Positions 1-42,119 of a stretch of DNA of 42,119 nucleotides are shown in pieces. A program made the translations under genes and the position numbers. Position 1 is the stretch's first letter; each line of letters opens with the position of its first letter. The stretch comes from Calothrix membranacea FACHB-236 (GTDB taxonomy: Bacteria; Cyanobacteriota; Cyanobacteriia; Cyanobacteriales; Nostocaceae): positions 1-42,119 of the forward strand of contig NZ_JACJPX010000072.1 of assembly GCF_014696315.1 (NCBI RefSeq), given 5' to 3'. The notes beneath the pieces were generated by a model. It made no database searches, was not told the DNA's origin, and saw nothing but the letters and a program-made list of their open reading frames with translations.

Positions 1-109
1 TGATGCTATCGGGGTCATGTTGAAACTGCTGGAATACTTGTGCAATATAGATTTTCCCAGTTTCTGACTCCGATTTTCTCATTCTTTGTGAGAAATCCGG
101 GCTTGGCAT
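1..109 (-). CDS. Partial ORF of unknown function, running off the left edge
   Basis: An open frame on the minus strand starts at ATG 109 (alternative ATG at 82) and is open to the window edge, giving about 36 residues that begin MPSPDFSQRMRKSESETG and continue KIYIAQVFQQFQHDP. The composition looks protein-like. An AGGA lies about 12 nt upstream of the first ATG. I do not recognise the family. The ORF diverges from the substrate-binding-protein remnant that begins 3-4 bases away, so it may be what replaced the lost 5' part of that gene. With so little sequence a chance frame cannot be excluded. Confidence 0.3.
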   Translation of the reverse strand, partial: MPSPDFSQRMRKSESETGKIYIAQVFQQFQHDPDSI

Positions 110-412
110 TCTGTGGCATTTCCTAATAATCCTTTTCTGCAAAAATCGCAAAATCTTTGGCGTGCATCGGTAAACTGGCGAACAGCTACAGCTTATGATG
201 CAACTAAAGCAATTATCGCTGGCTTACAGCAAAATATTACACGTGACGGATTACCACAAGTACTGCACAGCCCAAATTTTGCAGTTGATGGTGCGACAGG
301 TAAGATTCAGTTTTCATCAAATGGCGATCGCATTAATAACCCCATATTTTTAGTCAAAGTTCAACAAAAACCTGGTAAAAATGAATATGAATTTGTACCT
401 GTTCAACCTTAA
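92..412 (+). pseudogene. C-terminal remnant of an ABC transporter substrate-binding protein (Leu/Ile/Val-binding type)
   Basis: The frame opens after a stop at 89-91; the only start is GTG 113, followed by about 99 codons to TAA 410-412. The residues NLWRASVNWRTATAYDATKA, then TRDGLPQVLHSPNF and GKIQFSSNGDR, match from memory the last quarter of cyanobacterial periplasmic binding proteins of the branched-chain amino acid/urea receptor family, which are normally about 400 residues or more. No signal peptide or ligand-binding N-lobe precedes it, and the frame upstream is closed. This looks like a 5'-deleted gene rather than an edge effect, because the break is inside the window. It is probably non-functional. 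The family assignment is moderately sure; the pseudogene call follows from the missing N-terminus. Confidence 0.6.
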
Positions 413-470
413 TTGATGTGAGTTGTATTATTACTTTAAAATCTGAGAGCAAAAGTCAATTAAAAATGAG

Positions 471-1109
471 CTACAAATTATTCTTCACCCAAGTTTTAAA
501 ATTACGCATAGCCTGACTTCTGCCAACAGTTACACATTGCTGCACATACTCATTCACCAATTCAATAATTGGAATACCAGAAAAATTAGGACTTGACTGA
601 GATTTTATATATTTACCTTCTACTAATAAAAATATTTCTAAGCCTTGTTGAGTATATCGCCAAAGTTCAGGAACTCCCAATATTTCATAGTTATTAAATT
701 TTGTGCGGGAAGTAATATCAATTTCTATAGCTAAATCTGGTGGTGGATCTACAGTTAAATCAATCCGATTTTTACCTATGACAGCAGCTTGATTTTGAAT
801 ATAAAAAGAGGTATCTGGTTCTACAGCTTGCTGCATTCGCTCATTTTTTAGTGTTGTAGAACCAAAAGGTTCAAAATCAATTTGGAGTTCTTCTAGTAAG
901 AATTTGACTAAATCACCAATCAATTCCTTATCTTTTTCATGTTCGGGTAGAGGAACCATAATTTCTAACCAGCCATGACTATAGGAAATACGTGCAGCAC
1001 GGCGTTCTCCCATTTCTGCCATAATATTTTCTAACTGCTGCCAACTAACATCTTTGAGCAACATTTGTTGACCTGGCTTGACGATAATTTGTTGCAGTTC
1101 TAAAAGCAT
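471..1109 (-). CDS. Uma2 family (DUF820) PD-(D/E)XK nuclease-fold protein
   Basis: A 212-aa protein with the layout of the Uma2/DUF820 family, greatly expanded in cyanobacteria and assigned to the PD-(D/E)XK nuclease fold. Visible signatures are HGWLEIMVPLPEHEKDKE (about residues 45-62), EPDTSFYI, and the core strand PDLAIEIDITSRT followed by YEILGVPELWRY. The acidic residues of the PDLAIEID strand are the expected metal ligands. Length is typical for the family. The start is supported by GAGG 5 nt upstream of ATG 1109. The biological role of these proteins is not established; many are spread as single orphan genes, as here, with no toxin-antitoxin partner nearby. It reads away from mutS's 3' end in the same orientation, 132 bp downstream of it. 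Confidence 0.85.
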   Translation of the reverse strand: MLLELQQIIVKPGQQMLLKDVSWQQLENIMAEMGERRAARISYSHGWLEIMVPLPEHEKDKELIGDLVKFLLEELQIDFEPFGSTTLKNERMQQAVEPDTSFYIQNQAAVIGKNRIDLTVDPPPDLAIEIDITSRTKFNNYEILGVPELWRYTQQGLEIFLLVEGKYIKSQSSPNFSGIPIIELVNEYVQQCVTVGRSQAMRNFKTWVKNNL

Positions 1110-1241
1110 ATCGCCTCGGAAAGTGGGTGGGTTTTAAGATATAAAGGTGGGCATTTTCTCATTTTCGCTCAACTCTAATTTTAAAGTTGTTAGCCGTACC
1201 CACCCTATCAATATTGCGAATGGTGCAAAATGTACGAATTT

Positions 1242-3833
1242 CTAATCCAAATTTTGTAAACCCATTGCAATTTTACTGTGTTTTTCGATTTGCCCCATGA
1301 CTTGTTTTGCCCGTTGAATTACCACAGCTGGTAAACCCGCCAGTCTTCCCGCTTCAATACCGTAAGATTTATCAGCGCCCCCTGGTTGTACTTGGTGTAA
1401 AAAGATAATTTGGTCGGGTAATTCTTTGACTGTTACTTGATAATTAGCCACATTTGCTAACATTCCCGCCAGTTCGTTTAACTCGTGGTAATGGGTAGCA
1501 AAAATTGTCCTAGCTTTGATATCTGTTGCTAAGTACTCAGCTACCGCCCAAGCGATAGATAGCCCATCAAAAGTTGCAGTTCCGCGACCAATTTCATCTA
1601 AAAGGACGAGCGATCGCGATGTGGCATGATTGAGAATATTCGCGGTTTCGTTCATCTCTACCATAAAGGTAGATTGACCTGTAGCTAAATCATCAACTGC
1701 ACCCACACGGGTAAAAATGCGATCGCAAACTCCCAACTTGGCAAATCTCGCTGGGACAAAACTGCCTGTTTGCGCCATTAACTGAATTAAGCCTACCTGA
1801 CGCAAATAACAACTCTTACCGCTAGCATTCGGCCCAGTCAGGATAATGAGATCTGGGTTGTCATTTGTCATTTGTCCTTTGTCATCTGTAGCTGACTGGT
1901 GACCTAACTGTGTGGAGTTGGGGACAAAGAAACCCGAAGGTATAGACTGTTCGACTACCGGATGTCGGCCATCGACAATTTGAATTTCTCGCCCAGGAAC
2001 CATTTGCGGGCGACAATAACCTTGATTTACCGCCAACTCAGCTAAACCACACAACACATCTACCGCCGCCACAGCGCGCGACAGATTGCGAATTACCTCC
2101 GCCTGTTCGCCCACTTCTTCCCGCAAGGCGACAAAAATCTCATATTCCAACTGATTTAAATCATCACGAGCGGAAAGAATTCGGGCTTCCCGTTCTTTTA
2201 ACTCTGGTGTGATGTAACGTTCCTCATTTGTTAGCGTTTGTTTGCGGATGTAATTACTAGGAACTTGGTCAGATTTCGCACGAGAAATACTAATGTAGTA
2301 ACCAAAGGTTTTATTAAATCCTACCTTTAAAGTGGGGATGCCTGTTCTCGCCCTCTCGTCAACTTCTAAATTAGCAATCCACTGCTGATCTGCTTCTACA
2401 GTGGCTTTGCTCTCATCTAATAAATTATTCACACCAGAGCGAATTAAACCACCTTCTTTAATATGTATAGGTGGTGACTCAACAATATGAGCGTGTAATT
2501 TTTGTGCCAACTCTTCTAATTTTGCTGGTACTTTCTGCAAAGCCCTTAAGAAGGGAGAATGAGCTTCACTGACTAACTCTGATAATTCTGGTAGGCGAGA
2601 GAGAGAATCTGCCAAAGCGACTAAATCTTTCGCATTCGCAGTCCCAGAACCAGCCCTACCTGTTAGGCGTTCCAAGTCATAAATTTGCCGGAGTAACTGC
2701 CGCAAATCTTGACGTAAAGCCGTATTTTCTACTAATTCTTGAATGGTATCTTGCCTGGCTTGAATGCCTTTAATATCGATAAGTGGTTGGAGTAACCACC
2801 GCCGCAAAGCCCGCCCGCCCATTGCAGTGTTAGTTCTATCTAACGCCCAAAGTAGGGAACCGTGAAAAGTCCCATCACGAACGGTTTGGGTAATTTCTAA
2901 GTTACGTCGGGTTTGATGGTCAACAATAAGATAATCGGTAACCGTATAGGTGCGTAATAACTGCAGCGGAACGGAGTTTTCTTTTTGCGTATCTGCTAAA
3001 TATTCTAAAAGACCGCCCGCCGCCCGCACAGCTAAGGGCAAATGTTCGCAACCCAGACCTTCGAGCGATCGCACTTTGAATTTCTGCAATAATCTACTTC
3101 TAGCTTCTCCCGCAGAAAATGGCACTTGCGATCGCAAACTATAACAAAACGCTGGCGGTAAACATTGCGGCAAATGGGGCGAAGTTTCTCCCGGACGTAA
3201 TATGCTACCTAAATCTGGAGCATTGGTAGGAAACAGCACTTCGGAAGGCTGTAAACGCATCAATTCTTGGGTGAGGTGTTCTAAATCACTTCCTTGAGTT
3301 GTGACAAATTCCCCCGTTGATATATCTGCATAGGCTAAACCCCAATGATTAGCCGCAATTACCACAGCCGCCAGGTAATTATTGCGACTTGCTTTTAACA
3401 TTCCTTCTTCTAGCAACGTCCCAGGGGTCAGGATGCGTGTCACCTCACGCCGTACCAAACCCACAGCTTCCGAAGCATCTTCCACTTGGTCACAGATGAC
3501 CACAGCGTAGCCTTTCTCTACCAGTTGGGTAGTGTAGCGTTCCCAAGCATGGTGGGGTACACCAGTCATCGCCACCCGTCCAACTTCACCACCATGCTTG
3601 CTAGTCAGAACTAGTTCTAGTTCGCGAGATACAGTAACAGCATCTTGGAAAAAAGTTTCAAAGAAATCCCCTACGCGATACAGCAGCAGCGCATGAGGAT
3701 ACTTATCCTTCATCTCTACATAATGCTGATACATCTTACTCAGCTTGCTGCGGTCTACCAGTCGCGTGTCCGAGTGAGGCGCAGTTGGATGATTGGATTC
3801 CGTTGGCTGAAATTCAGAATCAAAAGCTGTCAT
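1242..3833 (-). CDS. mutS: DNA mismatch repair ATPase MutS
   Basis: An 863-aa MutS. It recognises base mismatches and small loops and recruits MutL. Domain I with the mismatch-binding loop is near residues 30-145 ([28 protein letters not shown], the Phe-x-Glu type reader region). Domains II-IV follow. The C-terminal ATPase has Walker A GPNASGKS, Walker [12 protein letters not shown] and the signature [11 protein letters not shown]. The end [13 protein letters not shown] is short, so a long C-terminal tetramerisation tail is absent. Directly before Walker A is a low-complexity linker ([16 protein letters not shown]) encoded by a heptamer repeat, described separately. No clear Shine-Dalgarno sequence precedes ATG 3833. 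No mutL is nearby, which is usual outside operons in cyanobacteria. Confidence 0.97.
1858..1885. repeat. Heptamer tandem repeat inside the mutS coding region
   Basis: Four consecutive 7-mers read TTGTCAT, TTGTCAT, TTGTCCT, TTGTCAT on the plus strand. They encode part of the linker DDKGQMTND just N-terminal of the MutS Walker A. The same repeat family (AATGACA/AATGACC on the other strand) occurs at 14975-15002 and 27720-27733 between genes. Confidence 0.85.
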
Positions 3834-4246
3834 AAATACTAGGAGTTACGCACGGCAAAGCCACAACATCCGATGATAACGTGATTGATACTTGAATTGC
3901 GATCGCTCCAGGTTTTTTTATGCTTCTGTGACCGGAAGAAGCAGGGGGAAAAGGAGCCGGGAGCAGGGGGAGCAAGCCGTTTCCTCCAACGCGAGGCGGA
4001 GCGGAACATGTGTCATTGGTGTCAACTTAAGACACAGATAGCTTATTTGCTAGGCTTTCATACTCGCATGGAAATGAATTCCAATTTTTATTTGTTAGTC
4101 GCTGAAATTATTTGTAAATTTTGCTTTTCTCCTATCTATTATCAACCAGAATAAATAATTTAATCACTAATTTAATCTTCATATTTTTTACTACAATTAA
4201 CAATCTTTTTCTCTATTTTTAGAGTACAGCATTTTGCAACTAAATG

Positions 4247-4346
4247 ATATCAATTCAACAAAAGAATGCGACAGATTGTAGGGGCACGGCACTGCCGTGC
4301 CCTCTCGAATATATTGATATGTTGCAAACATTATTTGAATTGATAT
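4247..4346. mobile_element. MITE-like foldback element, 100 bp, with 12-bp terminal inverted repeats
   Basis: ATATCAATTCAA at 4247-4258 is exactly repeated in inverted form at 4335-4346. The interior carries a perfect 10-bp palindrome around one base, GGGCACGGCA-C-TGCCGTGCCC (4282-4302). TGA is found on both sides (4245-4247 and 4346-4348), compatible with a 3-bp target duplication. A related locus at 37678-37754 reads straight through this point (AAATGA then GGTACAC), which looks like the empty site. There is no coding capacity, so it would be non-autonomous. Confidence 0.6.
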
Positions 4347-4357
4347 GAGATACACCA

Positions 4358-4558
4358 CTAGTACAGAACGGCGTAAATAAACAGACCATTCAAAATCAAC
4401 AAAAAGCTTACTCTGTCTTAATTTTGAATTTTGAATTTTGCGTTCGCGTAGCGTGTCGTTGGCGCAGCCTCTCGTAGAGAAGACAAAAGTTGCGTGCGGG
4501 GGGAACCCCCGCACGCAACTTTTCAAGACGAATTTTGAATTCCGCCTTGCGGTACTAG
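4358..4558. mobile_element. Second MITE-like insertion, about 200 bp, flanked by CTAG
   Basis: The ends CTAGTACAGAACGGCG (4358-4373) and, inverted, CTAGTACCGCAAGGCG (from 4543-4558) match at 13 of 16 positions. CTAG lies at both borders and is single in the related locus at 37710-37713, consistent with target duplication. Inside are an ATTTTGA heptamer array (4421-4440), a segment of the GCGTTCGCGTAGCG type common in cyanobacterial repeats, and a very strong hairpin. No transposase is encoded. Confidence 0.5.
4485..4523. repeat. Perfect 18-bp inverted repeat with GAA loop
   Basis: The left arm 4485-4502 (AAAAGTTGCGTGCGGGGG) is exactly complementary to 4506-4523 around GAA. One end carries TTTT, so in either direction it could work as an intrinsic terminator. 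It lies within the 200-bp insertion and more than 380 bp from the nearest start codon. Confidence 0.8.
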
Positions 4559-4915
4559 CGAGTTAAAGATCACAATTCTTTTTCTCCCTCCTGCCTTATA
4601 CCTCACAAATAGTGAATTTTTACCTCACGTTCTAGAAATATGCTGTATATGGTAATACCATAACCGCAATAATTTCCTCACAGTCTTGTGATTTTATCTC
4701 AGAATTAGGGAAACATAAGTTGTAAGGTCTGATTAACTTTGCAATTGTGGCAATGCTTGTTTGGGGTGTGATACCAATTCCGCTAGATGAAAGATAATTC
4801 ATCTGTGCAAAACATTAAAACCTGTTCCCCTGTTTTTCTTTGGTCTTAATGGTAAGTCTTTAAATAGAAAAGATATTACCAAAAAATTGTACTTCAACGA
4901 TAAAGGATTGAAAGT

Positions 4916-6304
4916 ATGCTGGCGATGCATAGCATGAAAATTGCTAATGAGTTGAACTTACAATTAAATTCAACTTTGAAAGAATTACCACTGTGGTCAG
5001 TTTACGTTGAGGTAACGCGTACAGTAAACGATTTAACTACTCTATTTAAAGAAGAACCTTTATTACCAGGAATTATCATCACCAGAAATGAAAAATATAT
5101 CGGGATGATTTCGCGGCAAAGATTTTTTGAGCATATGAGCCGCCCCTATAGTTTATCCCTATTTGCTGCTCGCCCTGCCGAACATCTGGTTAATTTTCTT
5201 CAGCCAGAAATATGCATACTTCCTGAAGATACGCTGATTGTAGAAGCGAATCAGATCGCATTACAAAGAAAGCCCCAACTAGTTTATGAGCCCATTCTAA
5301 TAGAAAGTAAACCTGGGAATTATCAACTATTGGACTTTCATCAGTTACTTGTAGCTCATTCCCAAATTCATGTTTTAACCCTTGCTCAACTTCAGCAAGT
5401 AGAGGCAGAATCTAAAACTACTAAAGCGGGCTTCCACAATCTTAAACAGAACTATACAAGATTACTACAAAATGAAAAAATGGCAGCACTAGGACAACTG
5501 GTGGCTGGAATTGCCCATGAAATTAATAACCCAGTTAGCTTTATTGCTGGTAATCTTGTTTATGCCATTAACTACAGTCAAGATTTACTAGATTTAATTA
5601 ACCTATACCAACAATATTATCCCGAACCCGTAGCAGAAATTCAAACTGCGATCGCTGATATTGAACTAGATTTTTTAAGTGCTGATTTTCTGCAATTACT
5701 TAATTCTATGAAAGTGGGTACAGACCGTATTCAAGAAATAGTATTAGCTTTACGCAACTTCTCTCGACTCGATGAATCTGAAAGGAAAAAAGTAAATATT
5801 CATGCAGGTATTGATAGTACTCTATTAGTCTTGCAAAGCCGCCTCAAAAATCACCAAACAGAGCAAATAATCACCATTATTAAAGAATATGGCGATTTAC
5901 CATTGATAGAATGCTATCCTGGGCTAATAAATCAAGTATTTATGAATATTCTTACTAATGCAATTGATGCTATATTTGAATGTTTTAATTTTTCAGATAG
6001 AAGTTGTAAAATACATGAATCTTCTCCTAAATATCCCCTAATTCATATTCAAACTGAATTAATTAATGACACACAAATAGTTATTCGTATTGCTGATAAT
6101 GGTTCAGGAATTCCTAAAAATATCCAAAAACAATTATTTGACCCTTTTTTTACAACTAAACCTGTTGGTAAAGGTACCGGATTGGGACTATCTATCAGCT
6201 ACCAAATTGTTGTTGAAAAACATGGTGGTCAACTGCAATATAAGTCTACATTTGGCGAAGGTACAGAGTTTATAATTACTATTCCTATAGAACTTAATGG
6301 GTGA
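4916..6304 (+). CDS. Sensor histidine kinase with CBS-like N-terminal domain
   Basis: A 462-aa soluble protein without membrane segments. Residues ~20-150 resemble a CBS pair (GIIITRNEKYIGMISRQRFF ... PILIESKPGNYQLLDFHQLL), a ligand or nucleotide sensor in known families. A short coiled coil follows (~150-190). The histidine-kinase dimerisation domain has the phosphoacceptor His201 in [12 protein letters not shown], the N box is NQVFMNILTNAIDA, and the HATPase motifs are [15 protein letters not shown] and [10 protein letters not shown]. There is no receiver domain and no adjacent response regulator, so its partner is unknown. The catalytic core closely resembles those of the proteins at 24094-26877 and 31940-37513. 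The ATG at 4916 has AAAGGA about 9 nt upstream; in-frame ATGs at 4925 and 4931 are alternatives. Confidence 0.88.
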   Translation: MLAMHSMKIANELNLQLNSTLKELPLWSVYVEVTRTVNDLTTLFKEEPLLPGIIITRNEKYIGMISRQRFFEHMSRPYSLSLFAARPAEHLVNFLQPEICILPEDTLIVEANQIALQRKPQLVYEPILIESKPGNYQLLDFHQLLVAHSQIHVLTLAQLQQVEAESKTTKAGFHNLKQNYTRLLQNEKMAALGQLVAGIAHEINNPVSFIAGNLVYAINYSQDLLDLINLYQQYYPEPVAEIQTAIADIELDFLSADFLQLLNSMKVGTDRIQEIVLALRNFSRLDESERKKVNIHAGIDSTLLVLQSRLKNHQTEQIITIIKEYGDLPLIECYPGLINQVFMNILTNAIDAIFECFNFSDRSCKIHESSPKYPLIHIQTELINDTQIVIRIADNGSGIPKNIQKQLFDPFFTTKPVGKGTGLGLSISYQIVVEKHGGQLQYKSTFGEGTEFIITIPIELNG

Positions 6305-6321
6305 CCATCCAAGCAATTTTA

Positions 6322-6353
6322 GATTTATGATTTTGGATTAAAAATCATAAATC
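6322..6353 (+). terminator. Hairpin downstream of the CBS-type histidine kinase
   Basis: GATTTATGATTTT (6322-6334) pairs perfectly with AAAATCATAAATC (6341-6353) across a 6-nt loop, 17 nt after the stop codon. It is A+T-rich and has no U-run, so termination strength is doubtful. Confidence 0.4.
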
Positions 6354-6497
6354 CCATTGGAATATCCCAAATTATTTACTGGTTACATAGACTACATCTA
6401 TGCTTTGAGTAATATCATGTGCGGTGGATATTGTACCTCATGCAATTGCAAGATGCTGTAAATAGGCTGGAATGTCACTTACTTTAGCGAGATTTAA

Positions 6498-6526
6498 ATC
6501 CCCGACTTTTTGAAAAAGTCGGGGAT
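6498..6526. repeat. Palindrome ATCCCCGACTTTTT-G-AAAAAGTCGGGGAT
   Basis: Fourteen bases on each side (6498-6511 and 6513-6526) are perfectly complementary around a single G. The T and A runs at the centre make it look like a dispersed repeat of the kind common between cyanobacterial genes; as RNA it would fold with a small A/U loop. Confidence 0.7.
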
Positions 6527-6879
6527 CTGGGCAGCAACTTTTGCTGAAGTAAGTGCTATTTGTAGATAGAGTGTTTGATTAAAGTAGAGTTCCGTTTTGC
6601 TAATACCCTTGAGCCTGTTATAGTAATACTAAATTTTGTATAAAAAATCTCATATTTCTTGTCTGTTATCTATACTATTTAGTAGTTATTTTTGAAACAC
6701 AGTTAGGTTGGCGTTGTCTCTAGCTATTTTAAATTTTTTGTGACAAAATTTAATTTTTCATTGCCTAACTGAAGGAGTATGTTAACAAATCAAATATATT
6801 CACCAATTTTTCAGATTTTCTAGATATTCTAGAATCACAAATTGAATTCTTCGCTACAGTTTTAAAGAGAGGATAATCC

Positions 6880-7086
6880 ATGACTATTTGGGTAAACGAG
6901 CAAATTGATCCGTCTGGCATGATTCATGCTTGTATTGCCTGTTGTGACGAATCTCAAGCAAAAGATTGTCATGAATCATTTGAGCAGAATTTGAGTGACA
7001 CACAAAAGGCATCTGGCTGGCTAGCACAAATGAGGATAGTTGAGAATTGGGATGATGTTCCAGTCAATGCATTAAAGCTTGACTAG
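6880..7086 (+). CDS. Small conserved-looking protein of unknown function, 68 aa
   Basis: The protein begins MTIWVNEQIDPSGMIHACIACCDESQ and ends NWDDVPVNALKLD. It is acidic and soluble with no membrane segment. A cysteine cluster (CIACC, residues ~18-22, and another Cys in AKDCHES) could bind metal or be redox active, but this is only a guess. The start is well supported: AGAGAGG lies 7 nt upstream of ATG 6880. I do not recognise the family. It is transcribed alone, convergent with the DUF3536 glycoside hydrolase gene, from which it is separated by a palindrome and heptamer arrays. Confidence 0.7.
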   Translation: MTIWVNEQIDPSGMIHACIACCDESQAKDCHESFEQNLSDTQKASGWLAQMRIVENWDDVPVNALKLD

Positions 7087-7107
7087 GTGTTTAAGTTTTT
7101 TGAGAGT

Positions 7108-7137
7108 TGGAGAGACGCGATTAATCGCGTCTGTACT
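7108..7137. repeat. Dispersed palindrome centred on GATTAATC (copy 1)
   Basis: AGACGCGATT is followed directly by AATCGCGTCT (7113-7132), a perfect 20-bp dyad. It is one of four related copies in the window (also 14905-14934, 14940-14969, 18618-18647). It lies 3' of two convergent genes. Confidence 0.85.
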
Positions 7138-7141
7138 CAAG

Positions 7142-7250
7142 AGTCAAGGGTCAAGGGTCAAGGGGTCAAGAGTTATGTTTCTTCCTTGTCCCCAATCCCC
7201 AATCCCCAATCCCCAGTCCCCAATCCCCAATCCCCAATCCCCAGTCCCCC
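7142..7250. repeat. Tandem heptanucleotide arrays (TCAAGGG and CCCCAAT/CCCCAGT)
   Basis: A short GTCAAGG-type array (about 7142-7169) is followed by eight contiguous units at 7190-7245: CCCCAAT x3, CCCCAGT, CCCCAAT x3, CCCCAGT. This matches the short tandemly repeated repetitive (STRR) sequences known from heterocystous cyanobacteria. The array ends 8 bp before the stop codon of the minus-strand glycoside hydrolase gene. Confidence 0.92.
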
Positions 7251-7257
7251 CTCACTC

Positions 7258-9990
7258 CTACGCGAACTGATTAGCGATCGCACTCATATCAATCGCTAAT
7301 TTTTGTCCTAGCTTCAGTAAGCGATCGCAGCGATTATTATTTTGTCCTTGGTTAGCGATGCACAGGGGTATGACTTGACTGTACAAGCAATTAAAGTAGA
7401 GTTCTTGGGATCGATGCAGTGAGATACCAAAGTTGAGCTGATAACCTACATCAATCAACCTTTCTAAGCGTTGGATATCTGCATCTAGGCTGCCATTGGG
7501 ATCGTATAACAATTGCCACAGCAATCGCATAATTAACTGTTCTAATATCTGCTTACCGTCGGGAATATCTAGTTGACAACGTAGATACTTAGCTTCTGTG
7601 GCGATCGCCTCTAATTCTACGATGTGATTGAAGCTGCTGTGAGGTTCCGTGATATCTTGCTCTAGCGATCGCAATGTTGTCAGACAGCGATATCCTAAAG
7701 CAATTTCGGCTGCTACTTGCAACTCTCGCGGTACAGGTAGTTCATCTCGATGAAAAGCTGCTATTACTCCGTAATTATCTCTATAGGTTTGCGTATAAAG
7801 TTGGTCTAATCTTGTCAGTGTTTCTTGACTTAATAGCCGCATCATGCGTTGACGTTCTTCGGCAAATAGATTTTGCAAGCTAAAACTTTCTTCACCAAAT
7901 AGCTGCGTCATCATCAAGATAGTTTGGGCTGCACTAGCCTGTTTGAGGGAACCAAATAGCTTTTCTTTAATTTGGCTGTACTCTCTTCTCCCCGCAAATG
8001 GTTGAATGCAGCAGTGGAAATCCCAACCGCCTAAATGTAGAACTGCAAAAACTAAATCTTCACTTTCCCAAGTAATTTCTGATACTAGCCTTAAATGTCC
8101 GACTGCCAGGGTTAATGATCCCATACGTTGCAGTTGGTAATCTAATTCATTGGCGGTGTAGCAATAAACCCGTTTTTGCGAAACCGAGGAAAGATTACCC
8201 TGAGTATCTTGCCCAGAAAGGAAATTCCGTGCTACTGCGGGTTGATGATTAGCAAACAAAGAAGCGATCGCATAATGGGCGGCGACTTGTTTACAACTAA
8301 TTTGGGCAGTTAGTACTAGTTGGCGATAAACTTCTGCACCGTGATTAAATTGCTCAACATTACTAGGTGCTAAACCCAGGCGTTTAATAAAGCCTTTTTC
8401 CAACTGTACACCCGCCACATCTCCAGCTAATTCTAAAGCCCGGGCGGCATAACGGAGAATCTGCGTTCCTTCTGGACGGGAAAGTTCTTCAAAAAACCAG
8501 CCGCAACTGGTGAACATCAATAAAGCATGACGCTGCATTTCCAATAAACGCAAAGCGTCTATTTGTTCGGCGGCGGTAAGTTTGTGAGTTTGATGGCGGC
8601 TGAGAAAACGGCTGACATTTGCAGCAGAGCGATCGCGGATTACTTTAATATATTCATCACGTGCTGCCCAGGGATCGCGGAATATTTGTCTGCCATATTT
8701 CTCGTAAACCTCAATTAGCTGATCCCGCAGCCAATTTAGGGCATTTCGTAAAGGTTTACGCCATTTTTGATGCCAGACCCCACCTTCACCACCGCAACCA
8801 CAGTCATCTTGCCATCTATCTACACCGTGGGCACAACTCCAAGCAGTGATTGGCTTTAATTCCACTTCCCAAGTAGGTGTATTCAAGCTGAGATAGTGGG
8901 CATAGTTGGTAACTGTCCAACCGTGGTTAGGAAACTCTCCCTTAAAGGCGTAGGCTAAAGTTTTTTCTGTGCCTTTCTTGTGATGTCCAAAGGTTTCGCC
9001 ATCTGTGGCTACAGATATCAATTGTGCGGGACGATGATCCCCACGTACAGCCGAACCTATACGTCCTGCTAGATGATGGGAATTGTAAATAACATCGCTA
9101 AAACCCATATCCCGCGATATTGGCCCGTCATAAAAGAAGATATCTATATAGGGTAAACTCGCTAAAGATTCTCCCTCTTCTAATGCACCCATACCATTAC
9201 TGTTGTAAATAGCATTCAAAGGTGAAGATGCAATGCTGAGTGCAGGTTTTAAATAACAACGATAGGGACGGGTGGGATCAATCTGACTACCACCAACTTC
9301 ATGCCATTCTGTATGGGGATCATTTTCTGTTGGTAGCAGACGACAACGTTGTGCTTGCGATGGTGCGAGGACAATAAAGCGAATTCCTTCAGCCACCAAA
9401 ACTTCTAAAGTTGCATAGTCTACAGCGGTTTCCGCTAACCACATCCCTTCGGGATCACGCCCAAAGCGAGAACGGAAATCTTCTTTACCCCAGCGAATTT
9501 GGGTGTATTTGTCGCGTTCATTCGCCAGGGGCATGATGATGTGATTGTATACTTGCGCGATCGCATTGCCGTGACCTTGCAAACGTTGGGAACTCTTGGT
9601 ATCGGCCTCCAAAATCCGTTGATAAACCTCCATATCGTAGCGTTCTAGCCACGACATCAACGTGGGGCCAATATTAAAGCTCATATACTCGTAATTATTT
9701 ACGATATCTACAACTTCGCCACGGTCATTTAATATTCTGGCAAAGGCATTTGGACGATAGCATTCCCAGTGAATTCGTTCATTCCAATCATGGAAAGGAG
9801 TTGCACTCGGTTGGCGCTCAATCGCGTCTAGATATGGGTTTTCCCTTGGTGGCTGGTAAAAATGACCATGCACCGTTACATAAACACCAGTTGCCGTTCT
9901 CAGGGGATCGCGATCCGGGGTATGTCTGGGATCTTGTTGTAATGAAAATGTTGAGCCAGAGCTAGCTGGCAGTTCAGCAGCAGAAGTCAT
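7258..9990 (-). CDS. Glycoside hydrolase family 57 protein with DUF3536 domain
   Basis: A 910-aa soluble protein. The GH57 (beta/alpha)7 barrel is in the N-terminal half: HGHFYQPPREN near residue 40 is the first GH57 motif, WLAETAVD carries the expected nucleophile Glu187, and SVATDGETFGHH carries the expected acid Asp330. The C-terminal half (~570-880) corresponds to DUF3536. A cysteine cluster (DDCGCGG, ~residue 393) precedes GGVWHQKWRKPLRNALNWLRDQ. GH57 enzymes act on alpha-glucans (amylase, branching enzyme, 4-alpha-glucanotransferase); the exact substrate of the DUF3536 group is not known to me. No signal peptide, so it probably acts on cytoplasmic glycogen. It is a monocistronic gene with 720 bp of free upstream sequence. 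Confidence 0.9.
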   Translation of the reverse strand: MTSAAELPASSGSTFSLQQDPRHTPDRDPLRTATGVYVTVHGHFYQPPRENPYLDAIERQPSATPFHDWNERIHWECYRPNAFARILNDRGEVVDIVNNYEYMSFNIGPTLMSWLERYDMEVYQRILEADTKSSQRLQGHGNAIAQVYNHIIMPLANERDKYTQIRWGKEDFRSRFGRDPEGMWLAETAVDYATLEVLVAEGIRFIVLAPSQAQRCRLLPTENDPHTEWHEVGGSQIDPTRPYRCYLKPALSIASSPLNAIYNSNGMGALEEGESLASLPYIDIFFYDGPISRDMGFSDVIYNSHHLAGRIGSAVRGDHRPAQLISVATDGETFGHHKKGTEKTLAYAFKGEFPNHGWTVTNYAHYLSLNTPTWEVELKPITAWSCAHGVDRWQDDCGCGGEGGVWHQKWRKPLRNALNWLRDQLIEVYEKYGRQIFRDPWAARDEYIKVIRDRSAANVSRFLSRHQTHKLTAAEQIDALRLLEMQRHALLMFTSCGWFFEELSRPEGTQILRYAARALELAGDVAGVQLEKGFIKRLGLAPSNVEQFNHGAEVYRQLVLTAQISCKQVAAHYAIASLFANHQPAVARNFLSGQDTQGNLSSVSQKRVYCYTANELDYQLQRMGSLTLAVGHLRLVSEITWESEDLVFAVLHLGGWDFHCCIQPFAGRREYSQIKEKLFGSLKQASAAQTILMMTQLFGEESFSLQNLFAEERQRMMRLLSQETLTRLDQLYTQTYRDNYGVIAAFHRDELPVPRELQVAAEIALGYRCLTTLRSLEQDITEPHSSFNHIVELEAIATEAKYLRCQLDIPDGKQILEQLIMRLLWQLLYDPNGSLDADIQRLERLIDVGYQLNFGISLHRSQELYFNCLYSQVIPLCIANQGQNNNRCDRLLKLGQKLAIDMSAIANQFA

Positions 9991-10711
9991 GTCTATTTAT
10001 CCAAATCAAAAAAACTTACTTGCAATTGTGCTAAAAAACTCGTTTGTGAACCTTTCTTCAGGGGCTTTAATACAAAATCCGGTACCGATAACAACTATGG
10101 AATTCAGCCCCATCTCTGAGAAAGCGGTTTTAGTATAACGGGAAATCTGCGTTATCGCACAGCCTTTTCCCTAAAGGCATTAAATGATTACCATTTTATA
10201 AGCATCTCAGAAAAGAGGTGTTACTATTGGTAGCGCCCACAAATTTAATTGTCTTTTAATATATTAAACCGTATTTTTGCAGTAAAATATCGACCTCTAG
10301 TTATAGTTTTACTACAAAGGATTGCAAATAATACGTAAAACTTAACCTTATATTACATAGTTTGCTCAAACATGAGAACCGTACAATTTCGGAACCTTAA
10401 AGCTACGAAGAATTTAGAATTTTTGCTTCAAAAACTTTGCATTTCTTAATATCAATGGGTAATTGGTAATGGGTAATTGGTAATTGGCAAAAACACCAAA
10501 TACCCAACACCTAACACCAAACCCCAATTAGTGCTAATCTTCTTGTTCAAAGTAGTACTCTTACTTAGGAAAGAGCTTCAGCCTTAAACTAGGGTTTAAT
10601 AACCAAAGCTGATTACTCTCAGCCGAATGATGTCAAAATGAAGAGTCCTAGGTACCGAGTGCTAAGGAACCAGTGCATCTTTGACTGAATACCCTTAACT
10701 AAAATGGATCA
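9991..10711. other. Divergent intergenic region between DUF3536 hydrolase and Ca2+/H+ antiporter genes
   Basis: About 720 bp with no credible ORF. It contains an ATAACG-N9-CGTTAT dyad at 10135-10155, 145 bp upstream of the hydrolase start, a heptamer array at 10457-10484, and a TTAAAC-N4-GTTTAA dyad at 10584-10599, about 110 bp upstream of the antiporter start. The dyads are operator-like in form only. Confidence 0.5.
10457..10484. repeat. Heptamer array GGGTAAT/TGGTAAT
   Basis: Four contiguous units alternate GGGTAAT, TGGTAAT, GGGTAAT, TGGTAAT; a related CACCAAA/CCCCAAT-like stretch follows to about 10530. Confidence 0.85.
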
Positions 10712-11803
10712 ATGTCAGGTAAAAATCTTATTTTTCTCATCTTGTTATTGTTTATACCAGTTTCCTTAGCTGCTCACTTCTTGGAGTGGGGAGACTTGAT
10801 AATTTTCGTGACAGCTGGATTAGCAATTTTGCCCTTAGCAGCTTGGATGGGTACAGCTACAGAAGAAATTGCTGTAGTAGTAGGGCCTTCATTAGGGGGG
10901 TTATTAAATGCTACCTTTGGCAATGCTACAGAACTAATCATTGCTTTAGTGGCTCTGAAGGCTGGACTAGTGGATGTGGTCAAGGCCAGCATCACAGGCT
11001 CAATTATCGGTAACTTACTGCTAGTAATGGGTCTTTCGATGCTTTTAGGTGGGCTGCGTCATAAAGAACAGACATTTCAGCCCATTGTAGCGCGAGTCAA
11101 TGCTTCAGCTATGAATTTGGCGGTAATTGCAATTCTGTTACCCACGGCAATGGACATTACCTCTACAGGGATTAGCCGCCAAACTCTACAACATTTTTCT
11201 GTGGCTGTGGCCATAGTCTTAATTTTGGTCTACGCTTTGACGCTGCTATTTTCCATGAAAACCCACTCCTATTTATATGATGTGGGTATGGTTGAAGCCG
11301 AAGTAGAAGAAACCCCCCATAAAAAACCAAATCTTTGGTTATGGAGTGGAGTACTGCTAGTATGTACTCTCTTCGTAGCCCTAGAGTCCGAAATGCTAGT
11401 TGATTCTTTGGAAGTAGCCACATCGCAATTAGGATTGACTGCACTATTTACTGGGGTAATTATTGTCCCCATCGTAGGTAATGCTGCCGAACACGCCACA
11501 GCAGTCACCGTAGCGATGAAAGACAAAATGGATCTTTCGCTTTCGGTGGCGGTGGGATCAAGTATGCAGATTGCGCTATTTGTGGCTCCCGTTTTAGTCG
11601 TAGCGGGCTGGATTTTTGATCAGCCTATGGATTTAGATTTCAATCCTTTTGAGTTAGTCGCTGTCGCTGTAGCTGTGCTAATTGCCAACAGCATTAGTTC
11701 TGATGGTAAATCCAATTGGTTAGAAGGAACCTTACTATTAGCAGCTTATACAGTATTAGGCATAGCTTTCTACTTCCACCCAGTCATTGATGGTATGGGT
11801 TAG
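10712..11803 (+). CDS. cax: Calcium/proton exchanger (CaCA superfamily, CAX/ChaA type)
   Basis: A 363-aa integral membrane protein with about 11 hydrophobic helices and an acidic loop in the middle (EAEVEETPHKK, ~residue 193), the usual arrangement of bacterial CAX antiporters. The two alpha-repeat motifs with essential Glu are present: GNATELIIALVALK (~residues 70-83) and GNAAEHATAVTVAMK (~residues 256-270). Family members exchange cytosolic Ca2+ for H+ across the plasma membrane and contribute to Ca2+ and salt/alkaline tolerance. Start ATG 10712 gives a normal-looking first helix; no strong Shine-Dalgarno sequence is visible. It is followed 7 nt later by a very strong hairpin and then by heptamer arrays. 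Confidence 0.93.
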   Translation: MSGKNLIFLILLLFIPVSLAAHFLEWGDLIIFVTAGLAILPLAAWMGTATEEIAVVVGPSLGGLLNATFGNATELIIALVALKAGLVDVVKASITGSIIGNLLLVMGLSMLLGGLRHKEQTFQPIVARVNASAMNLAVIAILLPTAMDITSTGISRQTLQHFSVAVAIVLILVYALTLLFSMKTHSYLYDVGMVEAEVEETPHKKPNLWLWSGVLLVCTLFVALESEMLVDSLEVATSQLGLTALFTGVIIVPIVGNAAEHATAVTVAMKDKMDLSLSVAVGSSMQIALFVAPVLVVAGWIFDQPMDLDFNPFELVAVAVAVLIANSISSDGKSNWLEGTLLLAAYTVLGIAFYFHPVIDGMG

Positions 11804-11810
11804 TTACAGA

Positions 11811-11861
11811 AAGTCGGCGGTTTATCTCACTTGTAAAACAAGTGGGATAAACCGCCGACTT
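11811..11861. terminator. 24-bp hairpin after the Ca2+/H+ antiporter gene
   Basis: 11811-11834 pairs with 11838-11861 over 24 positions with a single G-T wobble and an AAA loop. It starts 7 nt after the stop codon. There is no T-run, so it could be a transcript-stabilising structure or a dispersed repeat rather than a classical terminator. Confidence 0.7.
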
Positions 11862-11983
11862 GGGCATGGGGCATGGGGCATGGGGCATTGGGCATTGGGA
11901 TTGGGCATTTCTCCCCTTGTCCCCTTGTCTCCCTCATCTCCCTTATCTCCCTCATCCCCAATCCCCAGTCCCTAATCCCCAAT
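11862..11983. repeat. Compound heptamer arrays (CATGGGG, CATTGGG, CTCCCTC, CCCCAAT)
   Basis: The entire gap between the antiporter hairpin and the peroxidase gene is built from 7-base units: CATGGGG x3, CATTGGG x2, a T/C-rich array, then ATCCCCA-type units. The last units reach into the peroxidase gene, forming its stop codon and final three sense codons. Confidence 0.9.
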
Positions 11984-13447
11984 AGGATTAATATCTCCAA
12001 CAAAATTCAACAAATCTACCATTGTGAATTTACCAGGATTTCGGGTGTTTAGTGTTGGTTGCCAATCTGGAGCGCTGGCTAAAAATGAGCTGCTATCTGC
12101 TTCTAGTAAGCCAACAAAAACTTCAGCAATAATTCGGCTTCCCACTTGACCTAAACGTTGCCCTTTACCTTGGATTTGGGCTTCTTTGAGTATGTAGTAC
12201 CACAGAGGTGATTCAATATCAAAGTTATGCTTGGCTGCAACTGCGCCATCTGGCCCGGTAGCAATTTCAGCCCTAGTTAAAGGCTTAAGTTTCAGGAATC
12301 GAGCTACACTTTGACCGGATGGTAACCCAACACTGCGTCCGCGAAGCAAATTCCTCACAGCTAATGAATTTGGCGCTGGTACATTCGGCAAATTTTTAAG
12401 GGGATCAACTAAAAAAGGATCTAGCTTGCGGCTGGGATTAAATGGTACAGCTGGGTCAATCTCGAAAAATCTTCTCCAATCAATAATCCAGTCGCTAGGA
12501 ATAGGAATATCTGCAAAGTCTCCGAACTGGCCTGATTTAGCAGTGAATAAGAATAAAAGTTCCAGAGTTGCAGGTGTTCTTCCACCAGGAAGAGGAGTGA
12601 AAACCCGATTGTAGTCATAAACTGCACGGATCATACTGTGACCCAGACGATAAGCCGCTACAGAAAATTCGACGGGGATGAATGGCTGATCCCTAAAGAC
12701 AAAGAAGCGTCTACCTTTCTTCAGTACTATATCCAGCTGTTCTTTATCAAGAATACGAGCCAAGAAGTCATAAAGTACAATCCATTGATAATGCCAAATT
12801 ACTAATTGTCGGGCTTGTTCAAAAACCGACTTGTCAGTAGATTGTTTTGGTTTAATACTTCCATCCCTGATTCCTGCAACTACCTTGTTGTGAAACTTCA
12901 AAAAAGCTAAGTGCAACTGTGCAACAATCAAGTTTTCGTCGTTACGGGCATCACCAATAATCGCTAGAGTACTCTGGGCGCGAGGTAGGTCGTTGGGTAG
13001 TTTGGTAGGAACACTGGAATCTCCCCCTCCAGGATTTTCATTTGTTGTCCCAATTAAAAACAAATCTGGGTCATTAAGTTGATAGAGATATGGCTGCACA
13101 TCTGGGCCAGAACCATAGAGACTATCCAAATCCAGCATAGGAGTGCGGAAATTAGTCACAGCTAAGGGATCAACAATGATCTCTTGTAGAGCTGTGGTAT
13201 CTAAGGTAATGTCATGATCGACAAATTGACCAAAATAGGTAAACCCTGCTGGCACGCTAACATTGTCCCCCTCTGGCTTCTCCGGGCTAGGATCGTTCAT
13301 GGCGTTGCCCAGTTCTGTTAAACTTTCCACTGATGGCGTAAAAGGGCGAAGTCGTGGAAACAATCTGCCAAACTTCCCTGGTCGAGTAAATTCACCAAGG
13401 GGTAGGTTCTCACCAGTTCGAGGGGCAAATCCATGCCGTCTACGCAT
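11972..13447 (-). CDS. Animal-type heme peroxidase (peroxidase-cyclooxygenase superfamily)
   Basis: A 491-aa protein. The superfamily's heme-site residues are visible: the distal motif FGQFVDHDI with Gln74 and His78, the GDARNDEN motif with the catalytic Arg168, LAFLKFHNKVV, and RLGHSMIR with the proximal His270. Family members oxidise halides or phenols with H2O2. There is no obvious signal peptide (it starts MRRRHGFAPRTGENLPLGEF), so location is unclear. AAAGGAG 7 nt upstream supports ATG 13447. It is divergent from a peptidoglycan-binding-domain gene. The C-terminus NPIGD* is partly encoded by a heptamer array, so the last three residues may be replaced or recent. The substrate cannot be told from sequence. 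Confidence 0.88.
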   Translation of the reverse strand: MRRRHGFAPRTGENLPLGEFTRPGKFGRLFPRLRPFTPSVESLTELGNAMNDPSPEKPEGDNVSVPAGFTYFGQFVDHDITLDTTALQEIIVDPLAVTNFRTPMLDLDSLYGSGPDVQPYLYQLNDPDLFLIGTTNENPGGGDSSVPTKLPNDLPRAQSTLAIIGDARNDENLIVAQLHLAFLKFHNKVVAGIRDGSIKPKQSTDKSVFEQARQLVIWHYQWIVLYDFLARILDKEQLDIVLKKGRRFFVFRDQPFIPVEFSVAAYRLGHSMIRAVYDYNRVFTPLPGGRTPATLELLFLFTAKSGQFGDFADIPIPSDWIIDWRRFFEIDPAVPFNPSRKLDPFLVDPLKNLPNVPAPNSLAVRNLLRGRSVGLPSGQSVARFLKLKPLTRAEIATGPDGAVAAKHNFDIESPLWYYILKEAQIQGKGQRLGQVGSRIIAEVFVGLLEADSSSFLASAPDWQPTLNTRNPGKFTMVDLLNFVGDINPIGD

Positions 13448-13520
13448 AAAAACTCCTTTGTATAAAGAAGAACTTTTAACTTAAAACCTACCCGCAGTAT
13501 AGTGTGGACTATTGAGTGTT

Positions 13521-13544
13521 AATAGTACCCTTCGGGGTGCTATT
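13521..13544. promoter_or_regulatory. Hairpin with UUCG tetraloop between divergent genes
   Basis: AATAGTACCC (13521-13530) pairs with GGGTGCTATT (13535-13544), one G-T wobble, around TTCG. A C(UUCG)G loop is exceptionally stable in RNA. T-rich sequence follows on the plus strand. It lies 64 nt upstream of the plus-strand gene at 13609 and 73 nt upstream of the minus-strand peroxidase start. It could be a leader terminator, a structural element or a dispersed repeat. Confidence 0.5.
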
Positions 13545-13608
13545 TATCTTTTACTCAGTTGCTGATTTGTTAGTTAAAATCGCTCTGAAAGACCATATTA
13601 TTTAACCT

Positions 13609-13866
13609 ATGCAAAATCCACCCAATCCATCACAACCTTTGAATGCGCGCGCTACTGCTAACCTCAGCTTGCCAAGCCTACGTTTTGGTGATTCAGGTGA
13701 TGCAGTGAGAGTTTTACAACGATTGTTATTAAGTAATGGTTACTCTGTGAAAATTGATGGAGTTTTTGGCGCATTAACTGAGACTGCTGTTAAAGCTTTT
13801 CAGAATCAGCTCAATATCAAAGCTGATGGCATAGTAGGGCCAAATACTTGGCGCAAGTTAACTTAA
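13609..13866 (+). CDS. Peptidoglycan-binding domain protein, 85 aa
   Basis: The protein is almost entirely one PG_binding_1 domain: LRFGDSGDAVRVLQRLLLSN, then DGVFGALTETAVKAFQNQ and DGIVGPNTWRKLT. This three-helix domain binds cell-wall peptidoglycan and normally accompanies hydrolases; here no catalytic domain is present. The first ~20 residues (MQNPPNPSQPLNARATANLS) are Pro/Asn-rich and not an evident signal peptide, so export is uncertain. It is paralogous to the protein at 14351-14896. No clear Shine-Dalgarno sequence; ATG 13609 is the only in-frame start before the domain. Confidence 0.85.
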   Translation: MQNPPNPSQPLNARATANLSLPSLRFGDSGDAVRVLQRLLLSNGYSVKIDGVFGALTETAVKAFQNQLNIKADGIVGPNTWRKLT

Positions 13867-14350
13867 GCGGCTATCAACTGCGTAAACAATAACATATCAA
13901 TAACTCTTTATCTCTGTGTAATCATGTTTTAGTGTTTTTGTATTTTAAAATTATTTTTTAATACAAAGACACTAAAAAATTAAGTATTTTTAGTTAGTTT
14001 TTGTATATAATTCTTACAATTATTTCTATATCTACTTAACTGGGTACAAAAAGTAAAAAATCTAGCTATAAGCTATCAAGTAACCGCACGTTAATCAACA
14101 GAAAATTACTTAGTATAAATTCTAAATATTACTCTTAAATATCTACTGTCAAATATCAAGATTAACTGCGTCTATAATATTTCTCCATGAATAATTGAAG
14201 TTTATAATTAAACTCATTAAATTCTAGGGACATAACAATGTTGTTCCTTAGCATATTGTGAATCCAAATAGTCAGAAACTTTAAAGAAAATATTCTTACA
14301 AGATTTTTGATTTTTCCGTATGCATTATTCCGGAATAATCGCAACTTGGT
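13867..14350. other. A+T-rich spacer between the two peptidoglycan-binding genes, with a 16-bp palindrome
   Basis: No gene is visible; a 60-codon minus-strand frame here has no features. A terminator-like inverted repeat lies at 13927-13977. ATTATTCC/GGAATAAT at 14324-14339 is a perfect 16-bp palindrome ending 11 bp before the downstream start, the place for an operator or a structure that masks translation initiation. Confidence 0.5.
13927..13977. terminator. Inverted repeat downstream of the 85-aa peptidoglycan-binding gene
   Basis: TTTTAGTGTTTTTGTATT (13927-13944) pairs with AATACAAAGACACTAAAA (13960-13977) with one mismatch, 60 nt after the stop. T-runs on one side and A-runs on the other suit a bidirectional terminator. 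Confidence 0.6.
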
Positions 14351-14896
14351 ATGTCAAAAGGAATATCGGTGTTAGTACAAAGAACAATAATGAGTGAAAT
14401 TGGCCTGCTGATGACAGGCGTGTTAACAACAGGACAACCATCATTGCCCAATTTACCGGAGCAGCAACCGCTTCATCTAGAAAATGGCTTGGAAAATTCC
14501 ATACAAGATCAGTCATCGCAGGTAGTTACAGCTGCTCGAGTTACACCACCAGAATTTATGGAGACAGATGGAACTTCCTTCGCTACCCCGCCATCACTTA
14601 ATGTTAATAAAAAAACTCTAGTTGACAAAAATTATCAGACTGTAATTGCAGACAGTATGAGAGTTAAAGCCAGAGCTAGAAAATATAGTAATCAATTACC
14701 AATTATCCGCTTTGGTAGCTCAGGCGGTGCTGTAAGAGTCTTACAAAGGTTGTTAATTTCTCATGGTTATGGAATGCGAGTTGATGGGGTTTTTGGGCCA
14801 TTAACAGAGACAGCCGTCAAAGCATTTCAAAATCGGCGTAGCTTAATAGTAGATGGAATTGTTGGTAATAGAACATGGCGTGAATTGACAATTTAG
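14351..14896 (+). CDS. Peptidoglycan-binding domain protein with long N-terminal extension, 181 aa
   Basis: The C-terminal PG_binding_1 domain (residues ~112-181: IRFGSSGGAVRVLQRLLISH, DGVFGPLTETAVKAFQN, DGIVGNRTWRELT) is a close paralogue of the 85-aa protein upstream. The first ~110 residues are a low-complexity, Ser/Thr/Gln-rich extension without recognised domain; a weakly hydrophobic stretch (SEIGLLMTGVLTTG) might be part of an export signal but is not a convincing signal peptide. The start is ambiguous: ATG 14351 or ATG 14390, the second giving MSEIGLLMTG. A perfect palindrome sits just upstream. The pair probably arose by tandem duplication and modifies or attaches to the cell wall. 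Confidence 0.8.
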   Translation: MSKGISVLVQRTIMSEIGLLMTGVLTTGQPSLPNLPEQQPLHLENGLENSIQDQSSQVVTAARVTPPEFMETDGTSFATPPSLNVNKKTLVDKNYQTVIADSMRVKARARKYSNQLPIIRFGSSGGAVRVLQRLLISHGYGMRVDGVFGPLTETAVKAFQNRRSLIVDGIVGNRTWRELTI

Positions 14897-14904
14897 TCAA
14901 GAAT

Positions 14905-14969
14905 TGCAGAGATGCGATTAATCGCGTCTGTACAAAAATTGCAGAGACACGATTAATCGCATTTGTACA
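14905..14969. repeat. Dispersed GATTAATC-centred palindrome, copies 2 and 3 in tandem
   Basis: Two 30-bp copies at 14905-14934 and 14940-14969 share the form GCAGAGAYRCGATT/AATCGCRTYTGTAC. They lie between the convergent 181-aa protein and susA genes and may serve as bidirectional terminators. Each has a few arm mismatches, unlike the perfect copy at 18618-18647. Confidence 0.8.
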
Positions 14970-14974
14970 AAATT

Positions 14975-15002
14975 ACCAATGACAAATGACCAATGCCAAA
15001 TT
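14975..15002. repeat. Heptamer array ACCAATG/ACAAATG reaching the susA stop codon
   Basis: Units ACCAATG, ACAAATG, ACCAATG, CCAAATT are contiguous. The last one covers two bases (15001-15002) of the susA stop codon on the opposite strand. Confidence 0.75.
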
Positions 15003-17421
15003 AACGATACTGATGCTGCTCTAATAAATGTTGCGCTCTCGGCTTATAAATTAAGTAAAATAAAGCCTCTATGTAGCGCAATAAGTCTTCTCGTTTTTCT
15101 TGGGAACTAAAGTTCCAAAAACCGTAGATTCTAGCTAAAGAAAGCAGCTTAGTTGTGTGAATTTTCCAAGTATATGTACTGTAGACTCGTTCAACACTTT
15201 TCTGAGAAATAGTCTGCCAATAGTCAGGATTATGTTCACACTTAGTGACAAATTCGATAATTTTATCGGCAGTTTCTTCTAAATTGGTGGGGTTGATGTA
15301 GAATCCATTAACCTTGTCTTGAATAATTTCTAATGGCCCACCAAATTGTGTAGCAAAGGTTGGTACACCAGAAATCATTGATTCTAAAATTGTTAAACCA
15401 AAGGCTTCAAACAAAGCAGGTTGGACAAATATACCTTGGTGGTCAGCAATGACGCGATAAATTTCTCCAGAATCGGTTTTAGATAAGCGCACACCTAACC
15501 AGCGAATTTTACCGTGGAGATTGTACTGGTCAATAATGTGATAAAGTTTGACAATTTCGTCTTTTTCTTCATTATCACTTGATTCTTCTACACGCAACTT
15601 GCCTGCTACTAAAATCAAGTTACAATGCTCTTGTAATTCTGGACTTTTACCAAAGCATTCTGCTAAACCTGTGAGGTTTTTAATCCGATCCAAACGGGCC
15701 ATTGAGAAGAGTGGGCGCTTGTTTGGATCGTCGAGTTGACCAAAGATTTGTGAGGGGTCATCTAAAGTAAACAGCATTTCTTTAATGCGTAGGCGATCGC
15801 TCTCTACTCGGTCTTGAGTACGGGTGTAGGGAAAATAGTAATTTTCATTCACACCAGGCGGTACTACATTAAACTTAGGACTGAATAATTCAACGCCATT
15901 CACAACATGATATAAATCCGGCATGGTGAAGCATTTATAAGATTCATACTGTCCCACGCTATCTGGTGTACCGACAATTTCTTGGTAGGTGCTGCTAATA
16001 ACAAAATTGGCAGCATTCATGGCAATTAAATCAGCAGTAAATTGCAATGAAAAATGATATTTATCTTCTAAATCATTCCAGTACAAGTTACTGAACAAAT
16101 ACTTGGATTTTTCTAAAGCATGGGCAATATTACATTGGGTAACTTTCATGCGCCGTGCTAGTAGAAACGCCACCAGATTACCATCAGAATAGTTACCAAC
16201 AATTAAGTCGGGTCTACCTTGAAATTCTGCACGTAGTTCTTTTTCGGCATCAATCGCGTATGTTTCTAAATAAGGCCAAAACTCAAACCGGGAAATCCAG
16301 TTTTGCGTCATATTAGGATTAAATTCCCGCAAAGGTACACGCAAAATCCAGGCGTTTTCTGTCCCGTGGACTTTTTCTAAACGTTGGTTACAAAGGGTAC
16401 CATCGCTGTTGGGTATTAGCCGGGTAAGAATAATCACCTTGGGCTGGACGTTTAGCCCTTCTAAACCTGCTAATCTGACATCTTCTTGTAATTGCGTTTC
16501 TAGCGACTTGGCCTGATCTAAGACGTAAACCACCTGACCCCCGGTATCGGGTCGCCCTAATACGCCCTCTTGTCCAAACCAACCGTGGGGAGACACGAGG
16601 ACGATTCTAAAAATCATCGGAATCCGAGAGATGAAGGCTTCTAAGGTTTGGGGATCGGGAGAGTCGATTAATTCATCGAGAATATTTAGAGTCTCTTGGG
16701 TACGCTGCGCTGTGTTACCCCAACCCGGTTCAAAACCCATTGCTTGTAAGTTAAACCGGAATTCTTCATAGGGTTCGTTACTCGGGCGAGAACTGACAAA
16801 AGCTAGTGCTTTCTTGACTTGCTCAGAAAGCTGCTGCTGTGATTTGATGCGATCGCTAATTAGCAGCTGCACGCCATTATATTGATGTAGGCGCAAAAAG
16901 TTAAATAGGCTTTCTAGCCACTGTTGAGAGTCTTGGAGTAATTTGCTAGATAGGTAGCGGTTGAGGAAGTTTACCCCTTTACCAATATTTTTCGGGTCGC
17001 GGATTGTGGGAGAGTAGTCATAAAACGGCCCAAAGTCTAGTTCTAGTAAATCACCTTCGTTGGGATGAAATCGGTTGACTATGCGATCGCGCATATCCAA
17101 GAGTTCTTGGATAGTCATTTGTTCGACTTTCAGGTCTTCAGTTAGGCGATAAACTTCTTGAGAGGCAATCTTGGGGCGGATAATAAAACAGAGGTTGGAG
17201 TCCTCTTGAATAATTTCTTGAGTATAGTAAATTAATCGCCCTAAATGAGAAGAACTGCAAAACTCTGGTGATTTTTCGTACTTGGCACAATACTCGCTAT
17301 AAACATTAATTATATCGTTACGTAAAAAGTATTTCTTTTCTTGATGACGTAACTCACTAATAAAGGAACGTAAATCGCTTTTTTCTTCGCTGTCTAGGAG
17401 TGTTTGGATCAATTCAGACAT
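15001..17421 (-). CDS. susA: Sucrose synthase
   Basis: An 806-aa sucrose synthase, full length for the family. It interconverts sucrose plus (A/U)DP with NDP-glucose plus fructose; in Anabaena/Nostoc it acts mainly in sucrose cleavage. The N-terminal regulatory region (~1-260) is followed by the GT-B catalytic core: SPHGWFGQEGVLGRPDTGGQ (~residues 275-294), SMARLDRIKNLTGL, and EAFGLTILES with the E-x7-E signature of GT4 enzymes (~residues 674-682), then FGGPLEII. Cytoplasmic. GGAG lies 7 nt upstream of ATG 17421. No sucrose-phosphate synthase or phosphatase gene is adjacent, so the gene stands alone. A 20-bp dyad lies 286 bp upstream. Sucrose synthase in cyanobacteria is mostly seen in filamentous lineages, in keeping with the other signs here. 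Confidence 0.96.
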   Translation of the reverse strand: MSELIQTLLDSEEKSDLRSFISELRHQEKKYFLRNDIINVYSEYCAKYEKSPEFCSSSHLGRLIYYTQEIIQEDSNLCFIIRPKIASQEVYRLTEDLKVEQMTIQELLDMRDRIVNRFHPNEGDLLELDFGPFYDYSPTIRDPKNIGKGVNFLNRYLSSKLLQDSQQWLESLFNFLRLHQYNGVQLLISDRIKSQQQLSEQVKKALAFVSSRPSNEPYEEFRFNLQAMGFEPGWGNTAQRTQETLNILDELIDSPDPQTLEAFISRIPMIFRIVLVSPHGWFGQEGVLGRPDTGGQVVYVLDQAKSLETQLQEDVRLAGLEGLNVQPKVIILTRLIPNSDGTLCNQRLEKVHGTENAWILRVPLREFNPNMTQNWISRFEFWPYLETYAIDAEKELRAEFQGRPDLIVGNYSDGNLVAFLLARRMKVTQCNIAHALEKSKYLFSNLYWNDLEDKYHFSLQFTADLIAMNAANFVISSTYQEIVGTPDSVGQYESYKCFTMPDLYHVVNGVELFSPKFNVVPPGVNENYYFPYTRTQDRVESDRLRIKEMLFTLDDPSQIFGQLDDPNKRPLFSMARLDRIKNLTGLAECFGKSPELQEHCNLILVAGKLRVEESSDNEEKDEIVKLYHIIDQYNLHGKIRWLGVRLSKTDSGEIYRVIADHQGIFVQPALFEAFGLTILESMISGVPTFATQFGGPLEIIQDKVNGFYINPTNLEETADKIIEFVTKCEHNPDYWQTISQKSVERVYSTYTWKIHTTKLLSLARIYGFWNFSSQEKREDLLRYIEALFYLIYKPRAQHLLEQHQYR

Positions 17422-17706
17422 AGCAACTCCACAAGATAATTTTGTATTTTTAACATCAGGGTAAAGTCAAGGAAAGTATGAAGTCTGAAGTATAAAGTAT
17501 GAAATCAGCTCGCTGTATCAGCGGAAAATTAAGCTACTTGTTGCACAAGAACAGGCTTGTAACATAGACGCAAAGCTGTAAGCTAGCCCACAGAAAGGTA
17601 TTTTTGACATTACTTTCCTTACGCCTCGTAGCAATTCTTTTGCATACTTCATCCTTGACACTTCATCCTTATAGGCAAATATCCTCATATTACTGAGGAT
17701 AGCCTA

Positions 17707-17726
17707 GATACTTTACTTAAAGTATC
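17707..17726. promoter_or_regulatory. 20-bp dyad GATACTTTA-CT-TAAAGTATC upstream of susA
   Basis: Nine-base arms are perfectly complementary around CT. It sits 286 bp upstream of the susA start codon and 491 bp from the small gene. The form suits a dimeric DNA-binding regulator, but I cannot name one. Confidence 0.4.
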
Positions 17727-18177
17727 TATTACTAAGTACTTTTGACTCTAACTTAAGGCATAGAAATTTACATACTTTTTACAGATGCCATAATTGTTGC
17801 TCTGAGTGGGACAAGGTTTAAAAGTATTTTATTTATTAGTATAAAAATGTATTTGTTTTTGGGATTGTAGATTGAGATGTACTGCTCAAAACTTCTTGTT
17901 TCATAACTAAATATAATTGATTAATTCACTATCTATTAAGTTGATTTTTATCAGGTAGGAGTTATCAGGCAAACTTTGTTAGCCTCATACAGATAAACCC
18001 GCTGTTACTTTATTAGACAGGATCAAGAAGTAAATAAATCAGAACTAGAACAAAGTTAAATAGAAAAATACTCAACAAAACTTAATTATTAAATTTTAAA
18101 ATCAAGTTATTAAATTGTACTTAGATAAACTAAAATTAATTTTTACTTGTTCCTGAAAAATCTCAAGTCAGCCTAGC

Positions 18178-18183
18178 TATAAT
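18178..18183 (+). promoter_or_regulatory. Possible -10 element of the 38-aa gene
   Basis: TATAAT lies 34 nt before ATG 18218. There is no good -35 at 17 bp (GAAAAA region), so this is a weak call that rests on the exact -10 match and on the position. Confidence 0.35.
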
Positions 18184-18217
18184 TACATTACAAATTAATT
18201 GAATTGGGTCGATTAAT

Positions 18218-18334
18218 ATGGCTAACAATACACCAGACTTGACTCATGCAGACCACAGCATAGGCAATATCATGATTATCACGTTGCTAGCATTCTGTGG
18301 GTTAACTTTCATCATTCTTCTGGGGATTTTCTAA
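18218..18334 (+). CDS. 38-aa single-span membrane miniprotein, unknown
   Basis: The frame starts at ATG 18218 and ends with TAA 18334. The protein has a polar, acidic/His-containing start (MANNTPDLTHADHSIG) followed by one uninterrupted hydrophobic segment (NIMIITLLAFCGLTFIILLG) that reaches the C-terminus. This is the layout of small single-helix subunits of photosynthetic or respiratory complexes and of small membrane regulators. I do not recognise it as any photosystem, cytochrome b6f or NDH subunit. Support for a real gene: an exact TATAAT 34 nt upstream, and a perfect 14-bp hairpin followed by a T-rich tail 27 nt after the stop. No strong ribosome binding site is seen. Confidence 0.6.
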   Translation: MANNTPDLTHADHSIGNIMIITLLAFCGLTFIILLGIF

Positions 18335-18361
18335 TATTTGGCACTTTGTTTAAAAAATTAT

Positions 18362-18395
18362 GTGGAAGCAGATATAACTAGATATCTGCTTCCAC
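18362..18395 (+). terminator. Intrinsic terminator of the 38-aa gene
   Basis: GTGGAAGCAGATAT (18362-18375) pairs perfectly with ATATCTGCTTCCAC (18382-18395) over a 6-nt loop, followed by TATTTATTT. It starts 27 nt after the stop codon. Confidence 0.75.
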
Positions 18396-18430
18396 TATTT
18401 ATTTAGGTTTTAGGTTGAAGCAGTTGAATT

Positions 18431-18450
18431 CAAAATTCAAAATTCAAAAT
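18431..18450. repeat. CAAAATT heptamer array
   Basis: Nearly three units of CAAAATT. The same unit occurs in inverse orientation as ATTTTGA at 4421-4440. Confidence 0.75.
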
Positions 18451-18617
18451 GAATACACTGTTTTGTTAATATAATTTTAATTAAAAAAAATTTATAGCAT
18501 TTCCCAATTGAGTAAAGTATACCTATAGGGACACGTCCATGCCTCTAAACCTATCAATATAATTTTGTAGCACATCTAATAAGGTTCGGTTAAGAATTTT
18601 CGTCATAATTTTGGGGT

Positions 18618-18647
18618 TGTAGAGACGCGATTAATCGCGTCTCTACA
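18618..18647. repeat. Dispersed GATTAATC-centred palindrome, copy 4 (perfect 30 bp)
   Basis: TGTAGAGACGCGATT and AATCGCGTCTCTACA are exact reverse complements with no spacer. It is the best preserved of the four copies in the window and lies 76 bp from the 3' end of the MFS gene. Confidence 0.9.
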
Positions 18648-18723
18648 GGATTTAAACATCTATCGATTTGTGTTATCTGAACCGTATTGGTACCGCATCT
18701 AAATAAAAAATGCTTTATCACAA

Positions 18724-20043
18724 TCAGTTTTCATTTTGTTGAGGAATTAAACCTGTTTCTATATAGATGGGATGTAAGATTTTTTTGATTTGTGGTAACT
18801 TCCTGGCAAAATACAAAGCTCCCAAAGCGCAACAAACTCCACCAAATAATAAGGAATTAGCAACTCCAATATAGCTAGCTAAAGCACCAAAAAATAAGTT
18901 TCCAAAAGGTAGAATTCCTAAAAAGCCTGTTGTGAATATACTAGTAACTCTACCTCGTTTATTTTCATCTACAAGCACTAGTTGCACAAAATTACTAATT
19001 GCAGCCAGAGTTAAAGTATTAGTCATTCCCACGACAAAAATTAATACTAGACAAATTTCTAAACTGCTTGCATGAGAAAACAGCATTAAGCTAAAACCAA
19101 GAATTATTGTAGAAATTGATATAATTTTTTCTAAGCCTATAGCTTGTCTACGAAGGATTAAATAAAGACCTGCTACTATAGAGCCTAATGCCGAAGCTGT
19201 CATGAGAAATCCCATAGTTTCAGCATTACCATTTAAGATTTCTTTGGTAAAGACTGGCATTAAGTTCACATGGGTCATCACCATAAAACAAATCAAAATT
19301 TGTAATATGAGTACATATTTAATCGGGAGAAATTCGTAAGCAAAAATAAACCCTTCTTTTAAATTTTGCCAAATATTATATTTGGGCGAGATAGATTTAG
19401 TAGCAAAGGAATTTATTTTGACAGTTAGAATTGCCGAAATAAAAGGTAAATAGCTAATGCTATCTACTAAAAAGCAGGCTGATGCTCCAATTCTTGCCAA
19501 GAATGCACCAGCAATCATGGGACTGACAAACTTAGCTGTATTAATTAAGAATGAATGAATTGAAATCGCACTATAAGTATCTGCTTTGTTATCGACAAGT
19601 CTAGGAATAGTTACCAGACGAGCTGGTAAATCAAAGGCTTTCACAATTCCTTGAAGAATTCCAATGATGATAATCCACTCAACTGTGATCCGTTCGCTGA
19701 TGCATAAAAAGGTGAGAGTTCCAGATAAAACAATAGATACTATCTGTGTAGTTAGTAAGACATATCGTAAGTTCCAACGGTCTAGTAAAACTCCTACCAA
19801 GGGTGTAATAAATAAGCCAGTAGCTTGATTGCTAAATCCCGCTATCCCAACTAACATTGCTGAGTTGGTTAGTTGATAAACCATCCATACTAAAGCAAAT
19901 TGAGTCATCCAAGAACCGAAAAAAGATACGCTTTCTCCAATTACAAAACAACATACATTTGCGGATTTAAGCGCAGACGGAATCTGAAAAAAACGCAACT
20001 TTAGCCTGTTTTTTTCAGAATTTACTTGATTAAGTTGTGCCAT
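18724..20043 (-). CDS. MFS transporter (EntS/MefA-like exporter family)
   Basis: A 439-aa membrane protein with about 12 hydrophobic helices. FFGSWMTQFALVWMVYQLTNSAMLVGIAG (~40-68), GVLLDRWNLRYVLL (~83-96, the loop 2-3 motif of MFS) and the central cytoplasmic loop around residue 215 place it in the MFS_3 group that includes enterobactin exporter EntS and macrolide efflux proteins. It probably exports a small molecule; the substrate is unknown and no biosynthetic gene cluster adjoins. AGGGA lies 5 nt upstream of ATG 20043. The gene is bordered by repeats on both sides (30-bp palindrome, and covarying hairpin plus 36-bp palindrome), which fits an accessory gene. Confidence 0.88.
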   Translation of the reverse strand: MAQLNQVNSEKNRLKLRFFQIPSALKSANVCCFVIGESVSFFGSWMTQFALVWMVYQLTNSAMLVGIAGFSNQATGLFITPLVGVLLDRWNLRYVLLTTQIVSIVLSGTLTFLCISERITVEWIIIIGILQGIVKAFDLPARLVTIPRLVDNKADTYSAISIHSFLINTAKFVSPMIAGAFLARIGASACFLVDSISYLPFISAILTVKINSFATKSISPKYNIWQNLKEGFIFAYEFLPIKYVLILQILICFMVMTHVNLMPVFTKEILNGNAETMGFLMTASALGSIVAGLYLILRRQAIGLEKIISISTIILGFSLMLFSHASSLEICLVLIFVVGMTNTLTLAAISNFVQLVLVDENKRGRVTSIFTTGFLGILPFGNLFFGALASYIGVANSLLFGGVCCALGALYFARKLPQIKKILHPIYIETGLIPQQNEN

Positions 20044-20363
20044 ATTTCCCTTTTTGGTATTTACACCCTGTTTGATGGAGATTTACTGCTGATGATTTAC
20101 CAGCCTGATTTGCACTGAATATGACTTGTCCACAAAACTGGCTTAGCTGAGGTAACTGATTAATTTTGCCCAAGTTTTAGGTTTACTGAAATTTAGGTAA
20201 CCATAAATTTAGAATACTTATTATTTTTTGACAACAATAGGAAGTAAACCAATTAACTCTTGTGGTTATTGGCTGCATATTTAAACACTATATCTTGATA
20301 GACTAATCGTAGTATTATATAGGAGATAGAATAAAAATCCAATAGAGCGGAACTTATTAAGCT

Positions 20364-20392
20364 GGATGCGTTACGCTATCGCTAACGCATCC
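20364..20392. repeat. Hairpin repeat GGATGCGTTA-N9-TAACGCATCC (copy 1)
   Basis: Ten-bp perfect stem with loop CGCTATCGC. A second copy at 24002-24028 has the identical loop and a compensated base pair in the stem. Confidence 0.85.
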
Positions 20393-20431
20393 TACGCTGT
20401 CATTCAGGTATTGGAAAGACGATAGATATGG

Positions 20432-20467
20432 AAATTAGAGTTGTTTAAGCTTAAACAACCCTAATTT
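20432..20467. repeat. 36-bp near-perfect palindrome
   Basis: 18-base arms meet at AAG/CTT and have one mismatch; the core is GTTGTTTAAGCTTAAACAAC-like. It lies 47 bp past the stop codon of the minus-strand 115-aa gene and could end its transcript, although no U-run follows. Confidence 0.75.
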
Positions 20468-20514
20468 GCTATCGAGATTTTTGTCAGCCTTAATATTTAT
20501 TACTTTCCAAATAT

Positions 20515-20862
20515 TTACCAATTTTTTTTCAGCAAGGATTCCAACTCAGCTTGTAAAGCGGCAAAATCCGCAACTCTTGCTACTAATAAATTATCCTTAC
20601 CTGCATCACTTAAGCGCTTTTTCCAATAATCAATACTCTCGGAATTATTTACCCAAAAATTAATGACAGTATCTACTACTTGGTCAAGATTCCAGTTCCA
20701 TTTATCTGGCACTGGTTCTATAGATTCTAAGAATGAATCTAAAGTACAAATATGCGTGCCAACGTATTCAACACCTTGATTTTTTGGTTCTTTCAGGCTT
20801 TGTTGATGATTAAAAAACTGTAAAACTGGCGATACTCCTACAATGTTAAAAGTGTATGCCAT
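20515..20862 (-). CDS. Hypothetical protein, 115 aa
   Basis: The protein begins MAYTFNIVGVSPVLQFFNHQQ and contains the Trp-rich segment PDKWNWNLDQVVDTVINFWV and then SIDYWKKRLSDAGKDNLLVARVADFAALQAELESLL. It has no membrane segment and looks like a compact alpha-rich cytoplasmic protein with an N-terminal beta strand. I do not recognise the family. Translation is well supported: GGAGG lies 6 nt upstream of ATG 20862. A CIRCE-like operator starts 140 bp upstream, shared with the divergent EamA transporter gene, so stress regulation by HrcA is conceivable. Confidence 0.75.
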   Translation of the reverse strand: MAYTFNIVGVSPVLQFFNHQQSLKEPKNQGVEYVGTHICTLDSFLESIEPVPDKWNWNLDQVVDTVINFWVNNSESIDYWKKRLSDAGKDNLLVARVADFAALQAELESLLKKNW

Positions 20863-21002
20863 TCCAGTCCTCCAAATTGTTAATCAATTATAGGGAAGTT
20901 TGAGTTTTCTTGGCAATAATTATAACTAAAATTTTCTTGATATTGTATCCAGAAAAAGTAGAGTTTGTATTTATATATTAAGTATTAAGGTTCAGTAACA
21001 AA

Positions 21003-21029
21003 TTAGCACTTACGACCTTTGAGTGCTAA
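21003..21029. promoter_or_regulatory. CIRCE-like HrcA operator
   Basis: TTAGCACTT-N9-GAGTGCTAA. The CIRCE consensus is TTAGCACTC-N9-GAGTGCTAA, so 17 of 18 arm positions match with the exact 9-nt spacer; the only deviation is the last base of the left arm. In known cyanobacteria CIRCE precedes groESL and groEL2. Here it lies 55 bp before the GTG start of an EamA transporter gene and 140 bp upstream of the divergent 115-aa gene. TTTTC follows on the plus strand, so a terminator-like role of the same dyad cannot be excluded. Confidence 0.7.
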
Positions 21030-21084
21030 TTTTCTATTAAATTTAGTAGTGTATTATTAGATAGTTTTAAACATTATTTCATGG

Positions 21085-22020
21085 GTGCAGATTATTTTTA
21101 ATAATTTTTTAAATCCATCCTTAATGAATGGGCAGGGTGAATTTGCGGCTCTAGCGGCGGCGGGTTTATGGGCTATAGCTTCGGTAGTGTATGGTCTTGT
21201 TGGGCAACATATCCCGCCAATACAGCTGAACTTGATAAAAGGAATAATTGCGATCGCTCTTTTATTGCTGACAATTGTGATCAGTGGCGAATTGTTACCC
21301 CAACTTGCTCCCTTATCTGTAGGTCTACTCTTTCTTAGCGGTGCTGTGGGTATTGGTTGGGGTGATACAGCTTTCCTCTCGGCGATTAATTACTTAGGGG
21401 CGCGTCGCGTTTTACTTTTGGGAACCCTATCGCCACCGATGACAGCGATCGCAGCAGCAATTTTTCTCAACGAACAACTCAATGTCAACGCTTGGTGCGG
21501 AATTTTGCTGACTATTTTGGGAGTCGCTTGGGTAGTAACAGAACGAGTTCCTGGGACAAGGGAGGTTGACTCAGGGTATCTATGGCAAGGTATTGGCTAT
21601 GGTTTGTTAGCAGCCATCACCAATAGTGCAGGTTCCATCTTTTCCCGTGCCGCATTTGCCAATGGCACTATTTCCCCCTTGTGGGCTGCTGTGTTGCGTT
21701 TAAGTGCCGGGGTGCTGACGATTTTGGTGTGGGTATGGTTTTCCCGCCGCCAGCAGATGGCATTTCCTTATCCCTATTGGCAATCTAGACGAGTGATTTT
21801 AGCAAGTTTCTTTGCCGCCTTTTGTGGGACGTATTTAGGTATTTGGTTGCAGCAAACAGCTATTAAACTGACATCTGTAGGTATTGCCTCAACTCTGTTG
21901 CAGACTAGTCCATTGTTTGTGATCCCTATTGCGATCGCGATGGGGGAAAAAGTAAGTTTGAGAGCGATCGCAGGTGTGGGAATTGCGATCGCTGGTATCG
22001 GATTTTTGTTTTACAGATAA
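21085..22020 (+). CDS. EamA/DMT family transporter
   Basis: A 311-aa membrane protein with about ten helices and two EamA repeats. The first (residues ~18-150) has GLWAIASVVYGLVGQHIPPIQLNLIKG; the second (~165-310) has GLLAAITNSAGSIFSRAAFANG and the closing LLQTSPLFVIPIAIAMGEKVSLRAIAGVGIAIAGIGFLF. Members of the drug/metabolite superfamily export metabolites or amino acids; the substrate cannot be deduced. The start is uncertain: GTG 21085 or ATG 21124, which would give MNGQGEFAALAAAG and a tighter N-terminus. A CIRCE-like dyad lies just upstream. The C-terminal coding region is rich in GCGATCGC sites. Confidence 0.88.
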   Translation: MQIIFNNFLNPSLMNGQGEFAALAAAGLWAIASVVYGLVGQHIPPIQLNLIKGIIAIALLLLTIVISGELLPQLAPLSVGLLFLSGAVGIGWGDTAFLSAINYLGARRVLLLGTLSPPMTAIAAAIFLNEQLNVNAWCGILLTILGVAWVVTERVPGTREVDSGYLWQGIGYGLLAAITNSAGSIFSRAAFANGTISPLWAAVLRLSAGVLTILVWVWFSRRQQMAFPYPYWQSRRVILASFFAAFCGTYLGIWLQQTAIKLTSVGIASTLLQTSPLFVIPIAIAMGEKVSLRAIAGVGIAIAGIGFLFYR

Positions 22021-22203
22021 ATTTATCGGGAGTTGTGAAAGGCGATCGCCAACAATAATCAATCCTTGATGCTCAACTCCCAGGTGACATTTGGGGGTTG
22101 TTAAATTAGCCAAGGGTTACTAGAGTGAAATAAAATAATCAAGCTCCTGAAAGTCTCTACCTTTCAACAGTCATATTACGCCTGTCACAGATAACATTTA
22201 TAT

Positions 22204-23970
22204 ATGAACGCTACACAAGAAAAACTAAAACAACAATTTGCACAGGCCTTGGTGGCTGCGTTTGGCGCTGAGTATGCTGGAGTAGATCCGATTTTGGTAA
22301 CTGCTAGCAATCCTAAATTTGGTGATTATCAGGCGAATGTGGCTTTATCCCTGAGTAAAAGGCTAGGAAAGCAACCCAGACAAATTGCAGCTGCGATCGC
22401 AGATAATCTAGATGTGTCAGAAATCTGCGAAGCGCCAGAAATTGCTGGGCCGGGATTTATCAATCTCAAGCTGAAAACGTCATACCTGGAAGCACAAATC
22501 AACGCTATTCACGCAGATTCTCGATTGGGTGTACCCACCGCAAAAACACCGCAGCGCGAAATTGTCGATTTTTCCAGTCCTAATATTGCTAAGGAAATGC
22601 ACGTTGGGCATTTGCGCTCAACTATTATTGGTGATAGCATTGCCCGGATTTTGGAATTTCTGGGACATGATGTTTTGCGGTTAAACCATGTGGGTGATTG
22701 GGGTACTCAATTTGGGATGTTAATCACCTACCTGCGGGAAGTGTACCCAGAAGCTTTAACCACTGCTAATGCTTTAGATATTGGCGATTTGGTGAGTTTT
22801 TATCGCAAAGCCAAACAGCGCTTTGATGCAGATGAAGCTTTCCAAGAGACAGCCAGACAAGAAGTTGTGAGATTACAAGCTGGCGCAGAAGATACAATCC
22901 ATGCTTGGAAATTGTTGTGCGAACAATCTAGACAAGAGTTTCAGGTAATTTATGATTTGCTGAATGTTCAAGTAACAGAACGGGGTGAATCTTTTTACAA
23001 TCCCTTACTACCGGGAATTGTCGAAGATTTAGAAAAGTCTGGATTACTAGTAGAAAACCAAGGGGCGCAGTGTGTATTTTTGGACGGGTTTACTAACAGA
23101 GAAGGTGAACCTTTGCCTTTGATTGTGCAAAAATCTGATGGTGGTTATAACTACGCAACAACAGATTTAGCCGCTTTACGCTACCGGATTCAAAAAGATG
23201 AAGCTAAGCGGATAATTTATGTCACAGATGCTGGACAATCAAATCACTTTGCCCAATTCTTTCAAGTGGCACGTAAAGCTGGATGGATTCCCGATGATGT
23301 GGAATTAGTTCATGTACCTTTTGGTTTGGTGCTAGGGGAAGATGGAAAGAAATTTAAAACCCGTTCCGGAGATACTGTGAGGCTGCGGGATTTGTTAGAT
23401 GAAGCAGTTTCTCGTGCGCGTGCAGATTTAGAAGTGAGATTGAAAGAAGAAGAACGCGACGAAACAGGAGAATTCATTAATAAAGTTGCTGAAGTAGTTG
23501 GTATCAGTGCAGTAAAATATGCTGACTTAAGCCAAAACCGCACCAGTAACTATATTTTTAGCTACGACAAAATGCTGGATTTAAAAGGTAATACGGCACC
23601 TTATATGCTGTATGCTTATGCGCGGATTCAAGGAATTAGTCGTAAGGGTGAGATTAACTTTGAAGAGTTAGGAAATAATGCCAAAGTTCTGTTGCAACAT
23701 GAAACAGAATTAGCCTTGGCAAAATATTTACTGCAACTCGATGAGGTAATTAATACTGTTGAACAAGATTTAATGCCGAATCGGTTATGTGAATATTTAT
23801 ATGAACTGAGTAAGAAGTTTAATCAGTTTTATGACCGGAATCAAGGTGTGCAAGTTTTGGGTGCTGAGGAACCTTTGCGGACATCTCGCTTAGTTCTGTG
23901 TAATTTAACAGCGAGAACTTTAAAGTTAGGTTTATCGCTGTTAGGAATTGAGGTGTTAGAAAGAATGTAG
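22204..23970 (+). CDS. argS: Arginyl-tRNA synthetase
   Basis: A 588-aa class I aminoacyl-tRNA synthetase that charges tRNA-Arg. The N-terminal additional domain (~1-110) binds the tRNA D-loop. The HIGH box is HVGH in [21 protein letters not shown] (~residues 123-143). The KMSK region is the degenerate [12 protein letters not shown] usual for many ArgRS. The C-terminal anticodon-binding domain includes [12 protein letters not shown] and ends [11 protein letters not shown], the conserved family end with a terminal Met. Length is normal. No Shine-Dalgarno sequence is seen before ATG 22204. It converges with the permease-kinase fusion gene, with a repeat hairpin between. Confidence 0.97.
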
Positions 23971-24001
23971 GGTGTGTTGTCGCCTACTATGAACAATTCA
24001 T

Positions 24002-24028
24002 GGTGCGTTACGCTATCGCTAACGCACC
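24002..24028. repeat. Hairpin repeat GGTGCGTTA-N9-TAACGCACC (copy 2)
   Basis: Nine-bp perfect stem and the same CGCTATCGC loop as at 20364-20392; an A-T pair of copy 1 is G-C here. It lies between two convergent genes, a suitable place for a bidirectional terminator. Confidence 0.85.
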
Positions 24029-24093
24029 CTACGCACTGCAAGACAATTGGCAAGGTTTTTTTGATAGGTGAGGCGATATTACTTCTTGATCTG

Positions 24094-26877
24094 CTATTGA
24101 TGCAGAGGAATTTCAATTGTAAATTCGGTGCCTTTACCAATAGTAGAGCTACAGTATAATTTGCCATGATGTTTTTCATGAATAATTTTGTAGCTAATAG
24201 ATAAACCCAATCCCGTACCTTTACCAATCGCCTTGGTAGTATAGAAAGGTTCAAATAATCGCTGCTGTACATTTTCAGGAATTCCCGTACCGTTATCGCT
24301 AATCTGAATTAAAACTTGTTGATGTGTAGATAATAAGGTTGTAATGCAAATTTGCAAATTTTGAGTTTGTTGGAAGTTGGCAAATGTCTCTTCTAAAGCA
24401 TCAATAGCATTAGCCAAAATATTCATAAATACTTGATTTAGTTGTCCTGGATAGCATTCGACAAACGGAAGATTGCCATATTTTTTAATAACTGCTATTT
24501 CTGGACGTTGTTCATGAGCTTTGAGGCGATGTGCAAGAATCATTAAAGTACTATCAATACCTTCATGAATATTTACTACTTTCATTTCTGCTTCATCTAA
24601 GCGAGAAAAGTTTCGCAGGGAAAGAACAATTGCTTTAATTCTCTCAGCGCCAACGGTCATAGAAGTTAGTAATCTGGGTAAATCTGCAATGATAAAATCT
24701 ATATCAATAACTTTTGCATGAGTTTGAATTTCTGATATGGGGCTAGGATAATGCTGTTGGTAAAGTTCCAGTAATTTCAGCAAATCTTGGATATATTCAT
24801 TAGCAGGAGTAAGATTACCAGAGATGAAATTAACTGGATTATTAATTTCATGTGCGACTCCAGCAACTAACTGTCCTAAACTAGACATCTTTTCGCTTTG
24901 GATCAGTTGCGTGGCTAATTGCTTGGCTTCTTCCTTTAATTGTGATTCGGAATTTCTTAATATCTCTTCTGCTTGTTTAAGCTGAGTGATGTCGTGGAGA
25001 ATGACGACATATTCTTGAAAATATTGATGTGGACGATCGGAAATCGCAACTTCTAAAATTTTACTCTTGGTTTTGTGGGTAAAAGTTTGTTCGCTGCGCT
25101 TTACCCATTGCTGTGGATTGTTACCTAATTGGGGTAGCAATTTATTGAGATGATTGCCTATTAAATAAGACGGATTAATATTAAATAATAATTCTGTTGC
25201 AGGGTTTGCTTGGCGAATAATACCTTGTTCATCTGTAACAAGAATGGCATCTTGAGCAATAGTAAATAGATGTTCTGCCGACTCTCGCGCTTCTGCGATC
25301 GCTACTACTTGAGGTAAACTTGTCCAACAGGCGATCGCTACCCCAACAAATGCTACTGTCATCAGCAACACTACAACCAAATTGCCAAAATTAGTAGTAG
25401 TAACTTTATTCAATTGCCAACCAAATACGCTACCAACTAAAACAGCAATGCACAACAAAAAAATCAAGATGCTCACTTGTAGCATTACTGAATCTTGAAA
25501 TTGTTTTGGGCGTTGTGATTGATAAAGTTTTAACCACCAACTACTCTTAAAAATATTAATAGGAAGATAGCGCACTAATGCATCAATTACTATTACCCCA
25601 AAAGGTGCTAAAAATCCGATTAAGAAATCTTGCCAACCCCAAGCATAGGCTCCTACTAATAAGATTACTATCTCTATTAAAAATATACCTAAAGTCAGGC
25701 GTGGCATTACCACATCTAACTTAGCCCTTTGTTGCCATAAACCCAAATGCAGCACCATGAAAGATATAAACCAGGCACAATTTGCCGCTGCAACAATGTG
25801 AGCAACATTTCCCCAAATAAAATAAATCAGGCCGATAATCAAGCTAAGAGCCAAAGATGAACCAAAAACTCCGCGATTGGACACTACAGAAAATACTGGT
25901 GCGAGGTGTTTATCTACTGCTAACTGATAGATGATTCGGGGAGCATTAGAAACAGTTGTTGCAGAACCTAATAAACAAGAACCTGCTAGTAAAAAAGTAG
26001 CAATTATTGGAGCAAAATTCCCCCAAAATGGTGTAGAAGCAGCAACAAAATTTAAAAAAGCATTGTCAGCTAAATCTGGGGCAGTTGCTAAACGCATAAT
26101 TACCCAAGAACCACCTACAAATACAGGTATCATTAACCAAGCAGCTATGTCGAGAAAGTTGAGAGTTTGATTCGGCTCACGGCTATCAGCGACAAAAGAT
26201 GTCGCAGTTTCACAACTGTAAACTGTATAGCTAACAAAATAAAACCATTTTGCAAAGTCAATAAAATTAAAAGTTGCCCATTGCTGAGGAAAAAAGCCTG
26301 GACTATGACTAGAAAATGCTAAGAATCCTAAACCTTGGAGACAGAAAGTAAATAATAAAATAAAAGCGGGAATAGCAAAAAATAAATGTAGAATACTTAA
26401 AGCTCTGGTACCACTAAAGGCAACAATAAAAGGCAATAAGATAAAACTAATTCTGAGAAATGCTTCAGGGCAGGTAATACTTAATGAGTCAAGATTAACT
26501 TTAATGATGTCTGTCAACACAACAGCATTAACTGATAAAAAAGACAGCCAACCTAAAAGATATCCAATAGCTGCATAGCGACCAATCAATGGATAGTGTT
26601 GCCACAGATGAGTGGTATAGTTAGGAGTTCCTCCAGCTACATCCAGTAAATTTCTACCTAGATGTTTCATTTGATAATTCAGCAGCATCCCCACAAACAC
26701 AGCGGGAACCCACACAAAAATAGCTTGAGTTCCCAAAGCAGCATGAACAGCTGGAACTACTGATGTCCAAGCGAGGTGGGAAGTCAGCCCAAAAGCCCAA
26801 GTTTCCAAAGAACTTAAGCTTTTTGTTAAACCGCGAAATGGTAATTTATGCAAAGTTGCAGAATCAGAATAAGACAT
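24094..26877 (-). CDS. Amino acid permease (APC superfamily)-PAS-histidine kinase fusion
   Basis: A 927-aa protein. Residues ~1-450 are an APC-superfamily permease with about 12 helices: GLTSHLAWTSVVPAVHAALG (helix 1 region), then FYFVSYTVYSCETATSFVADSREP and RIIYQLAVDKHLAPVFS, a typical APC loop. Two more hydrophobic spans (~470-490 and ~500-520) link to a PAS domain (~535-640, TIAQDAILVTDEQGIIRQAN). The kinase has phosphoacceptor His676 in [13 protein letters not shown] box NQVFMNILANAIDAL, and G boxes DNGTGIP and [10 protein letters not shown], all intact. The architecture recalls CbrA-type SLC5-kinase fusions, but the permease family is different. It probably senses uptake or binding of an amino acid or amine and signals to an unknown regulator; no response regulator gene adjoins. 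No Shine-Dalgarno sequence is seen before ATG 26877. Confidence 0.9.
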   Translation of the reverse strand: MSYSDSATLHKLPFRGLTKSLSSLETWAFGLTSHLAWTSVVPAVHAALGTQAIFVWVPAVFVGMLLNYQMKHLGRNLLDVAGGTPNYTTHLWQHYPLIGRYAAIGYLLGWLSFLSVNAVVLTDIIKVNLDSLSITCPEAFLRISFILLPFIVAFSGTRALSILHLFFAIPAFILLFTFCLQGLGFLAFSSHSPGFFPQQWATFNFIDFAKWFYFVSYTVYSCETATSFVADSREPNQTLNFLDIAAWLMIPVFVGGSWVIMRLATAPDLADNAFLNFVAASTPFWGNFAPIIATFLLAGSCLLGSATTVSNAPRIIYQLAVDKHLAPVFSVVSNRGVFGSSLALSLIIGLIYFIWGNVAHIVAAANCAWFISFMVLHLGLWQQRAKLDVVMPRLTLGIFLIEIVILLVGAYAWGWQDFLIGFLAPFGVIVIDALVRYLPINIFKSSWWLKLYQSQRPKQFQDSVMLQVSILIFLLCIAVLVGSVFGWQLNKVTTTNFGNLVVVLLMTVAFVGVAIACWTSLPQVVAIAEARESAEHLFTIAQDAILVTDEQGIIRQANPATELLFNINPSYLIGNHLNKLLPQLGNNPQQWVKRSEQTFTHKTKSKILEVAISDRPHQYFQEYVVILHDITQLKQAEEILRNSESQLKEEAKQLATQLIQSEKMSSLGQLVAGVAHEINNPVNFISGNLTPANEYIQDLLKLLELYQQHYPSPISEIQTHAKVIDIDFIIADLPRLLTSMTVGAERIKAIVLSLRNFSRLDEAEMKVVNIHEGIDSTLMILAHRLKAHEQRPEIAVIKKYGNLPFVECYPGQLNQVFMNILANAIDALEETFANFQQTQNLQICITTLLSTHQQVLIQISDNGTGIPENVQQRLFEPFYTTKAIGKGTGLGLSISYKIIHEKHHGKLYCSSTIGKGTEFTIEIPLHQ

Positions 26878-27006
26878 AAATAGCGGTATGAAGAAATTTC
26901 TTTCACCCTCACTATTTAGAGTTCCCTATCTGTAGTAGCGATCAACATACCTGGTAGCTTAATAAAGCAAGATCTAAAAAATAAGTAGTATCAAAATCAA
27001 CAAAGG

Positions 27007-27666
27007 ATGAAAGGCAAATTAATTGTATTTGAAGGGGTAGAAGGCTGCGGTAAAACTAGCCAAATGCAGCTTTGTCAAGAATGGTTGCAAAGCCTCGGTG
27101 TTTCTGTAGTAATTACACGAGAACCAGGGGGAACAGAATTAGGCTTAGATTTACGTCGCTTGTTGCTAGAAAAAGCAGATAATAAACCGATTGCAGAGGT
27201 AACAGAACTATTATTATATGCTGCTGATAGAGCGCAACACGTAGAACAAGAACTGAAACCGCATTTAGCACAAGGGAAATATATTTTATGCGATCGCTAT
27301 ATTGAATCTACCATTGCTTATCAAGGTTATGGTCGGCGTTTAAATATGAGTTTAATTGAGCAATTGAATTATATTGCTACTGGGGGATTACTCAGCGACT
27401 TAACTATATGGTTAGATGTTGATGTCGAAATTGGTCTGTCACGCAAACGTGGTGGTGAAGAAGCTTTAGACAGAATTGAACAAGAAACTATCGCCTTTCA
27501 TCAACGAGTACAGCAAGGATATGCAGCATTAGCCGCAGCTTATCCCGAAAGAATTATTCGCATCGATGGCACTTTGAGCAAGGAAATTGTACATCAAACA
27601 ATTCAAAAAGTTTTGCGCGTAGATGCGGAGCGGTTTGTCGCCAGACATCGCCTATCGTGGGAGTAG
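27007..27666 (+). CDS. tmk: Thymidylate kinase
   Basis: A 219-aa dTMP kinase (dTMP + ATP to dTDP + ADP). The P-loop is FEGVEGCGKTSQ (residues ~8-19). The DRY-type motif is DRYIESTIAYQGYGR (~97-111), TREPGGTELG binds the nucleotide, and RKRGGEEALDRIE is the lid region. Length is normal. AAAGG is directly before ATG 27007, an unusually short spacing. The last base of the TAG stop already belongs to a GGGATTG/GGGACTG heptamer array that fills the gap to the next gene in the same direction, holB. The same gene pair is a familiar arrangement in bacteria, so co-transcription is likely. Confidence 0.96.
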   Translation: MKGKLIVFEGVEGCGKTSQMQLCQEWLQSLGVSVVITREPGGTELGLDLRRLLLEKADNKPIAEVTELLLYAADRAQHVEQELKPHLAQGKYILCDRYIESTIAYQGYGRRLNMSLIEQLNYIATGGLLSDLTIWLDVDVEIGLSRKRGGEEALDRIEQETIAFHQRVQQGYAALAAAYPERIIRIDGTLSKEIVHQTIQKVLRVDAERFVARHRLSWE

Positions 27667-27733
27667 GGATTGGGGACTGGGGACTGGGGACTGGGGGAGA
27701 TAAGGGGACAAGGGGAGAAATGACCAATGACCA
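27666..27733. repeat. Heptamer arrays filling the tmk-holB gap and overlapping the holB start
   Basis: GGGATTG, then GGGACTG x3, a GGGGAGA/TAAGGGG-type stretch, then ATGACCA twice (27720-27726 and 27727-27733). The second ATGACCA unit is the first seven bases of holB. No conventional ribosome binding site other than G/A-rich repeat sequence is present. Confidence 0.85.
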
Positions 27734-28686
27734 ATGATCCATTTGCACCACTGGTAGGACAGCAGCAAGCGATAGAGTTACTGACTCAGGCTGTGAAACA
27801 AAACCGCGTTGCGCCGGCTTATCTATTTGTGGGGCCGGATGGGGTGGGACGGAGTTTAGCTGCAAGATGCTTTATTGAGTTGCTATTTGCTAGGGATGTA
27901 GAGACAAAATTAAGTGGGTCTTTACATCATCGCTTGCTTCAAGGTAACCACCCAGATGTATTGTGGGTAGAGCCAACTTACCAATATCAAGGTCAAAGGC
28001 TGACAGCAAAAGAAGCAGCAGAAAAAGGTGTAAAGCGTAAAGCACCCCCTGTAATTAGGTTAGAGCAAATTCGGCAAATTACAGAGTTTCTCGGCCGTCC
28101 GCCGTTGGAAGCATCAAGAAATATCGTGGTGCTGGAACAAGCTGAAACAATGGCCGAAGCAGCAGCTAATGCTTTGTTGAAAACGCTGGAAGAACCAGGA
28201 AAAGCGACCTTAATTTTAATTGCACCTACACCTGATGCTGTGTTACCAACATTAGTGTCACGGTGTCAACGCATTCCCTTTTATCGCTTAGATGGAGCAT
28301 CTTTAACTGAGGTATTGACTCAATCTGGACATGGAGAAGTTTTGCAAAATCAAGCATTGCTGAGTATAGCAGCAGGTAGTCCAGGAAGTGCGATCGCATC
28401 TTACGCGCAACTACAGGCTATTCCCCCTGAGTTACTCGAAGCCATGAAAAAAGCACCTGCATCATACCGTCAGGCTTTAGAGTTGGCTAAAACCATTGAT
28501 AAAGATTTAGATACGGAAGCACAACTGTGGTTAGTTGATTATCTTCAGCAATTTTACTGGCATAAATGGTATCGCGTAGGCATTATTCAACAGCTAGAAA
28601 AAGCGCGGAAATCTCTACTTTGCTACGCCCAACCGCGTCTTGTTTGGGAATGTACTTTATTATCGTTGTATCAACAATGCCAGTAG
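27727..28686 (+). CDS. holB: DNA polymerase III delta' subunit
   Basis: A 319-aa AAA+ clamp-loader subunit. MTNDPFAPLVGQQQAIELL is the typical start. The nucleotide-binding loop GPDGVGRSLAA has Arg in place of the Walker A Lys, consistent with the inactive ATPase of delta'. ANALLKTLEEPGKATLILIAP and the SRC arginine-finger motif in LVSRCQRIPFYRL are present. The C-terminal collar domain (~200-319) is shorter and less conserved. It works with tau/gamma and delta to load the beta clamp. It follows tmk in the same direction with a 60-bp spacer made of heptamer repeats; the start codon lies within one unit, and an out-of-frame ATG sits 7 nt upstream. Confidence 0.9.
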   Translation: MTNDPFAPLVGQQQAIELLTQAVKQNRVAPAYLFVGPDGVGRSLAARCFIELLFARDVETKLSGSLHHRLLQGNHPDVLWVEPTYQYQGQRLTAKEAAEKGVKRKAPPVIRLEQIRQITEFLGRPPLEASRNIVVLEQAETMAEAAANALLKTLEEPGKATLILIAPTPDAVLPTLVSRCQRIPFYRLDGASLTEVLTQSGHGEVLQNQALLSIAAGSPGSAIASYAQLQAIPPELLEAMKKAPASYRQALELAKTIDKDLDTEAQLWLVDYLQQFYWHKWYRVGIIQQLEKARKSLLCYAQPRLVWECTLLSLYQQCQ

Positions 28687-28720
28687 CTACTTCGCAGCTT
28701 GTCAATAGACATCGTGTCAA

Positions 28721-30859
28721 TTAACCTGCTTGCCAAATCCTAACAGTTTTATCCTCACCAGCGCTGGCGAGGGTTCGCCCATCGGGACTGATATCGAGAG
28801 ATAAGACGCTAGCTGTATGTCCTGAGAGGGTTTGCAGCAATTTACCAGTTTGTAAATTCCAAATTTTGATTGTGCGATCGCTGCTACCACTAATCAAGGT
28901 TTGCCCATCGGGGGTAATCACTAAGGATTGAATCAAACCTTGATGTCCTTCCAAGCGCTGCTGTAGCTGTCCTGTATTTAGGTTCCAAAGGTTGATGGTT
29001 GAACCAAAGCCGCCACTGGCGATGATTTGTAGGGCTGAACTCACAGCCACAGCACGCACAAAGCCAGGGTTACCTGTAATGGTGTGGAGTAATTCGCCTT
29101 TATCCAACCGCCAAATTTTAATTACTTTATCGCTACCAGCACTAATGAGAAATTTACCATCGGGACTGATAGCTGTGGTGTAAACAAAGCCACTATTTAT
29201 GGGGAGAGTTTGCTGTAAGTTTCCTGTCTCTAATTGCCAAATTCTAATTGTTTTATCCCTACTCCCAGAAACAAGAGTTTGCCCATTGGGACTGATGGAC
29301 AGGGAATTAATTAAATCAAAATGTCCTCTAAGGACACGCTGGGGTTTATTAGCACTTAGATGCCAAATCTTGATTGTATTATCGCTACTGCCACTCACTA
29401 TAGTCTGTCCATCGGGAGCGATCGCAGTTACTATCCAAATACCAGTTTCATTTAGCACCCCCTGCAGTTTACGTGTATCCAGATTCCAAATCCTGATTGT
29501 CTTATCATTACTGCTACTAATTAGGGTTTGCAGATTTCTGCTGAAGGTAACTGATCTCACAAGCTGAGAGTGCCCATTTAAACTATAGGCAAAAACTGCT
29601 TGTTGGAATTGCGGCTGCGACTGAACAGGTATCGTTCTGCGCTGCATAGACAAAATTTTCTCTCGACCTTGCAGCGCCTCTGCAAAGTTAGGATTGATAG
29701 TTAAAGCGCGATCGTAATCTGCAAGGGCAGTATCATACTGGCCTATTTGGAAGTAGATATGACCTCGATTACACCAAGCCTCAACATAATTGGGATCTAG
29801 TTGTAAAGCACGATTAAAATCTGTAATTGCACCTTGGTAATCTTGGCGTTGCGCCTTGTCTAATCCCCAATAGTTATAAGCTTGAGCATTATTGGTAGAT
29901 GGAGTAGTAATAGGAATTGTTGGTGGTACATTACTAATTTTAGGCGTTTGTAAATCTTGCAAAACTTCGGTTGCTGATTGATATCTTTCCCCAACAAAAT
30001 GCTGGAGCAATTTATCAAGAATCCTTCCTAAATCATGACTAATACTCAAACCTTGCTCTTGGGCTCGTTCTCGCCACAGCCACCGCGCTTCTCTCACATC
30101 ATAAAGCGAATCCGCAAGATTACCATAGGGGTCTTGTAAAGGTAAACACCGAGTTAATAGCCGCGCACAAGTTGCACCCAAAGCATATAAATCGCTGGCT
30201 GGATAAGCGTAGCCTTGCATTTGTTCCAAAGGAGCATAACCAATGGTATAAATTCCTGTACCCTGACGGGCTAAAGTAGTTTGTGTAACTTGTTTAGCAC
30301 CCCCAAAGTCAATTAATACCAATTTGCGATCATAGCTCCGACGAATGATATTTTCTGGTTTAATATCCCGATGAATGACATTACGCTCATGAATAAATTG
30401 CAGAATTGGCAATAAATCAGCTAACAGTTCCCGAATCTGCATTTCATTAAAAGCGTGTTGTTGAAGTTCTGTAGCTAAAGTTTCTCCTGCAATAAATTCT
30501 TGTACTAAATATAAATTCAATCCTTGCTCAAAATAGGCAACTAACTGCGGAATTTGGGGATGATTTTCTCCTAATTCAAACAAGCGTCTTGCTTCTTCTT
30601 TAAACATTTCCGCAGCTTTTTTAAGCGCGCTATTTCCCTGGACTTGAGGCACAAATTGCTTAATTACACAAGGTGCCTCTAATCTATCTATATCCCTAGC
30701 TTCATAGGTTTTACCAAAACCACCTTCACCTAATAATCGATTAATACGATAGCGGTTTTTGAATAAAGTACCAAAGTTGTTTCCTCCACAACTGGTACAG
30801 AATTTATTACCATCGGGGTTAAAAGGATTTGAGCAATTGGAGTTTTGGCAAATTTGCAT
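28721..30859 (-). CDS. Ser/Thr protein kinase with zinc ribbon, TPR and WD40 repeats
   Basis: A 712-aa soluble protein. A zinc-ribbon-like start carries Cys4, Cys9, Cys21 and Cys24. The Hanks-type kinase domain (~38-300) has GEGGFGKTY, CVIKQF with the ATP-binding Lys, HRDIKPEN with catalytic Asp165 and LIDFGGAK (DFG intact), so it should be active. Two TPR units follow (~325-395, DYQGAITDFNRALQLDPNY and QYDTALADYDRALTINPNF), then seven WD40 repeats (~415-712), enough for one complete beta-propeller; each ends in IRIW/IKIW-type strands. The repeats presumably bind partners or substrates. This architecture is common in filamentous cyanobacteria. It is convergent with holB (34 bp apart). Confidence 0.93.
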   Translation of the reverse strand: MQICQNSNCSNPFNPDGNKFCTSCGGNNFGTLFKNRYRINRLLGEGGFGKTYEARDIDRLEAPCVIKQFVPQVQGNSALKKAAEMFKEEARRLFELGENHPQIPQLVAYFEQGLNLYLVQEFIAGETLATELQQHAFNEMQIRELLADLLPILQFIHERNVIHRDIKPENIIRRSYDRKLVLIDFGGAKQVTQTTLARQGTGIYTIGYAPLEQMQGYAYPASDLYALGATCARLLTRCLPLQDPYGNLADSLYDVREARWLWRERAQEQGLSISHDLGRILDKLLQHFVGERYQSATEVLQDLQTPKISNVPPTIPITTPSTNNAQAYNYWGLDKAQRQDYQGAITDFNRALQLDPNYVEAWCNRGHIYFQIGQYDTALADYDRALTINPNFAEALQGREKILSMQRRTIPVQSQPQFQQAVFAYSLNGHSQLVRSVTFSRNLQTLISSSNDKTIRIWNLDTRKLQGVLNETGIWIVTAIAPDGQTIVSGSSDNTIKIWHLSANKPQRVLRGHFDLINSLSISPNGQTLVSGSRDKTIRIWQLETGNLQQTLPINSGFVYTTAISPDGKFLISAGSDKVIKIWRLDKGELLHTITGNPGFVRAVAVSSALQIIASGGFGSTINLWNLNTGQLQQRLEGHQGLIQSLVITPDGQTLISGSSDRTIKIWNLQTGKLLQTLSGHTASVLSLDISPDGRTLASAGEDKTVRIWQAG

Positions 30860-31276
30860 ATATTAAATGTCGTCCAAGTTGAGAACAGGGAAGAGTATAA
30901 AATTTGGCAATAACATCTGATTCTGAAAAAACTAGAAGTTTCAAAGTAGACGCAGTTTAGTTTTACTATATGTAATTTAATATTTCCTCTAGCGATTTTG
31001 ACTCAGCATTTAAAAAACTTAGATGAGAAAATTGAAATCTATTTAAAACTGTAAAATAATTTTAGTGTATAACAAGCATCTCCGTAGCAACCTAAGTTTT
31101 GACTTTTGACTCCCACTAAGCACCACTAATATCTTGTTTAAGGGGAACAGAAGAGGATTGAGAGCTTTCTGCACAGATGTGTCAAACTATAACTGATTAG
31201 CCGGACATAATATAACTTGATTTCTATCCTAAATTTACGGATACTAAATTATTGAAGGTATTGACCCAAAATAAAT
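30860..31276. other. Divergent intergenic region
   Basis: About 415 bp between the start of the zinc-ribbon kinase gene and the MBL-fold gene. Two TTTTGAC heptamers (31097-31110) are the only repeat seen; no clear promoter or operator can be named. Confidence 0.5.
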
Positions 31277-31876
31277 ATGAAATCTCTGCACCGTCCGGAT
31301 CTCTATGGTTGGTCTACTTTCAATCCCGCAAGAAACATTGATTTTAATGGGATTGCCTGGATTCGTCCAGAGGGCAATATCTTAATAGATCCGGTAGCTT
31401 TATCTAATCACGATTGGAATCACCTAAATTCTCTGGGTGATGTTGCTTGGATTGTACTGACTAACTCTGATCATGCTAGGTCAGCGAAGGATATTGCCGA
31501 TCAAACCTACGCTAAACTAGCTGGGCCCATAGCCGAAAAAGATAATTTTCCGATAAATTGCGATCGCTGGCTGAGTGATGGTGAAGAATTAGTCCCAGGA
31601 TTAAAGGTGATTGAACTCCAAGGTTCTAAAACTCCCGGCGAACTGGCACTATTATTAGAGGAAACAACTTTAATTACTGGGGATTTGGTACGCGCCCACA
31701 AAGCAGGTGCATTAACAATATTGCCAGATGAAAAGCTGATGAATCGTCAACAAGCTGTAGCATCTGTGCAGAGATTGGCAAATCTCACTCAGGTAGATAC
31801 AGTATTAGTCGGAGATGGTTGGTCAGTTTTTCGAGATGGACGCGATCGCCTCAAGGAACTGGTCGCAACATTATAA
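31277..31876 (+). CDS. MBL-fold hydrolase-like protein lacking the metal-binding motif
   Basis: A 199-aa protein with metallo-beta-lactamase-fold layout: GNILIDPVALSNHDWNHL, the strand DVAWIVLTNSDHARSAKDIA, PGLKVIELQGSKTPGELALLLEETTLITGDLVRAHKAG and DTVLVGDGWSVFRDGRDRL. At the position of the signature THxHxDH the sequence reads TNSDHAR, so the first three metal ligands are missing; the later GD of TGDLV is kept, while the middle His (in GSKTPGE) is also absent. It is likely a catalytically inactive or altered member, perhaps a binding or regulatory protein. It converges with the giant kinase gene, from which only 63 bp separate it. Confidence 0.75.
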   Translation: MKSLHRPDLYGWSTFNPARNIDFNGIAWIRPEGNILIDPVALSNHDWNHLNSLGDVAWIVLTNSDHARSAKDIADQTYAKLAGPIAEKDNFPINCDRWLSDGEELVPGLKVIELQGSKTPGELALLLEETTLITGDLVRAHKAGALTILPDEKLMNRQQAVASVQRLANLTQVDTVLVGDGWSVFRDGRDRLKELVATL

Positions 31877-31893
31877 TTAGAGTTTCATGCTTT

Positions 31894-31920
31894 CTCCTTG
31901 ATTTCATTGCAAACAAGGAG
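31894..31920. terminator. Possible bidirectional terminator between convergent genes
   Basis: CTCCTTG (31894-31900) pairs with CAAGGAG (31914-31920) across a 13-nt loop in the 63-bp gap between two convergent genes. Short stem, low certainty. Confidence 0.35.
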
Positions 31921-31939
31921 GACAAATTACCCATCCCCA

Positions 31940-34900
31940 TTACATCGGAATCTCAATCACAAACTCTGCACCTTTCCCTGGTGCTGAATTGCAGGTTAAA
32001 TAACCTCGATGCTGTTCGACAATAATCGAATAGCTAATCGATAATCCCAAACCTGTACCGCTACCTACAGGCTTAGTCGTAAAAAACGGATCGAATATTT
32101 TTTTGAGTACCGCCTCACTCATACCTGGCCCATTGTCAGCAATGCGAATAATTACTTGATGAGAACTATTCACCTCTGTAGTAATCATAATTTGAGGTTG
32201 TTGATTATCTAAAAATTCTTTGTTGGCAGCAGCTTCTTCTAAAGCATCTACAGCATTACTCAGCAGGTTCATAAACACTTGATTTAGGTTTGAAGCATAG
32301 CAATTAACTAAAGGTAATGAGCCATAATTTTTCACTAATTGAATTTCTGGATACTTACCATTTGCTTTAAACCTGTGTTGTAAAATTAGCAAAGTGCTAT
32401 CAATACCAGAATGAATATCTACTTGTTTAATAGTGGCTTCATCTAAGCGGGAAAAATTACGCAGAGACAGAACTATTTGCTGAATTCTCTCAGAACCAAT
32501 TTTCATAGATTCTAAAATTAATTGCAAATCTTTGGTTATAAAATCTAGTTCAATCTTGGCAGTTTTCTGTTGAATATCTGCTGTTGGCTGAGGATAGTTT
32601 TTCTGGTATAAATTAATCAACTCCATTAAAGATTGAAAATATTCACTAGCTGGGAAAAGATTACCATAGATGAAATTTACCGGATTATTAATTTCATGAG
32701 CAATCCCCGCAACTAGCTGTCCCAAGCTAGACATTTTTTCGGCTTGAATCAGTTGAGATTGGGTCAAGTAAAGTTTTTGCAATGTCGATTCTAGCTGAGT
32801 TGCTTTTTCTCGCTCTCGTAGTTCGGAATTTTTTAATTCTTGTGTGCGTTCTTCTACTTTGATTTCCAAATTATGTGAATACTCTTCTAATTGTTGATTT
32901 GCTGATTTTAATTTTGCTGACTTCTCAGATAATTCAGCATATAATTGGGCTTTTTCCCAAGAAATAGCTGCTTGTGAGGTGAGTAGCGTTAAAACCTCAA
33001 TATGCTCACTTTTAAAAGCCCCGATAGTCAGATTATTTTCGAGATAAAGGATTCCCAGAGTTTTGCCTTGGTTAATAATTGGAATGCATAACAAGCTTTT
33101 AGGTTGTTGCTGATAAATATAGGGATCATAGGAGAGTGAAGTTGTTAGATGAGCATCATCAATGACTAAACTTTCTGAAGTACGATACACATATTTAATT
33201 ATGGTAATCGGAATCTCTTGGCTTGACTCTACAGGTAGCGATCGCCGAATAGTAGTGATAATATCTGTTTTTGTTCTCCCCGCCATTCGAGTAGCTTCTA
33301 GGAAGAGTTTTTCATCTTTAAGTAGAATCAATGCACATTTATCAGCACCGGCATTTTCCATGATGACTTGCATCAAAGTTGAGAGCAAATTATCCAGTTC
33401 TATTTCACTGGCTAATGCGTGGGCTGCTTTCATCACTGTTGCCAAATCCAGAGCTTCCGAAATATCAGTACTACTAGAAACGATATTTTGAATAGTATTA
33501 TCTGCTAATGAGGATTTACTAACAACAGTTGCAGGTTGATTTTCACTATAATTAAATCTGATTCTTTCACGCTTGAAAATATGAGAAAGTAATTCTGGAT
33601 AGCGTTTTTCTAAATCATCTATTTTAGCTTTTGCTCCCCAACGAGCATAGGCATAGTAAGCATCAGTCATATAAACTGAGGCAATTTTTTCCTTTCCCCA
33701 TTGCAGGTAAAATTTGGCTGTTAATTCATTCGCTAAAGCTTCTTCATTGAGATATTGATTTTCTCTAGCAATAGCAATGGCGCTTTCGTAGTAATCCATT
33801 GCTGGTAAATTTTGACCAAGTACCCGATAGCGTTCCGCTTCTACCAAATCATACTTATGTAAATAATTCATCGGCGCATAATGACCCCATTTTCGCAGTT
33901 TCTCTTGATTAGCAGCCACACGCGCCATTATACTTTCTTGCTCACCATGAGAAACATCAGGATACAAGGCTAACTGTGTAAGAGAATCATAAAAACAAAA
34001 AATAACACTTGATATTAGCCCAACTACCCCATCTAAATATTGTTGAGTTATAGCTGCATTTTTCGCAGCTTGGGAGTAATCGCCAAAGAGATAGGAAAGA
34101 ATGAGTTTATTAAAATATACACAGAAAATTGTAGTACTATCGCTGGCGGCTTGATATTGCGGCAGCATTATTTCTTCGTTGTAAGCATCGCCAATTAAAC
34201 GACATGGATCGTTAGCATAACCTCGGAAATTTAAAATAGCTTGCGAATATATATGGTGCCAACTCAGAGGAGTTTTTTGATTAAGTTGACTGATAATCGC
34301 ACCATAAGTTGGTATCTGTTCTTCTAATTGTACTAAGTCCTTACCAATGGAATAAGCATAGGAGAATTTTACGAATACACAAATAGCAGCATATTCTAAA
34401 TCTCCCATTTCTAGAGCGCTAGAGTAACCCTCCCACAAAGGTTCTAATGTTTCTTCTGTATGCTTTTTCCAATGTTTAATAAAACCATTCACCACCAGCA
34501 AAATTTTAGCTTTAAATGCTTTGGCATGAAATTTATCTAGTAAATTCAGTGCTAGTTGACCAAATTCAAACCCTGCGTCAATATCTCCCACAAGACCACA
34601 AAGAATTAACCCATAAGCAGCATAGATATAGGTAGACTCATGAGCATTACCATATTTAACAGATAGATTTACCAGCTGCAAAACAATGAGAATATACAGT
34701 TCTGGTACAGCTACATAAGCAGCTGTGGCTGTACTTAACATGATTCTCACAGCAGCTAACTTACTGGGGTTTGTCATTGCAGGTAAGTTAACTAAATCTT
34801 CCACTTTTTTATCTACAACTAGCAGATGGGTTTCTTGTAGCGCTTGCATAATATCTGCTTGCGAAGGCTGTTCTGGTAATTCCACGCCTAACAATTTGAG

Positions 34901-37513
34901 AAATTGTTGACCAATATCCAGCGCTGGCTTTAATTGATTTTGGGCAATAGTAGCTTGAATTTTTACTTCATATATTTTAACTTGGTCTAAAAGTGTTTTT
35001 GCTTGCTGTAATACTATTTCTGAAAGTATTTCTGTAACCTCAAAATTACCATTGAGAAATTCTGCTTCTGCTGCTTCTTCATATAATTTGAGAGTGAGAT
35101 TGTACTGATTTTGCCAACTGTCTGCTGCTAGCATATTGATGCCTACAGTTAAATAATCAACTGCTGCATTATAAGCAGTAGCAGCCTTAGCTTTTTGTCC
35201 AGCCGTTAAGTTTAGCTGGGCAAATTCATAGCGCTCTGTTTGGTCAGTTATTAAATCCAAACCTAGAGTTAAATGGTTAACAATCTGAAAAATCCTTTCT
35301 TCTATTGCTGCTTGAGGTGTCTTATCTAATAAAAGTTTTCCTATTTGCAAATGAGTTAATTTTTTTTGCAGTTCCGGAATTAGACTGTAAGCAGCTTGCT
35401 GCACTCGGTCATGTAAAAATCTGTAGGATACTGTAAGTTGTTCATAATTGTTAGCCGATGCAATCTGCTGCATGACTACAGATTCATCTTGAAAGAACTT
35501 ATAAACCTCAGTAGTGGGAATGATCAACCCTGCTTGCAGTGCTGACCACAAATCTAATGCTGTTTCAGCTAAAGATTTTTGGTTAACTATTGCTAATGTA
35601 GCTAAATCAAAATAGTTACCAATACAAGCAGCTAATTTTAAGACATCCTGAGTTGATTTTGCTAACTTTTGTAGTTGTAGCGCCATAAATTCTACAACAT
35701 CATCGTTTAAAGTCTTAGCTTTAAGTTGAGCAATATCACATTGCCAATAGCCACTATGAATATTAAAGCTAATCAAATCTTCTTCATAGAGCGACTTGAG
35801 AAATTGATTAGTAAAGAAAGGATTGCCCTGAGTTTTTTGATGAACTAATTTTGTAAATGGTAGCGCCACCAGAGGTGGACAATTCAGCGTATCAACAATC
35901 ATCTGATTTAAATCAGATTCATGGAGGGGATTTAAAATAATACTGTTGACAATAGAATTGGCTTTATGAATTGCATCTAAGGTCAATATTAATGGATGTG
36001 TAGTTGAAACTTCGTTATCTCGATATGCACCAATTAATAATAAATACCTCGTCTGGGTTGCACTCATCAATAATTGCATTAACTTGAGTGAAGCTGAATC
36101 TCCCCACTGCAAATCATCGAGAAATATGACTAAAGGATGCTCTTTAGTGGTAAAAATTTGAATAAATCTTTGAAATAGTAAATTAAAGCGATTTTGAGCA
36201 GCATTCCCGGAAAGTTCGAGGACAGGTGATTGTTGACCAATAATTCTTTCTAGTTCAGGAATAACATCAATAATTACCTGGGCATTTTCTCCCAATGCAG
36301 ACAGAATATTACTTTTCCATTGTTGCAGTTGGGCATCACTTTCAGTTAATATTTGCCCCATTAAATCGCGAAAGGCTTGTACAAAAGCTGAGAAGGGAAT
36401 ATTGCGCTGAAACTGGTCAAATTTACCTTTAATAAAATAACCCCTAGCGCGCACAATGGGTTTGTGAACTTCATTTACTACAGCAGTTTTACCAATTCCC
36501 GAAAACCCAGCTACAAGCATCATTTCTCTTGCGCCTTCACATACCCTATCAAAGGCTGTGAGTAAGGTTTCCACTTCCCCTTGCCGACCGTAGAGTTTTT
36601 CGGGAATAATTAAGCGATCGCAAATATCCCGTTGTCCTAAATTAAAAGTCTCAATTTTGCCACCTGCTTGCCAAATACTTAAGCACTTTTCTAAGTCATA
36701 CCTGAGTCCGTAGGCTGTCTGGTAACGGTCTTCAGCATTTTTAGCCATCAATTTAACAACAATTTCAGACAGGACTACAGGTATATTTTTGTTGAGGCTG
36801 TGTACAGTAGGCGGATGTTTGGCAACGTGGTGATGTACTAACTCCATCGGATCACTGCTGTTAAAAGGAAGATGTCCCGTTAGAAGTTCAAAGAAGGTCA
36901 CACCTAAAGAATAAAAGTCGGTACGATAGTCTACACCTCGGTTAATCCGTCCAGTTTGTTCTGGCGATAGATAAGCTAGGGTTCCTTCCAAAACATTAGG
37001 ACTGGTTGGGTTTTGGGTTTCTCTGGGAAGCAAGGACGCAATACTAAAGTCAATGAGTTTGACTTCTTTGGTATAGGGATTAATCAGGATGTTAGCGGGT
37101 TTAATATCTTTATGAATTACCCCATGCTGATATAGTCCCTCCAAAGCAGTGACAATTTGCATAGCAATAGTGAAAAATTCCCGCAATCCTTCACTACTTC
37201 TTCCCATGCCACCATCTTTCCATTTCGTCATCTCTTGGTGGAGGGAAATACCACCAAAATCTTCCATGACTAAGGCGTAGCCATTTTGATAATTTTCTAG
37301 GCTAAAGGTTTTAATAATGCCAGGAATGTTGAGATTTTTCGCAATAGTGTATTGATTGCGAAACTGCACCAAATCATAAAAGTTAGGATACTCACGACGT
37401 AAAAATTTGATTGCTACTGGTTTGTAATCTTTTTTTCTGATTCCGCGATACACCTGAGTTCTGCTACCGGAATAGCTTTCCTCATGTATGTCGTAACCAG
37501 TCAGCTTTAACAT
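31940..37513 (-). CDS. Ser/Thr kinase-AAA ATPase-GAF-histidine kinase multidomain protein
   Basis: An 1857-aa soluble protein. Residues ~8-270 are a Hanks-type kinase with [10 protein letters not shown] (His134) and DFS in place of DFG. A STAND-like AAA ATPase follows (~310-600: Walker [11 protein letters not shown] near 335, Walker [13 protein letters not shown]), then a long helical, TPR-like region (~650-1330), a GAF domain (~1345-1500), a coiled coil (~1510-1590), and a histidine kinase with His1606 in [13 protein letters not shown] box [17 protein letters not shown] and [10 protein letters not shown]. This is the trifunctional kinase architecture known from Nostoc/Anabaena. Both phosphorylation chemistries are in one chain, and the ATPase may act as a switch. 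AAGGAG 9 nt upstream supports ATG 37513. It is divergent from the REC-HK-REC-HPt gene. Confidence 0.93.
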
Positions 37514-38233
37514 TGCGGTTTTCTCCTTACAGAATAGATGTTTGTCCTATTTGTAGGGTTATTGTTCCCGCTATCTAAGTATGAGTAATGTCTATTTTGT
37601 ATGTGCTTATACAAAAATAATAATTATACAAGTAACAAACTCGTAATAAAATCTAGCATTATCTTAGTATTTGCTTTTACAGTAGTTTGCAACTAAATGA
37701 GGTACACAACTAGAGAAGTAAAGATAAAAGTTCTTCTTCTCCCTCCTGTCTTATTTTCAATTTAGAGGAAAATCATTAGCATGATTATTTCCTAAAAACT
37801 GGATAATGTGATTTTTGGAATTGCTTAATTATGAATTTTTATCCGCTTTCATGTTATTTAAAGCGTTTAAGCTTAAAATTTTTATATCGTTGAGATATTG
37901 CTGACATTTTATTGCTAAGAAACTTACGATTCCATTATTGCTTTTTCCCTATTTCCTTTCTACGCAAGTACTTAGGTTTTCAACTACAAACCTTAAGTAA
38001 TAATTGCATAATAACTATGACAGTTGATTAATTAGTTCAGTAGAGTTTTTAAACTTATATACAATCGACAAATATGAGATTGATTTTAGTTTACAATCTG
38101 TTTTTTTTGCAATATAAATAATTAAATGTAGAGATTTGCCCATAAATCTGTAAGGCTGACCGACTTGACTAAATTATTACGAATATTTACTGCCAAGATT
38201 AATTCTTGCAGATACTCTGAAATATTGAGTTGA
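37514..38233. other. Long A+T-rich divergent region between two signalling genes
   Basis: About 720 bp. It contains the repeat copy listed at 37678-37754 and a TTTAAGCTTAAA palindrome at 37866-37877. No ORF is convincing. It presumably carries both promoters, which I cannot place. Confidence 0.55.
37678..37754. repeat. Uninterrupted copy of the repeat that is split at 4225-4599
   Basis: TACAG..TTTGCAACTAAATGA, GTACACAACTAG, GTAAAGAT and CTCCCTCCTGTCTTAT occur here in one run of 77 bp. The same blocks occur in the same order at 4225-4599 but separated by the two MITE-like insertions. This copy serves as the empty-site reference. Confidence 0.6.
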
Positions 38234-38290
38234 TTGCTTGCTATGAGAAGCGATCGCTATTTTTTTAAATCGGCCTTAATTCCAATTACT

Positions 38291-40429
38291 ATGGATACCT
38301 TACTGAAATCAGCATCGCAAACAAATATTTTACTCGTAGATGACAACCCTGACAATCTACGTTTATTATCCAAAATGCTAGAGTCAGAGGGTTATGTGCT
38401 TCGCAAATCGCTCAGTGGACGTATGGCTTTGCAAGCTGCCCAACGAGAGGTACCAGATTTAATTTTACTTGACGTTAATATGCCGGAAATGAACGGCTAT
38501 GAAGTTTGCCAGCAGTTAAAGCTGCTAGAGCAAACACGTAATATTCCAATTATATTTATTAGCGCTCTAGATGATCTCAAGGATAAAGTCAAAGCTTTTG
38601 AGTTGGGAGCGCAAGACTATATTACTAAACCATTTAAAGAGTTAGAAGTACTAGCAAGAATTAAAAATCAATTACTCATTCGCCAACAGCAGCAACTGCT
38701 AATTCAACAAAATCAACGATTGGAAGAAGCAAAATTAGCGGCAGAAGTAGCTACCCAAGCTAAGAGCGATTTTTTAGCAAATATGAGCCATGAAATCCGC
38801 ACACCGATGAATGCGGTGATTGGTATGACAGGATTATTACTAGATACAAAGCTGACTCCGGAGCAACAAGATGCTGTAGAGACAATTTGTTCTAGCGGTG
38901 AAATATTACTATCGTTAATTAATAATATTTTAGATTTTTCTAAGATTGAGTCTGGCAAATTAGAACTAGAAACAGAATCATTTGATTTAGTAAACTGCAT
39001 CAAAGAATCAATAGCATTGCTAGCCAATGATGCCACAGCGAAAAAATTAGAAATTAGCTTTCATGTAGCAGCAGATGTGCCGACAAATATTGTGGGAGAT
39101 GTAACTCGTCTGCGTCAAATTTTAGTGAATTTACTGAGTAATGCCATTAAATTTACTCCCAATGGCTGTATTAAAATTGCAATCACAGCCCATCTCGCAA
39201 CTGCATCTAGCAATGGGGCTAATCAATCCGGTGCAGTTGAGCAGGAAAAGGCACCCCATGATACCTATGAGATCCAGTTCTCTGTCCAGGATACAGGGGT
39301 AGGTGTACCAGCAGATAAACTGAATCGATTGTTTGTGTCTTTTAGTCAGATTGATTCTTCCACTACACGCTGTTATGGAGGCACAGGTTTAGGATTAGCG
39401 ATCAGCCGCCAATTGAGCGAATTGATGGGCGGCAAAATGTGGGTAGATACTCGCCTGGGAGAGGGATCTACTTTTTATTTCACTATCCTCGCCCCGGCTA
39501 GTTATCCTGTACATACCAAAAAAACTCATGTACAACCTACTAGCCAAACAAATACCCAGCCATCTCATCTCATTTCCCTCAGTTCTGAAATGTCAGAACA
39601 TTTCCCCTTGAGAATTTTGCTGGCGGAAGATCATGCAGTCAATCAAAAGCTAGCTTTATTGATGCTCAAACAACTAGGATATAGAGCCGATGTTGTGAGT
39701 AATGGCAAAGAAGTTCTAGAAATTATCCAGCACTTGTCTTATGACGTAATCTTAATGGATGTGCAAATGCCAGAAATGGACGGATTAGAAGCCACAAAGC
39801 TCATCTGTCAAAAATATCCAGTAGATTTACGCCCGCGAATTATTGCCGTGACAGCCCGCGCCCTGCAAGGCGATCGCGAGGAATGTTTAACAGCGGGAAT
39901 GGATGACTACATCACTAAACCTATCCGCATTGACATACTAGCTCAAGCCTTAAGCCGATGTGTGCCGATAGTTTCTACTAATGGTGGTTTCATCCCCCCC
40001 AGCAGAAGCGATCGCCAATTCCATCAAGTTAAGGAACCACCAACAAATCGTTCTTTTGTCGCAGTAGCAGATTTACCAGCCATTAATACTCAAGCTATTC
40101 AAAAAATCTGTGAGATGGCTGGAGATGATGACTCATTTGTAGCAGAAATTATTGACTGTTATTTAGAAGATTCCCCCCATATACTGGAGCAAATTCGGGA
40201 AGCCGTTACCCAAGGAGATGCCCCAACTATACACCGTCTAGCCCATAGCTGGAAATCTAGTAGCGCCTATTTAGGAGCTAGGAATCTCACAGAACTTTGT
40301 CGAGAAATAGAAGCGATCGCTCTTTCCGAAATCAGCCATCTGCCAGAGCGACTTTATCAGTTAGAAACAGAATTTGAAAGAGTCAAAGCAGCTTTACAGC
40401 TAGAACGGCAGAAAAGAGTTCTCAGTTAG
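38291..40429 (+). CDS. Hybrid phosphorelay kinase, REC-HK-REC-HPt
   Basis: Numbered from ATG 38291 ([22 protein letters not shown], the preferred start; ATG 38243 would add 16 residues), this is a 712-aa soluble protein. Receiver 1 (~13-130) has Asp61 in [11 protein letters not shown]. The dimerisation domain has His167 in [18 protein letters not shown], followed by an HATPase with DTGVGVP and [13 protein letters not shown]. Receiver 2 (~435-555) has Asp490 in [11 protein letters not shown] and the KP lysine in ITKPI. The C-terminal HPt domain has His652 in [14 protein letters not shown]. All four phosphotransfer sites are present, so it can run a full relay internally, but it has no classical sensor domain. 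The next gene downstream encodes a phytochrome photosensory module, a possible partner. Confidence 0.93.
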
Positions 40430-40559
40430 GGCATGGGGCATTGGGCATTGAGTAATGAGTAATGAGTAATGAGTAGTGGGTAATTTCTCCTTGTCCCCAT
40501 GTCCCCTAGTCCCTAGTCCCCAGTCCCCAATCCCCAGTCCCCAATCCCCAATCCCCAAT
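40429..40559. repeat. Intergenic spacer made entirely of heptamers, overlapping a stop and a start codon
   Basis: From the last base of the TAG stop: GGGCATG, GGGCATT x2, GAGTAAT x3, GAGTAGT, GGGTAAT, a T/C-rich transition with CCCTAGT units, then CCCCAGT, CCCCAAT, CCCCAGT, CCCCAAT x3. The final CCCCAAT (40553-40559) supplies A and T of the next ATG (40558-40560). No conventional promoter, terminator or Shine-Dalgarno sequence is visible in the 128-bp gap. Confidence 0.92.
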
Positions 40560-42057
40560 GACTACCGATTTAACTAATTGCGATCGCGAATTGATTGAGA
40601 TTCCTGGTTTGATTCAACCACATGGGATTTTGTTGACATTGCAAGAACCAGAACTAGAAATTTTGCAAGTTAGTGAAAACATCCAGCAAATATTAGGAAT
40701 TCCCACCGAAAATCTTATTGGCAAACCCCTGAGTGTGCTGCTTTCTCAAGGAAAAGTTAAAGAAATATCTCAATATCTCATAGAAGATAACTTAGAAGTA
40801 GTTAACCCATTAGATTTAAAAATTAAGAGTGCAGTAGCATCAGTTAATCAAAAAAAGTATTTACAAAATTTTAAGGGAATATTGCACCGTAGTGGTACAG
40901 CCCTAGTGATGGAGCTAGAACCTAGTCCAGTAACTACAAGTAAGCAGGTGATCAAGTTTTATCACCTGTTAAAAGAAGCGATCGCCCTGCTTCGCGCCAC
41001 CGAAAATTTAAATGATTTGGCGGCAACTTTAGCCAAACAAGTGCGGCTAATTACTGGCTTTGATCGCGTCATGATCTACCAGTTTGCTCCCGACAATAGC
41101 GGCACTGTGCTTGCAGAAGACAAAGCTAAAAATTTAGAAACTTATCTGGGGCTACATTATCCAGCTTTCGATATTCCCCTGCCAGCCCGTAATTTATATT
41201 ACAACAGCTGGTTACGGCTGATTCCCAGTGTTAACTATCAACCAGCAAAGCTAATTCCTACGGATAATCCCATTACGGAAACGCCGCTGAATCTCAGTCA
41301 TGCCAACTTACGCAGTGTGTCGCCTTGCCATCTAGAATATTTGCAAAATATGGGTGTGGCGGCTTCGATGTCGATTTCCTTAATTAATGACAAACGACTT
41401 TGGGGTTTGATTGCTTGTCATCATTACACTCCTAAATATGTTGATTATGAAATGCGAAAAGCTTGCGAATTTCTGGGGCAGTTTGCTTCATTAGAATTAG
41501 CTTATCAACAAGAGCAGGAGATGAATCGTTATCGCTCCCAGGTGAAATTAATTCAGGAACAATTGCGAACAGCATTATCTCAAGAAGCTAGCTTTATTGA
41601 ATCGGTTTTCCAGCGAAACCAATTGGCTGTCATGAATTTAGTTCATGCCCAGGGAGCCGCAATTATTCTAGAAAATGAAATTTCCCTACTGGGTGAAACT
41701 CCTACTTTAAATGAAGTACAAGCATTGATGAATTGGCTATTAGAGAAACAAGGCCAAGCAATATTTGTGACTGATTCGCTCTCAAAAATTTACCCTCAAG
41801 CGCAGCAATTCAGCGCAATTGCTAGTGGAATTTTAGTAATTTCAATTGTGCTGCAACAAAAGTCTTATCATATTATTTGGTTTAGACCAGAGCAAATTCA
41901 AACAGTTAATTGGGCAGGAAATCCCCACACCTCTGTTTCTATCACGAGCGATGATGAAATGCGATTAACACCGCGTAAATCCTTTGAACTTTGGCAAGAA
42001 ATAGTTAAAGAAACATCCCCCGGATTTCTCACAAGTGAGGAAAAATCACTTGGATAA
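40558..42057 (+). CDS. Phytochrome photosensory module (PAS-GAF-PHY) without output kinase
   Basis: A 499-aa protein. The PAS domain (~15-120) begins TNCDRELIEIPGLIQPHGILL, with Cys8 at the biliverdin-attachment position of bacteriophytochromes. The GAF domain (~140-320) has the DIP motif (YPAFDIPLPARNLYY) and RSVSPCHLEYLQNMGVAAS with Cys257 at the Cph1/plant-type bilin-attachment position. The PHY domain (~330-490) has the tongue motif LTPRKSFELW. The three-domain core is thus complete, but the chain stops after PHY with no histidine kinase. It lies downstream of the REC-HK-REC-HPt gene. The start fits family N-termini, although it has no Shine-Dalgarno sequence and is formed from a heptamer repeat. 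After TAA 42055-42057 the same frame stays open to the window end. Confidence 0.9.
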   Translation: MTTDLTNCDRELIEIPGLIQPHGILLTLQEPELEILQVSENIQQILGIPTENLIGKPLSVLLSQGKVKEISQYLIEDNLEVVNPLDLKIKSAVASVNQKKYLQNFKGILHRSGTALVMELEPSPVTTSKQVIKFYHLLKEAIALLRATENLNDLAATLAKQVRLITGFDRVMIYQFAPDNSGTVLAEDKAKNLETYLGLHYPAFDIPLPARNLYYNSWLRLIPSVNYQPAKLIPTDNPITETPLNLSHANLRSVSPCHLEYLQNMGVAASMSISLINDKRLWGLIACHHYTPKYVDYEMRKACEFLGQFASLELAYQQEQEMNRYRSQVKLIQEQLRTALSQEASFIESVFQRNQLAVMNLVHAQGAAIILENEISLLGETPTLNEVQALMNWLLEKQGQAIFVTDSLSKIYPQAQQFSAIASGILVISIVLQQKSYHIIWFRPEQIQTVNWAGNPHTSVSITSDDEMRLTPRKSFELWQEIVKETSPGFLTSEEKSLG

Positions 42058-42119
42058 GGAAAATTTAGGATCAAGGAATTGATACAACATCAAATTGCCC
42101 GATTAAGCAGTAACAGCTA
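42058..42119 (+). other. In-frame open continuation after the phytochrome stop
   Basis: The only open forward frame after the TAA is the same frame, reading GKFRIKELIQHQIARLSSNS to the edge. It may be a following gene (TTG 42079 is a possible start) or a former continuation of the phytochrome interrupted by the stop. The window ends too soon to decide. Confidence 0.3.

Follow-up and report, generated by a model that had tools for sequence, protein, structure and literature searches.

A conserved CIRCE element upstream of p115 in the Nostocaceae suggests that the cyanobacterial HrcA regulon has a third member

The question raised by this locus is what a well-formed heat-shock operator is doing between two genes, neither of which encodes a chaperonin. 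As far as the accessible parts of the literature go, the cyanobacterial genes named as bearing CIRCE, the operator of HrcA, are groESL and groEL2. The dyad considered here lies in a contig of Calothrix membranacea FACHB-236 that we analysed over its full 42,119 nucleotides (hereafter the window), between a gene for an EamA-family transporter and a divergent gene for a 115-residue protein, which we call p115 (Table 1).

The dyad and its surroundings

The dyad, TTAGCACTTACGACCTTTGAGTGCTAA, spans positions 21003 to 21029. A pattern scan of the window showed that its arms, TTAGCACTT-N9-GAGTGCTAA, carry one mismatch to the CIRCE consensus, TTAGCACTC-N9-GAGTGCTAA, so that 17 of the 18 arm positions agree around a correct 9-bp spacer, exactly as an earlier note on this DNA had read it. 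It is the sole match in the window at up to three mismatches, a threshold at which dinucleotide shuffles average 0.03 matches. For sites with at most one mismatch, equal base frequencies predict 3.4e-5 in the window, which reproduces the earlier estimate of about 3 in 100,000 windows, and the actual base composition predicts 3.5e-5 per window and 0.007 per 8.81-Mb genome. The dyad is a genuine CIRCE. The flanks had been described as an EamA gene and a 115-aa reading frame with a strong ribosome-binding site, and the open reading frames, the Pfam EamA match and the GGAGG motif agree with that description. Homology favours ATG over GTG as the start of the EamA gene.

Across the whole genome (8.81 Mb), three sites match CIRCE with no more than one mismatch, and a further two match it with three. 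The other two good sites lie 17 bp before groES, in a groESL operon, and 32 bp before a stand-alone groEL (groE labels in this genome were assigned by reading the proteins and from their mutual similarity, not by family search). The genome also encodes hrcA (PF01628, 203 bits, E 2e-59). A CIRCE-like dyad with three mismatches (L004, G000:C35:59983-60009) lies between genes that we take to resemble psaB and psaA, and is probably due to chance.

Table 1. Features around the CIRCE, in window coordinates
Feature	Position	Strand	Basis
p115, gene for a 115-aa protein, goes with the CIRCE	20515..20862	-	ORF; profile searches; locus comparison
Ribosome-binding site of p115, GGAGGA	20868..20873	-	sequence, alignment
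Promoter-like site between CIRCE and p115, TTGCCA-N18-TATAAT	20887..20916	-	11/12 positions
CIRCE, HrcA operator (TTAGCACTT-N9-GAGTGCTAA)	21003..21029	.	pattern scan; kept before p115 orthologues
Predicted -10-like element, TAATAATAC, 30 bp before the CIRCE in the p115 direction	21051..21059	-	alignment, shuffles
EamA-family transporter gene, divergent neighbour	21124..22020 (ATG 21124 or GTG 21085)	+	Pfam EamA, 116 bits

Which neighbour the operator accompanies

The earlier note had proposed looking for the dyad before the same two genes in related genomes, and on the p115 side it is clearly kept. A p115 alignment of 27 rows, scanned against named genomes, gave 194 relatives, of which we used the best 80; these include Nostoc, Anabaena, Fischerella, Rivularia and Dolichospermum. 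Nostoc carneum NIES-2107 and Fischerella muscicola PCC 7414 are among the strains in which the scan found the gene. In 79 of these best 80 of 194 loci, no more than 700 bp separates p115 from a CIRCE with at most three mismatches, and at the lone exception the DNA stops 167 bp upstream. When 500 bp upstream was scanned in the same best 80 of 194, 78 loci held a match at up to three mismatches, while a reversed control pattern never came below six. The gap from the CIRCE to the p115 start codon is mostly 125–145 bp (best 80 of 194 loci), and is 140 bp in the window. Tandem CIRCEs precede p115 at 11 of the 79 named loci (from the best 80 of 194); among these 11 is L164, from Brasilonema sp. UFV-L1, where three copies stand about 45 bp apart.

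The exact TTAGCACTT form of the site was matched in 62 of 192 Nostocaceae genomes, and p115 adjoins in 29 of 30 loci taken from these matches (the window locus included), the other, L060, being a groESL copy. Classification of 80 CIRCE loci, from which L004 and L005 were omitted, placed 50 before groES or groEL, 30 before p115 and none before any other type of gene, although the proportion is biased because mostly one locus was taken per genome and 29 were picked by their TTAGCACTT form.

Presence and absence of the two elements also go together in this family. We found p115 in 177 of the 192 sampled Nostocaceae genomes. In a set of 58 genomes, counted by number of sites (at most two mismatches) and not by their place, the 54 with p115 each have at least three CIRCEs, and the four without it have exactly two. 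None of the 15 p115-less genomes among the 192, which include those four, has a third CIRCE: each has two, or one in a genome that is 89% complete, and the single CIRCE read from each precedes groESL or groEL. Applied to 98 genomes as a control, the reversed pattern found 11 sites, and a chance site can thus be expected in roughly one genome in ten.

These counts bear directly on a suggestion of the earlier note, that the site was left from a lost groEL-type gene and now serves nothing. In its favour, a CIRCE accompanies an additional groESL copy in one relative (L060, G145), but a relic should not be kept before p115 at 79 loci (of the best 80 of 194) in many genera, nor should the third CIRCE be missing from the 15 Nostocaceae genomes that are without p115. 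We have rejected this explanation, which co-conservation with p115 across genera contradicts, and regard it as exceedingly improbable. In our judgement the CIRCE at 21003–21029 very probably functions as an HrcA operator, with the divergent p115 gene under its control. From the sequence comparison, the cyanobacterial HrcA regulon most likely includes p115 as its third member, after groESL and groEL2, and, because CIRCE is kept nearly wherever p115 occurs in the Nostocaceae, p115 has likely been overlooked in the chaperonin stress response.

The transporter gene has a less constant relationship with the operator. We looked for EamA in up to 3 kb of flank (664 bp in L101), and found it on the opposite strand at 33 of 80 named loci (best 80 of 194), L150 having a displaced fragment only. 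Where EamA adjoins, the CIRCE is often about 55 bp from its longest possible start (best 80 of 194 loci). It is conceivable that p115 and EamA form a divergent, stress-regulated pair repressed through a single CIRCE, and the frequent opposite-strand arrangement is consistent with this, as is the retention of a clear EamA orthologue in only two of the 15 Nostocaceae genomes without p115, which means that both genes are often missing together. However, the CIRCE stands without EamA in its flank at 46 of 79 named loci (from the best 80 of 194). Eight EamA loci situated away from p115, in eight genomes, showed no CIRCE, with best matches at six to eight mismatches; only two of these, G026 and G183, are from Nostocaceae, the upstream DNA of G183 being 147 bp long. 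Moreover, EamA and p115 are adjacent yet lack a CIRCE in G065, G068, G077 and G095, where the best match has four mismatches in G077 and seven to nine in the others. In three of the eight genomes whose EamA lies away from p115, namely G026, G066 and G094, p115 has its CIRCE elsewhere in the genome. We consider joint repression of the pair unlikely, though it is the alternative that we take most seriously. EamA as the main target is rejected, given the 46 of 79 loci with CIRCE and no EamA and the eight of eight EamA loci away from p115 with no CIRCE; at most, these comparisons would allow EamA to be a secondary target. The earlier proposal that both flanking genes belong to the HrcA regulon thus survives for p115, with which the CIRCE is kept, and not for EamA as an equal partner.

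Outside the Nostocaceae, the association of CIRCE with p115 is patchier. The gene is present in 102 of 386 genomes sampled across the phylum. For 80 further p115 genes, those of G090 and G266 being left out, we read as much as 600 bp of upstream sequence and found a CIRCE before all 11 from Nostocaceae and before 23 of the 69 from elsewhere. By family, the site precedes p115 in 11 of 12 genomes of f41, three of three of f10, three of three of f30, two of two of f36 and one of one of f16, in two of nine of f2 and one of five of f8, and in none of four of f13, none of five of f14 and none from the other sampled families, each represented by one or two genomes. Since the CIRCE is missing in 46 of these 69 genomes, p115 can dispense with it. 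Conversely, G060, G076 and G081, sampled at order level and without p115, have a third CIRCE, and G059 has p115 without a CIRCE and two extra CIRCEs elsewhere (G059:C70, G059:C306).

The proteins of family f41 are only remotely homologous to p115 (one genome gave E values from 1.6e-11 to 4.4e-5), and the twelfth f41 site, with four mismatches and seven of nine arm pairs, fails our rule for a CIRCE. Several sites in this family are full palindromes in which the outer letters have changed (TGGCACTC-N9-GAGTGCCA), at positions -117 to -139 relative to the start. At loci L238–L241 and L266–L273 the outer arm letters co-vary (TGGCACTC...GAGTGCCA, TCAGCACTC...GAGTGCTGA), with the palindrome retained in many; judged from the letters, these variants are perhaps matched by an altered HrcA recognition.

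A p115 tree was built from 93 rows, of which 48 have a CIRCE, and at least nine changes of CIRCE state are required on it (the weak f41 site was scored as a CIRCE, and L209 was left out as too short). The link between CIRCE and p115 has therefore been gained or lost repeatedly, gains and losses being indistinguishable on a tree of 116 columns that is poorly resolved. If the regulation is as we propose, the HrcA circuit would have taken in p115 in several separate lineages.

Promoter arrangement and the p115 protein

Upstream of the CIRCE in the p115 direction, the element TAATAATAC is matched at eight or more of its nine positions in 45 of 77 loci, against about three expected in shuffles, a count that related rows inflate. 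Among aligned loci it begins at a fixed distance, 28–30 bp before the CIRCE. We predict a p115 transcription start near 21046, which would place the CIRCE just downstream; if TAATAATAC is indeed the -10 box, the operator occupies about +18 to +44, the position of a roadblock. The sequence of events that we propose is as follows. In unstressed cells, HrcA would sit on the CIRCE, shortly after the p115 promoter, and block transcription. Under heat, or some other stress by which GroEL is occupied, HrcA would lose its activity, and p115 would then be induced together with groESL and groEL2. On this scheme, the p115 protein is probably made together with the chaperonins.

A second promoter-like site, TTGCCA-N18-TATAAT, lies closer to the gene and is a possible CIRCE-independent promoter for p115. 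HrcA might bind the dyad and, given the distance, fail to block this downstream site; were p115 to be transcribed mainly from there, control by HrcA would be weak in this genus. The match is a good one, at 11 of 12 positions (20916 to 20887 on the minus strand), but among the 24 alignment rows shown TATAAT is kept in near relatives only, and outside them, where both the CIRCE and the -10-like element upstream persist, it is not kept. The region holds four sites of this kind against 3.4 in shuffles. We think it improbable that p115 mainly escapes the operator in this way, and prefer the arrangement in which HrcA would act as a roadblock to the upstream promoter.

No Pfam or NCBIfam model scored above its curated cut-off for p115 or for 10 distant homologues, searches among phages and plasmids returned nothing usable for p115, and no Rfam family reached its gathering score across 20400–21200. 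AlphaFold2, run on 47 Nostocaceae p115 sequences, gave a mean pLDDT of only 46.6 and no confident fold. Inspection of 14 loci by eye revealed no constant neighbour of p115. At L209 (G066:C1) the p115 homologue runs for only 65 aa before a stop, with a perfect CIRCE still upstream; to judge by its length, it is possibly a decayed copy.

One structural lead is a partial match to PDB 2eby (YbaQ), with E 0.0006 for the profile (positions 32–90) and E 0.0059 for the single sequence, which would fit a small helix-turn-helix regulator related to YbaQ and HigA. But this is one partial hit, with all Pfam and NCBIfam models below cut-off, and the N-terminal strand and helix in the low-confidence AlphaFold2 model do not fit a helix-turn-helix. 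For HigA itself, the genome shows only two partial matches, both below cut-off. We give this identity little credence. From the predicted co-regulation, we tentatively suggest instead that p115 encodes an accessory proteostasis factor, acting in concert with the chaperonins or alongside them. With similar caution, p115 may represent a cyanobacterial protein family, so far without a name in Pfam or NCBIfam, whose members serve as a dedicated chaperonin partner, whether as cofactor, adaptor or client-holding factor.

Comparison with known HrcA regulons

The finding would extend a known regulon by one gene. Like the established members of the cyanobacterial HrcA/CIRCE regulon, p115 bears the same operator in a genome that also encodes hrcA. 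It differs from them in that the predicted target is not a chaperonin, and in that the end of the CIRCE lies 140 bp from the p115 start codon, against 17 bp for groES and 32 bp for groEL in this genome. If the prediction is correct, the core of the CIRCE regulon in cyanobacteria would gain, with p115, its first member that is not a chaperonin. The plus-strand neighbour, by comparison, belongs to the EamA transporter family, and the CIRCE does not track it. The accessible part of a review (PMC7760821) describes how deletion of hrcA in Synechocystis also altered genes without a CIRCE. We recognised no report of p115 in the literature searched, which consisted mostly of papers available without subscription and was searched without a locus tag or name for the gene. 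A third target whose gene occurs in 177 of 192 sampled Nostocaceae genomes, and is preceded by the operator again in distant families, would offer a direct entry to an uncharacterised protein.

A close parallel is mycobacterial. According to the accessible part of PMC7448276, HrcA of M. tuberculosis represses three chaperonin genes together with ruc, whose product, Ruc (Rv0991c), was once of unknown function and later proved to be a redox-regulated chaperone. The likeness is that of a small protein whose gene is co-repressed with chaperonins by HrcA, the regulation being in the case of p115 predicted. The proteins themselves differ: Ruc is described there as having four N-terminal cysteines, forming a zinc ribbon, and a disordered tail, whereas p115 has a single cysteine, C39, and on that difference, with Ruc taken by its description only, we have rejected p115 as a member of the Ruc family. 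As a precedent the mycobacterial case is nonetheless instructive, since a leftover HrcA target there, by the same partial source (PMC7448276), later emerged as a new chaperone.
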